A stretch of DNA of 64,000 nucleotides from Candidatus Accumulibacter contiguus (GTDB lineage Bacteria; Pseudomonadota; Gammaproteobacteria; Burkholderiales; Rhodocyclaceae): positions 62,001-126,000 of the forward strand of contig NZ_SPMX01000012.1 of NCBI RefSeq assembly GCF_012940005.1. The letters run 5' to 3'. The translations under genes and the position numbers were made by a program. This document shows positions 1 through 64,000 of this stretch, piece after piece; position 1 is the stretch's first letter; each line of letters starts with the position of its first letter. The notes beneath the pieces were generated by a model, which saw nothing but the letters and a program-made list of their open reading frames with translations, had not been told where the DNA came from and ran no database searches.

Positions 1-1782
1 TTTCTCGGGCAACGCGCCTACGGTTTCGCCGCTGCCGCCCAGATCTATTTTGGCAAACCGCTTGCCGACCTGACCGTCGCCGAAGTGGCCATGCTTGCCG
101 GACTGCCGAAAGCGCCCTCCGCTTACAACCCGGTGGTCAATCCAAAGCGCGCCCGCATCCGCCAGCAGTATGTCCTGCACCGGATGAACGAGCTTGGCTT
201 CATCAACGATCAGCAGTACCAGGCTGCGCTTGATCAGGCATTGGTGATCCGGCGCGACGTCAGCGAGACACCGATGCACGCCGAGTTTGTCACCGAAATG
301 GCACGCCAGATTGCCGCCGAGCGTTTTCCCGATGATGTCTATACGCGCGGCCTGCGCGTCTACACGACGATCCTCAAGGAGGATCAGGAAGCGGCTTACC
401 TCAGCGTCCGCCGCGGGGTGATGGACTACGACCGCAGGCATGGTTACCGCGGTGCCGAGGCCTACGTCGACATCGCTGAGATCAAGTCGGAACAGGACGA
501 AGCGCTGGATGAATTGCTGCTGGATTTCCACGATCCGGACGACCTGCACCCAGCCATCGTGCTGCAGGCCGACACCAGGAAGATTCGTGCCTACCGCCGT
601 GGCGGCGAAGTCGTCACCATCAGCGGCGACGGCCTGAAGTTTGCTGCCCGCATGCTTGACGAGAAGGCACCGCCCAACAAACGCCTGCGTCGTGGTGCGG
701 TGATTCGCGTCCAGGCGGACGAGAAGAACAACTGGCGTATCGTGCAAATGCCGGAAGTGGAAGCCGCATTCCTGGCTGCCGATCCGCGCGACGGCGCGAT
801 CCGCGCGCTGGTTGGCGGCTTCGACTTCAACCGCAACAAATTCAATCATGTCACGCAGGCATGGCGGCAGCCCGGATCGAGCTTCAAGCCCTTCATCTAT
901 TCTGCCGCACTGGAAAAAGGCTTCACGCCCGCTTCCGTGATCAATGACGAACCGATCAGTTTTCCCTCCGCCGTAACCGGCAGCCAGGCCTGGGAACCCA
1001 AGAACTACGACGGCAAGTACGAAGGCCCGATGCGCATGCGCACAGCGCTGGCCAAATCGAAGAACATGGTCTCGATCCGTCTCCTGCAGGCGAGCGGCGT
1101 ACACTTTGTCCAGGATTACATTACCCGTTTCGGCTTCGCGGCGAACAAACACCCGCCCTACCTGACCATGGCCCTGGGTGCAGGCTCGGTGACGCCCTGG
1201 GAAATGGTCACCGCCTACGCCGTTTTTGCCAACGGCGGCTACCGCATTCGACCCTACGTCGTGCGCGAGATCCAGGACAACAAGAGGCAGGTGCTTGCGC
1301 GCGCGGAACCGATCACTGCCGGCGAGGAAAGCCTGCGCGCGATCGACCCGCGTAACGCCTACCTGATGGACAGCATGCTGCGCGACGTCACCATTTATGG
1401 AACGGCGGCGCGTGCTGCGGCGACGCTGAAGCGCCGGGATCTCGCAGGCAAGACGGGAACCACCAATGAGCACGTCGATGCCTGGTTCTGCGGCTACCAG
1501 CAAACGCTCGTTGGCTGCTCGTGGATCGGCTTCGATCAGCCGCGCAACATGGGCGCTGGCGAAACCGGCGGCACCGCTGCCCTGCCTGCCTGGATCAGCT
1601 ATATGGCCAGGGCGCTCAAGGATGTTCCGGAGGCATTCCTACCGGCTCCCGAGGGCATCGTCTCGGTCGCTTCGCAGGCGAGCGGCAAGGGTCCGGCCGA
1701 AGAACTGTTCTACCAGGAAAATGCGCCAGCCGAACTGGAACCTGAGCCGCCCGCCGACCAAAGCAGCAAGCCGGAAGACTGA
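1..1782 (+). CDS. mrcA: Penicillin-binding protein 1A, partial (5' end outside window)
   Basis: Bifunctional class A penicillin-binding protein that polymerises and cross-links peptidoglycan at the inner membrane, facing the periplasm. The reading frame is open from base 1, so the N-terminal membrane anchor and most of the glycosyltransferase domain lie outside the window; the first residues seen are the end of that domain (AEVAMLAGLPKAPSAYNP). The transpeptidase domain is complete, with the SxxK active-site motif in PGSSFKPF, the SxN motif in KSKN and the KTGTT box in LAGKTGTTNE. An OB-like insert sits between the two domains, as in PBP1A rather than PBP1B. The tail is acidic and proline-rich. 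593 residues are visible of a usual 780-850. The gene assignment is firm; the symbol could equally be written ponA. Confidence 0.95.
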   Translation, partial: FLGQRAYGFAAAAQIYFGKPLADLTVAEVAMLAGLPKAPSAYNPVVNPKRARIRQQYVLHRMNELGFINDQQYQAALDQALVIRRDVSETPMHAEFVTEMARQIAAERFPDDVYTRGLRVYTTILKEDQEAAYLSVRRGVMDYDRRHGYRGAEAYVDIAEIKSEQDEALDELLLDFHDPDDLHPAIVLQADTRKIRAYRRGGEVVTISGDGLKFAARMLDEKAPPNKRLRRGAVIRVQADEKNNWRIVQMPEVEAAFLAADPRDGAIRALVGGFDFNRNKFNHVTQAWRQPGSSFKPFIYSAALEKGFTPASVINDEPISFPSAVTGSQAWEPKNYDGKYEGPMRMRTALAKSKNMVSIRLLQASGVHFVQDYITRFGFAANKHPPYLTMALGAGSVTPWEMVTAYAVFANGGYRIRPYVVREIQDNKRQVLARAEPITAGEESLRAIDPRNAYLMDSMLRDVTIYGTAARAAATLKRRDLAGKTGTTNEHVDAWFCGYQQTLVGCSWIGFDQPRNMGAGETGGTAALPAWISYMARALKDVPEAFLPAPEGIVSVASQASGKGPAEELFYQENAPAELEPEPPADQSSKPED

Positions 1783-2073
1783 CGCTCAAGGCCTTTCCCG
1801 GCACCCCGATCATCAGAGAGGGTGTCCTTCGAGCAGGCTCGGAGCAGGGTGCATGTGTCGCCGATGTGACTCGCATGGCGAATCCCGTAGCAACTGTGCA
1901 CTACTTCCTTTCACCTGCAGCACCAGATCCGCGACACTTATTTCAGAGGTCAAGGCCTGCATCTTCTGACCTTTCAGCCTTGGTGTCGGCAGTGGGCGCC
2001 AGGTCGACTGCTCAGCCGCTGCGAATCTGGCCCGCCTGTCCGATGCGAGAGTCGGGCGAACATGGAGGTCGAA

Positions 2074-2274
2074 ATGAAAGTGTTGATGGTTGTGGAAGGC
2101 GGGGATTGCGCACTGCTGATCCAGCCCGAGGATGAGGAAGGCCGGGCGCTGCTGGCCGCCTTCGGAGTAGCCGGCGAGTTCAGGGCGAGGCTCGGCAGTT
2201 GTACGGATTCGCCTGGCGTATCCGCGGCACAGTTCGCTGCAATCTACGAGGGAGCGCCTGCCACTCTCGATTGA
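2074..2274 (+). CDS. Small hypothetical protein (66 aa)
   Basis: Short reading frame with a good GGAGG ribosome-binding site at 2064-2068, five bases before the ATG at 2074. An in-frame ATG at 2062 precedes the ribosome-binding site and is therefore less likely. The product begins MKVLMVVEGGDCALLIQPED, is acidic, and has no signal peptide or membrane segment. I do not recognise a family. The next gene starts about 165 bases downstream, after a GC-rich hairpin. It could be a real small protein or a chance frame in GC-rich DNA; the ribosome-binding site is the main support. Confidence 0.5.
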   Translation: MKVLMVVEGGDCALLIQPEDEEGRALLAAFGVAGEFRARLGSCTDSPGVSAAQFAAIYEGAPATLD

Positions 2275-2282
2275 AGAAAACC

Positions 2283-2304
2283 CCGGAAGGCGCGGACCTT
2301 CCGG
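2283..2304 (+). terminator. GC-rich hairpin after the small hypothetical gene
   Basis: Perfect 8-bp inverted repeat CCGGAAGG / CCTTCCGG with a 6-base loop, just after the stop codon at 2274. It is followed by a purine-rich stretch rather than a T run, so a factor-independent terminator role is doubtful; it may stabilise the 3' end. Confidence 0.35.
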
Positions 2305-2440
2305 AGGAGGGGGATCATGATGCTGCCAGAGCCGCAGGCAGTCCCGCCTATCCCATTGCCGTCTGCCCCGGTCGTGCCCGCAAGGAAGATCCGGGCAACG
2401 TGTTACACTCCGGCGTCAGAATTTCCGGCACGGCCCAAGA

Positions 2441-4372
2441 ATGCCACCCGCGAATACCCCGCCTGTTTCCTCCTTGCGTATCTATTTCCGGCTGCTTGGC
2501 TATCTGCGCCCTTTCGTCGGCCTGTTCCTGATCAGCCTGCTGGGTTACCTGATGTTCGCCTCATCGTCCCCGATGATGGCTGCGATTCTGAAGTATTTCG
2601 TCGACGGACTGAATGCAGGTAGCGGCGCGACGCAACTGGCAGTTCCGCAGTTCGGCGAGATCGACCTGATCTATGGCATGCCCCTGCTGCTGGTGATGGT
2701 CGTCACCTGGCAAGGGATAGGCTCCTTCCTCGGCTCCTACTACCTGGCGAGGGTTTCGCTGGGTCTGATCGACGATTTGCGGCGCGCCCTTTTCGACAGC
2801 CTGTTGCGCCTTCCGAACACCTATTTCGACCAGCACAACTCCGGGCATCTGATCTCGCGTATCACCTACGACGTGACGATGGTCACCGGCGCGGCGACCG
2901 AAGCAATCAAGGTGGTCATACGAGAAGGGATGACGGTCTTCTTTCTGTTCGGCTATCTGCTGTGGATGAACTGGAAACTGACCCTGGTGCTGGTCGCCAT
3001 CCTGCCGGTCATCGCTCTGATGGTCAGTCGCGCCAGCCGGAAGTTTCGCAAACAGAGCCGGAAAATACAGGCCGCAATGGGTGACCTGACGCATATCGCG
3101 TCGGAAACCATCCAGGGCTACCGGGTAGTGCGCAGTTTCGGCGGCGAGGATTACGAATCGGCTCGCTTTCGGGCAGCGAGCGCGGATAACACCGCCAAGC
3201 AGTTGCGCATGGTCAAGACCGTTGCCAGCTACACACCGGCGCTGCAGTTTGTCACCTTCAGCACGATGGCTGCGCTGCTGATGCTGGTGCTGTTGCTGCG
3301 CGGTGATTCATCGGCCGGCGACCTGGTCGCTTACATTACCGCAGCCGGCATGTTACCGAAGCCGATTCGCCAGATTTCCGAAGTCAGCGCAACGATTCAG
3401 AAAGGACTGGCGGGCGCCGAGAGCATCTTCGCCCAACTCGATGAAGTCCCTGAACCGGATCATGGCCATGTCGAAAGGGATCGTGTCAGCGGTCATCTGC
3501 AGGTCAGGGACCTCTCTTTTGTCTATGCCGGGAGTACGCAGTGCGTGCTCGACAGGGTCAGCTTCTCGGTCGAGCCCGGGCAGATGGTGGCGCTGGTCGG
3601 GCGCTCGGGAAGCGGCAAGTCGACGCTGGCCAACCTGATCCCCCGCTTCTATCACCACGACTCCGGCCAGATCCTGATCGACGGCGTCGACGTCGAGGAC
3701 TATACCTTGCGCAATCTGCGCCGGCACATTGCGCTGGTGACGCAGCAGGTGGTGCTGTTCAATGACAGCATCGCCAGCAACATCGCCTATGGGGACCTGT
3801 CGACTGCGCCGCGGGCGGCGATCGAAAGGGCCGCCGAGGCGGCCTTTGCCAGCGAGTTCATCGACCGCCTGCCGGACGGCTACGACACGCTGATCGGTGA
3901 AAACGGCGTGATGCTGTCGGGCGGACAACGCCAACGCCTGGCAATTGCCCGGGCGTTGCTCAAGGATGCGCCGATCCTGATTCTCGACGAGGCGACTTCG
4001 GCGCTCGACACCGAATCGGAACGGCACATCCAGGATGCACTCGACCGGGTGATGGCCGGGCGAACGACGCTGGTCATCGCGCATCGTCTGTCGACCGTCG
4101 AAAAGGCCGACCTGATCCTGGTCATGGAACAGGGGCGCATTGTCGAACACGGCACCCACCCGGAGTTGCTGGCCGCCAATGGCCACTACGCGCGCCTGCA
4201 CGCCAAGCAGTTCCATTCAGAAAACCTGGAACCCTGCGATGATGACGCCAGCCAGCATGGCGATGAAAGTAGCCCGCCAGATTCATGCGGTACTCGCCGG
4301 GCGCAACAGGATGATCGTTTCCAAGGAGGCCGTGAAAGCCTTGGCCGAAGCGCTGCAGCAGGCCGAAAATGA
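2441..4372 (+). CDS. msbA: MsbA-type lipid A exporter ATP-binding/permease protein
   Basis: Homodimeric ABC half-transporter that flips lipid A-core across the inner membrane. The N-terminal half has about six hydrophobic segments (for example LFLISLLGYLMFASSSPMMA and LTLVLVAILPVIALMV). The C-terminal ATPase has Walker A GRSGSGKST, signature LSGGQRQRLAIARALL, Walker B ILILDEATSALD and the switch histidine in VIAHRLST. The family usually ends near residue 590, shortly after the motif HAKQFHSE. Here a further 50 or so low-complexity hydrophilic residues follow, with the stop codon overlapping a terminator hairpin. The tail may be a neutral extension. Neighbouring LPS core genes fit the role. 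Confidence 0.92.
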   Translation: MPPANTPPVSSLRIYFRLLGYLRPFVGLFLISLLGYLMFASSSPMMAAILKYFVDGLNAGSGATQLAVPQFGEIDLIYGMPLLLVMVVTWQGIGSFLGSYYLARVSLGLIDDLRRALFDSLLRLPNTYFDQHNSGHLISRITYDVTMVTGAATEAIKVVIREGMTVFFLFGYLLWMNWKLTLVLVAILPVIALMVSRASRKFRKQSRKIQAAMGDLTHIASETIQGYRVVRSFGGEDYESARFRAASADNTAKQLRMVKTVASYTPALQFVTFSTMAALLMLVLLLRGDSSAGDLVAYITAAGMLPKPIRQISEVSATIQKGLAGAESIFAQLDEVPEPDHGHVERDRVSGHLQVRDLSFVYAGSTQCVLDRVSFSVEPGQMVALVGRSGSGKSTLANLIPRFYHHDSGQILIDGVDVEDYTLRNLRRHIALVTQQVVLFNDSIASNIAYGDLSTAPRAAIERAAEAAFASEFIDRLPDGYDTLIGENGVMLSGGQRQRLAIARALLKDAPILILDEATSALDTESERHIQDALDRVMAGRTTLVIAHRLSTVEKADLILVMEQGRIVEHGTHPELLAANGHYARLHAKQFHSENLEPCDDDASQHGDESSPPDSCGTRRAQQDDRFQGGRESLGRSAAAGRK

Positions 4373-4397
4373 GCCCGTCCCAAGCGGGCTTTGTTTC
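4372..4397 (+). terminator. Rho-independent terminator of msbA
   Basis: Stem AGCCCG / CGGGCT (4372-4377 and 4385-4390) with a 7-base loop, followed by TTTGTTT. It starts inside the msbA stop codon and lies just upstream of the next gene's ribosome-binding site. Confidence 0.65.
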
Positions 4398-4424
4398 GTC
4401 TACACTGCCGGAAAGGAGATGACC

Positions 4425-4676
4425 ATGAGCACCGTGACGTTCGACACCCAGGAATTCGTTGCCAAACTGCGGGCGGCAGGCTTTGATGAAAAGCAGGCCG
4501 AAGCCGTGGTGCGCGTCGTCGCGGACGCGCAGTCCCATCTGGTCACCCGCGAGCATTTCGACGTCAAGCTGGAATTGCTGGAAACCAAGATCGACGCCAA
4601 GTTCGACAAGCTTTCGTGGATGATGGGCATCCTGATCGCGCTGGCCATCGCCAACTTCGCCAAGCAGTTCTTCTGA
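4425..4676 (+). CDS. DUF1640-like coiled-coil membrane-anchored protein
   Basis: 83-residue protein of the DUF1640 (CCDC90-like) type: an N-terminal helical part with KLRAAGFDEKQAEAVV, a heptad-rich coiled coil (TREHFDVKLELLETKIDAKF), and one C-terminal membrane segment (SWMMGILIALAIANFAKQFF). The start ATG is chosen because AAAGGAGATGACC precedes it at good spacing; the same frame is open further upstream to 4140 but that part overlaps msbA. Bacterial members are often found near phage or mobile genes, but nothing mobile is seen here. Cellular role unknown. Confidence 0.8.
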   Translation: MSTVTFDTQEFVAKLRAAGFDEKQAEAVVRVVADAQSHLVTREHFDVKLELLETKIDAKFDKLSWMMGILIALAIANFAKQFF

Positions 4677-4740
4677 TCTACCCGCGCTTACCCGCCGGGC
4701 CCGCCTGCGACGCCGCGACTGCTTGAACTGCGGCGCAGCC

Positions 4741-6177
4741 TCAGGCCGCCGGCAGGTGATCGTCAAGCCAGCGCCGGAGAACCGAAGCGGCCGGCCAGTT
4801 GCGCAGCAGGCGGGCACGATCACGCTGCCAGGCACGCGCATGCGCCACCGGCAAGCGATGCTGAATGACACCGTCCAGATCGATGAGCAGGACGCGCCCC
4901 GCATCCCACAGCAGATTCGTCGCCTTGAGGTCACCGTGGCTGATGCGCTGCCGGTGCATCGACTCGAACAGATGCAGAATGGCCCGCGCCTCGGCAGCGG
5001 GCGGTGCATGCTCGGGAGATAAATGCGCCAGCAGATTCGGCCCCGGGCAATATTCGCAGACCAGCCAGGCGCGCCGGCGCAGTGGCCCGCAGCGTTCCTC
5101 GAGCAGCGCCAGCGGCGCCGGCGTCGGAATTCCGAGAAACTGCAGCCGATGCCCTTCCCGCCAGGAATGCCAGGCCCGGCTCGGGCGCCACAAGCGGCCG
5201 AGCGCGTGCCTCAGACCCTTGAGATTGTAGCGCTTGATCAGCAGCATGCGCTCATCGATGAGCACGCTGGCGACCGTGCAGGTGCCGCCGTCCTTCAAGG
5301 GGCGGCCAGCGCTGATCGCGCGGTCCGGCGCAGCCAGCAGCGGCGCCAGCGCTTCGGCATCCTGGCGAAGCACCGCGCAGAAGCGGGTGACGCTCTGCTC
5401 GACGGCGAATAGCGTGCAATCGCGCACGGTCTTGGCCAGAAAGTCGCGCAAACGCCAGGCCCTGACGCGCGCGATCTGTTCGTGCAAGTCCGCCAGATCG
5501 GGCGACACCTCCCCTGCCCCAGCCTGATATGCCGGCAGCAGCGCCGCCAACTGCCCTTCCCATTCACCAGGCAACTGCGCCAGCAGCACGGCCAGATTGG
5601 CACAGGCATCCGCCATCGGCAGCCGCTGTGGCCGACTGACGACGCGCACCGCATCGCCATCGATGACCCACAGGCGGCCGTCGTGGAGCAGAAAATTTCC
5701 GAGATGCAGGTCATCCTGCACCAACCCGGCGGCGTGCAGGCGCCCGACCAGGGTCAGCGCCGGTTCCAGAAGCGACAGCGCTTCGGTGTCACCGGCGGCG
5801 CGCCCGGCGACGCGTGCCCAGCATTCGGCCAGGCTCTCGGCCGGCTCCAGAAAGTCCGTCAACAGCGCGTGGCCACCGCCGGCCATCGGTGTCGCGACCA
5901 GCAGTGTGGGCGTTGGCACGCCGGCGAGAACGAGGGCTTCCAGGCCTGCGCGTTCCTGCCGCCAGTGCTTTTCGCTGCGGCGCCCGACAAACAGTTTGGC
6001 CAGCACCCGGCGACCCTCCAGTTCGGCCTCGCCGACCAGGCGCTTGCCGGGCAGCACGCGCAACAGGCGGTGCATGTCGAGCGGACGCCCATCGGCGAGT
6101 GCCACCCGGAAGGGCAGCGCCGGATGGCGTCCGGCGGTCTGCAGGGTACTGGCCAGGGTCAGTGCGTCCAGGGTCAT
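4741..6177 (-). CDS. Lipopolysaccharide kinase (InaA/WaaP family) with two kinase-like domains
   Basis: 478-residue protein holding two successive kinase-like lobes of the LPS kinase superfamily. The first has the catalytic-loop motif QDDLHLGNFLL followed by VIDGDAV (about residues 155-180); the second has SHGDLKATNLLWD followed by LIDLDGV (about residues 415-440). Such enzymes phosphorylate sugars of the LPS inner core (heptose or Kdo). No signal peptide, so cytoplasmic. It is the last gene of a minus-strand run lpxL-like / waaG / waaP / this gene. Two kinase domains in one chain are unusual; the N-terminal one has D rather than H before the first aspartate of the loop, which may change its activity. 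Confidence 0.85.
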   Translation of the reverse strand: MTLDALTLASTLQTAGRHPALPFRVALADGRPLDMHRLLRVLPGKRLVGEAELEGRRVLAKLFVGRRSEKHWRQERAGLEALVLAGVPTPTLLVATPMAGGGHALLTDFLEPAESLAECWARVAGRAAGDTEALSLLEPALTLVGRLHAAGLVQDDLHLGNFLLHDGRLWVIDGDAVRVVSRPQRLPMADACANLAVLLAQLPGEWEGQLAALLPAYQAGAGEVSPDLADLHEQIARVRAWRLRDFLAKTVRDCTLFAVEQSVTRFCAVLRQDAEALAPLLAAPDRAISAGRPLKDGGTCTVASVLIDERMLLIKRYNLKGLRHALGRLWRPSRAWHSWREGHRLQFLGIPTPAPLALLEERCGPLRRRAWLVCEYCPGPNLLAHLSPEHAPPAAEARAILHLFESMHRQRISHGDLKATNLLWDAGRVLLIDLDGVIQHRLPVAHARAWQRDRARLLRNWPAASVLRRWLDDHLPAA

Positions 6178-6255
6178 GTCACTCGATGAGGCCAGTGGGT
6201 AATGGACAAGTTCGGCAGGCCGGCGGCGCCTACCCGGATTTCCGGCAGCAGTCGG

Positions 6256-7080
6256 TCATGTCATTTCTCCCGCCGCGGACTTGCGTGCAAAACGTGTCTG
6301 CAGGCGTTGCCTTTCGTTCGCCAGAGAAGCAAGTAGCGGCGCTTCCTCACGCAACAGCAGGCGTAGCGGCCGGGCAAAATACGCCGCCAGAAAGCGCAAC
6401 AGGTCACGCTTGGTGAGACCGATGTCGAGTACCGAAAAATAGAGGGCGGCGAGATCCTTGTCGCGCCAGCGGCGTGGCGTCCTGGCCCGGATCTGGGCAC
6501 GATGCAGGTCGATCAGCGACAATCGGAAGTGCTCTGGCGTCGGCGGCGGGTCGAGATGGAGCAGGAAATGACAGAGATAGAAGTCACGATGGTTGACGCC
6601 ACCCTGGTGCATCCGCCTCGCCGCGTCGGCCACACGGCCGATCAGCGCACGCTTCAGGCGAACGGCGGGGGAATGCTTCACCCAGTCGAGACAGTAATCC
6701 TCGAGACTGACCGTCGGTGCCAGTTCCTCGGTGACGATGAACGAGCGTTGCCGTGCCGGATTGCAGCCGCAGCGGCCGAAGGCCACGGCGCGCATGCTGT
6801 CGATGCCGAGTTCCTGCAGCCGCCGGATCGCCCGCCATTCGTTCTGTGCACCGAGCACCGGCAAACGCAGCGAGAGGAGATTCTTGAAAATCTCTGCCCA
6901 ACCGATGCCGCGATGGATCTTGACGAAATAAGTACGTCCCGCGACTTCGCTGCGCAAGGTGCGGCGCGCCTCCAGTTCGCGAAAGACCTGGCCTTCGAGC
7001 GCCTCGACGGCGACGAAAGGATCCTGCCCCTCCCAGAGCGTGCGAAAGGGTTCGTCGAGAAAGCACTCGTCCGTGTTCAT
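6256..7080 (-). CDS. waaP: LPS core heptose(I) kinase WaaP/RfaP
   Basis: 274-residue kinase that phosphorylates heptose I of the LPS inner core in the cytoplasm before export, a modification needed for outer-membrane integrity. Recognisable features are the N-terminal FVAVEALEGQVFRELEARRT, the lysine in GRTYFVKIHRG, and the catalytic motif GVNHRDFYLCHFLLH followed by LSLIDLHRAQ. Length matches the E. coli enzyme (265 aa). Its ATG overlaps the stop codon of waaG by four bases (ATGA), so the two are translationally coupled. Confidence 0.93.
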   Translation of the reverse strand: MNTDECFLDEPFRTLWEGQDPFVAVEALEGQVFRELEARRTLRSEVAGRTYFVKIHRGIGWAEIFKNLLSLRLPVLGAQNEWRAIRRLQELGIDSMRAVAFGRCGCNPARQRSFIVTEELAPTVSLEDYCLDWVKHSPAVRLKRALIGRVADAARRMHQGGVNHRDFYLCHFLLHLDPPPTPEHFRLSLIDLHRAQIRARTPRRWRDKDLAALYFSVLDIGLTKRDLLRFLAAYFARPLRLLLREEAPLLASLANERQRLQTRFARKSAAGEMT

Positions 7081-8204
7081 TGCCGGTCTTTCAGGATCAC
7101 CTCGGCCGCCCTTTCGGCATTGCTGTAGATGTCGGCATGCTCGGCAAAGGCCAGGCCATTCTGCTGCCAGCGCCGGCGCGCTGCTTCGTCACGGAGCATC
7201 CGCGTCAGTGATTGATCGAGGCACGCCTGTTCGAAAGGTTCGGGAACGACCAGACCAGCGTCGGCCTCGACCAGGTAATGCGCGTAACCACAGACGGCGG
7301 TGGTCAACACCGGCAGGCCGGCAACCAGCGCTTCGAGCAACACCGTGCCAGTGTTCTCGTGGTAGGCAGGGTGAATCAGCAGGTCGGCGCCGAGCAGAAA
7401 ACGCAGGATGTCGCTGCGCCCGCGCAGGATGCTGACGCGCTCGGCAAGTCCGAGCGCGCGCGCCTGGCTGCAGAAGAGCCGGGCATCATCGTCGCCAATG
7501 GCGATCAGCCGGCAACGGCCGCGAAGCGCGGCCGGCAAGGCGGCAAGCGCTCTCAGGCTGCGATCCAGCCCCTTGGTCTTGAAACCGGAACCGATCTGCA
7601 GCAACAGCAGATCGCTCGCCTGCAGAGCAAACTCGTGGCGGAATTCGGCCCGGATTGCCGGGGCCTCGGCCGGTGCCCGCCGGTCTCTCGAGATGCCTGG
7701 TGGCAACAGGTGGAAGCGCGCATCGGGGGTACCGTAGTACTGCTGGAAGAGCGGCTTCTGCAGTGGCGAAATCAACAGAATCTCGGTTCGCCCAGGTGCT
7801 GCAAAAACCGCACGCTCGTACGCCGAGAAATGGCGGTAACGCGCCGAAATCCGGTACAGGGGATTGCGCAGCGAGCGCGTCCTGGCCTGGTCTTCATAAC
7901 AGGGGTCGGCAGCAAAATAGACGTCGAGGCCCGGCATCTTGTTGAAGCCGACGACGCGGTCGGCCGGATGTTTCGCCAGATCGATCCCGACCCAGCGGCT
8001 GAACTTCGCATAGCGGCGCGGATTGGTCAATGCCCGGACCGGCACCAGGACCACCTCGAAACCGGCAGGAACGTCTCCGCGCCATTCCAGGGTGTACACC
8101 CGAACGAGGTTGCCGCGCGCCTGGCAGGTGAGCGCAATGCGCAGAAAATCCCGCTGCAGGCCGCCGAATGGAAAGTATTTGTACAGGCAGAAGGCAATCT
8201 GCAT
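7077..8204 (-). CDS. waaG: LPS core glucosyltransferase WaaG (GT4 family)
   Basis: Glycosyltransferase that adds the first hexose to the LPS inner-core heptose. It begins MQIAFCLYKYFPFGGLQRDF, the typical WaaG N-terminus, and carries a GT4 nucleotide-sugar-binding C-terminal half (LLQIGSGFKTKGLDRSLRAL; HPAYHENTGTVLLEALVAGL with the conserved E-x7-E). Translation from 8204 gives 375 aa, equal to the E. coli protein; the frame is open 47 codons further upstream, but that part overlaps the preceding gene. Its ATG shares a base with the TGA of the acyltransferase (TGATG), and its stop overlaps waaP. Confidence 0.94.
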   Translation of the reverse strand: MQIAFCLYKYFPFGGLQRDFLRIALTCQARGNLVRVYTLEWRGDVPAGFEVVLVPVRALTNPRRYAKFSRWVGIDLAKHPADRVVGFNKMPGLDVYFAADPCYEDQARTRSLRNPLYRISARYRHFSAYERAVFAAPGRTEILLISPLQKPLFQQYYGTPDARFHLLPPGISRDRRAPAEAPAIRAEFRHEFALQASDLLLLQIGSGFKTKGLDRSLRALAALPAALRGRCRLIAIGDDDARLFCSQARALGLAERVSILRGRSDILRFLLGADLLIHPAYHENTGTVLLEALVAGLPVLTTAVCGYAHYLVEADAGLVVPEPFEQACLDQSLTRMLRDEAARRRWQQNGLAFAEHADIYSNAERAAEVILKDRQ

Positions 8205-9121
8205 CAATCCCTGCCCGCGCCGCTGTGGCCCGCCGCGCGCTGCGGCGCTTCTTCGCCCGCGCCGGCCGGTGCCGCCTCCGGCGGTGCGGCACTGCCGCGG
8301 CGCCGCTTGTAGCGGTTGTAAGCCCAGAGATACTGCCCTGGGCACTGGCGAATCAGATGTTCGATCTCGTGGTTGATCTGTTGCGCACGCTCCTCGATGG
8401 TGCCGCGGATCGGCTGCGTCGGTTCCTGCAGGTGGAAATGGTAACCGGCCCCCCCGGGCAGACGTTCGGCCCAGACCATGATCACGCTGGCACCGCTCTC
8501 GACCAATCGCGCGGCCAGCGTCATTGTATAGGCAGATTTCCCGAAGAAATCGAGCCAGCGACCTTCGCCCGCTTTCGGCGCCTGGTCGGGCAGTATGCCG
8601 ACCGCTTCGCCGCGTTTGAGCGCCTTCAGCAGACTGCGCACCCCGGACAGGTCGGCAGCCGCCAGGTGCAACTGGGCACGCGCGCGACCAGCTTCGATCA
8701 TGGCCTGCAACCAGGCCTGCCGGGGTGGCCGGTACAGGACCGTGATCGGCGCATGCGTGGACAGGTATTGCGCGGTGATCTCGAAACAGCCGAGATGCGG
8801 CGTCAGATAGAGGATCCCTTTGCCGCGCCGGGAAGCGGCCTCGACCAGTTCCCAGCCCGATACCTCGACGACGCGAGCGGCCGTCTCGGCGAGCGGTCGC
8901 AGCCAGATTCGCGCCAGTTCGAGAGCGCCCTTGCCGGCTTCGCCGATGGCCCTTGGGCGCAGCCGCCGGGTCTCGTCTGCACCGAGTGCGAGCAGCATGT
9001 TCTCGCGCATGTGCCGGCGGTAGGTCGGCGACAACAGCCAGGTCAGCCAGCCGAGGAAAGCGCCGAGCGCATGCAGCCAGGCCAGCGGCAGGCGGCTGAG
9101 AAGACGGAACAGGAGGATCAC
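8204..9121 (-). CDS. lpxL: Lipid A biosynthesis lauroyl/myristoyl acyltransferase (LpxL/HtrB family)
   Basis: Inner-membrane acyltransferase that adds a secondary acyl chain to Kdo2-lipid IVA. It shows an N-terminal hydrophobic anchor (LLSRLPLAWLHALGAFLGWL), the catalytic HX4E motif in LTPHLGCFEIT, and the family's GILPDQAPKAGEG and AYNRYKRR motifs. I place the start at GTG 9121, giving 305 aa, the family length; an ATG at 9205 would add 28 atypical residues and overlap the metK promoter. No clear ribosome-binding site is seen for either start. First gene of the LPS core operon, divergent from metK. Confidence 0.87.
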   Translation of the reverse strand: MILLFRLLSRLPLAWLHALGAFLGWLTWLLSPTYRRHMRENMLLALGADETRRLRPRAIGEAGKGALELARIWLRPLAETAARVVEVSGWELVEAASRRGKGILYLTPHLGCFEITAQYLSTHAPITVLYRPPRQAWLQAMIEAGRARAQLHLAAADLSGVRSLLKALKRGEAVGILPDQAPKAGEGRWLDFFGKSAYTMTLAARLVESGASVIMVWAERLPGGAGYHFHLQEPTQPIRGTIEERAQQINHEIEHLIRQCPGQYLWAYNRYKRRRGSAAPPEAAPAGAGEEAPQRAAGHSGAGRD

Positions 9122-9168
9122 GCGTGCGTCCGAATGTGAGGAAGTTGGCAGCAGGCGGTCAGAAAGCT

Positions 9169-9198
9169 TTGACCCGCCGAAACAAGTAAAACTATAAT
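9169..9198 (+). promoter_or_regulatory. Sigma-70 promoter of metK
   Basis: TTGACC (9169-9174) and TATAAT (9193-9198) with an 18-base spacer, predicting transcription from about 9205 and a leader of about 140 nt before the metK GTG. Confidence 0.7.
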
Positions 9199-9204
9199 TA
9201 TCCA

Positions 9205-9347
9205 TCCGCCGAGTTAATCAGGACAACTTGCAGGGCGGAGGAAGCTGCGGAAGCGGCCACCAAATACTGCTAAAGCGTCGTCTGCTCGTACCCCGGAGCC
9301 GGCCACGCAGAGCCGTCTCGGGGTTTTTCATTTGGAGCAGACCTAGC
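9205..9347 (+). promoter_or_regulatory. Structured metK leader with candidate attenuator hairpin
   Basis: The leader between the predicted metK start site and the GTG contains a hairpin at 9290-9324: ACCCCGGAG pairs with CTCGGGGT with one bulged G, followed by TTTTTCATTT. This is a terminator-like structure placed only 24 bases before the start codon, suggesting regulation by transcription termination or by masking the ribosome-binding site (GGAG at 9334-9337). An upstream GGAGGAAGCTGC stretch slightly resembles the SAH riboswitch core, but the second conserved half of that motif is not visible. The regulator or ligand is unknown. Confidence 0.5.
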
Positions 9348-10514
<1,167 letters not shown>

Positions 10515-10534
10515 GCGGGACCGATGAGCCACCA

Positions 10535-10559
10535 AAGGCGACTGCTGTCGCCTTTTTTC
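10535..10559 (+). terminator. Rho-independent terminator of metK
   Basis: AAAGGCGAC-TGCT-GTCGCC stem-loop followed by six T residues, 20 bases after the metK stop codon. Confidence 0.88.
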
Positions 10560-10560
10560 C

Positions 10561-10623
10561 GCTAACGGTCATGACTTTTCCAGGCCCCCCCGAACCTGAA
10601 AACATGGCCGTTTTCCTCCTCCC
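10561..10623. repeat. Intergenic hairpin repeat, copy 1 (short)
   Basis: Begins CTAACGGTCATGACTTTTCC and continues through a C-rich centre to CCGTTTTCCTCCTCCC. It matches the left part of copies near 23.4 kb and, inverted, 31.4 kb. The outer arms (CGGTCAT / ATGGCCG) can pair. It lacks the far end found in the other two copies. Confidence 0.7.
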
Positions 10624-10721
10624 TTGCAGGACGCATTCCGGCTGGAACTCCGGAACGCTCAATGGGCACGGCATCCTCGGTGAATGCCTCCTCTCGCTGC
10701 CCGACTGGAGGAAAACCGCCA

Positions 10722-11435
10722 TCAGGCCTTGCGGCGGCGGTTGCAGCCAAAGGCAAGCAAGCCCAGGCCCACCAGGCCAAGGCTGACGGGTTCGGGTATC
10801 GGCGCCGCTGCGTCCGACTGGAGTCTGACTTTGTCGACCAACAGCGAAGATTCCCTGTTGGTATTCGCGCCTTGGAGAGCGGCGAAGCTCAGGGTATGGG
10901 AGCCCGCGCCAAGAGGAACGGTCCGGGTAATCCAGTCCGTTGCTCTCGTATAACCTGCAACTCCAGACCCGAATACAGTGCCAGTGCCGCCGGTATCACC
11001 GAGCGCAAGCGCAATTCCGTCCAGGACGAAAAACGAGAAGTCATTTGCGAGAGTGGTCTCATTTGTGGCGAAACGCCAATCGAATTGCAGGGTATCTCCT
11101 CCGGCACCAACAGTAAAGGTCTGCTGGATTGCACCTCCATTGATGAAGGCTGGTGTGTAACCCGCGGGAGACTTGATTGCCCGGAGAGCTGCATCCGAAA
11201 CACCAACAAAGGCTTCGAGACCTGCGGCGTTGTTTGCCCCTCCAAACAGGGCAGTAACGCGGGCCGATTTGAATCCGTCTGTTGTCGTCCCGGAAGTCGG
11301 CGGATTGTCGAAAACCCCGGTGGAACCGAAGGTAGTCCAGCTGGTAAGTCCAGACTCGAAACTTCCATTGACGATGCCAGCAGATGCCTGGAGTGCGGTA
11401 GCCGCCAACAGGGCAGAAAGTAGTACACGTTTCAT
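10722..11435 (-). CDS. PEP-CTERM sorting domain exported protein
   Basis: 237-residue secreted protein. The signal peptide is MKRVLLSALLAATALQASAG and the mature part starts IVNGSFESGLTSW, a beta-rich carbohydrate-binding-like fold by appearance. The C-terminus is a classic PEP-CTERM signal: PIPEPVSLGLVGLGLLAFGC followed by a basic tail (NRRRKA). The family is recognised by exosortase and is associated with exopolysaccharide and floc formation; no exosortase lies in the window. The start is ATG 11435, preceded by AGGGG; the frame is open upstream but the signal peptide fixes the start. A sigma-54 promoter lies about 100 bases upstream. Confidence 0.92.
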   Translation of the reverse strand: MKRVLLSALLAATALQASAGIVNGSFESGLTSWTTFGSTGVFDNPPTSGTTTDGFKSARVTALFGGANNAAGLEAFVGVSDAALRAIKSPAGYTPAFINGGAIQQTFTVGAGGDTLQFDWRFATNETTLANDFSFFVLDGIALALGDTGGTGTVFGSGVAGYTRATDWITRTVPLGAGSHTLSFAALQGANTNRESSLLVDKVRLQSDAAAPIPEPVSLGLVGLGLLAFGCNRRRKA

Positions 11436-11535
11436 ATGATGACCCCTATAAGTGTGAGATAACGTGATAGACAAACCAAGCCGCGGCCCGGACTGGGCTG
11501 AATTTGGGTGATCTGCGTGAGGTACGTGAGATCCA

Positions 11536-11551
11536 AGCACGTTGTGTGCCA
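11536..11551 (-). promoter_or_regulatory. Sigma-54 (-24/-12) promoter for the PEP-CTERM gene at 10722-11435
   Basis: Minus strand TGGCAC-ACAAC-GTGCT against the consensus TGGCAC-N5-TTGCW. It lies about 100 bases before the start codon. An AT-rich motif (11614-11631) sits 63 bases further upstream, where an enhancer-binding protein site is expected. Confidence 0.72.
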
Positions 11552-11613
11552 TAAACTAAAAATTTTAAAAGTCAATGAGTTACATGGATCACCATGGCCC
11601 CTGTTGTTTTTGG

Positions 11614-11631
11614 TGTAAAAAAATTCCGACA
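11614..11631. promoter_or_regulatory. Shared AT-rich upstream motif, site 1 (candidate enhancer site)
   Basis: TGTAAAAAAATTCCGACA, 63 bases upstream of the -24 element. Related sites precede the genes at 12634 and 13736 (common core AAAATTT-n-CGACA). Confidence 0.5.
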
Positions 11632-12208
11632 CTTACTGATGCGTTGTTGCTCATCGTGCGTTTCGGATCGCCATGCTGGAAAAGCAAGCCCTCCCCATTC
11701 CAGCCGGCTGTGAACCAGTATAGGATACTGTGGAAGTAACGCAACATTGAATCCCGGTCCTGAAGCAGCACCGCCTCGAAGCGCTACCGTTAGGCAGCAA
11801 TAGTCCCGGTGCCTGGGCTCTGGTCTCGCCATGCCCGGCTGGCGCAAAAGGATTGCTCGCAAGAGGTGCACGGGGGTGATCATGACGAGGACGCAAGGAG
11901 CCGTCATGAAATTGATTGATCGTGGGCTGCAGGAGTTGGCCGCTCAAGAAATAACGAGAGGTTCGGATCCCCGCTGGTTCAGAGGGGCCGGCGAGGACGC
12001 CAGCCATCACGACCTACGCCCCGACGATCAACTTCGTCTTGGAGGAGAGGATTGCGCCCGGCAACCGAGGGAATTGCATACCCGCACACGAGCTGGGTTC
12101 ACCGTAGCGCTGGCCTCGGTCACAAGCTTGGTGATGGCGCCTTAGCCACGAAAAATCCCGCCTGGCCAGTACTGACTGAACATTCCGGACGCCACGCGCC
12201 GGCTCGGG
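11632..12208. other. Gene-poor interval, nothing recognised
   Basis: About 580 bases with only short, mutually overlapping reading frames on both strands and no ribosome-binding site or protein I recognise. It could be decayed sequence. No inverted repeats, RNA gene or transposase remnant could be supported by eye. Confidence 0.4.
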
Positions 12209-12634
12209 TCACGGGCAAGCACCTATCCCCGGGCGTATTGAAAAAGGGAACTCGCCATTGGGTCCGCAAAACGAGTAGGTCCCGCCATTGTCCTTGACGT
12301 CATAAGGGTAAGAGTTGCTGCCATAGCTGTGAATGACCTTCGGAAGAATTCCGCGACTGGGACTGGCTGGTGAAATGGTCCAGGTGCCGACCGGTTCCCC
12401 CGGACCAGCCGGTCCCCACTCCAGGAGGCGGCCAGTGGTAGTACCAGTACTACCTTCATGGTGCTCCTGCCATTTGCACGAGGAACCGCTGCAGCCAGCT
12501 GGCGAGCAGACCGTTTTACCGGGCAGGTTAGACTTGAGCCATGTTTCGTTCTGGTAAGGTGGTGAGCAGACTGCCATTGCTTCCCCCGAAATCCAGGAAA
12601 GAACGACGATACTGGTGAGCATTGCACGCTTCAT
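12209..12634 (-). CDS. Exported cysteine-containing hypothetical protein
   Basis: 141-residue protein with a signal peptide (MKRAMLTSIVVLSWISGEAMA) and a mature part with six cysteines (for example CSPAGCSGSSC and a C-terminal GACP), suggesting disulfide bonds outside the cytoplasm. No PEP-CTERM tail and no family that I recognise. The motif GRLLEWGPAGPGEPVGTWTI may form a beta hairpin. It lies between two PEP-CTERM genes and has the same promoter arrangement as both (sigma-54 element about 110 bases upstream, AT-rich motif 62 bases beyond it), so it probably belongs to the same regulon. Ribosome-binding site GAGGAG upstream of the ATG. Confidence 0.75.
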   Translation of the reverse strand: MKRAMLTSIVVLSWISGEAMAVCSPPYQNETWLKSNLPGKTVCSPAGCSGSSCKWQEHHEGSTGTTTGRLLEWGPAGPGEPVGTWTISPASPSRGILPKVIHSYGSNSYPYDVKDNGGTYSFCGPNGEFPFSIRPGIGACP

Positions 12635-12743
12635 GACCGTTTCTCCTCATAGAATGATTAAGCATATCGGTGTCCACTTGTGGTGGGGTGACAAGTCGTG
12701 ATGTCGCGATACTGCAGCCTGGCAGGTCTCGTGAAATGCGAAG

Positions 12744-12759
12744 GGCAAATTTCATGCCA
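12744..12759 (-). promoter_or_regulatory. Sigma-54 (-24/-12) promoter for the exported protein at 12209-12634
   Basis: Minus strand TGGCAT-GAAAT-TTGCC, with the invariant GG and GC at the right 10-base spacing. It lies 110 bases before the start codon. Confidence 0.7.
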
Positions 12760-12820
12760 TGAAAAATTTGCATTGATTTATCCAGAACATACGATAAGAG
12801 CGATTGCTCGGTGCTGTCAA

Positions 12821-12836
12821 TGTAAAATTTGCGACA
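12821..12836. promoter_or_regulatory. Shared AT-rich upstream motif, site 2 (candidate enhancer site)
   Basis: TGTAAAATTTGCGACA, 62 bases upstream of the -24 element, the same distance as site 1. Confidence 0.5.
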
Positions 12837-13073
12837 AGAAATCCTGGGCAAATTCTTCCCAGAGACATGCGCGAAAACGGGTTTCGGGCCCGTTACACGC
12901 GTTTGTATCATGAGCAGTGTTCTATCGCCGGCTGGGAGCAAGGCAAATCTGTGGCAGCAGTGGGAGACCGCGATGGAACCGTGGATGCAGATTCGTTCAC
13001 GGCCTATCCATTGACGCTGATGCTCGTCCTGCAACGGTGAGCGTAATGTATTCTTCAGTCGTAATGAGGCGAA

Positions 13074-13736
13074 TCAGGTTTTCTGCTGCCTGCGTACGGC
13101 TCCCAGGCCAGCCAGACCTATGCCCAACAGTATCAGTGAGGCAGGTTCGGGAACGAGGGTACTGCCACTCTCATACACCAGCTGCACATAGGGCGACACG
13201 CCCGCGTAGCCGCCTGTGACTGGACTGCTAAAATTCGAAATATTCGCATTCTGCGAAATCTCGGTGATCGGGCCGTCAGTGAGGTTCTTGACAATCCACC
13301 GACCGGTCAGCGTCGAACCTATTCCGTCACCCAGAATGCCGACATCGTAGGTCTTGCCGGCCAGGAAAGTGAACGCGAACGGGTCGGTATACAGGAAGGT
13401 CTGGGTCGGGTTGTTCGAATAGAACTTCGTCTGACTGAACAGCAGGTTGCCGGTGCCGCCGAGCGCGCTGTCGAAGATCACGAACTTGATGTTCTGGTCG
13501 CCGCCAACGGCGGAAAACACGCCAAACTGGGTGATACTGACATTGGACGAGAATGAAAGAACCGCCGCATAGTTGTCACCGGAGCCGCGCTCTTCCGTAA
13601 AGCAAGTTTCCGTCGCGCATTGCGGTTCGCCCAGCGCCTGGCTGTCAAAGACGACGCCCGCGAAGGCTGGCACGCTAACGTACATCAGGGCGCCAAAGAG
13701 GGTGCTTGCCAATATTGACTTGCCGAATCTGATCAT
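13074..13736 (-). CDS. PEP-CTERM sorting domain exported protein
   Basis: 220-residue secreted protein. Signal peptide MIRFGKSILASTLFGALMYV...AFA, a beta-rich middle with an early Cys pair (CATETC), and a C-terminal PEP-CTERM signal: PEPASLILLGIGLAGLGAV followed by RRQQKT. Predicted to be processed by an exosortase and displayed or released in the extracellular matrix. Start ATG 13736 has GGAGAC six bases upstream; the frame is open slightly further but lacks a signal-like N-terminus. A sigma-54 promoter lies about 100 bases upstream. No sequence similarity is obvious to the other PEP-CTERM protein except in the sorting tail. Confidence 0.92.
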   Translation of the reverse strand: MIRFGKSILASTLFGALMYVSVPAFAGVVFDSQALGEPQCATETCFTEERGSGDNYAAVLSFSSNVSITQFGVFSAVGGDQNIKFVIFDSALGGTGNLLFSQTKFYSNNPTQTFLYTDPFAFTFLAGKTYDVGILGDGIGSTLTGRWIVKNLTDGPITEISQNANISNFSSPVTGGYAGVSPYVQLVYESGSTLVPEPASLILLGIGLAGLGAVRRQQKT

Positions 13737-13825
13737 TGAAGTCTCCATGAAGTTGGTCAACCAAGGAAGAAGCCAGGACACACCGGCCTCTGTTCAGGGA
13801 CGTGGTCTGCGCTTACGGTTTCCAA

Positions 13826-13841
13826 AGCACGTTTCATGCCA
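13826..13841 (-). promoter_or_regulatory. Sigma-54 (-24/-12) promoter for the PEP-CTERM gene at 13074-13736
   Basis: Minus strand TGGCAT-GAAAC-GTGCT. The -12 half (GTGCTT, followed by TGG) is identical to that of the PEP-CTERM promoter at 11536-11551. Confidence 0.72.
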
Positions 13842-14301
13842 CAACACTTTCGGACTCATATATCATTTTTCTTGGCATCGATTCAATGATCATATAAATC
13901 AAAATTTTACGATAAGCTTACGGGATTAAGCAGGGTTGGCATGAATCAGTTCAAGCGTCGATCATGTCATTGCTTTATATAAATTTTCTATCGCAATAAA
14001 CTCATTTGTTATTGCCGGATCGCGCCGGATCGACTAGAGGGGGAGCGGCGGGACTCGGGAGAAAAATCGTTCGAACTGTAAAATTTATCGACAATGCGAG
14101 CGATGAACTTTGCGGGACGATTTCCAGTCTTTGCCTGTGCATTTGTCATGGGACATGACAAGCGCTGCTGCACATCTGCCATTTATTCTTTCAGAGATTT
14201 TCCGGCGCCACCGCCGAGGCCCTCTCGTGGCCATCTTGCCGGAGCAGGTCGATGCGCTGCTGGCCTGGGCCGTAGAGGCGATGTCGCGCCTGTACGGCTG
14301 C
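13842..14301. promoter_or_regulatory. AT-rich upstream region with two copies of the shared motif
   Basis: No gene. Contains an AAAATTTTACGATA variant at 13902-13915, 60 bases from the -24 element, and a fuller TGTAAAATTTATCGACA at 14077-14093. The stretch 13850-14000 is notably AT-rich compared with its surroundings. The remainder (14094-14301) holds only overlapping shadow frames. Confidence 0.45.
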
Positions 14302-17145
14302 TCAACGCTCCAGGTCGTGCTCGCCGCAGAGCCGCAGCATTTCTTGCCGTGTTCTCTCCCGCAGGCGGACCGCTGCCGCCCAGTCGCTGCCGTCCGGCGA
14401 AAGCAGCGGCCCGAATTCAAAGCGCAACTGACCGTGGCGCGGCATCCAGGTCCGGTCCCGTAGAACCGCGCGCGTGCCGCGCAGACCGCTGATCAGCACC
14501 GGTACCCCGGCCCGCACGGCGGCGACGAAAGCACCCATGCGAAACGGCTTGAGCCCGGCTTCGCGCGAGAAGGTACCTTCCGGGAAAATCACCACCTTTT
14601 CCCCTCGCCCAAGGGCGGCGACGATGGCGTCGACATCTTCGAGGCTCCTGGCCGCTTCGAAGCGTTCGACAAACAAGGTGCCGAGCGCGCGCAGGAAAGC
14701 GTGGATCACCGGTTGCTCGACAAACTCGCGTTTGGCGACAAAGCGGTAGGCTTCGCTCGGCGGCAAGACGGCATACAGGATCAGCGCATCCAGATAGCTG
14801 CAGTGGTTGACCAGCAGCAGGTGCGGTCCCGCTGTCGGCTCTGCCGCCGTGGTGCTCGCGACCGGCATGCCGGCCAGCCGCAGGAAGAGGCGGGCGGCGT
14901 GATGGACGACGCGGCGTCCGATCGCCGGCGTACGCAAGACGATGACCAGCCCGAGCACCGGCACCGCGAGCAGCAGGAAGACGCTCCAGCACCAGACGCC
15001 ATAGATTTTCCTGGCGAAACGCCCCGCCGATTCGCGCAGGCGCTCGCGCAGCGCCGCCAGAGCCAGCCGCAGCATCTGCTGCCTCAGCGGCGCAGCCCGG
15101 ACACCGATCAAGCCACTTTCGAAGGCTTCTCGCGACGCGTTGCGCCGGATCTTGCCACTCGAAGTCTTGAGCACCGAATTCGGCGGCGCCAGCACGACCT
15201 CGTCGGCAGGCATGCCGATGGCCTCGACGGCCGCTGCGTGGATGCGCTGCCGCAACGCCTCGCGCAGCGCCGCGTCTTCTTCGCGGGTCTCGGCAAGAAC
15301 GATCAGCCTTTCCGTGGCATTGACCGGATCGTTGCTGGCAAATACCGCGACACAGCCCCTGCGCACGCCGGGGAGGTTGCCTACCGCCTGTTCGAGCTCG
15401 TAAGGGTAGAGGTTGCGGCCGCCACGAATGATCAAGTCCTTGACCCGGCCGGTCAGATAGATTTCGCCTTCGACGGTATAGGCGAAATCCCCGGAGTCCA
15501 GCCAGCCGTCGCGAAACAGCGCTTGCGTCGCAAGTGGATTGCGGTAGTAACCCGCTGTCGCCGACGGCCCGCGAAACTGCAGGCAGCCGACGCGCCGATC
15601 CGGCAGTTCACAGCCCTGTTCGTCCACCACCCGGATCTCGTGCCGCGGCAGAACCCGGCCACAGGCTGGCACGCGCAGTGGGTCACCCTCGCCGTTGGCG
15701 ACCGGCACAGCGCATTTTTGCTTGACCAGGGCTTCCCGCTCGATCACGTCGATGCGCGGGCCGCGTCCAAGCGGCGGGAAGGCCAGCCCGACCGAGCATT
15801 CGGCGAGGCCATATACCGGCGTGATCGCCTCGCCGCGCAGGCCATAGGGAGCGAAACGCTCGGCAAAGGCGGTTAGCGTCGCCGGGCTCACCGGTTCGGC
15901 GCCGTTCAGCGCCAGGCGCCAGGAAGACAGATCGAGCCCCTGAAGATCGGCGTCGGCAAGCTTGCGCGCGCACAGGTCGTAGGCGAAGTTGGGGGCCGGA
16001 GAAAGCGTGCCGCGATGCCGCGAGATGGCATGCAGCCAGCGCACCGGCCGCGACAGAAAAGCCAGCGGCGACATCAGTACCAGGCGCATGCCGAAATAGA
16101 GCGAGCCAAACCAGGCGCCGATCAATCCCATGTCATGATAGAGCGGCAGCCACGAAACGAAGACATCATCGCTGCTGGCCCCGATAGCCTCGCCCATGGC
16201 CCGCAGGTTGGCGAGCAGATTGGCGTGGCTGAGCATCACGCCCTTGGGGTCCCCCGTGCTGCCGGAGGTATATTGCAGAAAGGCGATATCCTCTGCAGCA
16301 GCGCGGTACAGCAGGGGGATCGGCTGATGGTCCAGTTCCGCGGGGGTCAGCACCTCGGTCAGCGTCGGCGCCTCGGCCCGCAGCAGTGCGGCTACCCCTT
16401 TCGCCTGCGGCACGGTGATGATGAATACCGCTTCGGCATTGGCGAGGATGCGTGCGTGCCGCCGCAGGTGATCCTCGATCTGCGCCAGTCGTGCCGGCGG
16501 ATAGATCGGCACCGGAATGCCACCGGCAAGCATCACGCCGAAGAAGCTCGTCAGATAGTCGCGTCCAGTGGGCAGCATCAATGCCACCGCTTGCCGCGGC
16601 AACAGGCCCCTCGACACCAGCCCGGTGGCGACGCGGCGCGCCTGTTCGAGCATTTCGCCGTAGGACAGGCTTTCGGCACGAAACTCGCCCGGCTCGCCCC
16701 CGACATCGCCGTAGAGCAGCACGTGTGGACGTTGCGGATGGCGTTCGGCATGCCACTCGAGGACTTCGACCAGCGTCCTCGCCAGTTCGGGAACTCCGGT
16801 CGGGGTGCTGGCTGTCGCGGGTTCGACGGCCGCTGCGACCACACTTCCGACGCCGGCACGCGCAATGAATCGCAGCAGGTCCTGTGGCGTTTCGGCCTCG
16901 GCAAGCGCCCCTTCAGGCAGTGACTTGCCAAACTCGCTGCCCACCCGCAGCAGGAGTTCGACCCGCGCCAGGCTATCCAGTCCCAGATCCCGCTCGAGAT
17001 GGCTGTGCAGGCTCACTCGCCCCAGGGTTCGCCCCGGGCGGGTCTCCTCGACCATTGCCGACACCACACCTAACAACCTCGCCGCAAGCTCAGGCAGTTC
17101 CTGCCCCTGCAGATCTTCCCGAAAATCTCCGCTCACGATCGCCAC
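14302..17145 (-). CDS. ACP / fatty-acyl-AMP ligase / 1-acylglycerol-phosphate acyltransferase fusion
   Basis: 947-residue multidomain protein. Residues about 20-95 form an acyl carrier domain with the phosphopantetheine serine in DLGLDSLARVEL. Residues about 125-660 are an AMP-forming acyl ligase with LQYTSGSTGDPKGVMLSHAN, YGLAECSVGLAF, WLDSGDFAYTVEGEIYLTGR and SSGKIRRN; the motifs resemble fatty-acyl-AMP ligases more than CoA ligases. One or two membrane segments follow (VFLLLAVPVLGLVIVL). Residues about 750-920 are a PlsC acyltransferase with NHCSYLD (HX4D) and FPEGTF. It may activate a fatty acid, load it onto its own carrier domain and transfer it to a lipid acceptor at the membrane. Substrate unknown. 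Confidence 0.88.
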   Translation of the reverse strand: MAIVSGDFREDLQGQELPELAARLLGVVSAMVEETRPGRTLGRVSLHSHLERDLGLDSLARVELLLRVGSEFGKSLPEGALAEAETPQDLLRFIARAGVGSVVAAAVEPATASTPTGVPELARTLVEVLEWHAERHPQRPHVLLYGDVGGEPGEFRAESLSYGEMLEQARRVATGLVSRGLLPRQAVALMLPTGRDYLTSFFGVMLAGGIPVPIYPPARLAQIEDHLRRHARILANAEAVFIITVPQAKGVAALLRAEAPTLTEVLTPAELDHQPIPLLYRAAAEDIAFLQYTSGSTGDPKGVMLSHANLLANLRAMGEAIGASSDDVFVSWLPLYHDMGLIGAWFGSLYFGMRLVLMSPLAFLSRPVRWLHAISRHRGTLSPAPNFAYDLCARKLADADLQGLDLSSWRLALNGAEPVSPATLTAFAERFAPYGLRGEAITPVYGLAECSVGLAFPPLGRGPRIDVIEREALVKQKCAVPVANGEGDPLRVPACGRVLPRHEIRVVDEQGCELPDRRVGCLQFRGPSATAGYYRNPLATQALFRDGWLDSGDFAYTVEGEIYLTGRVKDLIIRGGRNLYPYELEQAVGNLPGVRRGCVAVFASNDPVNATERLIVLAETREEDAALREALRQRIHAAAVEAIGMPADEVVLAPPNSVLKTSSGKIRRNASREAFESGLIGVRAAPLRQQMLRLALAALRERLRESAGRFARKIYGVWCWSVFLLLAVPVLGLVIVLRTPAIGRRVVHHAARLFLRLAGMPVASTTAAEPTAGPHLLLVNHCSYLDALILYAVLPPSEAYRFVAKREFVEQPVIHAFLRALGTLFVERFEAARSLEDVDAIVAALGRGEKVVIFPEGTFSREAGLKPFRMGAFVAAVRAGVPVLISGLRGTRAVLRDRTWMPRHGQLRFEFGPLLSPDGSDWAAAVRLRERTRQEMLRLCGEHDLER

Positions 17146-17164
17146 TTTCTGCCGCGGCTGCGGA

Positions 17165-19336
17165 TCACGACGGCTCGGAGAGCACGAAATCGATTCGCCC
17201 GGTTTCCAGATCCGCCCTGACGAGCTTCACCTGCAAACGGTCACCGAGACGATAGCGGCGGCCGGTTCGCTCGCCGAGCATCTGGTGTTTGACGCTGTCG
17301 TACTGAAAATACTCCTCACCGAGTTCCGAAACATGCACCAGACCCTCGACATAGACCTCATCGAGCGCGACGAAAATCCCGAAGGGTACCACTGCGGCAA
17401 TCGTTCCGGCAAAGCTCTCACCGATACGGTCGCGCATGTAGTAGCACTTCAGCCAGTTGCCGACATCGCGTGTCGCCTCGTCGGCGCGCCGCTCGGTCAT
17501 CGAACAGTGCAGACCAATGTCGTCCCACTTGCCTGGCTGATAGTGCGTTCCCGCCAGCACCGCCTTGATCGAACGATGGATCAGCAGGTCCGGGTAGCGG
17601 CGGATCGGCGAAGTGAAATGGGTATAGTGCTCGTACGACAAGCCGAAATGTCCGACATTATCGGGGCTGTACATGGCCTGGCGCAGTGAGCGCAGCATCA
17701 CCGTCTGCAGCAACTGGGCATCGGGGCGGTCCTTGATGCTCTCCAGCAATTCAGCATAATCCCTGGCAGTCGGATCGTCACCGCCGCCCAGGCCAATCCC
17801 GAATTCCTTGAGGAAGTTGCGCAGTGCCTCGAGTTTCTCCGCCGTCGGACCTTCATGAATCCGGTACAGGCACGGCTGCCGCCTGGCCTGAAGAAAGTCC
17901 GAAGCACAGACATTGGCGGCGAGCATGCACTCCTCGATCACACGGTGCGCGTCGTTGCGACGCACCGGAACAATGTTTTCGATCTTGCCCTGCGCGTTGA
18001 ACAGCATCATCGTTTCGATGGTTTCGAAGTCAATCGCCCCGCGTTTGCCACGTGCCTCGACAAGCACCTTGAACAGTGCGTAGAGCGTCTGCAGATGCGG
18101 CTGCAGGCCACGATGGAAATCGTTCTCCGGCTGCGTCATGCCGGCCAGCCAGTTCCATACCTGATCATAGGTCAGCCGCGCCTGCGAGCGGAAAACCGCC
18201 GGATAGAACTGGTAATCGGTGATCTCGCCATGGCGGTCGATCCGCATGTCGCAAACCATCGCCAGGCGCTCGACGTCGGGATTCAGCGAACACAGGCCGT
18301 TGGAGAGCTTCTCCGGCAACATCGGAATGACCCGGCGAGGGAAATAGACCGAATTGCCGCGTTCCCGAGCCTCACGATCCAGCGCCGTGGCCGGCTGCAC
18401 ATAGTGACTGACGTCGGCAATCGCCACCACCAGTCGCCAGCCAGAACCCTGCTTCTCGGCGAAAACCGCGTCGTCGAAATCCCTCGCCGTTTCCCCGTCG
18501 ATGGTTACCAGCGGCAGCGCCCGCAAGTCGGTACGACCTTGCCAATCAGCCGGGTCCAGGGTATCCGGCAACGCCGCAGCTTCTGCAAGCGCACTGCTTG
18601 AGAACTCGAACGGCAGTTCGTGCTTGCGCAGCGCGATCTCGATTTCCATTCCCGGGTCGGTGTAGTTGCCGAGTACCTCGACGATGCGCCCAATCGGCTT
18701 CGAATGCCGGCCGGGCTGCTCGATGATCTCGACCGTCACCACCTCGCCCGAACGGGCATGGATATTCCCGTTCGGCGCGACCAGGATGTCCTGGTTGATA
18801 CGTTTGTTTTCGGGTACCACGACGGTGATCCCATGTTCCAGCAGGACGCGACCAACGACCCGGCTATTGGCCCGCTCCAGCACCTCGACGATGACGCCCT
18901 CACGGCGTCCACGGCGGTCGGTGCCGACGACACGCACCAGGGCGCGATCGCGATGCAGCACCTTGGACATTTGCCGGGCTTCGAGAGCCAGGTCATCGCT
19001 ACCATCATCCGGCACCAGGAAGCCATACCCATCGGGATGTCCCTCGACGCGCCCGGCGATCAGACTGGCACGTTCCGGCAGGAGGTACGAAGCCTTGCGG
19101 TTGCGCAACAACTGCGCCTCGCGCTCCATCGCCCGCAAGCGGCGCTGAAACGGCTCGAACTCGGTTGTCTGGATGTCGAGCAGCGCACAAAGCTCGTCGA
19201 AACCCACTGGTTTGCCCTGCTCCTCGAGAATCTGCAGGATATATTCGCGCGAAGGCAAGGGTTGCTCGTAGTGTTTTAGTTCACGTTCCAGGTACGGATC
19301 GCGGCGTCGGATTGCCGACATGTTCATGATTGACAT
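17165..19336 (-). CDS. rnr: Ribonuclease R
   Basis: 723-residue 3'-5' exoribonuclease that degrades structured RNA. It has an N-terminal winged-helix region (YILQILEEQGKPVGFDELCA), two cold-shock domains, the RNB catalytic core with DGETARDFDDAVFAE (metal-binding aspartates), and a C-terminal S1 domain (GTIAAVVPFGIFVALDEVYV). It ends right after S1, so it lacks the lysine-rich tail of the 813-aa E. coli protein. Three ATGs (19336, 19327, 19321) are possible starts; the first is used here, but GAGGAA spacing favours 19327. A tRNA-Leu gene lies divergently upstream. Confidence 0.95.
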   Translation of the reverse strand: MSIMNMSAIRRRDPYLERELKHYEQPLPSREYILQILEEQGKPVGFDELCALLDIQTTEFEPFQRRLRAMEREAQLLRNRKASYLLPERASLIAGRVEGHPDGYGFLVPDDGSDDLALEARQMSKVLHRDRALVRVVGTDRRGRREGVIVEVLERANSRVVGRVLLEHGITVVVPENKRINQDILVAPNGNIHARSGEVVTVEIIEQPGRHSKPIGRIVEVLGNYTDPGMEIEIALRKHELPFEFSSSALAEAAALPDTLDPADWQGRTDLRALPLVTIDGETARDFDDAVFAEKQGSGWRLVVAIADVSHYVQPATALDREARERGNSVYFPRRVIPMLPEKLSNGLCSLNPDVERLAMVCDMRIDRHGEITDYQFYPAVFRSQARLTYDQVWNWLAGMTQPENDFHRGLQPHLQTLYALFKVLVEARGKRGAIDFETIETMMLFNAQGKIENIVPVRRNDAHRVIEECMLAANVCASDFLQARRQPCLYRIHEGPTAEKLEALRNFLKEFGIGLGGGDDPTARDYAELLESIKDRPDAQLLQTVMLRSLRQAMYSPDNVGHFGLSYEHYTHFTSPIRRYPDLLIHRSIKAVLAGTHYQPGKWDDIGLHCSMTERRADEATRDVGNWLKCYYMRDRIGESFAGTIAAVVPFGIFVALDEVYVEGLVHVSELGEEYFQYDSVKHQMLGERTGRRYRLGDRLQVKLVRADLETGRIDFVLSEPS

Positions 19337-19375
19337 TTCCTCATGTTCCTATAGAATTCGGCTCTCGCTGGAATT

Positions 19376-19462
19376 GCCCAGGTGGCGAAATTGGTAGACG
19401 CGCTAGGTTCAGGTCCTAGTGGTGGCAACACCGTGGAGGTTCGATTCCTCTCTTGGGCACCA
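19376..19462 (+). tRNA. tRNA-Leu (anticodon CAG)
   Basis: 87-nt tRNA with an encoded CCA end. Acceptor GCCCAGG pairs with CTTGGGC; the anticodon stem CTAGG / CCTAG encloses loop TTCAGGT, anticodon CAG; there is a long variable arm (TGGTGGCAACACCG) as in class II tRNAs and a T-loop GGTTCGATTCC. Confidence 0.97.
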
Positions 19463-19473
19463 GGCACCCAATA

Positions 19474-19503
19474 AAAAGGCCCCGATTAGTCGGGGCCTTT
19501 TCT
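19474..19503 (+). terminator. Rho-independent terminator after tRNA-Leu
   Basis: AAAAGGCCCCGA-TTAG-TCGGGGCCTTTT, a 12-bp perfect stem with a T-rich end. Confidence 0.92.
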
Positions 19504-19763
19504 ATTTCAGACGGCACCTCTTCTGCAAAGCGCCCGGCCAACGGCGGAAACAGATCCCGGCTGCTGCCCTTATTGTACGTCATCAGACACCGTCCTTTGC
19601 GGTGATCTGGAGTATGGTCGCGCTTCGACCAGCACGAACATTTTTTTTCTGGCACTAGCCAACACCCGCAAAAGTATGGATACTACGCTGCCGGAAGGTC
19701 GCCAGCAGCTCGCTGCTGCGAGAATGAGAATTAATCCAACTTAGCCACCTGTTAGGAATCCAG

Positions 19764-21317
19764 ATGACGATACGACCGGAGTTGATCGATAAGCTGCGCG
19801 CGAGGCGCGCAAAACTGACTGAAAACGTCAGCCCAGAAAAGTTGGAAGCGCTGCACGCCAAGGGTTTGTTGTCGGCTCGCGAGCGGCTCGACACCCTGTT
19901 TGCCGAAGGTACTTTCCAGGAACTCGGTCTGCATGCCGAACACAGCGCAACCTCCTTCGGCATGGCCGGGCGGACCCTGCCCGCTGACGGCGTGATCGCT
20001 GGCAGCGGTTACGTAGGAAACACGCAGGTCGCTGCTTTCAGCCAGGATTTCAGCGTCGTTGCCGGCACGCTGGGCAAGATGCAGGCCAGAAAGATCACCC
20101 GCATCATGCGGCACGCCCTCAAGATCGGCGTGCCGGTGGTGGCCTTCAAGGATTCGGGCGGTGCCCGCATTCAGGAGGGTGTCGATGCACTTTCCGGCTA
20201 TGGCGACGTGTTCTACGCCAATGTGCTGCTTTCCGGGGTGGTGCCACAGATCGCGGTGATCTGCGGTCCGTGTGCAGGTGGTGCAGCCTATTCGCCGGCA
20301 TTGATGGACTTCGTGATCATGACCCGCAACAACGCGCATATGTTCCTCACCGGCCCCGAGGTAATCAAGGCAGTCACCGGCCGCGCGACGACGATGGCGG
20401 AAGTCGGCGGCGCCGAGATGCATGCCACGGTCAGCGGCAATGCCCACTTCATTGCGGAAGACGATCAGCATGCCATCGCGCTGGTCAAACAACTGCTTTC
20501 CTACCTGCCGGCCAACAACACCGAGGATCCGCCACACCATCTCGAAGTGCCGATCGACGAAATGGAAGACCCGGCGATCAACGACTGCATCCCGGACAGC
20601 CCGTCCGAACCGCTCGACATGTACGCGGTGATTCGCCGCGTCGTCGACCATGGCGAACTGATGGAGGTGCATGCCGGTTTTGCCCGCAACGTCGTCGTCG
20701 GCTTCGCCCGCATCAGCGGCGTCGTGGTTGGCATCGTCGCCAACCAGCCAATGGTGATGGCTGGCGCACTCGATCTCAATGCAGCCGACAAGGTGGCCCG
20801 CTTTGTGCGGACCTGCAACATCTTCAACGTCCCGCTGGTGACCCTGGTGGATGTTCCGGGTTTCCTGCCGGGAGTCGAGCAGGAACGCAGCGGCATCATC
20901 CGCCATGGCGCGAAGATGCTCTCTGCTTACGGATCGTGCACCGCACCGAAAATCACGGTGATCCTGCGCAAGGCTTACGGTGGCTCGTATCTCGCGATGT
21001 GCAGCCAGGAAATGGGAGCAGACATGGTTTTCGCCTGGCCAACGGCCGAGATCGCCGTGATGGGCGCCGAAGCTGCCGTCAAGATCCTCTATCGCAAGGA
21101 ACTGGCGGAGGCAGAGGATCGCCAGGCCAAGGCCGCAGAACTGGCGCAGGAGTACCGGGACGAATTCGCGTCACCCTACGTTTCGGCCGGCAATTTCTAC
21201 ATCACGGACGTGATCGAACCACAGGATACGCGCTGGATGGTCGCCCTGGCGCTGCGCAAAATCCTCGACAAACGAGAACTCCGGCCGGCGAAGAAGCACG
21301 GCAACATCCCCATGTAA
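19764..21317 (+). CDS. mmdA: Methylmalonyl-CoA decarboxylase alpha (carboxyltransferase) subunit
   Basis: 517-residue carboxyltransferase that moves the carboxyl group of methylmalonyl-CoA to biotin, releasing propionyl-CoA. It has both acyl-CoA and carboxybiotin subdomains: VVAFKDSGGARIQEGVDAL and ICGPCAGGAAYSPALMDF in the first half, VDVPGFLPGVEQERSGIIRH and RKAYGGSYLAM in the second. By itself it could be propionyl-CoA carboxylase beta, but the following genes encode the gamma/delta, biotin-carrier and membrane beta subunits of a Na+ pump and no biotin carboxylase is present, so decarboxylase is preferred. First gene of the mmdADCB operon; AGGAATCC precedes the ATG. Confidence 0.92.
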   Translation: MTIRPELIDKLRARRAKLTENVSPEKLEALHAKGLLSARERLDTLFAEGTFQELGLHAEHSATSFGMAGRTLPADGVIAGSGYVGNTQVAAFSQDFSVVAGTLGKMQARKITRIMRHALKIGVPVVAFKDSGGARIQEGVDALSGYGDVFYANVLLSGVVPQIAVICGPCAGGAAYSPALMDFVIMTRNNAHMFLTGPEVIKAVTGRATTMAEVGGAEMHATVSGNAHFIAEDDQHAIALVKQLLSYLPANNTEDPPHHLEVPIDEMEDPAINDCIPDSPSEPLDMYAVIRRVVDHGELMEVHAGFARNVVVGFARISGVVVGIVANQPMVMAGALDLNAADKVARFVRTCNIFNVPLVTLVDVPGFLPGVEQERSGIIRHGAKMLSAYGSCTAPKITVILRKAYGGSYLAMCSQEMGADMVFAWPTAEIAVMGAEAAVKILYRKELAEAEDRQAKAAELAQEYRDEFASPYVSAGNFYITDVIEPQDTRWMVALALRKILDKRELRPAKKHGNIPM

Positions 21318-21341
21318 TCGGCAACGGAAGGAAGACACCCC

Positions 21342-21674
21342 ATGGTGACTGACGCCATTTTCAAGGCGCTGCAGGTCTACGGCATTTCCATCGTCATCTC
21401 GGTGCTGGTTGCCGTGCTGATCAAGGTAATGGTTTCTTTGACTGGCCGGATGGAAAAGACCAAACCCGTCGACATACCGATCGGAACCGTCTGCCCGATC
21501 GGACTCGGCGTACCCGACGAGGATGTCGCTGCGCTGTCGGCGGCGATCTTTGCCGCCATCGGGCCACACCACATTCTGCACATTGCACCAACCAGTCACG
21601 GCTGGGCAGCCGGTGCGCGTGCCACCCAACATTCATCACATACGCCGGGGCTTACGGGCCGAGGCCCCAGATAA
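21342..21674 (+). CDS. mmdD: Sodium-pump decarboxylase small membrane subunit (OadG/MmdD-like)
   Basis: 110-residue protein with one N-terminal membrane helix (GISIVISVLVAVLIKVMVSL) and a C-terminal soluble part containing PDEDVAALSAAIFAAIG, as in gamma/delta subunits that hold the carboxyltransferase to the membrane beta subunit. It lies 24 bases after mmdA with GGAAGGAAG upstream of its start. The C-terminal 35 residues are low complexity and less conserved in appearance. Confidence 0.8.
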   Translation: MVTDAIFKALQVYGISIVISVLVAVLIKVMVSLTGRMEKTKPVDIPIGTVCPIGLGVPDEDVAALSAAIFAAIGPHHILHIAPTSHGWAAGARATQHSSHTPGLTGRGPR

Positions 21675-21686
21675 AAGGAGCAAGAC

Positions 21687-22079
21687 ATGCCCAGACAATT
21701 CAAGGTTACTGTAAACGGACGCGAGTACGACGTCAGCGTGCTGGAACTCACTGCCGGCCAGTCCACGCACTCGCCCAACCCTGCCGCCGCTGTCCTTCCG
21801 GTGGCCGCAGCAGCTAGTGCCCCCAGCGCAGCCCCGGCGGCACCCAGAGGCACTGCTGCGGCTGGCGCCGGCGACGAGCTTGCCGGCATGGGCGGGGTAG
21901 TAGTCGAGGTTGACGTCAAGGTCGGCCAGACGGTTGCCGCCGGCGATCGGCTGCTGGTGCTCGAAGCGATGAAAATGAAGACGCCTGTCATGGCCAGCCG
22001 CGCGGGCCAGGTGACGCGTGTGCTGGTCGCGCCAGGTGATGCGGTCGAGGGCGGTCAGCCACTGGTGACCATCGCTTGA
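21687..22079 (+). CDS. mmdC: Biotin carrier (gamma) subunit of methylmalonyl-CoA decarboxylase
   Basis: 130-residue biotinyl protein. An N-terminal beta part (FKVTVNGREYDVSVLEL) is joined by an Ala/Pro-rich flexible linker (about residues 25-62) to a lipoyl/biotinyl domain with EAMKM, lysine 96 being the biotinylation site. It shuttles the carboxyl group from the alpha subunit to the membrane beta subunit. It starts 12 bases after the previous gene with AAAGGAG upstream. Confidence 0.94.
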   Translation: MPRQFKVTVNGREYDVSVLELTAGQSTHSPNPAAAVLPVAAAASAPSAAPAAPRGTAAAGAGDELAGMGGVVVEVDVKVGQTVAAGDRLLVLEAMKMKTPVMASRAGQVTRVLVAPGDAVEGGQPLVTIA

Positions 22080-22170
22080 TCTCGGCTAACAGGCAGGGGC
22101 GTGCTCCTGCCGTCTGCAATTCGATGCGCGGACGAAGAAATCCGGTCGTCTGGCGCGAGGACTGAAGCGT

Positions 22171-23376
22171 ATGGAAGGCATTCATCTTCTCGATCTGTTC
22201 CAGGGCATTGCCACGCTGGCGGCCTCGGAGCCGAAAATCATGTTCGGGCGCATCTTCCTGATGCTGCTCGGCTTCTTTCTGATCTATCTGGGTTCCAAGA
22301 ACGTCCTCGAACCCCTGTTAATGATCCCGATGGGGCTGGGCATGTCCTCGGTCAATGCCGGCGTCATGTTCCTCGAAGGCGGCAAGATGGGGACGCTGTT
22401 CGTCGATCCGTTGATCTCCGATCCGATCGATCTGATGAACATCATGCAGATCGACTGGCTGCAACCGATCTACACCCTGACCTTCAGCAACGGTCTGATC
22501 GCCTGTCTGGTATTCATGGGCATCGGCGTCCTGCTCGATGTCGGTTACGTGATGGCACGGCCCTTCCAGAGCATCTTCATCGCGCTGTTCGCCGAGTTGG
22601 GAACCATCGCCGTCTTCCCGATCGCCGTCTCGCTGGGCCTTAATCCGGGCCAGGCTGCAGCTGTCGCTACGATCGGCGGTGCTGACGGGCCGATGGTGCT
22701 GTTCACCTCACTGGTGTTGGCCAAGGATCTGTTCGTGCCGATCACCGTCGTTGGCTATCTCTATCTCGGCCTGACCTATGGTGCTTACCCATACCTGATC
22801 AAGTGGCTGGTACCGGAGCACATCCGCGGCATCAACATGGCTGCAGATCGCGGACCGAAGATCAGCCGCGCACAGAAACTCACCTTCGCGGTGGTCGCCT
22901 GTACGCTGCTGTGCCTGCTGTTTCCGGTTGCTGCTCCCTTGTTCTTTTCGCTGTTCGTCGGCGTCGCGGTTCGCGAAAGCGGCATCGACCCCTTTACCAA
23001 ACTGCTAGGCGATGTATTTCTCTATGCGGCAACGTTCTTTCTCGGACTGACGCTGGGGATCCTTTGCGAAGCCAATACCCTGCTTGACCCGACGGTCCTG
23101 AAACTGTTGCTGCTGGGAATGCTGGCCTTGACGATCTCCGCTCTCGGCGGCCTCCTCGGCGGTTACATCCTGTATTTCTGGACGGGCGGGAAATACAATC
23201 CGATGATCGGCATTGCCGGGGTCAGTTGCGTCCCGACGACTGCCAAGGTCGTCCAGAAGATTGCTTCCAATGCCAACGCCGGAGCGATCATCCTGCCGCA
23301 CGCCCTGGGAGCCAACATCAGTGGCGTGATCACTACGGCGATCATCGCGGCAACCTATGTAGCGCTGCTACGCTAA
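22171..23376 (+). CDS. mmdB: Sodium-translocating decarboxylase beta subunit
   Basis: 401-residue integral membrane protein with about nine to eleven hydrophobic segments, which decarboxylates carboxybiotin and exports Na+. Typical motifs are GGKMGTLFVDPLISDPIDLM, TIGGADGPMVLFTSLVLA with the conserved Asp of the Na+ site, and GKYNPMIGIAGVSCVPTTAK near the C-terminus. The family also covers OadB and GcdB; the mmd assignment rests on the alpha subunit. It ends the operon; its TAA stop is part of the intergenic repeat that follows. Confidence 0.93.
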   Translation: MEGIHLLDLFQGIATLAASEPKIMFGRIFLMLLGFFLIYLGSKNVLEPLLMIPMGLGMSSVNAGVMFLEGGKMGTLFVDPLISDPIDLMNIMQIDWLQPIYTLTFSNGLIACLVFMGIGVLLDVGYVMARPFQSIFIALFAELGTIAVFPIAVSLGLNPGQAAAVATIGGADGPMVLFTSLVLAKDLFVPITVVGYLYLGLTYGAYPYLIKWLVPEHIRGINMAADRGPKISRAQKLTFAVVACTLLCLLFPVAAPLFFSLFVGVAVRESGIDPFTKLLGDVFLYAATFFLGLTLGILCEANTLLDPTVLKLLLLGMLALTISALGGLLGGYILYFWTGGKYNPMIGIAGVSCVPTTAKVVQKIASNANAGAIILPHALGANISGVITTAIIAATYVALLR

Positions 23377-23562
23377 CGGTCATGACTTTGCAAGACACCC
23401 GATGATGAAAGTCATGACCGTTTTCCTCTCCCCCAACCCCTTCCACGGCCCGCGCGGCATCGCGGGCCGGCTGCGGCGGCGCGGAGCGGTGCTCCGCGAA
23501 ACCCCGCCTGCGCCCCCCGCGAGTGGGGAGGGGAGATTCGTGAGTCGCTGACGCGACTTTCA
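23372..23562. repeat. Intergenic hairpin repeat, copy 2 (long)
   Basis: Starts GCTAACGGTCATGAC at the mmdB stop codon and ends GAGTCGCTGACGCGACTTTCA. The left arm AACGGTCATGAC pairs with GTCATGACCGTT at 23412-23423. It shares both ends with the inverted copy at 31351-31470. Relative to that copy it carries about 70 extra GC-rich bases with their own palindromes (GGCCCGCG/CGCGGGCC and GCGGAGC/GCTCCGC). Confidence 0.75.
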
Positions 23563-23580
23563 CATTAACGGGATGGAATA

Positions 23581-23600
23581 CGCCGGCTGCAAGGCCGGCG
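23581..23600 (-). terminator. GC-rich hairpin downstream of phaR
   Basis: CGCCGGC-TGCAAG-GCCGGCG, a 7-bp perfect stem 53 bases beyond the phaR stop codon. No T run follows, so a factor-independent terminator role is uncertain. Confidence 0.35.
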
Positions 23601-23653
23601 TAACTGCCCAGAAACCTCACGCTGGTACGGCGCGATCACCTCGGCTGCAGGAC

Positions 23654-24229
23654 CTACTTCTCGGCGTCCTTCGTCTGCTTGACCGTATCCACCGGAAATC
23701 CCGGCAGCGGGATGCTGGTAAACAGGGTGCGGGTCTGGGATTTCAACTGGTCCTGCATCTGGTGCAGCATCTTCTTGCTCTGCTCCATGTAGGTGGCCAT
23801 CATCGTCTGCATCGCCGGGCCCTGGAAGTTCATGAACTGCGACCACATGTCGTTCTGCATCTGGCTGCTGTTTTCACCATAGAGCTGTTGTGACTGGTCC
23901 TGCAGCTTCTTCTGAAAATCGACGAAGGACTTGATGTTCGTTTCCAGATACTTGCCGAGCATTCCCTGCATGGCGTGACCGTAGAAGCGAATCATCTGAG
24001 CCAGGAGATCCGTGGTAAACAAGGGGATGCCGGCCGCTTCCTCCTCGAGGATGATCTGCAGCAGGATGCTGCGCGTGATGTCCTCGCCGGTCTTGGCATC
24101 GAGCACATTGAAGTTTTCTTTCAATAACACGAGATCCTTCACGTCGCTCAAGGTGATGTACGCGCTGGTCTTGGTGTCGTAAAGACGACGGTTCGGGTAT
24201 TTCTTGATCAGTCGCAGCTGTTCGGGCAT
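23654..24229 (-). CDS. phaR: Polyhydroxyalkanoate synthesis repressor PhaR
   Basis: 191-residue regulator of PHA storage that binds PHA granules and represses phasin genes. The N-terminal DNA-binding domain is diagnostic: MPEQLRLIKKYPNRRLYDT, followed by YITLSDVKDLVL and DITRSILLQIILEEE. The C-terminal part is helical and rich in Gln and Met (QNDMWSQFMNFQGPAMQTMM), as in PHB-accumulation domains. The start ATG 24229 is preceded by GGAAGGG; upstream in-frame residues are not conserved. It lies 141 bases downstream of phaB on the same strand, with a terminator between. Confidence 0.95.
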   Translation of the reverse strand: MPEQLRLIKKYPNRRLYDTKTSAYITLSDVKDLVLLKENFNVLDAKTGEDITRSILLQIILEEEAAGIPLFTTDLLAQMIRFYGHAMQGMLGKYLETNIKSFVDFQKKLQDQSQQLYGENSSQMQNDMWSQFMNFQGPAMQTMMATYMEQSKKMLHQMQDQLKSQTRTLFTSIPLPGFPVDTVKQTKDAEK

Positions 24230-24313
24230 GGCGACCCTTCCTCCATTTGCAGATGACTCGACGGGCGCTCTTTCGCGTCCTTTGATGCGGTGCAGCACAA
24301 TTATACGCCTACC

Positions 24314-24343
24314 AAAAAAAAACAGGCTCCTATTGGAGCCTGT
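24314..24343 (-). terminator. Rho-independent terminator of phaB
   Basis: On the minus strand ACAGGCTCC-AATA-GGAGCCTGT followed by nine T residues, 28 bases beyond the phaB stop codon. Confidence 0.92.
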
Positions 24344-24370
24344 CCTGACTTTCCTGATCCAGGAAACTGT

Positions 24371-25114
24371 TTATTGATAGTACAAACCACCACAGATGTT
24401 CATCGTCGAACCAGTCATGAAGCCGGCGATGTCCGAAGCGAGATAGGCACATGCGCCACCGATTTCTTCCGGTTTGGCCAGACGCTTCATCGGAACCGTA
24501 TCGATGATGCCCTGCAGGATCTCCGGCTTGATCGCCATCACCATCGGGGTGGCTACATAGCCAGGGCAGATGGCGTTGACCGTCACGCCCTTGGCCGCCA
24601 GTTCGGCAGCAAGCGCCTTGGTGAAACCAATCACGCCCGCTTTTGCAGCCGAGTAGTTGGTCTGGCCAGCCTGGCCCTTGAGACCGTTGAGCGAAGAGAT
24701 GTTGATGATCCGGCCCCAACCACGTTCGGCCATCTTCGACGAGACCTGCTTGGTCATGTTGAAGAGGCTATTCAGGTTGGTTGAGATCACGGCATTCCAC
24801 TGCGCCAGCTCCATCCGCGCGAACATCTTGTCACGGGTAATGCCGGCGTTATTGACCAGGATGTCGATCGGACCCGCCTTGGCTTCCGCCTCCGCAGTAA
24901 GGGCGACGCAGGAGTCGTAATCGGAGACGTCGCCGGCAACACAGATGAAGTCGTTGAAACCGGCTTCCGCCATGGCCTTTGTCCACTCTTCCGGCTTGTC
25001 AAACTCCGGATGGTAGGCGGCAACCACCTTGTGGCCGGCCTTGGCCAGTTCCTGGCAAATGGCCGTTCCGATCCCACCCATAGCACCTGTAACCAAAGCA
25101 ACACGTTGCGTCAT
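24371..25114 (-). CDS. phaB: Acetoacetyl-CoA reductase
   Basis: 247-residue short-chain dehydrogenase that reduces acetoacetyl-CoA to (R)-3-hydroxybutyryl-CoA with NADPH for PHA synthesis. It has the Rossmann motif VTGAMGGIGTAI, NNAGITRD, catalytic Ser in INISSLNG and YxxxK in TNYSAAKAG, and the C-terminal GSTMNICGGLYYQ typical of PhaB. Start ATG 25114 has AGGAAA upstream. It works with PhaR next to it; propionyl-CoA from the mmd pump nearby could feed 3-hydroxyvalerate units, by inference. Confidence 0.95.
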   Translation of the reverse strand: MTQRVALVTGAMGGIGTAICQELAKAGHKVVAAYHPEFDKPEEWTKAMAEAGFNDFICVAGDVSDYDSCVALTAEAEAKAGPIDILVNNAGITRDKMFARMELAQWNAVISTNLNSLFNMTKQVSSKMAERGWGRIINISSLNGLKGQAGQTNYSAAKAGVIGFTKALAAELAAKGVTVNAICPGYVATPMVMAIKPEILQGIIDTVPMKRLAKPEEIGGACAYLASDIAGFMTGSTMNICGGLYYQ

Positions 25115-25292
25115 AGCTTTTTCCTTTCTTGTGGACGGTTGAAACAACACTCGAACTAGTGATTCTGCATTGCAGCATCGACGCTGTCAATGCCAAAGTA
25201 CTTGCCATGCTGCCGCAGCCAGTCCCCTGCGCATCCACGTGCACCGGCTCTGGTCACCGACAGTCAAGCAAGCGGCAGCTTATAATGTGCTC

Positions 25293-25517
25293 ATGCATAT
25301 CGTCGTAATCGCCTGGCTATACGTGACCGTGTTGATGGCACTGACCGAGACCAGTGTCGTCGCCGGCATATTGACGCTCGTTTTCTATGGTCTGGCACCG
25401 ACGACACTGCTGCTGTGGCTTTTCGGCGGCGCCGGTCGGCGGCGTCGTGCGGCACGGATGTCCAGAGAAGCAAGTCCCGCGAGCGATCGCACAGACCACG
25501 AGAAACCCGAGCACTGA
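25293..25517 (+). CDS. Small membrane protein (74 aa), unknown
   Basis: Two hydrophobic segments (IVVIAWLYVTVLMAL and VVAGILTLVFYGLAPTTLLL) followed by a basic, hydrophilic tail (GRRRRAARMSREASPASDRT). I recognise no named family. TATAAT at 25281-25286 ends only six bases before the ATG and no ribosome-binding site is visible, so the message may be leaderless. Divergent from phaB and convergent with pgeF, whose repaired 3' end lies just beyond. Confidence 0.7.
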   Translation: MHIVVIAWLYVTVLMALTETSVVAGILTLVFYGLAPTTLLLWLFGGAGRRRRAARMSREASPASDRTDHEKPEH

Positions 25518-25565
25518 TTTTATTCGGATAGCCAGATCAGCGACGCCATGCGTCCAGTCACGCCG

Positions 25566-26267
25566 TCACGCCGATACGAAAAAAAAACGGCTTTCTTGAC
25601 TGACCGTGCAGTATTCTCCGCCGTAGACGCCTTCGACACCCAGGCTCGCAAGACGCTGACGGGCCAGCCGATAAATATCGGCCAGCCAGCCACCAGACCT
25701 GTTAACCGGCTGCGGCAGTGGCTTGAAAGCGGCTGCCGCCTGCGCGTGCGCATCGACGAACGCAGCCCTCACCTCGCCGCCGACCTCGAAGGCCTGAGGA
25801 CCGATGGCAGGCCCCAGATATGCGAGCAACTCTACGCCTGGCACCGCCATGGCGGCCACCGTTCTTTCCAGAATGCCGGCCTGCAGGCCGCGCCAACCGG
25901 CATGCGCGGCAGCAACGACGGTCCCGGCGCGGTCACAGAGCAGCACCGGCAGACAATCCGCAGTCATCACCACACAGACGACACCGACATTGCGCGCAAA
26001 TGCGCCGTCGGCTACCCGGACTTGCGCGCTGCCTGCACCGGCGTCAAGCACTGTCGTGCCGTGCACCTGCTGCAGCCAGCAGGGTGTCGCCGGCAGACTC
26101 CGGCCAAGCCGTTGACGGTTGGCCGCTACCGCCAGAGGGTCATCACCCACGTGATCGCCGAGGTTGAGGCTGGCGTACGGTGCCCTGCTCACCCCACCCT
26201 GACGAGTCGTGATGAGGCTGCGTACACTCGCCGGTGCCGGCCAGTCAGGAATAATCCAGGCGGTCAT
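25566..26267 (-). CDS. pgeF: Peptidoglycan editing factor PgeF / YfiH (laccase-domain), frameshifted near the 3' end
   Basis: Cytoplasmic enzyme of the YfiH/PgeF family, with Cu/Zn-site motifs TTRQGGVS, QQVHGTTV, TADCLPVLL, AAAHAGWRGL and LGPAIGPQAFEVG. As read it ends RFFFVSA after 233 aa. The usual ending (SYRRDGVTGRMASLIWL) is present in another frame down to 25520, and is joined if one base is removed from the A9 run at 25579-25587. The gene is thus probably complete in the organism. Start ATG 26267 is favoured over in-frame 26324, which overlaps rluD. In the usual gene order, downstream of rluD. Confidence 0.88.
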   Translation of the reverse strand: MTAWIIPDWPAPASVRSLITTRQGGVSRAPYASLNLGDHVGDDPLAVAANRQRLGRSLPATPCWLQQVHGTTVLDAGAGSAQVRVADGAFARNVGVVCVVMTADCLPVLLCDRAGTVVAAAHAGWRGLQAGILERTVAAMAVPGVELLAYLGPAIGPQAFEVGGEVRAAFVDAHAQAAAAFKPLPQPVNRSGGWLADIYRLARQRLASLGVEGVYGGEYCTVSQESRFFFVSA

Positions 26268-26320
26268 GGGTTCAAGGTTCAAGCGCCAAGTCGCGAAGGT
26301 GGCCACGCATGAGTGGCTCC

Positions 26321-27439
26321 TCATTGCTCATCGACTACCTCATCGTCATCGATGTAGATCACTTCCGGGCCGCCCTCCTGATCTCCATCATCCCAGGCGT
26401 CTTCATCGTCTGGATCGTATGTTGCTTCGCTGCTGCGCACTGACAGCACTTCCTGCCGCAGTGTTTCGAGCAGCGCTGCCATGTCCTCGGGCAAGCTCGA
26501 TTTCCAGAATACCGCTCTACCCGTCTGCGGGTGAGTCAGAGCCAGACGACTCGCGTGCAGCGCCTGGCGAGGAAACAAGGGCCCTCGCGGCACACGACTG
26601 GCGCCACCGCCGTATGCCGGATCACCAACCAGCGGATGCCCGACCGACATCATGTGCACGCGAATCTGGTGCGTCCGCCCGGTTTCCAGCGCGCACTCGA
26701 TCAGCGTACACCCGACGAACGATTCCAGCACCCGGTAGTGCGTGCGCGCCGGTTTGCCCGTCCGCACCACTGCCATGCGAGTCCGCAGGGTCGGATGCCG
26801 GCCGATTGGTGCATCCACGCTCCCCGAGCGCTCGACGATGCCCCGCGCCAAGGCCTGATAATGGCGTTTGACGGTTCGCGCCTGCAGCTGCCGTATCAGA
26901 TCGGTCTGCGCCTCGAGTGTCTTGGCGACGACCATCAGACCACTGGTATCCTTGTCGAGTCGATGCACAATGCCGGCCCGCGGCACCTTGTCGAGTTGTG
27001 GAGCATAATGCAACAAGGCATTCAGCAAGGTGCCGCTCCAGTTCCCACTGCCCGGATGAACAACCAGGCCAGCCGGCTTGTCGATGACCATCATCTGCTC
27101 ATCCTCGTGGACCACCTGCAAGGGAATGTCCTCCGGAGTGGACGATTCGGCACGTTCGTCAGGTGCTTCGGCAACTTCGATGGTTTCGCCACCCCACAGC
27201 TTGTATCGAGGCTCGACGATCGGCGCGTGGTTCACCACCACCCTGCCCTCGCGTATCCAGCCCTGCAAGCGGCTACGCGAATGCTGCGCCAGCAGGCGCG
27301 CAAGAATCTGGTCCAGGCGTTGGCCGCTGCACTCGCCAGGCACGATCAGGGCAATGCCGGGGTTTGAGCTATAATCGGCGTACCCGATGTCCTGCTTGCT
27401 CGCATCGGCCGATGCCTTTCTTTTCTTCGGGTTTTCCAT
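26321..27439 (-). CDS. rluD: 23S rRNA pseudouridine(1911/1915/1917) synthase
   Basis: Modifies helix 69 of 23S rRNA. An S4 RNA-binding domain (GQRLDQILARLLAQHSRSRL) is followed by the RsuA/RluA catalytic domain with GIVHRLDKDTSGLMVVAKT (catalytic Asp), ARTHYRVLE and GRTHQIRVHM. The C-terminus has an unusual acidic tail (DPDDEDAWDDGDQEGG). The start is uncertain: ATG 27439 or 27442 fits best but gives a short basic extension before S4, and overlaps the divergent bamD start. About 372 aa; E. coli has 326. Confidence 0.93.
   Translation of the reverse strand: MENPKKRKASADASKQDIGYADYSSNPGIALIVPGECSGQRLDQILARLLAQHSRSRLQGWIREGRVVVNHAPIVEPRYKLWGGETIEVAEAPDERAESSTPEDIPLQVVHEDEQMMVIDKPAGLVVHPGSGNWSGTLLNALLHYAPQLDKVPRAGIVHRLDKDTSGLMVVAKTLEAQTDLIRQLQARTVKRHYQALARGIVERSGSVDAPIGRHPTLRTRMAVVRTGKPARTHYRVLESFVGCTLIECALETGRTHQIRVHMMSVGHPLVGDPAYGGGASRVPRGPLFPRQALHASRLALTHPQTGRAVFWKSSLPEDMAALLETLRQEVLSVRSSEATYDPDDEDAWDDGDQEGGPEVIYIDDDEVVDEQ
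27370..27375 (+). promoter_or_regulatory. Candidate -10 element for bamD
   Basis: TATAAT 65 bases before the bamD ATG, lying inside the 5' coding part of rluD on the other strand. No good -35 hexamer is seen at 16-18 bases upstream. Confidence 0.35.
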
Positions 27440-27440
27440 C

Positions 27441-28235
27441 ATGCGTAGTGTAGCGGTTATCGCAGCGCTCATTGTCGTTTCTCTGCTCTCGGGCTGTGGG
27501 CTTTTTCCCGAAGAAAAGGATGAAACCATTGGCTGGTCGGCAAACAAGCTCTATGCCGAAGCCAAGGATGCGCTCAATGACGGCTCCTATGCCAAGTCGA
27601 TCAAGTACTTCGAAAAGCTCGAATCACGCTATCCCTACGGTCGCTACGCGCAACAAGCGCAAATCGACATCGCCTACGCTTACTGGAAAGATCTGGAGCC
27701 CGCGGCGGCGATTGCCGCCTGCGATCGCTTCATCAAGCTGCATCCGAATCACCCGAATGTTGATTACGTGTATTACCTGCGTGGGCTGATCAACTTCAAC
27801 GAAAACCTCGGCATCATGGGCGCAATCGGCAACCAGGACATGACCGAGCGCGACCCGAAGAGCGCACGCGAGTCGTTTGACGCATTCCGCGAACTGGTCA
27901 CTCGCTTTCCGGACAGCAAGTACACGCCCGATGCGATCTTGCGCATGAAGTACCTGGTCAATGCCCTGGCCTCGCTTGAACTGCACGTCGCTCGCTACTA
28001 CATGAAACGAGGAGCCTATCTGGCAGCTGCGAACCGTGCCCAGTACGCGGTGTTGAACTATCCCGATACGCCGGCCACCGAGGAAGCACTTTTCATCATG
28101 GTCAAGGCCTATGACGCGCTCGGACTCACCGATCTGCGCGACGACGCCGAACGTGTCATGCGCAAGAACTTTCCAAACAGCGAATACTACGTCCGCGGTC
28201 TGGATCGTCAGGAACCATGGTGGAAACTCTGGTAG
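27441..28235 (+). CDS. bamD: Outer-membrane assembly lipoprotein BamD (ComL)
   Basis: 264-residue lipoprotein of the beta-barrel assembly machine. Signal peptide with lipobox LLSGC (Cys 19), then TPR-like helical repeats (LYAEAKDALNDGSYAKSIKY, RYPYGRYAQQAQIDIAYAYW, DRFIKLHPNHPNVDYVYYLR). Ends RQEPWWKLW, a typical betaproteobacterial BamD end. Start ATG 27441 is fixed by the signal peptide; the frame is open 18 codons further upstream. It anchors to the inner face of the outer membrane and binds BamA. Confidence 0.96.
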   Translation: MRSVAVIAALIVVSLLSGCGLFPEEKDETIGWSANKLYAEAKDALNDGSYAKSIKYFEKLESRYPYGRYAQQAQIDIAYAYWKDLEPAAAIAACDRFIKLHPNHPNVDYVYYLRGLINFNENLGIMGAIGNQDMTERDPKSARESFDAFRELVTRFPDSKYTPDAILRMKYLVNALASLELHVARYYMKRGAYLAAANRAQYAVLNYPDTPATEEALFIMVKAYDALGLTDLRDDAERVMRKNFPNSEYYVRGLDRQEPWWKLW

Positions 28236-28313
28236 ATCGGCGCGGCCGTCAAGCCATGGAAAAACGTCGACCCGGGCAGACTCTGCCTGATGGGCACCGC
28301 TCTGCCGATCACC

Positions 28314-30725
28314 TCAGATCGACTGCTTGATGGCTAGCACAGCCATATTGCGCAAGGTTCTCATCAAGGCCAGTTCTTTCTCGGAAATTACGATCTCGCC
28401 TGCATGTGCGCGGTCGGCATAGATCATGGCCACCCCATTGCCGTTGACGCAGAGCGGAAAAACGACAAAGGTTTCGGCAGCCACCGCCTTGCGAAACCAC
28501 CCCGGGATGCGCGCTGCAATTTTCGGATCATTGGTGTCGCTGATCAGAATATCAACGCCTTTGGCAAGTGCCGCATGAAAGATATCCGGGGTAAACACGA
28601 GTGAAAATCGGAAGCTCTTGGCGATATCCAGTGCATCGGGACCAAAGCCGAAACGACCGAGCATCGAATTGCTGCGCGCTTCACGAATACACAGGATGAC
28701 GCGCTTGAAGCCCTTCGCACGGTAGATGGTTTCGAGCGTGATGCGCAGCACATCATTGAGCTTGAAGCTGTTGACCAACACGTTGCTCAAATCCTGAATT
28801 CCGGCCAGCAGGATGGCTTCGCTGGCCACCGTCTCAGTCCCGGCAGCGAATTCGCCGCAATCGACCACAGGATCTGCGGCTACCCCCTCTGCAATGACAT
28901 CCGAGAGAACTGTACCTGCCAGGCCATCGTCGGTACCTGGCATCAATTCGAGCGTTGGCGGACTGGTCGGCGCACCTCCCCAGGCCGTGATCTGCCTGCC
29001 GAAACGCGTCTGCTGCAGATTCAGATGAATGGTGGCGGCAAACTGCGTCACCTGCTCCAGCGATTTTTCCAGGGCACTACGCAGTTCCTGTTCGTCGAGT
29101 GCGACGGCCTCGCCGAAACGCGCCGCGATCTTGCGCAGTTCTCTCGCCTGCTGTTCGCTTGCGGTTTCCGAAATCACCGTGCATAGCTCGTTCGACAGCG
29201 CCGAGAACACCCGCAAGCGATCTTCGGGATTGAGCGAGCGGCGAATGCTGCCCGCCGGAAGCCGACGCATGCTATTGACGATCAATCTTGGAAATCCCCA
29301 GGTCTGGGCAATGCCAATGCCGAGATCCTCGAGCGAGATCCCCAGCACCTGCAGTGCTGCCGCCTCCTCGGAACAGTTTTTCTGCAGCAGCATGCGCTTC
29401 ATCTCGGCGCTTTCTTCCGGGAAGTAATACTGGCTCAGCAAACGACCCAGATTGTGGAACATCGAGCAGATAAAGGCCTGCTCGATGTCCAGGCGCGCAG
29501 CGCTCTTGCCGGCAAGGTCCCTGGCCAGTACCCCGGCCAGGTTGGCACGCAGGAACTCATCCTTGAGTTGATTGGCATTGTCCTTGTTTTGCAGGTGATC
29601 GAGAAGCAACACCGTGATGGCAATGCTGCGCACCGCATCGAGACCAAGGACCACCACCGCGCGGGAAACCGTGCTGATGTTGCCGCCACCCGCCTGCTGG
29701 TAATACACCGAATTGACCATGCGCAGAAGCTTGTTGGTCAGCGAGAAATCCTTGAGGATGGTGTTCGAGACTTCGGAAATACTCTGATTCTCCGAGGCCG
29801 TGATCCGGTTGATCGCCCCGACCGACTCCGAGAGGGCCGGAAAATCGCTCTTGTGTCGCATGCGCCGCAACAGGAAATCGATCGTACTCTGCCTCGGATC
29901 GGCCGACGGCTGCAGGGTCTCCGGTGCCAGGTAGTCGTCCAGCGCCTCGCGCATCTGCCTGGCTGATTCGTAGCGACTCTGTGGATCGCGCGCCAGCGCC
30001 CGGTAGAGAAGATGCGCCAATCGCTCTTCCAGTAGGCCGCTGCTGTCTTGCGGCAGCCGGATGTCCTCGCTGGCGATCTGTTTCATCACCAGCAGAATGT
30101 CGTTCCCGGGAATCGCCCGCTTGCCGGTCAGCAACTCATAGAAAACCATGCCCGCCGAAAAAATGTCGGACCGTTCGCTGCTCGTGCGCTGCAAAATGTA
30201 CTCTGGTGCCATGTAGGCCGGTGTGCCAGTCAGTTGTCCGCCGTCGCCCGACAGCGCCCCGGTACGAGCGGCGATGCCGAAATCCATCACGCGCGGCAGT
30301 TCATCGTCGTCAATCAGAATGTTGCTCGGCTTGAGGTCACGATGGATGATTCCCGCCGCATGCGCATGCGCAATTGCATCGAGGATCGCCTGCATGATCG
30401 CAATCGCTCTGGCTGGCTTCGGCGCGCCGCTCTGCGCCAGGTGCTCGGCCAGGTTTTTGCCCGGGACGTACTGGAAAACGAGATAAAGATCACCCCGTTC
30501 CTCGGCAGCCTCGAAGATCGGAACGATGTTCGGGTGGCGTAACTGGCTGACCATCCTTGCCTCATCCAGCAACTGGCGATTCTGCTGCGGATCAGAACGT
30601 GCAAAGTGGAGCGTCTTGATCGCCACTTGTCTTTGCAAATGTGGATCACGAGCGAGATAGACAATGCTCTGGGCACCTCGACCCAGTTCACGAATGATCT
30701 CGAAACGCCCAACGTGCTTGCTCAC
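28314..30725 (-). CDS. Serine/threonine kinase - HDOD - GAF domain fusion
   Basis: 803-residue cytoplasmic signalling protein. Residues about 8-265 form a Hanks-type kinase with a Gly loop LGRGAQSIVYLA, catalytic HRDLKPSNILI, DFG motif MDFGIAA and TPAYMAPE. Residues about 280-490 form an HDOD domain (FPALSESVGAINRI; NKLLRMVNSVYYQQ; SMFHNLGRLLSQYYFPEE). Residues about 640-800 form a GAF-like sensor (LSNVLVNSFKLNDVLRITLE; FPLCVNGNGVAMIYADRAH). Proteins of this type are thought to control motility or biofilm functions, but the target is unknown. Single gene, convergent with bamD. Domain calls are firm, role not. Confidence 0.88.
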   Translation of the reverse strand: MSKHVGRFEIIRELGRGAQSIVYLARDPHLQRQVAIKTLHFARSDPQQNRQLLDEARMVSQLRHPNIVPIFEAAEERGDLYLVFQYVPGKNLAEHLAQSGAPKPARAIAIMQAILDAIAHAHAAGIIHRDLKPSNILIDDDELPRVMDFGIAARTGALSGDGGQLTGTPAYMAPEYILQRTSSERSDIFSAGMVFYELLTGKRAIPGNDILLVMKQIASEDIRLPQDSSGLLEERLAHLLYRALARDPQSRYESARQMREALDDYLAPETLQPSADPRQSTIDFLLRRMRHKSDFPALSESVGAINRITASENQSISEVSNTILKDFSLTNKLLRMVNSVYYQQAGGGNISTVSRAVVVLGLDAVRSIAITVLLLDHLQNKDNANQLKDEFLRANLAGVLARDLAGKSAARLDIEQAFICSMFHNLGRLLSQYYFPEESAEMKRMLLQKNCSEEAAALQVLGISLEDLGIGIAQTWGFPRLIVNSMRRLPAGSIRRSLNPEDRLRVFSALSNELCTVISETASEQQARELRKIAARFGEAVALDEQELRSALEKSLEQVTQFAATIHLNLQQTRFGRQITAWGGAPTSPPTLELMPGTDDGLAGTVLSDVIAEGVAADPVVDCGEFAAGTETVASEAILLAGIQDLSNVLVNSFKLNDVLRITLETIYRAKGFKRVILCIREARSNSMLGRFGFGPDALDIAKSFRFSLVFTPDIFHAALAKGVDILISDTNDPKIAARIPGWFRKAVAAETFVVFPLCVNGNGVAMIYADRAHAGEIVISEKELALMRTLRNMAVLAIKQSI

Positions 30726-30818
30726 AGTGCTCCATCACCTCACAGAAAAAATATTCCAGGCGTATCCAGGCGCGCCTGCCACCGGTCAGGCAACCATAGT
30801 CACTATCCCCGGCAAGCC

Positions 30819-31274
30819 TCAAAGCCAGAGCAGTTTCGGTACCGAGCCCGTTCGTCCACAAACCACGGCGAGTTGACTGAACTCGCTCGCCAGCATGCGC
30901 ATTTGTTGCTCGTCCGCTTGCAATACCAGATAACTCGGTTCCTCGGGCCAGATACCGTCGTCGGCAAGGTTGCTGGCGGCAAGAAAACACCAGCCCAAGG
31001 CCTGGATTCTTTCGAGCAATCGCTCCTGAGCAAGCCGGTTCTTCTCTTCAGGGAACAGCGCTGCCGGATTGTATGCCGTAACTATCCCCCAGCACATCTC
31101 GGAGGCCTTCCCAGGCTCGTCATCGCAGGCCAGATGCTGAGCGGCGGCCAGGCCAAGCAGGAAAGCGTCGAAAGCGGGGGCAGGTACGCCAATTCGCAAG
31201 GAAAAAAAGCCCTCGGGGGTCGTCACCCGATACGTCGTCGCACAAAACGCTGCTTCGAGTTCGGTTTTGCTCAT
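30819..31274 (-). CDS. DUF3293 domain protein
   Basis: 151-residue soluble protein that fits DUF3293: TTYRVTTPEGFFSLRIG at the N-terminus, WGIVTAYNPAALFPEEKNR in the middle (the family's ITAxNP motif), and a C-terminal SQLAVVCGRTGSVPKLLWL. Function unknown. No signal peptide. It lies on the same strand as the kinase-HDOD-GAF gene 93 bases downstream; a shared transcript is possible. Confidence 0.82.
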   Translation of the reverse strand: MSKTELEAAFCATTYRVTTPEGFFSLRIGVPAPAFDAFLLGLAAAQHLACDDEPGKASEMCWGIVTAYNPAALFPEEKNRLAQERLLERIQALGWCFLAASNLADDGIWPEEPSYLVLQADEQQMRMLASEFSQLAVVCGRTGSVPKLLWL

Positions 31275-31350
31275 TTCTCTTCTGCTGTAGCCCCTTTACT
31301 TGGAGTATTTGCCACATACTCACTCATCCGCAGCTTCTTTCCGATTACCA

Positions 31351-31470
31351 TGAAAGTCGCGTCAGCGACTCACGAACCTCCCCTCCCCACTCGCGGGGGA
31401 GGGGTTGGGGGAGAGGGAAACGGTCATGACCTTCATGATCGGTGGTGCCTGGAAAAGTCATGACCGTTAG
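31351..31470. repeat. Intergenic hairpin repeat, copy 3 (inverted)
   Basis: Reverse orientation of the repeat at 23372-23562. It runs TGAAAGTCGCGTCAGCGACT at the left to AAGTCATGACCGTTAG at the right. Arms AACGGTCATGAC (31415-31426 as read) and GTCATGACCGTT can form a 12-bp stem. It lacks the GC-rich insert of copy 2. Confidence 0.75.
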
Positions 31471-31495
31471 GACTGTCCAGATTCGCAAGGCAGTT

Positions 31496-33922
31496 CTATT
31501 TCAAGGACAGGGCAACTCGGCTTTCCCTGTTTGCTGCTTCCGATTTGCCATCCGTCGTCACCAGCTTCACCGGCAGCAGGAATAGGCGCTCTGCGGGAAC
31601 CTCATGGGCCGCCAGCCAGTCCAGTACCGTTTTTGCCCTGCGATCGGCAAGATCTCGCAAATCTTCCTCATCCACGACGGCATTGGCGAGAATCAGTTTC
31701 TCCATTTCCTCGACCGGAAGCCCCTTCACCAGACCCACCAGATTACGCGGTTTGGGAAACTTCTCGGCACGATAGACACGCTCAAGCAGCACGGGATACT
31801 CGTTGGCAGCGATCTCGATGGCATCCGTCGAACCACTCTCGACACCCTTCCTGGTCAAATCATCCCGCTTCAGCGCCCGCAGCTTGCGATCCAGGCGATC
31901 TCGTTTCAATCCCTCGGGATCGTTCTCCGGGTCTGCACGCCCTTCGATTTCGAGCCTGAGCGCGGGCCGGTCGATCAGGGCCTTGGCCAGATTTTCCAGC
32001 CGCTGCTGTGCCGGAGGCGTGATCAATGCCTGTCCGAAAGCGAATTCGACGTTCGACAACTCCTCACCACCGCCAAATATCGATCCCAGTAAGGCAAAGG
32101 GCGAAGTCACCGCCTTGACCAGCAGGTTCACGATCACCTTGACGACCAGACCACCGACACTGAATTCGGGATCATTGAGAGAACCGGCGATCGGCAGATT
32201 GATGTCGATCTCTCCGTTGCGGTTCTTGAGCAGGGCAAGGGCGAGAGTCACCGGCAGCTTGGTCGCATCCGGACTATCTACCGCGTTGCCAAAGGTCAGC
32301 TGATCGAGAAAGACCCGATTCTCGGCAGTCAGCTGGTCATTCTGGATCTTGTACTTGACGAACAGCGACAACTTGCCTTTTTCAATCGCGTACCCGGCAT
32401 ACTTGCCCGAGTACGGCGACAGTGAGCTCATCTCGATCCCCTTGATATCGGCCTGAAGATCAAGATAGGGTTTGGCCGACAGCGGGTTGATCTGCCCCGA
32501 TACGTTGATAGGCGCGATATTGTCGTAACTTCCGCGCAGGTCGAGGCTCGCGACGCTGTCATTCACCGAGGACAGCCCGCTGATGCTTCCACCAATTTTC
32601 CTGAGATTGGCCGAGTAGTTCGGCTTGATGAAATTGTCGCTGAACCGGATATCGCCGTTCTGCAGCGTGATCTTGCCAATCTTGATCGGCAGCGATGGCT
32701 TGCCGCTGGCGACCAGCGGCGCCACCGCCGTACCTGCACCGGCAAGCCCCTCCGCTTGCGCCGACAACTTGGCTGCCACGGCAGATGGTGCTGCGTCGGT
32801 CTGGCGAACGATCTGCAACAGGTTCAGCTGGCCCTGACGGCTGATGATCACGCGCGCAAAAAAATCAGCGAGCGCCACATCGCCAATCGACAGCGAATCC
32901 GGATTCAGGCGCACATCGATCTTGCCGAGGTAGAGGGACTTCCACTTGAGGAAATCGGCGGAATTGATCTTGTCCACCGCGTAGAAATCGCCTACCGTCA
33001 CCTGCCCGGAGACTCCCCCAGCCAGCGTGGCCGCGTCGACGGCGCCGGTCCCGACCTGGCGCAACTGCACGACTCCGTTCAGCGTCACCTGGCCGCGGGT
33101 GACATCGATGTTCAGCCGCTCGGTAAAGTAGGGTTGCAGTGGCAAGAGTTCCAGCGTCTTGACGGCCACCTTGAGGTCCAGATCGAGCGGGAAGACCTTC
33201 ACGCTGCCAGCAGCCTCGACCTCTCCCTTGCGATTGAGCCGCAAACGCGTCGACACCCTGGCGGTCCTGCCGGGTTCGGTGGACAGGTTTTCGGCATCAA
33301 TGCTCATGCCTTCAATGGTGTGCGTCGCCACCGGCGAGACAGCCGCATCCTCGAAACGCAGCCCGAGGTCTTCACCGCGGTACTTGGCGACGCTCACCTG
33401 CCATGGGCGCAAGGAATCCTTCTGCGAAGCCTTGACCACACGCAAGGAAGGAGGCTCGACAAACTCGATGCTGCCGTCGGCAGCGCGCCGAATCAGCAAG
33501 CTGGCGCCGCGTGCCGCGACCTCATCGATCACCACTTCACGCTTGGCCAGATCCAGCCGACCTCCCTTGACCGAGAAAGCATCGACCTTGATCCACTGGG
33601 CAGCCTGCAGGCGCCAGGCGGCAGCGAACTCGGCCGCAGCGCCACCCTTGGAATCCAGTTTCTGCAAGGCAAGATCGATTCCTTCGACGCTCGCATGGAA
33701 TGGCTTGCCATGCGACTCGTCGAGCCAGCGCAGCGCACCGCCGGTGAGCTTCGCTTCGCCCAGCGACCACGCGAGCGGTGCAGGCTGCACATCCGGCGCA
33801 GCCCCCTCGTGGGCTGCGAGTTCTGAGAGTTCCCTGCTGAAGAAATCGATCCAGTTGATCGTGCCCTGCCGACTGACCCGCGCATGGATCTCGGGCGAAT
33901 CGACGGCTACCCTATCGATCAC
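31496..33922 (-). CDS. DUF748 (AsmA-like) envelope protein, C-terminal part of a frameshifted gene
   Basis: 808 residues forming the larger part of a DUF748 protein: repeated AsmA/TamB-type beta segments (GALRWLDESHGKPFHASVEG; NGDIRFSDNFIKPNYSANL; NVSGQINPLSAKPYLDLQAD) and the family's C-terminal region (GGEELSNVEFAFGQALI; LALEIEGRADPENDPEGL). Members span the periplasm and are implicated in lipid or envelope transport. The natural reading continues upstream into the frame of the next entry: removing one base from the A6 run at 34076-34081 joins the two into a protein of about 1,125 aa. The ATG at 33922 is therefore probably internal. Confidence 0.85.
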   Translation of the reverse strand: MIDRVAVDSPEIHARVSRQGTINWIDFFSRELSELAAHEGAAPDVQPAPLAWSLGEAKLTGGALRWLDESHGKPFHASVEGIDLALQKLDSKGGAAAEFAAAWRLQAAQWIKVDAFSVKGGRLDLAKREVVIDEVAARGASLLIRRAADGSIEFVEPPSLRVVKASQKDSLRPWQVSVAKYRGEDLGLRFEDAAVSPVATHTIEGMSIDAENLSTEPGRTARVSTRLRLNRKGEVEAAGSVKVFPLDLDLKVAVKTLELLPLQPYFTERLNIDVTRGQVTLNGVVQLRQVGTGAVDAATLAGGVSGQVTVGDFYAVDKINSADFLKWKSLYLGKIDVRLNPDSLSIGDVALADFFARVIISRQGQLNLLQIVRQTDAAPSAVAAKLSAQAEGLAGAGTAVAPLVASGKPSLPIKIGKITLQNGDIRFSDNFIKPNYSANLRKIGGSISGLSSVNDSVASLDLRGSYDNIAPINVSGQINPLSAKPYLDLQADIKGIEMSSLSPYSGKYAGYAIEKGKLSLFVKYKIQNDQLTAENRVFLDQLTFGNAVDSPDATKLPVTLALALLKNRNGEIDINLPIAGSLNDPEFSVGGLVVKVIVNLLVKAVTSPFALLGSIFGGGEELSNVEFAFGQALITPPAQQRLENLAKALIDRPALRLEIEGRADPENDPEGLKRDRLDRKLRALKRDDLTRKGVESGSTDAIEIAANEYPVLLERVYRAEKFPKPRNLVGLVKGLPVEEMEKLILANAVVDEEDLRDLADRRAKTVLDWLAAHEVPAERLFLLPVKLVTTDGKSEAANRESRVALSLK

Positions 33923-34871
33923 GAAGTTTCGATTGATCGGATCCAGAGACCCAAGCTGAACGTCGATGCGCTTCAGGGACAGCAGTGGTGAACCTGAAGA
34001 ATCCTGGACGTTCAGATCCCGAATGGCGACATTGCCTGCGAGACCAACGGTCGAATGCTGGTCGTCCTGTCGGCGAAAAAACCAGCTTCAAGTCACTGTC
34101 GAGGGCACCGGAGACGACCTGAATCGGCAAGCGAATCGGCACATAAGCAATATATCTGCCCAGTTGCACATCACGAAAATCAAACGCCAACTCGCTGTCG
34201 ATCGATTTTGCGAAAGGTTTGCTCCTGCCCTGGACGAGTAGTGGCGAGCCATCGATCGACGCCGAAAAAGCTGGCTCGACATAGATCTCGGTGGCCTGGG
34301 GCAAGCTCGAGATAAACGGCAGCGCAATGTTAATCTCGTCAATGAGGTGCTTTCCCCCGTTGGCCTGATCGTCGAATTCGAGCCTGCCGCCAGTGATCTG
34401 GATGTTGTTGAGTGAAAAAAGCGAGACAGGATCATTGGACTCCGGCTTGCCCATCCACTCGTCGATCAGATCAGAGAAGTTGAAGCGTCCGTCAGGCAGA
34501 CGCACGACCTTCAAGGCCGGCCCCTCCAGTTTCAGCTCACTGATTACCGGGCCACCACGCCACAGCGAAGTCGATTCGACGTTGACATACAGGCGGTCAA
34601 ATCCCAGAACCTTCTCTCCTCCCCCTTTTTCCTGAATCGCAAGTCCGACAACTTGCAAGGACAGCGCATAGGGGTTTATGCTGATGCTGTCAACGGTTAC
34701 CGGTCGGTGCAAGGCCTCGGAGAGTTTCTCGACAAGCGTCGATTGCACGAGCGGAGGCAGTGCAAAATAGCCCAAAGCACCGATGACCAGCACGCAAAGT
34801 ATAACGCGCAACCCGTATTTTCTGAGGCTCATGGAGGCGGTGGCAGTGGCGGTACGGTTTTTTTCGGTCAT
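33912..34871 (-). CDS. DUF748 (AsmA-like) protein, N-terminal part of a frameshifted gene
   Basis: Holds the N-terminal membrane anchor (VILCVLVIGALGYFALPPLV), the DUF748 start (LVEKLSEALHRPVTVDSISI) and the FDRLYVNVESTSLWRGGPVI segment. From about base 34080 the frame turns into atypical Arg/Ser-rich sequence; the correct continuation (VGLAGNVAIRDLNVQD) is in the frame of the preceding entry. ATG 34871 (MTEKNRTATATASM) is the likely start; the frame is open to 34934. The break coincides exactly with a homopolymer, arguing for a base-calling error rather than loss of function. Confidence 0.83.
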   Translation of the reverse strand: MTEKNRTATATASMSLRKYGLRVILCVLVIGALGYFALPPLVQSTLVEKLSEALHRPVTVDSISINPYALSLQVVGLAIQEKGGGEKVLGFDRLYVNVESTSLWRGGPVISELKLEGPALKVVRLPDGRFNFSDLIDEWMGKPESNDPVSLFSLNNIQITGGRLEFDDQANGGKHLIDEINIALPFISSLPQATEIYVEPAFSASIDGSPLLVQGRSKPFAKSIDSELAFDFRDVQLGRYIAYVPIRLPIQVVSGALDSDLKLVFSPTGRPAFDRWSRRQCRHSGSERPGFFRFTTAVPEAHRRSAWVSGSDQSKLRDR

Positions 34872-35030
34872 GACAGCTGGCCGCAGGCAGGCTGGGGAAA
34901 ACACCAATTTAGCACGACGAGGCTTTTCCCGCACTCGCCTTGCGACAAGCGCCGAGCCGCAGCGTAGCCACCGGCTTGCGGCTGGACGCTTCCGGCCACG
35001 GATTCCGACAAGTTTTCACAGGCACGCAGG

Positions 35031-35441
35031 ATGAACTCATCGTCGCTTCAGCGAGTCCTCATCGTCGATGACAACGATCTGATGCGGACGCTGCTGCGCA
35101 CCATTCTGCGCAGCAAGCGATACGAGGTCATTGGCGAAGCGAGGAATGGTGTCGCCGCACTCGAACTCGTAGAGCGCCTGCGGCCCGATATCATCTGCCT
35201 GGATATCCTGATGCCCGAGATCGGTGGCCTCGAGGCCCTGCAGACGATCAGGGCCACGCACCCGGAGATCGTCGTCGTGATGATCACCGGCAGCCCCAGC
35301 GTGGACAACGTCCGGGAAGCGATTCAGGGCGGCGCCAGTGGCTTCATCATCAAGCCGTTCAACGCCGGCAAGGTGCTCAACACGGTCAGCCGGGCGTGGC
35401 AGTCAGCCAGGCGACTCACTACGCCCGACGAAAGCGGCTGA
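35031..35441 (+). CDS. CheY-like single-domain response regulator
   Basis: 136-residue receiver domain without an output domain. It has the acidic pair D13-D14, phosphoacceptor D58 (IICLDILMPEIGG), T86 (VVMITGSPS) and K108 (FIIKPF). Signals are presumably passed by protein contact. Divergent from the DUF748 gene and followed convergently by gloB; no partner kinase is adjacent. The short C-terminal tail (AWQSARRLTTPDESG) is hydrophilic. Confidence 0.92.
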   Translation: MNSSSLQRVLIVDDNDLMRTLLRTILRSKRYEVIGEARNGVAALELVERLRPDIICLDILMPEIGGLEALQTIRATHPEIVVVMITGSPSVDNVREAIQGGASGFIIKPFNAGKVLNTVSRAWQSARRLTTPDESG

Positions 35442-35495
35442 ACGAACGTTCAGAAGTGGTTCTTCCACTCGCGCAGTGCAGCAAATACCGCCACT

Positions 35496-36212
35496 TCATC
35501 GCGCGCCGCAGGCACTCTGCTGCGGGCTGAAGCCACCACTTCCGGTTCGCCACAACGCAGAAAGGGATTGCTCGCCTTCTCGATGGCAATCGTCGATGGC
35601 AGCGTAGCCCCCCCCCCTGGCAAGAGTCGCAGCAACTTCCTCGAAACGGCTTTGCAGCCGCCGATTCCCGGGCTCGACCGCCAGCGCAAAGCGCAGATTC
35701 GCCTGCGTGTACTCATGGGCGCAATACACCGCTGTGTCATCCGGCAGCGCGGCCAGACGAGCCAGCGAATCAGCCATCTGTGCGGCGGTCCCCTCGAACA
35801 GACGGCCACAGCCACCGGCGAACAAGGTGTCGCCACAGAACAGGCAGCCTGAGCCATAATACGCAATGTGTCCAAGCGTGTGTCCGGGCACTGCGATCAC
35901 CTGAAATTCGATGTCGCAAGGCGCAATGCTCACCGTGTCGCCACCACGCAAGGGTTTGCTGATACCGGCAATCGACTCCGCTGCTGGACCAAAGACCTCG
36001 GCGGAATGCTGTGCCAGCAATCCGGCAACCCCGCCCTGATGATCGGCGTGGTGATGGGTGATGAGAATGGCGCTCAACGACAAACCCTCTCGCTCGAGCA
36101 CGTCGAGAACGGGGCGCGCATCGCCAGGATCAACCACAGTTGCTGTCGCGCCCTTGCGCAACAACCAGATGTAGTTATCCTTGAAGGCTGGAATCCGGGT
36201 AACTTTGAACAT
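35496..36212 (-). CDS. gloB: Hydroxyacylglutathione hydrolase (glyoxalase II), frameshifted near the 3' end
   Basis: Hydrolyses S-lactoylglutathione in methylglyoxal detoxification. The metallo-beta-lactamase metal motif is [11 protein letters not shown], with [28 protein letters not shown] and [13 protein letters not shown]. As read, the last 45 residues are atypical. Removing one base from the C10 run at 35608-35617 restores the family ending ([17 protein letters not shown]) and extends the gene to 35450. It lies divergently 27 bases from the yafS-like gene, matching the E. coli order gloB-yafS-rnhA-dnaQ. Confidence 0.92.
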
Positions 36213-36239
36213 TGGTCGATTTTGGAAGAACTGCGGAAA

Positions 36240-36953
36240 ATGTCAATCCCTGGCTTCGACACCTGGCTGGAAAGCCCGCAAGGGCGCTACGTCATGGCTT
36301 GGGAGCAAGCCAGGATCGACGCGGTCGTCGCCGACCTTTTTGGCTACAATGCCGTCCAGCTGGGTCTCCCACAGTGCGATCTGCTTGCCCAGAACCGTAT
36401 CCCCCTCCGACAGGTGGCAGACGATTCGGGCCAGGTCGATGTCTTCTGCGATTTTCGGCAACTTCCCTTCGCGGCACACAGCATCGATCTGGTGGTCATG
36501 CCGCATGTCCTTGAGTTCCGTGCGGACCCACACCAGATTCTGCGCGAAGTTGAGCGCGTCCTGATCCCGGAAGGCGAAGTGCTGATTACCGGTTTCAACC
36601 CGATTTCCATCTGGGGTCTGCGCCGTGCTCTGCCGAACTGCCCCGGCCATTTTCCGTGGAACGGCCACTACCTGTCGGTACGGCGTCTCAAGGACTGGCT
36701 GCAACTGCTCGGCTTCGAGGTCGAACGGGGTACTTTTGGCTGTTATTCACCGCCATGCACACATGAGCACTGGCTGAAGCGTTGGCACTTCATGGAAGCC
36801 GCCGGCGATCGCTGGTGGGCTTTTGCCGGCGGCGTCTATCTGCTGCGTGCGATCAAGCGCGTGCATGGCATGCGTCTGATCCTGCCGAGCTGGAAGCAAC
36901 AGCGGTCCCCTCGTAAGGCATTGTCCATAGTCAGCAAAAAGGAAATCCCATGA
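36240..36953 (+). CDS. SAM-dependent methyltransferase (YafS-like)
   Basis: 237-residue class I methyltransferase of the Methyltransf_11 type. It begins [19 protein letters not shown]; the core shows [19 protein letters not shown] (post-II acidic and motif IV region) and [20 protein letters not shown]. The SAM-binding glycine motif is poorly conserved, as in YafS. Methyl acceptor unknown. The frame is open far upstream but overlaps gloB; the ATG at 36240 has a weak GGAAAA upstream. Its stop overlaps the rnhA start (ATGA). Confidence 0.85.
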
Positions 36954-37411
36954 GCGATGAAGAAGTCGTCACCATCTACGCCGACGGTGGCTGTCGCGGC
37001 AACCCTGGACCCGGCGGCTGGGGCGTTCTCCTGCGGGCTGGCGATCGGGAGAAGGAACTCTGGGGTGGTGAAGTGGCCACCACCAACAACAGGATGGAAC
37101 TGACTGCCGCGATACGTGCCCTCGAAGCGCTGAAGAGACCGGCGACAGTCAATCTGCATACCGATTCGCAGTATGTGCAAAAAGGCATCAGCGAGTGGAT
37201 TCACAACTGGAAGCGCAATGGCTGGCGCACTGCCGACAAGAAGCCGGTCAAGAACGCCGACCTCTGGCAGCGTCTTGATGAGCTGACTGGCCAGCACCGG
37301 ATCAAATGGTCCTGGGTCAAGGGGCATGCCGGGCACAGCGGCAATGAACGCGCCGACGCTCTGGCCAATCGCGCCATGGACGAGCTGTCAATTACCCGCA
37401 AGCCGCAATAG
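36950..37411 (+). CDS. rnhA: Ribonuclease HI
   Basis: 153-residue enzyme that cuts RNA in RNA-DNA hybrids. All catalytic motifs are present: [18 protein letters not shown] (first Asp), [10 protein letters not shown] (Glu), LHTDSQYV (Asp) and [12 protein letters not shown] (last Asp). It overlaps the methyltransferase gene by four bases and is followed 18 bases later by dnaQ. Usual length 155 aa. Confidence 0.97.
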
Positions 37412-37429
37412 ACCTCAAGGAAGACGAAC

Positions 37430-38149
37430 ATGCGCCAGATTTTCCTGGACACTGAAACGACCGGCCTGGAGCACAAGCTCGGACACCGCATCATCGAAAT
37501 CGCCGGCGTCGAGATGCGCAATCGGCGCCTGACCAACCGACACTTCCACAGCTATCTGAATCCGGAGAGGGATATCGATTCTGGCGCCCTCTCGGTGCAC
37601 GGGATCAGTCGCGAGTTTCTGCTCGACAAACCGCGCTTTGCCGATATTGCGGCGGAGTTCCTCGACTTTGTGCGCGATGCTGAACTCGTCATTCACAACG
37701 CCGCTTTCGACGTCGGTTTCCTGAACGCCGAACTGGCGCTGCTCGACATGGCGCCGGTGAACACGGTCTGCCACGGTGTGTGCGACACCCTGCGCATGGC
37801 CAAGGATCTACACCCCGGAAAGAAGAACAACCTCAACGCGCTTTGCGACCGCTACGGAGTAGACAACTCGCACCGCACGCTGCACGGTGCCTTGCTCGAT
37901 GCCGAGATTCTTGCCGAGGTCTATCTGGCAATGACCCGCGGTCAGGAAAGCCTGATCATGGATCTTGGCGACGACAAAACGAACGGGATCGACGCTGCCG
38001 GAACCTTCAGCCCCGGCAGGCAGCGTCGGGCACAGCAGGTCCGGCGCGCCAGCCAGGAAGAACTTGCTGTGCACGAGCAGCTATTAGCAGCCATTGAACA
38101 AGCCAGCAAAGGCAAGTGCCTGTGGCTACGAACCGGGAGCACTGGCTGA
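37430..38149 (+). CDS. dnaQ: DNA polymerase III epsilon subunit (3'-5' proofreading exonuclease)
   Basis: 239-residue DEDDh exonuclease that proofreads for the replicative polymerase. Exo I is FLDTETTGLE, Exo II VIHNAAFDVGFLN, Exo III HRTLHGALLDAEIL. The C-terminal part (RQRRAQQVRRASQEELAVHE) corresponds to the segment that binds the alpha subunit. AAGGAAG precedes the ATG; with rnhA this is the classic rnhA-dnaQ pair. Confidence 0.96.
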   Translation: MRQIFLDTETTGLEHKLGHRIIEIAGVEMRNRRLTNRHFHSYLNPERDIDSGALSVHGISREFLLDKPRFADIAAEFLDFVRDAELVIHNAAFDVGFLNAELALLDMAPVNTVCHGVCDTLRMAKDLHPGKKNNLNALCDRYGVDNSHRTLHGALLDAEILAEVYLAMTRGQESLIMDLGDDKTNGIDAAGTFSPGRQRRAQQVRRASQEELAVHEQLLAAIEQASKGKCLWLRTGSTG

Positions 38150-38235
38150 TTTGACACCACTTTTGGCAAGCGCTGGCTGTCGGCATGCGGTCACAGCGCC
38201 ATTTACTCGGTGGCGGTGCTGAGCACGCAACCGAG

Positions 38236-38613
38236 TCAGCCTTCGCTTGGGGTCTCGGGTGGACGCCTTGGCCGCCGAACATGTCGCTTTGGCGGTCGCG
38301 CGTCGGGCGATCGTAGGTCAGGCTGCGCCTCCGCTGCGGGTTCGGTTCTGGCAGCAGGCGGGCGCGGGTCCGGCCTCTGGGTGGCAGGCCGGGCCCCGGT
38401 CTTGCGCTGGTCCGGGCGACGGACCTGACCGGGAGTTCCTTGGCGCTTCTCCGGTTGGCGGTCCGAAGGACGCTCGGACTCGCGGTTTCCCGGAGCAAGG
38501 GTGATCTCGATCTCGATCAGTTCATCCCATTGCTCGTCGGTGCGATCGCGCTCAGGGATGGCGAGAAGTTCACGGAGCCGCCGACGCGGGTCCTGGGGAG
38601 GTGAGTCGTTCAT
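38236..38613 (-). CDS. Hypothetical protein with conserved N-terminus and basic Pro/Arg-rich tail
   Basis: 125 residues. The N-terminal 45 residues look ordered (DPRRRLRELLAIPERDRTDE then QWDELIEIEITLAPGN), while the remainder is a low-complexity Arg/Pro tail (RRPDQRKTGARPATQRPDPR) ending in a basic patch. Such a basic disordered tail could bind nucleic acid, but this is conjecture. I recognise no family. ATG 38613 is preceded by CACCTCCCC on the other strand, i.e. GGGGAGGTG, after which the start follows; the upstream frame is open for 13 further codons. Confidence 0.6.
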   Translation of the reverse strand: MNDSPPQDPRRRLRELLAIPERDRTDEQWDELIEIEITLAPGNRESERPSDRQPEKRQGTPGQVRRPDQRKTGARPATQRPDPRPPAARTEPAAEAQPDLRSPDARPPKRHVRRPRRPPETPSEG

Positions 38614-38749
38614 ACCGACATTATGACTCACCTCGCCACCGTCGTTCAACAAGCATCAACGTTGTGCAAACGTCGGAGGGGTCGAAACTGTTGGAAGAGA
38701 CCGGTCTGTTGAGGCAACGAACCGGCGGCACAGCCACTTTCGGGACTGG

Positions 38750-39034
38750 TCAGTGCTCAGCCCGCAGGCTGGCAGCAAAGGTGGTCTGCCAAATTTCAGG
38801 AAACTGGAAGCGCGCAAAGGCGCGGTGAATATCCGCCTCGTTCACGCCACTACTACTATCTTGAAAACGAATCCCCAAAGGACGGCCATTGGCTGCCAGC
38901 GTAGCGAAAGCAAAGCGCCAACGCTGAGCTTCGGCCAAGCGCTCGCGCAACTCACCTTCATTGCTGATTTCCACACCCGCCTGCTTGAGTGAATCGAGAA
39001 ACTGGTCAAAAGACTCGCTGCTTAGGCTACCCAT
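38750..39034 (-). CDS. Small conserved-looking hypothetical protein (94 aa)
   Basis: Starts MGSLSSESFDQFLDSLKQAG, continues with a helical stretch (NEGELRERLAEAQRWRFAFA) and ends in FPEIWQTTFAASLRAEH. No signal peptide, soluble. The start ATG 39034 has AGGAGA seven bases upstream; in-frame sequence upstream to 39295 is basic and unconserved. Function not recognised. Confidence 0.65.
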   Translation of the reverse strand: MGSLSSESFDQFLDSLKQAGVEISNEGELRERLAEAQRWRFAFATLAANGRPLGIRFQDSSSGVNEADIHRAFARFQFPEIWQTTFAASLRAEH

Positions 39035-39266
39035 TGTATTCTCCTGTCGAAGTATATTTTCCTGCCATCCATGCTGGGATAACGCTCTCTTCTGGTGGCG
39101 GTTGACAACTGGCATAAAGAAAACCGCTAGCGAGGATCGGCGATCCGGCCGGTGAACAGGCGAAAATGCCCCTTCGCGCCTCACCCGGAGGCAAGAAGTG
39201 TCTGTTTTCGCGGCAGCAATCGCGGTAGAATCCGGGTCTTGCCTTGCCCTCCGGCACCTCACCAGC

Positions 39267-40307
39267 ATGGAATTTCTCGGTTTTTCGCTTCGCAATCAGT
39301 TGTTCGTCGCGCCGATGGCGGGCGTCACCGATCGCCCCTTCAGGCAACTCTGCAAGCGCATGGGTGCGGGTTTGGCCGTGTCCGAGATGGTCACTTCAAA
39401 CTCCCTGCTGTATGGCAGCATGAAGACCCAACGCCGTGCCAACCATGCGGGCGAGCTTGCCCCGATCTCGGTACAGATCGCCGGCGCCAGTCCCTCGATG
39501 ATGGCCGCTGCGGCACGCTACAATGTTGAACGAGGTGCCCAGATCATCGACATCAACATGGGCTGCCCGGCGAAGAAAATCTGCAACGTCATGGCCGGTT
39601 CCGCCCTGCTCAGGGACGAACCGCTGGTCCGGCAGATTCTTGAAGCCGTCGTCAATGCCGTACCGGGCACACCGGTGACGCTGAAGATCCGTACCGGCTG
39701 GGACAAGAACAGTCGCAACGCCCTGAGTATCCTCGAGATCGCCGAGCAGTCAGGTATCAGAGCTCTGGCGATGCACGGCCGCACGCGCGCCTGCGGCTAC
39801 AGCGGCCAGGCCGAATATGAGACGATCCGGGCAGCGAAAGCCGTAGCGACAATTCCCATCATCGCCAACGGCGACATCGGCTCTCCGGAACAGGCAAAGC
39901 ATGTTCTTGATACTACCCATGCCGACGCGCTGATGATCGGCCGCGCCGCGCAGGGGCGCCCATGGCTGTTCCGCGAGATCGAGCATTTCCTGAACACCGG
40001 GACGCACCTGCCGCCACCCCTGGTCAGTGAAATTCACGAGGTGCTGCTCGAACACCTTGAGGATCTATATCTCTTTTACGGCGTCGACACCGGTGTCGGT
40101 ATCGCACGCAAGCATATTTCCTGGTATACCAGGGGTCTGGTCGGCTCGGCGGCTTTCCGTCACAGGATGAACCAGTTGCCGACCATCGAACTGCAAAGAC
40201 AGGCAGTCCATGATTTTTTCTCCGCCCTCGCTGAACACCACGAGCATCTGAGCTACGTCAGCTCTGCCCCTTCACCGCATGCCAACTTCGAGGATCTCGC
40301 AGCATGA
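39267..40307 (+). CDS. dusB: tRNA-dihydrouridine synthase B
   Basis: 346-residue FMN enzyme that reduces uridines in the tRNA D-loop. It has FVAPMAGVTDRPFRQLC, the catalytic-cysteine motif INMGCPAKKICNVMAGSALL, LKIRTGWDKNSRN, HGRTRACGYSG and IANGDIGSPEQAKHVL. Start ATG 39267 is fixed by the conserved N-terminus. A possible -10 box (TAGAAT) is at 39226-39231. The stop overlaps the fis start (ATGA), the widespread dusB-fis operon. Confidence 0.96.
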   Translation: MEFLGFSLRNQLFVAPMAGVTDRPFRQLCKRMGAGLAVSEMVTSNSLLYGSMKTQRRANHAGELAPISVQIAGASPSMMAAAARYNVERGAQIIDINMGCPAKKICNVMAGSALLRDEPLVRQILEAVVNAVPGTPVTLKIRTGWDKNSRNALSILEIAEQSGIRALAMHGRTRACGYSGQAEYETIRAAKAVATIPIIANGDIGSPEQAKHVLDTTHADALMIGRAAQGRPWLFREIEHFLNTGTHLPPPLVSEIHEVLLEHLEDLYLFYGVDTGVGIARKHISWYTRGLVGSAAFRHRMNQLPTIELQRQAVHDFFSALAEHHEHLSYVSSAPSPHANFEDLAA

Positions 40308-40549
40308 AGCGCAACGATGATGACCATATCGCAACTTGCGTCGGCAAGGCGCTGGAAAACTATTTTCAACAGCTTGAAGGCGAGAAGCCGGCTGCAGTTT
40401 ACGCGATGGTGATCAAGAGCGTCGAGCGCCCAATGCTTGAAGTCGTTCTCAAACAGGCCGGCGGCAACCAGACCTTGGCGGCCGAGATCCTCGGGATCAA
40501 TCGCAACACACTGCGCAAGAAACTGCTCGACCACAAGCTGATCGACTGA
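40304..40549 (+). CDS. fis: DNA-binding protein Fis
   Basis: 81-residue nucleoid and transcription factor. The C-terminal helix-turn-helix is GGNQTLAAEILGINRNTLRK, and the central part (MVIKSVERPMLEVVLKQAGG) forms the dimer core. Shorter than the E. coli protein (98 aa), as usual in betaproteobacteria. Translationally coupled to dusB. Confidence 0.96.
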   Translation: MKRNDDDHIATCVGKALENYFQQLEGEKPAAVYAMVIKSVERPMLEVVLKQAGGNQTLAAEILGINRNTLRKKLLDHKLID

Positions 40550-40591
40550 ACATTCCTTTTACCCTTTTCTAAGAGCTGCCACCTGCCCACC

Positions 40592-42157
40592 ATGAAAATC
40601 CGCCAAGCCCTGATCAGCCTCTCCAACAAGAATGGCGCCCTCGAATTCGCGCAGGGCCTGATCGCCCACGATGTCAAACTGTTATCGACCGGTGGCACCG
40701 CTCGGATGCTCCGCGACGCCGGCCTACCAGTCACCGAGGTGAGCGATTACACGGGTTTCCCGGAAATGCTCGACGGCCGCGTCAAGACCCTGCATCCGAA
40801 GGTACATGCTGGCATCCTGGCGCGTCGCGATCTGCCCGAGCACATGGCTACGCTTGAACGGCACGGCATCCCGACCATCGATCTGGTGTGTGTGAATCTC
40901 TACCCCTTTCGTGAAACCATCGCCCAGGCCGGCGTCACCCTCGCCGAGGCAATCGAGAACATCGACATCGGCGGTCCGGCCATGCTGCGTTCGTCCGCCA
41001 AGAACTACCCCGGCGTGGCCGTGGTCACCGATCCAGAGGACTACTCTACTCTGCTCGCCGAGATGGCGGCCAGCGATGGTGCACTGAGTCTCGGCACACG
41101 CTTCGCGCTGGCCAAAAAGGCCTTTGCGCACACTGCGCGCTACGACGCGGCGATCGCCAACTGGCTGACTTCGCTCGACGCATCGAACCAGGCCGGGCCG
41201 TTTCCCGATTCTCTGCAACTTGCTTTCGATCGCGTCGAGACGCTGCGTTACGGCGAGAATCCGCACCAGCAGGCAGCCTTCTACCGCGATCCCACACCAT
41301 TGGCGGGTTCGATCGCCAACTACCGGCAGTTGCAGGGCAAAGAACTCTCATACAACAACATCGCCGATGCCGACGCCGCCTGGGAATGTGTCAAGACTTT
41401 CGACACTCCCGCCTGCGTGATCATCAAACACGCCAATCCCTGCGGCGTGGCGATCGATCTCAGCCTCCTGTCTGCCTACGAAAAAGCCTTCCAGACCGAC
41501 TCGACTTCCGCCTTTGGCGGCATCATCGCTTTCAACGGCACGGTAGACGCCGATGTCGTGGCCGCCATGAATGCTCGCAAACATTTCGTCGAAGTCCTGC
41601 TGGCACCGGCTTTCAGCGACGCCGCCCGCGCGCTGCTGGCCACCAAACAGAATCTGCGCGTCCTCGAACTGCCGCTGGCCAGGGGCCAGCATACTTTCGA
41701 AATGAAGCGTGTCGGTGGCGGGTTGCTGCTGCAGACGCCCGACCGCTTCAACGTCCAGGCCTCCGACCTGAGGGTAGTGAGCAAACTCGCACCGACCGAT
41801 GCGCAGATCGAGGATCTTCTTTTCGCCTATCGCGTTGCCAAGTTCGTCAAGTCCAATGCCATCGTATTCTGCGGACGCGGCATGACCCTCGGTGTTGGCG
41901 CCGGCCAGATGAGCCGCGTCGATTCGGCTCGCATCGCCGCCAACAAAGCGCAGAATGCCGGCCTCGACCTGGCAGGTTCCTGTGTCGCCTCCGATGCTTT
42001 CTTCCCCTTCCGCGACGGGCTTGACGTTCTGGCGGCTGCAGGCGCCAAGGCAGTCATCCAGCCAGGTGGCTCGATGCGTGACGAGGAGGTGATCGCTGCC
42101 GCCGACGAGCATGGCCTGACAATGGTGTTCACCGGTGCCCGGCACTTCCGGCACTGA
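40592..42157 (+). CDS. purH: Bifunctional AICAR formyltransferase / IMP cyclohydrolase
   Basis: 521-residue enzyme for the last two steps of purine synthesis. The N-terminal MGS-like cyclohydrolase domain has [20 protein letters not shown] and [20 protein letters not shown]. The C-terminal transformylase has [28 protein letters not shown] and the end motif [20 protein letters not shown]. Length normal. Separated from fis by 42 bases and followed by purD. Confidence 0.97.
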
Positions 42158-42293
42158 TTCTCGAGCGAGCGACAGCGGGGGAAGATGTGGTGCAGAAGAT
42201 TGTGAACAGGCTTATCAGTGCCTGGGTACGGCGCAGTTTGACGGGTGCGCACCAACGGGCACACACAGCAGTTCTGGTGGTGAAAGGATGGTC

Positions 42294-43574
42294 ATGAAGA
42301 TACTGGTCATCGGCTCCGGCGGTCGTGAGCATGCACTCGCCTGGCGTCTGGCGAAGACCCCGGGCCTGCAGAAGGTCTTCGTCGCACCGGGCAACGCCGG
42401 CACTGCGCGCGAGCGTGAACTCGAGAATGTCAACATCACCGACCCCGAGGCGCTCGCCGACTTCGCCGCAAAGCACAAGGTCCATCTCACGGTAGTCGGC
42501 CCCGAAGCACCGCTCGCCGCCGGTATTGTCAACCTTTTTCGCGACCGTGGCCTGAAGATCTTCGGTCCGACCAGGGAAGCCGCCCAACTCGAAAGTTCGA
42601 AGGACTTCGCCAAGCGCTTCATGGCCAGGCACAACATTCCCACCGCCCGCTTCGCGACCTTCTCCGACAGCAGCGCGGCACATGCCTACGTCGACCAGCA
42701 GGGCGCACCGATTGTCATCAAGGCCGATGGACTGGCCGCCGGCAAAGGGGTGGTGGTAGCCATGAACCTGGCCGATGCCCATGATGCGATCAACCACATG
42801 CTCCCCGCAAGCGGTGACAGCACAGCGAAAGACTCGGCCCCGGCACGCGTGCTGATCGAAGAATTTCTTGAAGGCGAAGAAGCCAGCTTCATCGTCATGG
42901 TCGACGGCAAGAATGCCCTGCCGCTGGCATCGAGTCAGGATCACAAGCGCATCGGCGACGGCGATACCGGCCCCAACACCGGTGGCATGGGCGCTTACTC
43001 ACCGGCACCCGTGGTCACTCCTGAAGTCCACGCCCGCGCCATGCGCGAGATCATCCTGCCGACAGTCCGGGGAATGGCCGCTGACGGCATCCCCTACACC
43101 GGCTTCCTCTACGCCGGCCTGATGATTGGCAAGGACGGATCGGTCAAGACCGTCGAGTTCAATTGCCGGCTTGGCGATCCGGAAACACAACCGATCATGA
43201 TGCGCTTGAAATCCGACCTGCTGACTCTCTTCGACCATGCCCTGGCCGGCCGGCTCAACCTGGTTGAAGCGAGCTGGGACCGTCGCGTTGCACTGGGCGT
43301 CGTACTGGCTGCAGCCAATTACCCCGGCACCCCACGCACCGGCGATCTGATCAGCGGTCTACCGCAGAACAGCGAGGACTGCCATGTCTTCCATGCCGGC
43401 AGCAGCGAAAGCGATGGCCGAATCGTCACCGCCGGTGGTCGTGTGCTGTGCGTCACGACACTTTCCGACAACGTCAAACAGGCACAGAGACGCGCCTATG
43501 ACCTGATTGTCGGCATTCACTTCGACGGCATGCAGTATCGCCGGGACATCGGCCACCGCGCCATCAGCCGGTGA
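42294..43574 (+). CDS. purD: Phosphoribosylamine-glycine ligase
   Basis: 426-residue ATP-grasp enzyme making GAR in purine synthesis. N-terminal [20 protein letters not shown]-grasp motifs [18 protein letters not shown] and [17 protein letters not shown], then [18 protein letters not shown] and [13 protein letters not shown]. The start ATG 42294 has AAAGG six bases upstream; an in-frame ATG at 42288 and a long upstream open frame are less likely. 136 bases separate it from purH. Confidence 0.97.
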
Positions 43575-43611
43575 GCGAAACCAGGCAGGCACCGGCAGTC
43601 GCAGGCCAGGG

Positions 43612-44562
43612 ATGATCGACCCGGCCCGCCTCAAGGCGTACTTTACCGACCTGCAGACGCATATCGTCACGGCGCTCGAAACGCTCGAGGGCAGTACTGG
43701 CGCGAGCTTCCGCGCCGACCCCTGGGAAAAGGAAGCTGACTCGCCACTCGCGGGCAGTGGCTGCACCTGCATTCTTGAGGGTGGCCGTATTTTTGAACGC
43801 GGCGGCGTCGCTTTCTCGCAGGTCAGCGGCGCCGCGCTGCCGGCCTCGGCAACTGCCAAACGCCCCGAACTGGCGGGGCGCGCTTTCGCCGCGATGGGCG
43901 TTTCGCTGGTACTGCATCCGGAAAATCCCTACTGCCCGACCGCGCACATGAACGTGCGCGCGCTGATCGCGACCCGTGCCGATTCCGAGCCCGCCTGGTG
44001 GTTTGGCGGCGGCATGGACCTGACGCCCTACTACCCTTTTGCGGAAGACATCCGGCATTTCCACACGACCTGCAAACAGGCGCTGCGGCCTTTCGGGGAA
44101 GGCACGCACGCACGCTACAAGCAATGGTGCGACGAGTACTTTTTCCTCAAGCACCGCAACGAGCCACGCGGAGTCGGTGGCGTCTTCTTCGATGATCTCA
44201 ACGAGGGTGGCTTCGAGCGCTGCTTCGCGCTCACCCGGGCGGTCGGTGACGCGTTTACGGAAGCCTACCTGCCGATCATTGCAAGGCGGCAGACCTTGCC
44301 CTATGGCGAACGCGAACGTGACTTCCAGGCATACCGGCGCGGACGGTATGTCGAGTTCAACCTGGTCTGGGATCGCGGCACGCTCTTCGGCCTGCAGTCG
44401 GGCGGGCGCACCGAATCGATCCTGATGTCGCTCCCACCGCTCGTCAAATGGCGCTACGACTGGCACCCGGAAGCCGGCAGCGCCGAGGCCGCACTCTACG
44501 ACATGCTGGCGCCACGCGACTGGACGGAAGCTCCGGCTGTGGGGCTGGATCTTCGTTCATGA
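43612..44562 (+). CDS. hemF: Oxygen-dependent coproporphyrinogen-III oxidase
   Basis: 316-residue enzyme of haem synthesis that converts coproporphyrinogen III to protoporphyrinogen IX using O2. Motifs include [67 protein letters not shown] and [20 protein letters not shown]. Start ATG 43612; the frame is open upstream but overlaps purD. The presence of HemF implies growth with oxygen. Confidence 0.97.
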
Positions 44563-44620
44563 TCGCTGTCAGCATGTGCTCAAGCTGGCCAACCAGGAAC
44601 AAGCAGTTCTATTTTGCCTC

Positions 44621-45454
44621 TCAGCGGAAAATGATCACTTCCTCACGATTGGGTTCCTCACGCGTGCGATAGCTGCTGTCACCGCGCGAATCGTCGCCGC
44701 GGATACCTCCCAATTGCTCGTCGAACTGGCGGGCGACATCTTCACCAAGGCTTTTCGAGACCTCAGAAACGACCTTTCCTCGGTTGAGAACGACACGGCC
44801 GCCACGGCTGGTCATCAGCTTGACATCCTGGCCGGTGCCCATCGCACTGAAAGCAGCCTTGATCTTGTAGTCGCGCGTGCTGATCAGACTGAATTCAGCG
44901 ACCAGTTCAAGGCTGAGCGTATGCGAGACGGTGTTGGTGTGGTCGATCGGGTTGGCTTCCTGGCGGAATTCCATACTATTGATCGATCCGAAGAGTACAT
45001 AGTCGGCGCCAGGATACATGCCCTGCCTGACACGTGCGATGACGTCATACAACCTCTCGACGTGCTTACTGTCGGTGAAGGGTTTGCCCTGTACCAACTG
45101 GAAACGGCCCGACTTCAGCATCTCGCCCTTGATGTCGGCGGTAAACTTGCGTAACTCGCCGCGCTCGATGTAGCTGTAGGTGCCTTCCGCCTCGTAGTAG
45201 CTGCTCTCCGACTTGGCGTTCAGCGAACCGCTGCTGCGCCGCGCATAACCATAGTCGGATTCACGCTCACTTTCGCGACCGGAAGCGCGCAGCGACGATT
45301 TTTCGTTGGCCGCAACCACGCGAAAATACTCACTGACACGTTCCTCATAAGCGAGATCGGTCACTGCGACCTTGGGCGGCGGCGCTGCGACTGCGAGACT
45401 GGTGGCGGCGAGAAGTGCGAAAACGCCCGCACGGACAAGGTTGATGGCGTTCAT
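44621..45454 (-). CDS. Exported CsgG-like protein
   Basis: 277-residue protein with a signal peptide (MNAINLVRAGVFALLAATSL then AVAA) and no lipobox. The mature part resembles CsgG/TolB-N-like folds: KVAVTDLAYEERVSEYF at the start, MLKSGRFQLVQGKPF, ADYVLFGSINSMEFRQEANP and YKIKAAFSAMGTGQDVK. A low-complexity Ser/Glu/Tyr segment (about residues 55-95) is inserted. Last gene of a minus-strand run COG3014 lipoprotein - caspase/YcfL - LpoB - this gene, with 35 bases to lpoB. It may form a complex with LpoB in the periplasm; function not established. Confidence 0.75.
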   Translation of the reverse strand: MNAINLVRAGVFALLAATSLAVAAPPPKVAVTDLAYEERVSEYFRVVAANEKSSLRASGRESERESDYGYARRSSGSLNAKSESSYYEAEGTYSYIERGELRKFTADIKGEMLKSGRFQLVQGKPFTDSKHVERLYDVIARVRQGMYPGADYVLFGSINSMEFRQEANPIDHTNTVSHTLSLELVAEFSLISTRDYKIKAAFSAMGTGQDVKLMTSRGGRVVLNRGKVVSEVSKSLGEDVARQFDEQLGGIRGDDSRGDSSYRTREEPNREEVIIFR

Positions 45455-45489
45455 CTCAAGATCTCCTGGTGCCTTGACAGGGCTGGCGA

Positions 45490-46110
45490 CTAACGTCTGG
45501 CCGATTTGCGGATGTCCTTTTCGTCAGACCATTCGACAATGCCGGTCTCGATCTCAACCAGACGCAGGTTCATCTTGTAGTAGACGTCCTTGATGTCGAC
45601 GTTCTTCTTCACAATCGACGAGATGCTGCCATCGATACGATATTTGGCACCCTGCATTCTCCCCATTTTGACCGACTTGCCTTTGTCATAGAGACCGCTC
45701 TGATTCTGCCGACGCAGTTCATCGACCTGGTTCTGCATATCCTCGCCCTCGATGGCGTAGCGGACCCCACTTTTCTGTAACTGCGTCAGGATGGTGTCGG
45801 TGATCAGGCGTGTGTCGAAATATTCGCTGGTCTTGTTCTTCACTGGCGAGGCCATCAGCAACTGGCGCTTGCGGATCAGATCCTGGATCAACGGGTGCTG
45901 AATCAGCGATTGCGTCATTTTTTCCGAAATCATCTGGATGTCGGTCGAGCCGAGGTCGGTGGTCACCGTTTCGACGGCCTTGGAATCGCCGTAGCTGACA
46001 TTGCCGCCACCAACCGTCGGCGACGAAGTCGTCGCACAGCCGGCAAGTGCCAGTACCAATGTGCTGGCGAGCAGGGTGAAGCGGATTTCGTAATTGGACT
46101 GACCTTGCAT
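45490..46110 (-). CDS. lpoB: Penicillin-binding protein activator LpoB-like lipoprotein
   Basis: 206-residue outer-membrane lipoprotein, lipobox LALAGC with Cys 25. The body matches LpoB: KAVETVTTDLGSTDIQMISE, KNKTSEYFDTRLITDTILTQ, GAKYRIDGSISSIVKKNVDI and LRLVEIETGIVEWSDEKDIR. In E. coli LpoB reaches through the peptidoglycan to stimulate PBP1B. Start ATG 46110 has AGGAGG seven bases upstream. In E. coli lpoB sits next to ycfL; here the upstream gene carries a YcfL-like domain, which supports the call. Confidence 0.9.
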   Translation of the reverse strand: MQGQSNYEIRFTLLASTLVLALAGCATTSSPTVGGGNVSYGDSKAVETVTTDLGSTDIQMISEKMTQSLIQHPLIQDLIRKRQLLMASPVKNKTSEYFDTRLITDTILTQLQKSGVRYAIEGEDMQNQVDELRRQNQSGLYDKGKSVKMGRMQGAKYRIDGSISSIVKKNVDIKDVYYKMNLRLVEIETGIVEWSDEKDIRKSARR

Positions 46111-46242
46111 TGCATTACCTCCTGATGGCGATGTTGGCGACCGGCGAGCGGTCGTGTTGCGAAATGGGCTGGTGGCGCCGCCGGTTTGAGGTGAAAGTCG
46201 CCTCGGGCCAGGCGAGCGCTCACCGCTGCCGGCTGCCACGAC

Positions 46243-47622
46243 TCAGTTGCTGATGTTGTTCGGGCTTTGCAGGATTAGCCGGAAATCGGTCGCCTTGAAG
46301 GTCGGTCCGACGACGTTGATCAATTGCTTCTGCAGTCCATAAACCAGTAGCGGTTTCCACGGCTCATCGTCCCAGACGGAAAAGCCATCGCGGTCGAGCC
46401 ACTTGAAGCGATAGTACAGCTGCTGGTTGCTGGAACTGGTATTGGTGATCTCGACCTGGATGCGCAGCAGGTTGTCGCGCTTGGTGGCGCGCATGTCACT
46501 CACCTTGAGGGAAGCCATCTTGCCCAATTCCTCGATCTTGCTGGCGATGCTCGGCGCTGTTTCTGCCGCCGGTCGCGGCTGGCTGCTGAGCGCCAGTTGT
46601 GCCGGCGCCGGCGCAGCAGCAGAGTCGCCGCCGCGGGTTACTGTCTGGCTGGTGGCGGTCAAGCGCCGCTTGGCCAGTGCGGAAAATTGCCCGTCCGGAT
46701 ACTTGCTGAGGTAATCGCTAAAATCATCCGGCGTGTTGCTGTTCTTGATGCTGTCCCAGAACGCCAGTTCGACCGCCTTCGGGTCGACCGTCTGCACCAC
46801 CGTCGTTGCAGTACTGGCGCCGGCCGGTGCCTGGCCGGCGACGAAATAGAAGTCGCCATCGGTCTGTTCGTAGAGTGCCGGCTGCTGGTCGTGGCCGACC
46901 GACTTCGCCTTCTGGGTAACCGTGCTGCGCACCCTGCGCATCGCGTCGGTGGCGCTGATTCCCGGCTGCGTGATCGATGGCAGGAACTCGCGGGTAAACA
47001 GGCCGTTCGGGTTGTTGTCGTTGTCGCCCAGCTTGTCGAGCGCCTGCTGATTGGCGCCCGCCGAATAGAGAACGACCTGACCGTTGGGCGCCTGTGGTGG
47101 CGCCAGACCACGCGTGGCGCCGATCGAGCGCGTGCCGGACTTCTTCGGCAGGGGATTGTCGCGGCAGGCGTCGAGAACGAGCAGGGTGAACTTGGCCTTG
47201 GCATCGGCGATCTTGTCCTGGATCGCCAGCACGCTCACCGCCTGGTCGGCGAGGTCGTTTTCGCTGCGCGGAGAATCCATGTCGACCGGCACCAGAAAGT
47301 TCTGATTGTTGACCTGCAAGCCATGTCCGGCGAAGAAGAAGACGCCGACCCCGCCGCCGGAGATCTTCTGCACGAACTCGTTGACCGCCAGGTTCATCTT
47401 CTTCTGCCCCACGTTGTTGTAGGCCATCACTTCGAAGCCGATCTTCTTGAGTTCGCGGGCCACGGCATTGGCATCGTTGACCGCCTTCTCCAGCTTGGTG
47501 ACGTTCTGATAGTCGTTGTTGCCGATCACCAGCGCGACGCGCCGTTCGGCCGCGGCCAGCGCGTTGCCGGCGGCAGCGAGAGCAAAAATCAGGCTGACCG
47601 CGATAAGGAAGATGCGTGTCAT
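46243..47622 (-). CDS. Exported caspase-fold (peptidase C14) protein fused to a YcfL-like domain
   Basis: 459-residue exported protein. Signal peptide MTRIFLIAVSLIFALAAAGN then ALAAA. Residues about 27-265 are a caspase/metacaspase domain with the catalytic dyad His 100 (FFFAGHGLQ) and Cys 153 (LLVLDACRDNP). A linker and a low-complexity Ala/Pro segment follow, then residues about 370-455 match YcfL/DUF1425 (LLRIQVEITNTSSSNQQLYY; YRFKWLDRDGFSVWDDEPW). Both catalytic residues are kept, so it may be an active cysteine protease in the periplasm. It lies 132 bases upstream of lpoB, and 17 bases after the COG3014 gene. Confidence 0.87.
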   Translation of the reverse strand: MTRIFLIAVSLIFALAAAGNALAAAERRVALVIGNNDYQNVTKLEKAVNDANAVARELKKIGFEVMAYNNVGQKKMNLAVNEFVQKISGGGVGVFFFAGHGLQVNNQNFLVPVDMDSPRSENDLADQAVSVLAIQDKIADAKAKFTLLVLDACRDNPLPKKSGTRSIGATRGLAPPQAPNGQVVLYSAGANQQALDKLGDNDNNPNGLFTREFLPSITQPGISATDAMRRVRSTVTQKAKSVGHDQQPALYEQTDGDFYFVAGQAPAGASTATTVVQTVDPKAVELAFWDSIKNSNTPDDFSDYLSKYPDGQFSALAKRRLTATSQTVTRGGDSAAAPAPAQLALSSQPRPAAETAPSIASKIEELGKMASLKVSDMRATKRDNLLRIQVEITNTSSSNQQLYYRFKWLDRDGFSVWDDEPWKPLLVYGLQKQLINVVGPTFKATDFRLILQSPNNISN

Positions 47623-47639
47623 GAGAATCTCCTGCAGGA

Positions 47640-49100
47640 TTACTGGGTTGCCGCCGCATTTGCCGGCTTGCCGCGAACGCCACGTGTCGGGGGACGGGCA
47701 TCGGACTTGGTACTGGTCGACTGAGCGCCGTCGATGGCGACGTTCGGCTGGCCAACATAGACGGCACCGCCGGTAAGTCGGATGGGAACGATGGTGAAGC
47801 GGCTACCGATGTTGACCTCGGTGCGGTAAGCGCCGGCGCCGGTCTGGAACTCGACCGTTTGCCGACCATGTGGCAGGATCGCGCGCGCCACCGAAATGCG
47901 CTCGGGCAGCGTGCGCCAGCTGCGATCGTCGGCCTGCTCGGTGGCCACGGAAGCCACGCCGACCGCGATACCGAGGATCGGCGACGCTTGGTTCGCCTGC
48001 TCCTCGGCGACGGCTTTCAGTGCAGCGCGGATCACCGTGCGCAGAATGATCGACGGCATCTGATCCTTGAGCAGCCGACGCGCCATGGTGTCGATGTTGC
48101 TCAGCGTCTCGACCGGCAACTGGCGGCCGGCGACCGTCAAAACCGGAGGAACGAAGCCGCGGTTCTCGGCCTTGAGTACCGGAAACGAGAGTGCCGTGAC
48201 CACCAGGCCATTCTTGCGCGGCACCGGGATCGGGATGGTGATCGACTTCCACGACGGCGCGAATCCCGATTCTACGACGAAGAGCACGTCCGACTCGCGC
48301 GGCCCGGGCTTGCGCCGGCCGACGTTTTTCAGGCTGCCCTGGATGAGCAGCTTGTTTGGCGAAAGCTGCAAGGCATTGCGGTAGCCGGGTTCGGCGAGCG
48401 AAGGTTCGCCGGTGACCTCGAAGAAGTAGCCGGCAAGGTAGTGTGCGAAAGCATTCTGGTAGCCGTTCTTCAAATCGCGGACTTCCGGTGTGTCGAGTTC
48501 GGCGAGAGGATAGTCCTTGAGATGCTTCGGATCGTTATCGACCTTGAGCTTGTCGCCCTCTTCCTTGAGCTTGTCGTATTCCTTCTCGCGGAAAGACTTG
48601 ATCAACTGCTCGCGCTCGTAGGTCTTCTTCATCTCGATGCGCGCCAGATCGGCACTGCCGAGGAGGATATGATCAAGGGTGAGTTGCGCCGACAACATGA
48701 CCTTCTCGTAGTCCTGACCGTCATAGCGCCGCGTCTTGTCATTGATCAGGTAGCTACCAATGTCGCCGATCAGCTTCTGCGGATTGGTACGGTACTCGTC
48801 TTCCCATTGCTGAATGATGGCGTCGGCTTTCAGCCAGGTGTCGCGACTTCCGGCATAGTCCTTGTCAAGACTGAGGAGCTCGCCCTTCTCGAAGTAATAG
48901 AGGATGTCTTTGTCCTGCGACAGAGCGCCGGCGGTATTATTTTTCTCGACCTGCTCGATTGCCTGTTTGACCGCACCGGTCTTCACCAGGTTCACCGTTT
49001 CCTTGAGCTCCGAGTCATATTGGCGCATCGGATTGGTGGCGCAGCCGGTCAACAGCGTCACCAGCAATGTCAACACTGCCGCGATATACCCTCGATACAT
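47640..49100 (-). CDS. COG3014 family lipoprotein
   Basis: 486-residue lipoprotein with lipobox LLTGC (Cys 20). The TPR-like N-terminal half (DILYYFEKGELLSLDKDYAG; DYEKVMLSAQLTLDHILLGS) is followed by NAFAHYLAGYFFEVTGEPSL and a C-terminal beta-rich part (RSWRTLPERISVARAILPHG). Role unknown; COG3014 genes often neighbour ycfL and lpoB, as here. A paralog without a clear lipobox and with added MORN repeats is at 61465-63417. ATG 49100 has GGGAGAG upstream. First gene of the cluster I operon. Confidence 0.88.
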   Translation of the reverse strand: MYRGYIAAVLTLLVTLLTGCATNPMRQYDSELKETVNLVKTGAVKQAIEQVEKNNTAGALSQDKDILYYFEKGELLSLDKDYAGSRDTWLKADAIIQQWEDEYRTNPQKLIGDIGSYLINDKTRRYDGQDYEKVMLSAQLTLDHILLGSADLARIEMKKTYEREQLIKSFREKEYDKLKEEGDKLKVDNDPKHLKDYPLAELDTPEVRDLKNGYQNAFAHYLAGYFFEVTGEPSLAEPGYRNALQLSPNKLLIQGSLKNVGRRKPGPRESDVLFVVESGFAPSWKSITIPIPVPRKNGLVVTALSFPVLKAENRGFVPPVLTVAGRQLPVETLSNIDTMARRLLKDQMPSIILRTVIRAALKAVAEEQANQASPILGIAVGVASVATEQADDRSWRTLPERISVARAILPHGRQTVEFQTGAGAYRTEVNIGSRFTIVPIRLTGGAVYVGQPNVAIDGAQSTSTKSDARPPTRGVRGKPANAAATQ

Positions 49101-49468
49101 CGATTCTCTCCCGGTTTGTCCCAATGGCCGCCATCTGCATCGGCAGGCTGAACGGCATGTCTGGCAATAGGATCTGCTTCAACCCGAGGGCATTTTAACC
49201 GGATATTTGCCTGGCAGACGCGAAAAAGTTGCCCTTCCGCAGCGATCGATTCATCAGATCCGAAGCGATCAGCGAATGCTACGAATGCTACGAAGTAGCT
49301 GCCACCCTCCCGACCGGAATGCCAGTCGATCCCATCTGCCGTCCCAACCCCCCGGTGACCGCATCACCGCACCAAAATGCAGCAAAAACGCCCCGAGATT
49401 GTGCGCCGCATCATCAGTGAGGACACAAGGCGTGGCAGAAATCCTGAAAAATCAGCGCATCCAGAATA
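49101..49468. promoter_or_regulatory. Divergent intergenic region between cluster I and nirB
   Basis: No gene seen. It contains a short direct repeat (GAATGCTAC twice, 49274-49291) and a GCACCAAAATGC stretch near 49368-49379 that weakly resembles half of an NtrC site. Promoters for both flanking operons are expected here. Confidence 0.35.
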
Positions 49469-49484
49469 TGGCCCAATTATTGCT
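49469..49484 (+). promoter_or_regulatory. Sigma-54 (-24/-12) promoter of nirBD-narK
   Basis: TGGCCC-AATTA-TTGCT with correct GG/GC spacing, 40 bases before the nirB start codon. This fits nitrogen (NtrC) control of nitrate assimilation. Confidence 0.68.
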
Positions 49485-49524
49485 TTAATCCTCCCATCAA
49501 GACACAGCAAAGGGAGTCGTGAAA

Positions 49525-51954
49525 ATGAGCAAGAAGAAACTGGTAATGGTGGGCAACGGCATGGCTGGCGTGCGCACGCTTGAAGAGTTGTTGAAGATCG
49601 CTCCCGATCAGTACGAGATCACCGTTTTCGGCGCCGAGCCGCACCCCAACTACAACCGCATCCTGCTCTCGCCGGTACTGGCCGGCGAGATGACGATTCA
49701 GGACATCATTCTCAACGATCATCATTGGTATGCGGAGCACGGCATCAAGCTGCACCTGGGCAAGAAAGTCAGCAGGATCGACCGCGTGCAACGCCGGGTG
49801 ATCGCCGAGGACGGTACCGAAGCACCCTATGACCGGCTGCTGCTGTCGACCGGCTCCAACCCGTTCATCCTGCCGATCCCCGGCAATGACCTGCCGGGCG
49901 TCATCTCCTACCGCGACATCGCCGACACCGATGCGATGATCGACGCCGCGCGCCGCTACCGGCATGCGGTGGTGATCGGTGGCGGCCTGCTCGGCCTCGA
50001 AGCCGCCAACGGACTGAAGCTGCGCGGGATGGACGTGACCGTGGTACATCTTGCCGACTGGCTGCTCGAACGCCAGCTCGACCAGACTGCCGGCCGGATG
50101 CTGCAAAAATCGCTCGAAGACCGCGGCCTCAAGTTCCTGCTTGGCAAACAGACCGAAATGTTGATCGCCGGCGAGAGTGGACGGGTCTCGGCGATCCGCC
50201 TCAAGGATGGTCTGCAGATTCCTGCCGATCTGGTAGTGATGGCCGTCGGCATCCGCCCGAACACGGCGCTGGCCGAATCGGCAGGCATCTACTGCAACCG
50301 GGGCATCGTGGTCAACGACACCATGCAGACCTACGACCCGAAAATCTACGCCGTCGGCGAATGCGTCGCGCACCGCGGCACCGCGTACGGACTGGTCGCG
50401 CCGCTCTTCGAACAGGGCAAGGTCGCGGCCAACCATCTCGGCAACTACGGTATCAGCCGCTATACCGGATCGGTCACCTCGACCAAGCTTAAAGTGACCG
50501 GAATCGACCTGTTCTCGGCCGGTGATTTTTTTGGCAGCCACGATAGCGAGGAAATTGTCCTCAACGATGCGGCCGGAGGCGTATACAAGAAACTGGTGAT
50601 CAAGGACAACAAGCTGGTCGGTGGCGTCCTTTATGGCGATACCGCCGATGGTCCCTGGTATTTCCAGTTGCTGCGCGACGGCCAGGACATCCACGAAATT
50701 CGCGATCATCTGCTGTTCGGACAGTCACACGTCGGCGACGTCGGCCATCAGGGCCACAGCAAGGCAGCTTCCATGGCCGACAGCGCGGAAGTGTGCGGCT
50801 GCAACGGTGTCAGCAAGGGTAGCATCGTCAAGGCGATCAAGGAAAAAGGGCTGTTCACGCTCGACGACATCAAAAAGCACACCAAGGCAGCGTCGTCCTG
50901 TGGCTCCTGCGCTGGCCTTTGCGAGCAGATCCTCTCGGCGACGATCGGTGGTGCCTACACGCCGGCAGCTTCGAACCGCAAGGCGGTCTGCGGCTGTACC
51001 GATTACTCGCACCAGGAGGTGCGCGACGCGATTCGCGCGCAGCACCTGCTGAGTACCGACGCGGTCATGCGCTTCCTCGAATGGCAGACGCCAGACGGCT
51101 GCGACAAGTGCCGCCCGGCGCTGAACTACTACCTGATTTCGACCTGGCCGAAAGAGGCAAAGGACGATCCGCGCTCGCGCCTGGTCAACGAACGCGCGCA
51201 CGCCAATATCCAGAAGGACGGCACCTTTTCGGTGGTACCGCGCATGTGGGGTGGTTTGACCACAGCAGCCGAGCTGCGCCGAATCGCCGATGTCGCCGAC
51301 AAGTATCAGGTGCCGACGATCAAGGTCACCGGCGGCCAGCGCATCGACCTGCTCGGGATCAGAAAGGAAGACCTGATCAGTGTCTGGAAGGATCTCGACA
51401 TGCCCTCGGGTCACGCCTACGGCAAGTCGATCCGCACCGTCAAGACCTGCGTCGGCATGGAACACTGCCGCTTCGGAACGCAACTGGCAATGGCCATGGG
51501 CGTCAAGCTCGAGAAGATGCTGTTCGACATGTACTCGCCGCACAAGGTCAAGCTCGCCGTTTCGGGATGTCCGCGCAACTGCGCCGAGGCCGGCATCAAG
51601 GACGTCGGCGTGATCGGCGTCGATTCGGGTTACGAACTGTACGTTGGTGGCAATGGCGGCATCAAGACCGAAGTCGCGCAGTTTTTCGTCAAAGTGAAGA
51701 ACGACGAAGAGGTGATGGAGTACGCCGGCGCTTTCCTGCAGCTCTACCGCGAAGAGGGCTTCTACCTCGAACGAACCTGCCACTACCTCGAACGTGTCGG
51801 TCTTGACCATGCCAAGCAGCGGGTCGTCGAGGACGAGGAGAGCCGCAAGGCGCTGTATGGACGCCTGCTGGCCGAACTGCAGGACACCAAGGATCCCTGG
51901 GCCGAGCGCATCGCCGGCGTAGAGCACAACGAGTATGAATTGCTTTCGGTATGA
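49525..51954 (+). CDS. nirB: Nitrite reductase [NAD(P)H] large subunit
   Basis: 809-residue cytoplasmic enzyme reducing nitrite to ammonium. Order of domains: FAD/NAD-binding (VGNGMAGVRTLEEL; VVIGGGLLGLEAANGL), two BFD-like [2Fe-2S] segments (EVCGCNGVSKGSIVKAI; CGSCAGLCEQIL; AVCGCTDYSHQEV), ferredoxin-like half, and the sirohaem/[4Fe-4S] site CVGMEHCRFGTQ plus SGCPRNCAEAG. Start ATG 49525 has GGGAG eight bases upstream; a GTG two codons earlier is too close. First gene of nirB-nirD-narK. Confidence 0.97.
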   Translation: MSKKKLVMVGNGMAGVRTLEELLKIAPDQYEITVFGAEPHPNYNRILLSPVLAGEMTIQDIILNDHHWYAEHGIKLHLGKKVSRIDRVQRRVIAEDGTEAPYDRLLLSTGSNPFILPIPGNDLPGVISYRDIADTDAMIDAARRYRHAVVIGGGLLGLEAANGLKLRGMDVTVVHLADWLLERQLDQTAGRMLQKSLEDRGLKFLLGKQTEMLIAGESGRVSAIRLKDGLQIPADLVVMAVGIRPNTALAESAGIYCNRGIVVNDTMQTYDPKIYAVGECVAHRGTAYGLVAPLFEQGKVAANHLGNYGISRYTGSVTSTKLKVTGIDLFSAGDFFGSHDSEEIVLNDAAGGVYKKLVIKDNKLVGGVLYGDTADGPWYFQLLRDGQDIHEIRDHLLFGQSHVGDVGHQGHSKAASMADSAEVCGCNGVSKGSIVKAIKEKGLFTLDDIKKHTKAASSCGSCAGLCEQILSATIGGAYTPAASNRKAVCGCTDYSHQEVRDAIRAQHLLSTDAVMRFLEWQTPDGCDKCRPALNYYLISTWPKEAKDDPRSRLVNERAHANIQKDGTFSVVPRMWGGLTTAAELRRIADVADKYQVPTIKVTGGQRIDLLGIRKEDLISVWKDLDMPSGHAYGKSIRTVKTCVGMEHCRFGTQLAMAMGVKLEKMLFDMYSPHKVKLAVSGCPRNCAEAGIKDVGVIGVDSGYELYVGGNGGIKTEVAQFFVKVKNDEEVMEYAGAFLQLYREEGFYLERTCHYLERVGLDHAKQRVVEDEESRKALYGRLLAELQDTKDPWAERIAGVEHNEYELLSV

Positions 51955-51971
51955 AGGACTGGAGAACAGAA

Positions 51972-52280
51972 ATGGCTGAATGGAAATCGATCTGCAAGCT
52001 TGAAGAAATTCCGCGCCTGGGCAGCCGCGTCGTGCGCTCGACCAGCGGCAACATCGCCGTTTTCCGCACCTCGGGCGGAGAAGTGTTTGCGCTGCGAGAC
52101 CAGTGCCCGCACAAGGGTGGGCCCCTGTCGCAGGGGCTGGTGCACGGCAATCAGGTGACCTGTCCCCTGCACGGCTGGAAACTGCGTCTGGATTCCGGCG
52201 AGGCAGTCGCTCCCGACCAGGGCTGCTCGCGCAGCTACCCGATCCGCGTGGAAAGCGGCACGGTATTTCTTGAAATCTGA
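51972..52280 (+). CDS. nirD: Nitrite reductase small subunit (Rieske-like)
   Basis: 102-residue Rieske-fold protein working with NirB. It has CPHKGGPLSQG and CPLHGWKLRLDSGEA, the C-x-H / C-x2-H pattern, so it could bind a [2Fe-2S] cluster, unlike E. coli NirD. GGAG lies 11 bases before ATG 51972; an in-frame ATG overlapping the nirB stop is the alternative. Confidence 0.95.
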   Translation: MAEWKSICKLEEIPRLGSRVVRSTSGNIAVFRTSGGEVFALRDQCPHKGGPLSQGLVHGNQVTCPLHGWKLRLDSGEAVAPDQGCSRSYPIRVESGTVFLEI

Positions 52281-52298
52281 TTCGAAAGGACTACGACA

Positions 52299-53510
52299 AT
52301 GGACAAGTCATTCTGGAAAGCCGGACACCGGCCGACGCTGTACGCGGCATTTCTCTACTTCGACCTGGCTTTCATGGTCTGGGTGATGCTGGGGCCCCTG
52401 GGCGTGCAGATCGCCAAGGATCTCGGCCTGACGCACGCACAGAAAGGGATGATGGTCGCCACGCCGGTGCTTGCCGGCGCCATCCTGCGCATCGTCATGG
52501 GCGTGCTGGTTGACCACCTGAAACCCAAACTGGCTGGCGCCATCGGACAGGTGATCGTCATCGTCTCGCTGTTCGTCGCCTGGTACTTCGGTATCCACAG
52601 CTACGAGCAGACGCTGATCCTCGGCGGCTTCCTCGGCGTTGCCGGCGCGTCGTTCGCGGTCGCCTTGCCGCTCGCCTCGCGCTGGTATCCGCCGGAACAT
52701 CAGGGAACGGCGCTGGGGATTGCCGGAGCCGGCAACTCGGGTACGGCGCTGGCAGCGCTGATCGCACCGAGCCTGGCGATCGCCTTCGGCTGGAGCAACG
52801 TCTTCGGCCTGGCGCTGATCCCGCTGCTCCTGGTCTTCGTCTTCTACCTGTTCGCCGCCAAGGACGCGCCGGAATGCCCGCCCCCCAAATCGCTGGCTGA
52901 ATACCTGAAAGTGCTCAAGGACACCGACGCCTGGTGGTTCATGTTCTTTTACTCGGTGACCTTCGGCGGTTTCGTCGGCCTCGCCTCGTCGCTGACGATC
53001 TACTTCAACATCCAGTACGGCCTCGACGCCAAGACTGCCGGTTTCTTCACTGCCGCCTGCGTTTTCGCCGGTTCGCTGGTGCGACCGATCGGTGGTAACG
53101 TCGCCGACCGCATCGGTGGCATCAAGAGCCTGTCGGTGATGTATGTGCTGGCAGCGATCTTTCTCGGCATCGTCAGTATCGGCCTACCTGCTGCATGGAT
53201 GGCGCTGCTCGCCTTCGTGGGTGCGATGCTGGCACTGGGAATGGGTAACGGCGCGGTCTTCCAGTTGGTGCCGCAGCGCTTTCGCAAGGAAATCGGTGTC
53301 ATGACCGGGATGGTTGGCATGGCTGGCGGTATCGGTGGCTTCTACCTGGCCTCTTCGCTCGGCTACGCCAAGGAACTCACCGGCAGCTATCAGATCGGCT
53401 TCCTGATCTTTGCTGCACTCGCTCTGCTGGCTCTGGCCGGACTGACCGGCGTCAAGACTCGCTGGCGTACGACCTGGGGTGCTGCGCACCTTACCGTGGC
53501 GAAGATCTGA
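52299..53510 (+). CDS. narK: Nitrate/nitrite transporter, NarK/NasA type (MFS)
   Basis: 403-residue major facilitator with about 12 membrane segments. Nitrate-signature-like motifs are AGAGNSGTALAALIAPSLAI and GMVGMAGGIGGFYLASSLGY. It starts MDKSFWKAGHRPTLYAAFLY, as in single-domain nitrate importers of assimilation operons. AAAGGA precedes the ATG. Operon position after nirBD suggests nitrate uptake for assimilation; no assimilatory nitrate reductase is in the window. Confidence 0.93.
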   Translation: MDKSFWKAGHRPTLYAAFLYFDLAFMVWVMLGPLGVQIAKDLGLTHAQKGMMVATPVLAGAILRIVMGVLVDHLKPKLAGAIGQVIVIVSLFVAWYFGIHSYEQTLILGGFLGVAGASFAVALPLASRWYPPEHQGTALGIAGAGNSGTALAALIAPSLAIAFGWSNVFGLALIPLLLVFVFYLFAAKDAPECPPPKSLAEYLKVLKDTDAWWFMFFYSVTFGGFVGLASSLTIYFNIQYGLDAKTAGFFTAACVFAGSLVRPIGGNVADRIGGIKSLSVMYVLAAIFLGIVSIGLPAAWMALLAFVGAMLALGMGNGAVFQLVPQRFRKEIGVMTGMVGMAGGIGGFYLASSLGYAKELTGSYQIGFLIFAALALLALAGLTGVKTRWRTTWGAAHLTVAKI

Positions 53511-53588
53511 TCCGAAAATTTCTTTGCGCAGAGTGTGGGGTGGCAAGGTACATTGTGACCTGCCGCCCTTTTCTGGAGCCATGCTGGC

Positions 53589-55268
53589 ATGCCGCTTAGA
53601 GTCGACGTCGGTCACTCCTCGCTCACCGGACCCCGCGAACGTAACGAGGATTTTTGCGGCATGGTCACCCCGCAGGGAACCGACCTCGAAAACAAGGGGC
53701 TGATCGCAGCCGTCGCCGACGGCATCGGCGGCCACAAGGGCGGTCGTGAGGCCGCCGAATACACGGTGCGCGGCCTGCTTTCGGACTACTACGCGACCCC
53801 CGACACCTGGAGTGTGCCGCATGCGCTGGAAAAGGTCGTCGTCCCGCTCAATCGCTGGGTCATCGCCGAAGCCGGCCGCCAGCCGGAACTTGCCGGCATG
53901 GCGACGACGCTCACTACCCTGGTGCTGCGCGGCCGGCGTTATGTGTGCGCTCACGTCGGCGACTCGCGACTCTACCTGCTGCGCAATGGCGTCTGTCGGC
54001 GACTGACTACCGACCACGTCTGGGAACATCCGGAACTCCGGAACGTCCTGTCGCGCGCAGTAGGCCTCGACCGCCATTTCCACCTCGATTTCGCCGACGG
54101 CGAATTGCGCCAGGGAGACTGCTTTTTGCTTTGCTCCGATGGCGTCTGGGGCGCACTCGACAACCAGCGTATCTGTGGCCTACTGATTGCGCATCCCGAC
54201 GCGCAACAGGCTGCTGCATCGCTGACCAGTCTTGCACTGGCCTCGGGCGGACAGGACAACGCCAGCGCCGTGGTCTTGCGTGTCGCCGAACTGCCGGCAG
54301 AGAAGCTGCGCGACTCGCTCGAAGGCTCGGCGCGCTTGCCCTTGCCGCCGCGTTTCAAGCCCGGCCAGTCCTTCGACGGCCTGCGCATCGACGAAGTGCT
54401 GCACGACTCACGGGCGACGCTGCTGTACCGTGTCACCGATCAGCTCTCCGGCCAGCCAATGGTGCTCAAGACGCTGCGCCCGGAACTCGCTGACGATCCT
54501 GACGAAATCCGGGCGCTGATCATGGAAGAATGGCGCTCCCGGCGCATCGTCTCGCCTTTTTTCGCACAAATGCTACCGACTGAAAGACGTAGCTGCCTCT
54601 ACTATCTTCAGAGCTGGCACGAGGGAGCGACGCTGCAGCGGATGCTTGATGCGGATATGCACTTCACCGTCGCCGAAGCCGTCCAGAACGGTATCCGGCT
54701 GATGAAGGGGCTCTGTGCACTGCACCGCCTCGACATCGCGCACCGCGACATCAAGCCGGCGAACATTCACCTCGGCCGCGACGGCTGCCTGCGCATTCTT
54801 GACCTTGGCGTCGCCGTCAGTCTCTCTGAAGACGAAGTCGCTATCGGCAGCCCGGGCACGCCGAGCTATATGGCGCCGGAACTCTTCGCTGGCGAGCAGG
54901 CCGGTGCCGCGCATGACCTCTATGCCGCGGGCGTCACGCTCTACCACCTGCTGACCCGCAAGTATCCCTACGGCGAGATCGAACCTTTCCAGCACCCGAA
55001 ATTTTCCGAGCCGGTGGCACCAACGCGCTACCGACCGGATATCCCGGGCTGGCTCGAAAACGTCCTGCTCAAGGCGGTCGCAAAAGACCCTGCGCAACGC
55101 TTCGAAACCGCCGAGGAGTTTCTTCTGGCGCTCGAACGCGGTGCCAGCCGCCCGGTCAACCGCCCGCCGGTGACCCCGCTGGCACTACGCAACCCGCTGC
55201 TCACCTGGCGGATCATCGCCGGCGTCTCCTTGCTCGTCAATCTGCTGCTGATGCTGCTGACACGCTGA
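53589..55268 (+). CDS. PP2C phosphatase - serine/threonine kinase fusion, membrane-anchored
   Basis: 559-residue protein with both activities of reversible phosphorylation. Residues about 5-235 are a PP2C phosphatase (RNEDFCGMV; AAVADGIGGHKGGREAAEY; AHVGDSRLYLLRNG; CSDGVWGALD; GGQDNASAVVLRV). Residues about 265-525 are a Hanks-type kinase with HRDIKPANIHLGRDG, LDLGVAV and GTPSYMAPE; the kinase Gly loop is weak and the DFG motif is DLG. A C-terminal membrane helix (WRIIAGVSLLVNLLLMLL) anchors it. Genes of this type often follow nitrate transporters, so it may control nitrate assimilation. It starts 78 bases after narK. Confidence 0.9.
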   Translation: MPLRVDVGHSSLTGPRERNEDFCGMVTPQGTDLENKGLIAAVADGIGGHKGGREAAEYTVRGLLSDYYATPDTWSVPHALEKVVVPLNRWVIAEAGRQPELAGMATTLTTLVLRGRRYVCAHVGDSRLYLLRNGVCRRLTTDHVWEHPELRNVLSRAVGLDRHFHLDFADGELRQGDCFLLCSDGVWGALDNQRICGLLIAHPDAQQAAASLTSLALASGGQDNASAVVLRVAELPAEKLRDSLEGSARLPLPPRFKPGQSFDGLRIDEVLHDSRATLLYRVTDQLSGQPMVLKTLRPELADDPDEIRALIMEEWRSRRIVSPFFAQMLPTERRSCLYYLQSWHEGATLQRMLDADMHFTVAEAVQNGIRLMKGLCALHRLDIAHRDIKPANIHLGRDGCLRILDLGVAVSLSEDEVAIGSPGTPSYMAPELFAGEQAGAAHDLYAAGVTLYHLLTRKYPYGEIEPFQHPKFSEPVAPTRYRPDIPGWLENVLLKAVAKDPAQRFETAEEFLLALERGASRPVNRPPVTPLALRNPLLTWRIIAGVSLLVNLLLMLLTR

Positions 55269-55501
55269 ATATTTCAGGCCATTCGCCTGACCGTTCGCCG
55301 TAGTCAATCGACGCCAGGGTAGCCGCATGGTCCGTTTTCGAAGACTGCTTGCCCATTGAGAGACCCATTCATGCACCCCTGATACGAGCAAACCGTGAAA
55401 TATTTGCTTGTTGGATACGCTCCTCTTGATGGTAAAGTATATTGATAGGCGAAATTTTTCCGATTGCGCTGAACGATCGATTTCATCAAAAAGGGTTGAC
55501 C
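55269..55501 (+). promoter_or_regulatory. Upstream region of cluster II
   Basis: 233 bases, AT-richer than its neighbours towards the right. A possible sigma-70 pair is TTGGAT (55412-55417) and TAAAGT, spacer 16. No sigma-54 element was found here. Confidence 0.3.
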
Positions 55502-57064
55502 ATGTCGAAACTGATCCCCGGTTTAACGATGCTTCCATTGGCTCTGCTCTGCAACTTTGCTTCGGCGCAGGACGTGCTCGGCAAGTCGCAAGATCCGGCG
55601 GCAACCGTTTCCAACGCCGCCGCCCCAAAGACCCCTGCCATCAAGACGATCACCAATTTTTCCCAGGCCTTGCGATGCATGGATGAATTGTTCCTCGCCT
55701 ATGGCAAGAGCGGTATCGTCGTGACCTCGACCGGCATTCCGGATGAGACCGGCAAGGTGCGCACAGGCACCAAGGAAATGCTGATTACCGCCATCGCCAA
55801 AATGACGGTCAAGAGCAACGCCTTTGAGTTCATCGATTTCCATGGCGGTGGTGACGATCTGGCACGACTTTTCGACACCAAGGGTCAGTCCATGATGAAG
55901 ATTCCGGATTACTACATCCGGGGCTCGATCACCCAGATGGATGACAACACCATTCGCAAGAACAGTGGATTCGGTTTGGCGGCAGCTTTCTTCGATTTTG
56001 GCTTTTCTTCCGATGCCTCCTATGACCTGATCAGCATGGACATGAGTATCGGTGATGCGGCCACCCGAAAGATCCTTCCGCAAACCAGCACTTCCAACAC
56101 GATGGTCATCATCAAGACCGGCAAGTCCGGTGAAGCCGGTGGCAAGTTGGGCAAGGTCGGCCTCTCGTTCAATCTCGATTTCAGCCGCTCGGAAGGCTTG
56201 GGCGCAACGACGCGAACCCTGCTTGAACTCGGTCTGATCGAGACTCTGGGCCAATTCACCCAGGTTCCTTACTGGCGTTGCCTGGATGCGGACATCACCA
56301 ATCCGGTGATTCGTGAACAGGCGCTGGAAACCTACGAAACACTGAAAGAAAGCGAAAGAATCACTTTTGTTCAGCGCAAGCTGGGTGGCAGCATGAACCG
56401 CTACAATGGCCCGATCGACGGCAAGATGAATGACACGCTCAAGGACGCCATCCTTGAATACCAGGCGCAAAACCATCTCGTGGCGGATGGGCGAATCAGT
56501 TTCGAGCTCTACGCCAGTCTGTTCGATGATATCCAGAACAACCTGGCTTATGTGCCCGGCACGCCACCGGCCAAAGCAGCGGCGTACAGGCCACCTGCAC
56601 CTGCGCCAGCGTTGCTCCCTCCACAGCAGGCGGCACCCGCTGCCTCTGCATTCCGGGTGAATCTCGAAAGCGACAAAGGTTCGAAGCCAAGCTACAAGGT
56701 CGGCGAGTTCCTGAACATGTCACTGTCCTTGATGGGTGATGGCACCGTGTATTGCTACTACGAAGATATCAATCGTTCCGTGGCACGAATTTTCCCCAAC
56801 CAGTTCGTCGGCAATCCTACCTTGCGATCTGGCAGCACCATCAGGCTTCCCAGCGGCGGCTTCAAGATTCGCTTCGATCAGGCTGGCAAGGAGCGGGTCG
56901 CCTGTATTGGCGCTGACCGCGAACTGGTCGTCCCGGCCGCACTGAAAGGCGCCCGGGATCTGGCCCCCTTGCCCGTCCGCTCGCTTGATGAAGTGGTGAG
57001 CCAGTACCGTCAAGGCAATCCGACTGCCATGAGCAGTTACATCGACATCACGGTTACCCGGTAA
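55502..57064 (+). CDS. Exported CsgG-like / peptidoglycan-binding / DUF4384 protein
   Basis: 520-residue exported protein. Signal peptide MSKLIPGLTMLPLALLCNFA then SAQ. Residues about 50-260 look like CsgG/HfaB proteins that form or regulate outer-membrane secretion channels (KEMLITAIAKMTVKSNAFEF; IPDYYIRGSITQMDDNTI; GKVGLSFNLDFSRSEGLGAT; LLELGLIETLGQF). Residues about 285-350 form a peptidoglycan-binding-like repeat (VQRKLGGSMNRYNGPIDGKM; AILEYQAQNHLVADGRI). A Pro/Ala linker precedes a DUF4384-like C-terminal domain (YKVGEFLNMSLSLMGDGTVY). First gene of cluster II; the next gene begins 14 bases later. Confidence 0.82.
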   Translation: MSKLIPGLTMLPLALLCNFASAQDVLGKSQDPAATVSNAAAPKTPAIKTITNFSQALRCMDELFLAYGKSGIVVTSTGIPDETGKVRTGTKEMLITAIAKMTVKSNAFEFIDFHGGGDDLARLFDTKGQSMMKIPDYYIRGSITQMDDNTIRKNSGFGLAAAFFDFGFSSDASYDLISMDMSIGDAATRKILPQTSTSNTMVIIKTGKSGEAGGKLGKVGLSFNLDFSRSEGLGATTRTLLELGLIETLGQFTQVPYWRCLDADITNPVIREQALETYETLKESERITFVQRKLGGSMNRYNGPIDGKMNDTLKDAILEYQAQNHLVADGRISFELYASLFDDIQNNLAYVPGTPPAKAAAYRPPAPAPALLPPQQAAPAASAFRVNLESDKGSKPSYKVGEFLNMSLSLMGDGTVYCYYEDINRSVARIFPNQFVGNPTLRSGSTIRLPSGGFKIRFDQAGKERVACIGADRELVVPAALKGARDLAPLPVRSLDEVVSQYRQGNPTAMSSYIDITVTR

Positions 57065-57078
57065 TCGACGAGATCGCC

Positions 57079-57666
57079 ATGCCCCCCCTGGTCAGACTTC
57101 TTCTCCAGAACAGCGCATTGATGCTCTCAGTCATGTCGCCCATGGCGATGGCGGCAGACGGTCAGGCTGGGAAGGTCATGCTGTTGGCAGAATTGATCAT
57201 TGTGCCGGAAAAGGCACCTTCGAAGTCAACCTCGCAATCACAGCGCGAGAAGGCAGGGAGATATCAAGGCGAAGCACCGGCAAACCTGGAGGACGACGAG
57301 GTCGGAATTCTTGCGCCTCGTGGCGGCGCACCAACAGAAGAGAAAGCTTTCGAAAACCGCAATAAGGCCAGGGCATATCAACCAAGTGGTGATAATTCTT
57401 CACCTCCATCCTTTTCCGGGTCCGGGGCTGCTGGTTCCGATGGTGGCCAACCGCGTCACATGGAGCAACGCAATCGCGCACGCGCCTATACCGGGACAGG
57501 AAACGCTCAGGACATGGATTTGAGCCACGTCGGTCGCGACGGCATTCCACTCGTGCCATGCCATGAGGTCGACAATGTTTCCGGAAGAATCGGGGACGAC
57601 ACCATGTCAGGTAGCATCGTGCATATCTTTCGCGATGGGCGGCAAGTCAAAGTTCGTTGTCGGTGA
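57079..57666 (+). CDS. Exported hypothetical protein with duplicated RNxARAY motif
   Basis: 195-residue protein with an N-terminal hydrophobic signal (LLLQNSALMLSVMSPMAMAA). The mature part is hydrophilic and probably disordered, with two near-copies of one motif, ENRNKARAYQPSG and EQRNRARAYTGTG, separated by a Ser/Gly-rich linker. The C-terminus (GDDTMSGSIVHIFRDGRQVKVRCR) looks like a small beta unit with two cysteines nearby. No family recognised. Similar RN-A-Y motifs occur in the protein at 58014-58364, suggesting a common partner. Confidence 0.65.
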   Translation: MPPLVRLLLQNSALMLSVMSPMAMAADGQAGKVMLLAELIIVPEKAPSKSTSQSQREKAGRYQGEAPANLEDDEVGILAPRGGAPTEEKAFENRNKARAYQPSGDNSSPPSFSGSGAAGSDGGQPRHMEQRNRARAYTGTGNAQDMDLSHVGRDGIPLVPCHEVDNVSGRIGDDTMSGSIVHIFRDGRQVKVRCR

Positions 57667-57736
57667 TTTTCCATGTCAACCGAACACTCCGCCACTGCGT
57701 TATATAGTCTATGAATCGTGCAATATGGAGACAGTA

Positions 57737-58042
57737 ATGAAATGGTGGGTTGCTATTGCCATTCTCGGTATGGCTACGCTTGCACTGGCGCAAGTATCTG
57801 TTGATGTATCTGGACTCGGCGTGAAAGTACAGACAGGAAAAGGCGGATCGGTTGCAAGTAATACTGCGGGGACGATTGACCCGGATGTGCAGATGGATGG
57901 TGTTGCCGTGATCAACGGCGAGGTGTTTGTGGATGGTGAAAAGGTTCCAAAGGGAAAATCGCCCTATACCTCCAAGAAGTCAGGCAAGACCTATGTAATT
58001 AAGTGGGAGAAAGATGGAAATGTCGCAATTCAGGAAAAATAG
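57737..58042 (+). CDS. Small exported hypothetical protein (101 aa)
   Basis: Signal peptide MKWWVAIAILGMATLALAQ, then VSVDVSGLGVKVQTGKGGSV and a beta-rich C-terminal region (GVAVINGEVFVDGEKVPKGK; YVIKWEKDGNVAIQEK). Function unknown. GGAG lies six bases before ATG 57737. Its last 29 bases overlap the next gene. Low G+C at the third position relative to the window average gives it a slightly different look from the housekeeping genes. Confidence 0.72.
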   Translation: MKWWVAIAILGMATLALAQVSVDVSGLGVKVQTGKGGSVASNTAGTIDPDVQMDGVAVINGEVFVDGEKVPKGKSPYTSKKSGKTYVIKWEKDGNVAIQEK

Positions 58043-58364
58043 CCTCCTGGGCATTTTTACCATTGGTTTTCTTGTTTCTTCAGCCCAGGCCGTGATCGTC
58101 ATTGATTACAGTGTCGTGAGACCGCCACCACCTCCGGGAGGTTTGACGTCACGCTTCGTTCCTCTGGCAGAGACAGAGCCGGGATATCTCATGCAGAGAA
58201 GCAATGCCTGGCGCGTTTACAACCAGGACCGTCCACGTACGGGCGCTTTGCTGGTTTATCCGTGGGTATCGGGCTCGATTGGTGCGCCGACCTCGTTGCG
58301 ACAAGTCGAAGTTCGTAACAATATATCACGTGCCCAGGCGTATCGCCTAAGCCCCCGTGAATAA
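58014..58364 (+). CDS. Small exported hypothetical protein (116 aa) with RN-x-A-Y motifs
   Basis: Signal peptide MEMSQFRKNSLLGIFTIGFL then VSSAQA, followed by a Pro-rich segment (VVRPPPPPGGLTSRFVPL). Two motif copies, MQRSNAWRVYNQD and VRNNISRAQAYRLSP, resemble the ENRNKARAYQ repeats of the protein two genes upstream. It starts inside the 3' end of the previous gene, with GGGAG four bases before ATG 58014 (ATG 58020 is an alternative). No family recognised. Confidence 0.68.
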   Translation: MEMSQFRKNSLLGIFTIGFLVSSAQAVIVIDYSVVRPPPPPGGLTSRFVPLAETEPGYLMQRSNAWRVYNQDRPRTGALLVYPWVSGSIGAPTSLRQVEVRNNISRAQAYRLSPRE

Positions 58365-58480
58365 GATTTTTGACGATTAACATCCGACATGAATTGGAAC
58401 CACGCTGCAAAAATATTGTCCAATTACTTATCTGGTACTGCTCAGGATAGGTTCCCGAATGATCTGTATGGGATATACAA

Positions 58481-59371
58481 GTGAAATCAGGATTTGACAC
58501 TATTGCCGGACGCATCAGGAAAATGATCGGAACCAGTGTGCTCATGGCGATGACGCAATCGGCTTGGGCGCTGGATGCCGTGCAAGCCGACTTTTCGCAG
58601 GTGTTCGATTCCCGCACGGGAGAACTGACTGTCTGGCAGATGGCCGAAAATCCCAGCATTTACATATTTGATTTCCCAGGCTTGACCTATCAAGGTCGCA
58701 GCTTCAACCGCATTACTCAATTTACGGAACAACAGACCACCGAGCCTTATCCCAAGGTACTGAGCAATCAGGAACTGGCTCGCTATGTCGAAGCAGCACG
58801 CCGCACACAGGCCGATTTTGCTTTCGGTCACGATGTGCTGATCTCCGAACTGGTGCAGTTCTTCAACTTTGCATTGCGTGACAAGGTTGAATTGAACCCG
58901 GAAGAAATTGTCATTCGCGAGTTCCTGATGGAACAGGGGCTGGTGCGCTTCTGGCGGGGTTTCTACCAGGCCATGAAACCAGGTGTTGTCGTGCTTGCCA
59001 TACCGCAAACTCAGGACCGAAAAGCTACTGAACCGATGGTTTCTCCTGGTGCACGCTATGCCATCCTGTTGCATGAACTGGCTCACGGCGAGTATTACGC
59101 AAACCCGCACTATGCCAAATTCTGTCAGCGTTTCTGGTACGAAACCATGACGGAAAACCAAAGGGAACTCTTCAAGCGCTTTCTCGCAAATTTCAATTAT
59201 GCAGTCAATAATGAAGAACTTCTGATCAACGAAATGCAGGCGTACCTGATGTTCACGCCAGATCCGAAATCATTCAGTGCCCGCAAGTTGGGCGTCTCCG
59301 ATGCGGAATTGCAATCGCTGCGAGAGACCTTCCGTCGCGGTAGTCCGCCCATCCGATTGCCCATGCGCTAG
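58481..59371 (+). CDS. Putative exported zinc metallopeptidase (HExxH)
   Basis: 296-residue exported protein; hydrophobic signal around residues 15-30 (MIGTSVLMAMTQSAWALDA). The motif ILLHELAHGEYY (His 198, Glu 199, His 202) is an HExxH zinc site, and Glu 251 in LINEMQAYLMF could be the third ligand 49 residues on, a gluzincin-like spacing. I do not recognise a named family. The start GTG 58481 is tentative; ATG at residue 15 is possible. The next gene follows 10 bases after the stop. It may process the small exported proteins of the cluster. Confidence 0.72.
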   Translation: MKSGFDTIAGRIRKMIGTSVLMAMTQSAWALDAVQADFSQVFDSRTGELTVWQMAENPSIYIFDFPGLTYQGRSFNRITQFTEQQTTEPYPKVLSNQELARYVEAARRTQADFAFGHDVLISELVQFFNFALRDKVELNPEEIVIREFLMEQGLVRFWRGFYQAMKPGVVVLAIPQTQDRKATEPMVSPGARYAILLHELAHGEYYANPHYAKFCQRFWYETMTENQRELFKRFLANFNYAVNNEELLINEMQAYLMFTPDPKSFSARKLGVSDAELQSLRETFRRGSPPIRLPMR

Positions 59372-59381
59372 GAGGCATGAC

Positions 59382-59674
59382 ATGAAAAGACTTGGCTTGA
59401 TTATAATTGTTTTGGCGACCTTTGCCGGTTCAACTCTCGCACAAAACAGTCAGCGCACGAAGGTTCAGGGCAACACGGAAATCAATGCGACCACAAAAAA
59501 ACATGACTGCGGTTGCCGCTGGAGACAACAACGTCGCAAAAAAATCGTGTCGGCGTCGTTCAAGGTGACCCAAAGGGCAACACCAGAGTTAACGTCGCTG
59601 CGGGCAACGTCACTACAGTGGCCATTGGGCGAAACAAAAAAGGCATGTACAAATATTGGAGGAGTAGTCAGTAA
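59382..59674 (+). pseudogene. Exported QGNT-repeat protein, broken by two homopolymer frameshifts
   Basis: The signal peptide (MKRLGLIIIVLATFAGSTLA) and the start of the repeat (KVQGNTEINATTK) are in one frame after an excellent AGGAGG site. The repeat then leaves frame at the A7 run 59495-59501 and again at the A7 run 59538-59544. Removing one A from each restores NMTAVAAGDNNVAKNRVGVV and AAGNVTTVAIGRNKKGMYKY, ending at TAA 59672-59674, which overlaps the next ATG. The repaired protein of about 96 aa is a third, divergent member of the family at 60652 and 61013. Probably intact in the organism. Confidence 0.7.
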
Positions 59675-59985
59675 TGAATGCAAATAAGCAATTGACGAGT
59701 CTTGCGATCACCTTGGCGATGGCTTCGACTACGCTAAGCGCTTACGCCGTTGAGGGCCTGGATGCTCATGGAAACCAGAAAGTCAACAGTGCGATGGCCA
59801 AACGCTGGTCCGAACAAGCCAAGGGCCAGAAAACCCCGACCGACGAGAAGCAGGTCGTCAATGTCGGAAGCAAGAAACAAGGCACCTGTAATGTCAATGT
59901 CGGAACGACACAACCCAACACTCGTGGTGGACGCAAGAACGACGTTGTCGTAACAACAAAAGAAGTCATCAACGTTTGCAAGTGA
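59674..59985 (+). CDS. Small exported hypothetical protein with C-terminal Cys pair
   Basis: 103 residues; signal peptide NKQLTSLAITLAMASTTLSA then YA, a charged helix-like segment (NSAMAKRWSEQAKGQKTPTD) and a short beta-rich tail with two cysteines (KKQGTCNVNVGTTQPN; TTKEVINVCK) that could form a disulfide. No family recognised. Start ATG 59674 overlaps the repaired stop of the previous gene (TAATG), implying coupled translation. Confidence 0.7.
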   Translation: MNANKQLTSLAITLAMASTTLSAYAVEGLDAHGNQKVNSAMAKRWSEQAKGQKTPTDEKQVVNVGSKKQGTCNVNVGTTQPNTRGGRKNDVVVTTKEVINVCK

Positions 59986-59992
59986 GATCGCA

Positions 59993-60610
59993 ATGAATAA
60001 CATTTCCAGGGTTTTGATGGGTTTGATGTTGATCGCCGGCGTAGGCGCAGCCCAGGCCGCATCGGATGAAGACAAGCTTAAGGAACTCGAGCGCGCGATG
60101 AACATGCCGTCCGACACCGGCATGCCACAGCAGAAACGTACCCGCGCAATCGTTTTTGACAATCAACAGCAATCCGGCTCTCAGGCAGCCGAACCCTCTG
60201 CCCAAGTTGCGCCATCCTCTACTACTGCAGCAGGCTCTCGTGATTGCGGCTCGCTACCGCCTGACGTACGCACGGTGGGGGTAGATTTCCCCATCCAGTT
60301 CAATGCCGGCAGTGCAACGGTTTCTTCTGCCTCTGAAGGCACCTTGAACCAGATCGCTAAAGTCCTGGCATTGTCGCCGGATCGCTGCATCATCGTCGAA
60401 GGGCACACCGACGTGATCGGTAATTATGAAAAAAACATGGCGCTGTCTCGCGACCGCGCCAATGCGGTGGTGATTTTCATCTCCACCCGACACGGAATCG
60501 ATCGGAAGCGCTTTGTGCCGGTAGGCAAGGGCTCGACCGAGACGATGCCGAACCTCGACGCGCGCGATCCGAAGAATCGTCGCGTCGTATTCAAGGTAGT
60601 AACTGGTTGA
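59993..60610 (+). CDS. OmpA-family C-terminal domain exported protein
   Basis: 205 residues with signal peptide (RVLMGLMLIAGVGAAQAA), a linker rich in Gln/Ser/Ala, and an OmpA-like peptidoglycan-binding domain (residues about 95-205): VDFPIQFNAGSATVSSASEG, VEGHTDVIGNYEKNMALSRDR and the NRRVVFKV end. The Asp and Arg that bind diaminopimelate in OmpA domains are present. No membrane barrel, so it is probably periplasmic and holds the cluster's products to the cell wall. Seven bases after the previous gene. Confidence 0.9.
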   Translation: MNNISRVLMGLMLIAGVGAAQAASDEDKLKELERAMNMPSDTGMPQQKRTRAIVFDNQQQSGSQAAEPSAQVAPSSTTAAGSRDCGSLPPDVRTVGVDFPIQFNAGSATVSSASEGTLNQIAKVLALSPDRCIIVEGHTDVIGNYEKNMALSRDRANAVVIFISTRHGIDRKRFVPVGKGSTETMPNLDARDPKNRRVVFKVVTG

Positions 60611-60651
60611 TCCTTTCGCAGTACTTTTTTAACTGAACCAAGGAGACTCAC

Positions 60652-60966
60652 ATGCGTTTAATTTCTATGATGATTGCTGCTGCCGTTGTTGCTTCCCCGG
60701 CTTTCGCTCAACAAACCCAGCGTTCCAGCAACCCGCAGGGCGTGCAGATCCAGGGCAATACCGACATCAAGGCGAAAAACGAGAACGTGACAGCTGTCGC
60801 TGTCGGCGAAGGCAATGAAGCCAAGAATACGACCGGCGCCATCAAGGGTGGCACCCAGATTCAGGGCAACACCAAAATCCAGGCTTCGCAGAAGAACGCG
60901 ACCGCCGTTGCGGTGGGCAAGAACAACACCGCTGCCAACGAAGCCGGCGTCATCGGCGGCAAGTAA
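60652..60966 (+). CDS. Exported QGNT-repeat protein, copy A
   Basis: 104-residue secreted protein with signal peptide MRLISMMIAAAVVASPAFAQ. The mature part is two related units of about 36 residues, QIQGNTDIKAKNENVTAVAV and QIQGNTKIQASQKNATAVAV, each followed by a G-N-A-N-x-G-I/V-x-GG segment. The alternating polar/hydrophobic strands and Gly-Asn turns suggest a beta-solenoid or curlin-like fold, by inference. The mature part differs from that of the next gene at a single residue. AAGGAGAC precedes the ATG. Confidence 0.82.
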   Translation: MRLISMMIAAAVVASPAFAQQTQRSSNPQGVQIQGNTDIKAKNENVTAVAVGEGNEAKNTTGAIKGGTQIQGNTKIQASQKNATAVAVGKNNTAANEAGVIGGK

Positions 60967-61012
60967 TACGTCGTCCCCATAGTTCATCATTCCCATACCG
61001 GAGGAAACAACA

Positions 61013-61354
61013 ATGCGCGCTCAATTCGCTATCATCGCCCTGGCTTCTGCTGTCATTTCTACCGCTGCTTTCGGTCAAGCCTCGCAAAGTGGCCCGAAGG
61101 GCAGCATGTCCTCACCGAATGCCCAAGGTGTTCAGATTCAGGGCAATACCGACATCAAGGCTAAAAACGAGAACGTGACGGCTGTTGCTGTTGGCGAAGG
61201 CAACACCGCCAAGAACACGACCGGTGCCATCAAGGGTGGTACCCAGATCCAGGGCAACACCAAAATCCAGGCCTCGCAAAAGAACGCGACCGCTGTTGCG
61301 GTGGGCAAGAACAACACCGCGGCCAATGAAGCTGGTGTTATCGGCGGAAAGTAA
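61013..61354 (+). CDS. Exported QGNT-repeat protein, copy B
   Basis: 113-residue tandem paralog of the preceding gene. The signal peptide and linker differ (MRAQFAIIALASAVISTAAF then GQASQSGPKGSMSSPNA), while from QGVQIQGNTDIK to GVIGGK the two proteins are identical except Glu to Thr in the GEGN-x-AKN segment. About 21 codons differ silently, so identity is kept by selection on the protein rather than by a fresh duplication. GGAGG precedes the ATG. Followed by a strong terminator, so this ends the cluster II operon. Confidence 0.82.
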   Translation: MRAQFAIIALASAVISTAAFGQASQSGPKGSMSSPNAQGVQIQGNTDIKAKNENVTAVAVGEGNTAKNTTGAIKGGTQIQGNTKIQASQKNATAVAVGKNNTAANEAGVIGGK

Positions 61355-61397
61355 GCAACTGGAACCTGGCCATTGCGGCTACCCAGTTAGAAATGAT

Positions 61398-61430
61398 GGC
61401 TGGACGGGACATTCCCGCCCAGCCTTTTTT
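61398..61430 (+). terminator. Rho-independent terminator at the end of cluster II
   Basis: GGCTGGACGGG / CCCGCCCAGCC stem with a 5-base loop (one mismatch) followed by six T residues. Confidence 0.88.
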
Positions 61431-61464
61431 ATTTCTTGTTGGCGGAGGTCGGCTTGGGCTCTTC

Positions 61465-63417
61465 TTACGGCCTTGATCCCATCTCAGGCTTGGGCAAAAA
61501 AGTCATTTTCCCCTGGTCGGTTCTTTCGTTATTGCTGAAGATTCCTTCCCAGGAATCGCCATCGGGGAAGGTAATTTTTCCCGGCCCTTCCTTGACGCCA
61601 TTTTTCCAGGAACCTTCGTAGCGGGAACCGGCTTTTGTCGTGTAACTGCCTTGGCCGTGGAATTCGCCGTTCAGTATTTCACCTTCGTAAACATCCCCGT
61701 TATCAAAGATGGTTTTCCCTTTACCGTTCTGTTTGTTGTCCTCCCAATTGCCTTCATAACGGAAACTTCCAGGCGCAATGAAGACACCATAGCCTTGCTT
61801 GACACCGTTTTCAAGCTGGCCTTCAAAGCGTTGCCCATTCTGCCACTCGATTACCCCCTTGCCACTGGGTTGGCCACTGGGTTGGGCAAAGCGAAAGTCG
61901 CCGATGTAGGTGGTGTCTCCAACCTGCACACGCTTCCCCAAGTCGGCCCTGGCCGGTACGGCGGCTACGGAAGGCACCAAAGAGCCACTGGAGTCAGGTG
62001 CAGGCGGGACAATGCCGCCTGCCGAAATCGTACTGGCAGGCAGAAACCCAGCGGCGACGTCCTTGGCACGGTTGGGTTGTCCGACATAGACTGCGTTCCC
62101 GGTAAAGCGGATCGGCACGATGGTAAAGCGACCGGAGACGTCTGCTTCCGTGCGGTAGTGGCCGCCTTGGGTCTGAAATTCGATGATTTGCCGACCCTGC
62201 GGAAGAATGGCACGGGCTATGGAAATACGTTCCGGCAGGGTTCGCCAGTTGCGGTCGTCGGCCTGCTCGGTGCTCACCGATACGACATTGGCAATCATCC
62301 CGGCGATCCAGTGCGCCTTGTTGGCCTGTTCCTGGACGACTGACTTGAGCCCCGCCCGGATGACCGTACGCAGGATGATTCCCGGCATTTGATCCTTGAG
62401 CAGACGCCGCGCCATGGTGTCGATATTGGTCAGTGTCTCAACCGGATATCGACCTCCGGCAACCGCTAGCGAGGAAGGCACTGATACCTGTTCTGAAGCC
62501 TTGAGCACCGGGAAGGAGAGGGGGGTGATGAGCATTCCTCCTTTTCGCATGATAGGGATCGAAATAGTCAACGAGTCGATGCGCGGCGCGAATCCGGTCT
62601 CCAAAACGAAAAGCACATCGGTCTCGCCCGGGCCAGGTACGCGTTTGCCAAGATCATTGAGAGCACTCTGGATCATGACTTTGCCCGGAGCCAGTTGCAG
62701 CGCGTTGCGATAACCCGGTTCGGCAAGCGAAGGTTCATCGGTGACTTCAAAAAAATAACCAGCCAGATAGTGCGCAAAGGCATTCTGGAAACCGTTCTTC
62801 AACTCGCGGACTTCCGGCGTATCGAGTTCCTGCATTGGATAGCCTTCAAGACTGCTGACCTGACCCGAATCTTGTTTGTTCGACTCGGCCTGGAGAGCGT
62901 CGTACTCCTTTTCACGGAAAGCCTCGATCAGCTTTTCACGCTCATAGGTTTTCTTCATCTCGATGCGGGCATGGTCGAAATTGCCGAGCATGATGTGGTT
63001 CAGTGTCAAGCGCGTCGAGAGCAACACCTTTTCATAGTCTTGCCCATCGTAACGGCGGGTCTTGTCGTTGATCAGAAAACTGCCAATGTCGCCAAACATC
63101 TTCGTTGGATTGGTACGAAATTCGTTTTCCCACGCCTGAATGATCTCATCGCCCTTCATCCAGGTTTCGCGGCTGCTGGTGAAGTTGCTGCCGAGGCTGA
63201 GCAACTCCCCTTTCTCGAAAAAGTAGAGAATGTCCTTGTCGTCCCCCTCATTGGCTCCTTCAATCTTTGCAACAGCCTGCTTGAGTGCGCCGGTCTTCAC
63301 CAGGGTGACGGTTTCGTTCAGCTCGTCGGCATATTGGCGCAACATGCCCGCGGCGCAGATCGAAGGCATTGCGGTCATCAGCAATAGCAGTGAACAAGTG
63401 TAGACAATCGGTTTCAT
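61465..63417 (-). CDS. COG3014-like protein fused to C-terminal MORN repeats
   Basis: 650-residue exported protein. Residues about 30-470 are a close paralog of the COG3014 lipoprotein at 47640-49100 (shared stretches include LINDKTRRYDGQDYEKV and NAFAHYLAGYFFEVT). After a Pro/Ala linker, five or so MORN repeats follow (GVIEWQNGQRFEGQLENGVK; GKGKTIFDNGDVYEGEI; GSRYEGSWKNGVKEGPGKIT). The signal peptide contains Cys in PSIC, not a canonical lipobox, unlike the paralog. Start ATG 63417 has GGGAG six bases upstream; in-frame sequence to 63603 is unlikely. Convergent with the cluster II operon. MORN repeats suggest protein or membrane contact. Confidence 0.87.
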   Translation of the reverse strand: MKPIVYTCSLLLLMTAMPSICAAGMLRQYADELNETVTLVKTGALKQAVAKIEGANEGDDKDILYFFEKGELLSLGSNFTSSRETWMKGDEIIQAWENEFRTNPTKMFGDIGSFLINDKTRRYDGQDYEKVLLSTRLTLNHIMLGNFDHARIEMKKTYEREKLIEAFREKEYDALQAESNKQDSGQVSSLEGYPMQELDTPEVRELKNGFQNAFAHYLAGYFFEVTDEPSLAEPGYRNALQLAPGKVMIQSALNDLGKRVPGPGETDVLFVLETGFAPRIDSLTISIPIMRKGGMLITPLSFPVLKASEQVSVPSSLAVAGGRYPVETLTNIDTMARRLLKDQMPGIILRTVIRAGLKSVVQEQANKAHWIAGMIANVVSVSTEQADDRNWRTLPERISIARAILPQGRQIIEFQTQGGHYRTEADVSGRFTIVPIRFTGNAVYVGQPNRAKDVAAGFLPASTISAGGIVPPAPDSSGSLVPSVAAVPARADLGKRVQVGDTTYIGDFRFAQPSGQPSGKGVIEWQNGQRFEGQLENGVKQGYGVFIAPGSFRYEGNWEDNKQNGKGKTIFDNGDVYEGEILNGEFHGQGSYTTKAGSRYEGSWKNGVKEGPGKITFPDGDSWEGIFSNNERTDQGKMTFLPKPEMGSRP

Positions 63418-63623
63418 GGTCATCTCCCTGAAAGGGCTTGTTTTTATAGCGCTGATCGACATTTTTCGTGACGGTGGAAGGGGAGCAGAATCGTGGCCGG
63501 ACTTCCGCGGCAGGTTCTTGAAATCAGCCAGGCGCCGGCGCAGTATAACAACTGTGATCACCACATCGGAGCCTGCCATGTACATGTACGTCCGCAAATC
63601 CACTCAGATCAGGCATTGATCCG

Positions 63624-64000
63624 ATGCGCGTACTGCTCGTCGAAGACGATCCGATGATCGGCAAAAGCGTTCAGCAGGGTCTGCGACAGAACGGCTACAC
63701 GGTTGACTGGGTGCGCGACGGCCAGGACGCCGAACTGGCTCTGGCGACCACTCCCTACGAGATGCTGCTGCTCGATCTTGGCCTGCCTGGCAGGTCCGGT
63801 CTGGCCATTCTCACGACACTACGGCGTGCCGCCAATCGCATCCCGGTGGTAGTAATCACCGCCCGCGATGCAGTTGCCGATCGCATCACCGGACTCGACA
63901 GCGGTGCCGACGACTATCTCGTCAAGCCATTCGATCTCGACGAGCTGTGCGCACGCCTGCGCGCCGTGCTGCGCCGACACGCCGGCCGCGCCGACCCGGT
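63624..64000 (+). CDS. OmpR/PhoB-type response regulator, partial (3' end outside window)
   Basis: 125 residues of a receiver domain, open to the window end: MRVLLVEDDPMIGKSVQQGL, phosphoacceptor Asp in LLLDLGLPGRSG, Thr in VVITARDA, Lys in YLVKPFDLDEL. The pattern matches the QseB/PmrA/TctD group of winged-helix regulators; a DNA-binding domain and probably a histidine kinase gene should follow. ATG 63624 is the likely start. Whether it controls cluster II, which lies just upstream, cannot be seen. Confidence 0.9.
   Translation, partial: MRVLLVEDDPMIGKSVQQGLRQNGYTVDWVRDGQDAELALATTPYEMLLLDLGLPGRSGLAILTTLRRAANRIPVVVITARDAVADRITGLDSGADDYLVKPFDLDELCARLRAVLRRHAGRADP

Follow-up and report, generated by a model that had tools for sequence, protein, structure and literature searches.

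The window, a 64-kb stretch of DNA analysed as a whole, contains three genes for exported-looking proteins, each preceded by a sigma-54 promoter element (Table 1). Genes 1 and 3 encode PEP-CTERM proteins, the latter also resembling floc_PepA at 35.6 bits, under the cut-off of 80. An earlier note on this DNA had placed all three in a PEP-CTERM regulon; genes 1 and 3 are PEP-CTERM genes, matching both TIGR02595 and PF07589, but the domain is absent from gene 2. Because genes 1 and 3 are the window's sole TIGR02595 matches, and because six of seven relatives of gene 2 read as whole proteins without a terminal PEP-CTERM domain (the seventh, L117, with stop codons), the idea that gene 2 is a broken PEP-CTERM gene was rejected. 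The relatives are diverged and come from 7 of the 149 other family genomes; searching named genomes for gene 2 gave 19 pattern stretches, none of which was confirmed.

The three sigma-54 elements lie where the earlier note had placed them, on the minus strand, and each has the form GG-N10-GC. These promoters are real and above chance. The window holds three elements of this form, compared with a mean of 0.3 in Markov shuffles (maximum 2, 100 shuffles), and three composites of an upstream motif with a sigma-54 element, in a loose form worded to let in the proximal core of gene 3, compared with none in 100 Markov shuffles. A stricter composite pattern matched seven times in the whole genome, and the reversed pattern not at all. 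The interval from the end of the -12 element to the start codon had been put at 100-110 bases, which is right for genes 1 and 2 (100 and 109 nt) and too long for gene 3 (89 nt). Likewise, AT-rich cores said to lie 60-63 bases above the -24 element do so for genes 1 and 2 (62 and 61 nt), but the gene 3 core lies at 56 nt.

Table 1. Genes and candidate regulatory features in the window
Feature	Position	Strand	Description
Gene 1, 237-aa exported-looking PEP-CTERM protein	10722..11435	minus	TIGR02595 18.5 bits (cut-off 16), PF07589 21.1 bits (cut-off 20.7)
Gene 2, 141-aa exported-looking protein, not PEP-CTERM	12209..12634	minus	no NCBIfam family; one Pfam match, below cut-off
Gene 3, 220-aa exported-looking PEP-CTERM protein	13074..13736	minus	TIGR02595 27.2 bits, PF07589 31.3 bits
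Sigma-54 -24/-12 element, gene 1	11536..11551	minus	TGGCACACAACGTGCT, TGGCAC-N5-GTGCT, GG-N10-GC, ATG 100 nt downstream
Sigma-54 -24/-12 element, gene 2	12744..12759	minus	TGGCATGAAATTTGCC, TGGCAT-N5-TTGCC, GG-N10-GC, ATG 109 nt downstream
Sigma-54 -24/-12 element, gene 3	13826..13841	minus	TGGCATGAAACGTGCT, TGGCAT-N5-GTGCT, GG-N10-GC, ATG 89 nt downstream
Candidate PrsR site, gene 1	11614..11632	minus	GTGTCGGAATTTTTTTACA, TGTCG-N8-TTACA, 1 base longer than class form, spacer 62
Candidate PrsR site, gene 2	12821..12837	minus	TTGTCGCAAATTTTACA, TGTCG-N6-TTACA, 1 base shorter than class form, spacer 61
Candidate PrsR site, probably distal activator site of gene 3	14077..14094	minus	TTGTCGATAAATTTTACA, class form TGTCG-N7-TTACA, 235 bp above -24 element
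IHF-like site, gene 1, near slot	11570..11582		8/9 of WATCAANNNNTTR
IHF-like site, gene 2, near slot	12779..12791		7/9 of consensus, weak taken alone
IHF consensus site, gene 3	13897..13909		perfect 9/9, overlaps third AT-rich core 13898-13915

Candidate PrsR sites and their spacing

The TTTACA 3' end of motif 1, as given in the text description of Haft et al. 2006 (PMC1569441) rather than in its logo, is present in the gene 1 site, the gene 2 site and the distal copy, with TGT-to-ACA lengths of 18, 16 and 17, respectively. The inner gaps for genes 1 and 2 are 8 and 6, compared with 7 in the class form. An extra motif copy, recorded earlier at 14077, is indeed present at 14077-14094. However, the claim that all of the AT-rich cores are one shared motif fails at the third core (13898-13915), which has TAT...GAT in place of the TGT...ACA of motif 1 and which also overlaps a 9/9 IHF consensus, the sole such site in the 64-kb window; the probability of a 9/9 site arising by chance in gene 3's 235-bp stretch is 0.0255. 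Given this overlap and the absence of both motif-1 ends, the core is more probably an IHF site than a PrsR site, which would make 14077-14094 probably the distal PrsR activator site of gene 3. A sigma-54 promoter belonging to the 14077 copy itself was considered and rejected, as no GG-N10-GC was found between that copy and gene 3's promoter. Elsewhere in the genome, two orphan motif-1 copies (C110 and C129) lack a good sigma-54 site within 500 bp.

In the family, the spacers that separate PrsR site from promoter peak at about 52, 63.5, 74.5, 86 and 97 bp, with a best period of 11.2 (R 0.83), in a set of 150 sites among the matches listed, drawn from 23 genomes (5 sites from the window's own) and mostly from the window's own genus, within which orthologous promoters cannot be treated as independent. 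The search for spacers above 70 bp covered the window's own family only. In the class, 47 sites, counted after leaving out own-genome rows and matches without the N7 gap, have spacers of 52-54 (7 sites), 59 (1) and 61-65 (39). Within the window's own genome, 19 of 20 sites deviate from the ladder by no more than 2.5 bp (p 2.6e-6); only the proximal core of gene 3 does not fit, and a later site (C13:62109, spacer 87) is on the ladder too. These values suggest that the spacers form a whole-turn ladder.

An alternative reading takes the four AT-rich cores, including 13898-13915, as PrsR sites throughout, with gene 3 having a proximal and a spare distal site and IHF no role. Haft et al. 2006 (PMC1569441) note occasional repeats of motif 1, and the proximal core reaches 12 of 16 when scored on an ad hoc scale for motif 1 and is found by the promoter profile at 37.8 bits; that match is circular, however, because the core sequence itself is in the profile alignment. 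With the TGT and ACA ends missing, the one off-ladder spacing among 20 and an overlap with the window's only 9/9 IHF consensus, this reading is unlikely.

IHF-like sites within the spacers

Between the activator site and the promoter, matches to the IHF consensus reach 8/9, 7/9 and 9/9 for genes 1 to 3, and genes 1 and 2 agree with both the ladder and the slot geometry seen in other genomes. Among 46 class promoters with full sequence (the 47th spacing site, at 59 bp, was left out), 30 carry an IHF-like site of at least 7/9 in fixed slots, which were picked after part of the data had been seen. Shuffled spacers gave a mean of 2.5 (maximum 9, 1000 runs) and column-permuted spacers a mean of 12.1 (maximum 21, 1000 runs), while strand swapping left 2 matches and a shift of 5-6 bp left 1 to 5. 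The remaining 16 of 46 do not reach 7/9 in any slot, and the whole spacer contains no 8/9 site in 25 of 46.

The family set comprised 91 full-sequence sites, with short and long spacers deliberately over-sampled. Near slots were occupied in 8 of 13 promoters with spacer 52 and in 21 of 23 with spacer 63, and far slots in 0 and 0; for spacers of 74, 86 and 97, far slots were occupied in 10/17, 22/32 and 5/6 and near slots in 2, 3 and 1. Family promoters with spacers above 70 bp thus have the IHF slot one turn farther from the promoter. With the site centre placed at the W base, chosen to bring the two orientations into register in the near slots, the orientations agree in the far slots too, and most centres fall 19-20 or 30-32 bp upstream of the -24 element. 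Placement at long spacers in the window's own genome is mixed: the near slot is filled by a 9/9 site in C65 (spacer 74) and the far slot by a site in C50 (84), while the best matches of C13:38029 (85), C72 (96), C52 (97) and C117 (107) fall outside the slots.

A second alternative, less probable again than the first, retains looping as the source of the ladder and assigns the spacer element to a protein other than IHF, or to intrinsically bent A/T-rich DNA. Near the slot the spacers are rich in A/T, and column permutation retains part of the signal. However, the observed count exceeds all 1000 column permutations, the match is strand-specific, and curvature alone would not require the letters of WATCAANNNNTTR.

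Distribution of the promoters and of PrsR

The genome, probably that of an Accumulibacter, encodes PrsR (736.8 bits; cut-off 502.6), exosortase A (XrtA, 351.2 bits) and RpoN; PrsT and PrsR are each a single frame, and PrsK is present, split over two overlapping frames in this assembly. A regex search for IHF genes found none in the sequence stretches that it covered. Among 274 class genomes, 73 encode PrsR, and the composite pattern is present in 28 of these, compared with 7 of the 201 that lack PrsR (Fisher p 1.5e-12); 45 of the 73 have no match to the strict pattern. The inner gap is exactly 7 in 47 of 53 class matches outside the own genome, in a search that let it vary from 4 to 10; the class-wide constancy of the motif-1 ends is partly built in by the search pattern. 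The encoded PrsR, the tracking of PrsR by the pattern, the enrichment at PEP-CTERM genes and the DAP-chip binding by DVUA0057, both described below, give good support to the earlier proposal of a sigma-54 PEP-CTERM regulon with PrsR at the enhancer, which had been published in 2006 (PMC1569441). Short consensus matches are frequent in a 5-Mb genome, but the reading of these AT-rich words and GG-N10-GC matches as chance neighbours of three genes is refuted by the controls, namely the Markov shuffles, the empty reversed search of the own genome, 2 reversed compared with 62 real matches in the class among the matches listed, and, in 395 family genomes, no reversed pattern among the matches listed compared with 178 genomes holding the real one.

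Enrichment at PEP-CTERM genes, the check proposed in the earlier note, was also tested: 16 of 21 promoter-profile matches (E < 0.01) precede a PEP-CTERM-type gene or an operon holding one, 13 of them above the TIGR02595 cut-off and 3 by eye, including C13:62107 with its PEP-CTERM-like gene. The profile was built from 11 of these 21 matches, and 6 of the other 10 are PEP-CTERM-linked. Strong composite sites stand at only 12 of the genome's 36 PEP-CTERM genes, a count that includes gene 3, scored on the core now reread as an IHF site. Profile match C52:99191 was rejected as a PrsR target, since it has the sigma-54 half only and precedes what by eye is a P-II-like (glnB/glnK) gene. A scan found a PrsR-type promoter at just one of the seven gene 2 relatives (L116), and PrsR control of that gene family is therefore not conserved.

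Proposed mechanism and comparison with known systems

We assign a probability of roughly 0.78 to the reading that these are PrsR-IHF-sigma-54 looping promoters, three-part devices with whole-turn arms. PrsR, a response regulator of the NtrC type that PrsK is expected to activate, would occupy the TGTCG-N6-8-TTACA site. We infer that IHF bends the DNA between this site and the promoter, that the bend brings PrsR against the RpoN-RNA polymerase poised at the -24/-12 element, and that PrsR opens the promoter through ATP hydrolysis. Because such a loop would be short and stiff, both arms, from PrsR site to bend and from bend to promoter, would have to span whole helical turns, giving rise to the spacer ladder. 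At gene 3, the remote site 14077-14094 would act with the IHF site at 13897-13909. With less assurance, we lean towards one mechanical rule for the whole PrsR regulon, in which the arms would vary only by whole turns (~33+19, 44+20, 43+31, 55+31 and possibly 65+31 bp), recruits, including non-PEP-CTERM exported proteins, would join by matching the ladder, and gene 3 would be the long-arm version. The promoters are expected to turn on surface-protein genes in what is probably a sludge bacterium, and among the members of the PrsR regulon are surface proteins that activated-sludge bacteria require to form flocs (PMC9012009, PMC9850573).

By their sequence, the window promoters belong to the known PrsR/sigma-54 PEP-CTERM kind published in 2006, for which Haft et al. 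described a 17-nt motif 1 with a TTTACA 3' end, a sigma-54 motif 2, a spacer of 62.8 +/- 10.6 nt (range 32-92 nt) and PrsR as predicted binder, with a few sites preceding genes other than PEP-CTERM (PMC1569441). Common to both are the TTTACA-ended motif 1, a spacer of ~63 nt, sigma-54 motif 2, a long leader, mostly PEP-CTERM genes downstream and encoded PrsK/PrsR/PrsT. In contrast, the whole-turn ladder and IHF-like slot are noted here, the probable distal site of gene 3 at 235 bp lies past the reported maximum of 92, and the gene 2 promoter serves a non-PEP-CTERM gene; a term search of the main text of PMC1569441 found IHF, integration host factor and bending absent. PrsR promoters were already known, and the whole-turn ladder and spacer contents were not found in print.

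Desulfovibrio vulgaris represents a distant lineage. Its DVUA0057, the regulator predicted there by Haft and taken here as that organism's PrsR, was found by DAP-chip to bind the five PEP-CTERM targets predicted for it (PMC3333781). The likeness lies in a PEP-CTERM-linked response regulator on PEP-CTERM promoters, several targets having sigma-54 promoters, whereas there one common motif was predicted for two regulators (PMC3333781, PMC4641369); the terms IHF, helical and spacing were absent from PMC4641369 by search. In Aquincola tertiaricarbonis, the PEP-CTERM gene pepA has a mapped, RpoN1-dependent -24/-12 promoter (PMC9850573), and PrsK-PrsR is required for floc formation according to a summary of Zoogloea prsK/prsR mutants (PMC9012009). 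Both concern other genera, and the parts of these accounts that were covered contain no PrsR footprint and no IHF.

The rule that sigma-54 activation depends on the face of the helix is known from single promoters; the ladder and IHF slots, at about two hundred natural promoter sites, would make it readable from genomes. They would also provide a sharper criterion for recognising genuine PrsR targets and for distinguishing PrsR sites from IHF sites, gene 3 being an example. IHF-assisted sigma-54 promoters such as nifH and Pu combine an activator site, an IHF bend and a -24/-12 promoter and depend on the face of the helix, as established by experiments on single promoters, whereas for the window's regulon a like geometry is suggested by comparison.

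Promoters of the three-gene cluster

The three sigma-54 -24/-12 elements lie where the earlier note had placed them, all on the minus strand, versus 0.3 expected in 64 kb from Markov shuffles; composites of upstream motif and sigma-54 element numbered three in the window versus none in 100 shuffles. The claimed 100-110 nucleotides to the start codon held for the first two elements (100 and 109) but not for the third (89). Likewise, a motif some 60-63 bases further upstream was confirmed for genes 1 and 2, in which spacers of 62 and 61 bp separate motif 1 (TGTCG-N6-8-TTACA, the predicted PrsR site) from the -24 element, but not for gene 3, whose proximal core lies at 56-57 bp, off the spacer ladder described below. 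The promoters of genes 1 and 2 fit the ladder and slot geometry, with IHF-like matches of 8/9 and 7/9 centered 19 and 20 bp above the -24 element, respectively.

The proximal core of gene 3 scored 12/16 on an ad hoc motif-1 scale. Nonetheless, because it is off-spacing, carries neither TGT nor ACA, and coincides in part with the sole perfect IHF consensus of the window, the better candidate for the PrsR site of this gene is the distal motif-1 copy, located 235 bp upstream of the -24 element. The probability of finding a 9/9 IHF match by chance within these 235 bp was 0.0255, calculated after the match had been seen.

The form TGTCG-N7-TTACA accounted for 47 of 53 class matches outside the genome under study, though the pattern admitted gaps of 4-10. 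Within this genome, 15 of 23 copies had the N7 length, seven were one base longer and one was shorter. Gene 1, with an inner gap of N8, and gene 2, with N6, depart from this length; the gap of the distal copy is N7.

Coordinates of promoter features and related loci
Feature	Location	Strand	Remark
Gene 1	window 10722-11435	minus	PEP-CTERM
Gene 2	window 12209-12634	minus	exported-looking, not PEP-CTERM
Gene 3	window 13074-13736	minus	PEP-CTERM
-24/-12 elements	window 11536-11551, 12744-12759, 13826-13841	minus	
Gene 3 proximal core	window 13898-13915		AT-rich
Distal motif-1 copy	window 14077-14094		predicted PrsR site of gene 3
Separate sigma-54 element	window 49469-49484	plus	near-consensus TGGCCCAATTATTGCT, outside the cluster
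Likely operon (L062)	G000:C77:6929-11145		headed by PrsR-type promoter; domain names by eye
Composite (L096)	G000:C44:71034-71132		motif 1 + sigma-54, 25.6 bits
Split PrsK	L068:10777-12892 (G000:C50)		two overlapping frames in this assembly

Regulon content and PrsR machinery

The composite pattern matched seven places in the genome (5.02 Mb, 167 contigs) and its reverse none. The downstream genes were five PEP-CTERM genes, window gene 2 and an apparent four-gene operon on contig C77, encoding in order a 116-aa exported-looking protein, a PD40/TolB-like protein, a 596-aa protein with a dockerin-like tail and a PEP-CTERM protein. Strong composites were present at 12 of the 36 PEP-CTERM matches over cut-off. 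As a test of the enrichment at PEP-CTERM genes that the earlier note had proposed to look for, a promoter profile built from 11 sites of this genome identified 21 places at E < 0.01, 16 of which precede PEP-CTERM-type genes or the C77 operon (13 over the TIGR02595 cut-off; C72, C96:216656 and C13:62107 judged by eye), as do 6 of the 10 outside the profile-building set.

In a sample of 274 class genomes, this strict pattern occurred in 28/73 with PrsR versus 7/201 without (Fisher p 1.5e-12); it was absent from the other 45 of the 73. Among 29 class loci, one per genome, the downstream gene passed a crude PEP-CTERM tail test in 10 and appeared PEP-CTERM-like by eye in four more; other genes in the set encode various exported-looking proteins and, by eye, a GGDEF protein, and some matches probably arose by chance. 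Diverged relatives of gene 2 were found in 7/149 other family genomes, one match containing stop codons, and a promoter scan placed a PrsR-type promoter at one of the seven.

The L096 composite, whose near slot holds a 9/9 IHF match, lies ahead of a gene resembling NADP-dependent oxidoreductases (by eye), a surprising PrsR target. PrsR-type promoters also precede small proteins with twin-arginine-like starts (RRRLLK/RRKLLK) at L105 in this genome and L121 in genome G335. Three high-scoring motif-1 copies (L094, L097, L104) are possibly long-range sites or relics; two had no sigma-54 site of at least 9/12 within 500 bp, and L104 had a weak one.

The top PrsR match scored 736.8 bits (cut-off 502.6; runner-up 341.8), and its closest named relatives among the best 80 loci are Candidatus Accumulibacter proteins of up to 91% identity, so that the genome probably belongs to an Accumulibacter. 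PrsR is adjoined by PrsT, PrsK and an XrtA/PEP-CTERM glycosyltransferase; RpoN and XrtA are also encoded. PrsK is in one piece in all 11 congeners with a match (one further congener had none; 21 genomes searched). The split may reflect a frameshift or an assembly error and, if real, may impair the sensor of the regulon.

Spacer ladder and IHF-like slots

A wide-gap composite search matched 178/395 family genomes, with no reversed pattern among the matches listed. Spacers at the 150 listed sites (23 genomes) peaked near 52, 63.5, 74.5, 86 and 97 bp, with a best period of 11.2 (R 0.83) that persisted without the 58-68 peak (R 0.84, n = 93); restricting the set to a single site from each genome (n = 23) gave a period of 10.9 (median p about 2e-7). 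Class spacers fell at 52-54 or 61-65 in 46/47 sites within the searched range of 40-70; longer spacers were sampled in a single family. In the genome under study, 19 of 20 spacers were within 2.5 bp of the ladder, a set skewed to about 63 because the promoter profile is; one further site has a spacer of 87.

Matches of at least 7/9 to the IHF consensus WATCAANNNNTTR occurred at fixed slots in 30/46 class promoters versus averages of 2.5 for shuffled and 12.1 for column-permuted sequences and 2 with strands swapped, the slots having been chosen partly on data that also count here. Family spacers of 52 (8/13) and 63 (21/23) use near slots, which are rare at 74 (2/17), 86 (3/32) and 97 (1/6); these use far slots, one turn further up (10/17, 22/32 and 5/6). 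Long spacers of this genome follow no single pattern: the near slot is used at C65 (74), the far slot at C50 (84) and neither at four others. A best unique site of at least 8/9 was obtained for 20/46 class and 40/91 family promoters. Relative to the -24 element, most of these sites are centered 19-20 or 30-32 bp upstream; relative to motif 1, the distances are mostly 33, 43-44 or 54-55 bp. Exceptions are scattered. The center was set at the W base because both orientations then coincide in near slots; they coincide in far slots too.

Relation to described PrsR-type promoters

By term search, neither Haft et al. (2006; PMC1569441) nor PMC4641369 mentions IHF in its main text, and the papers listed for PEP-CTERM together with integration host factor bear titles on unrelated topics. 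The search covered open-licence texts, and these features may have been described elsewhere. The central claim of the earlier note is not new. Haft et al. (2006) described this promoter type, predicted PrsR as its binder and noted that motif 1 is sometimes repeated; PMC9850573 reports that pepA is RpoN1-dependent, its -24/-12 element having been mapped and an enhancer sequence predicted upstream; PMC9012009 summarizes the PrsK-PrsR requirement in Zoogloea; and in PMC3333781, DVUA0057, taken as PrsR of Desulfovibrio vulgaris, bound in DAP-chip the five PEP-CTERM targets predicted for it, along with several others. To these the present sequence comparisons add the geometry of the motif-1 site, a spacer ladder and IHF-like slots.
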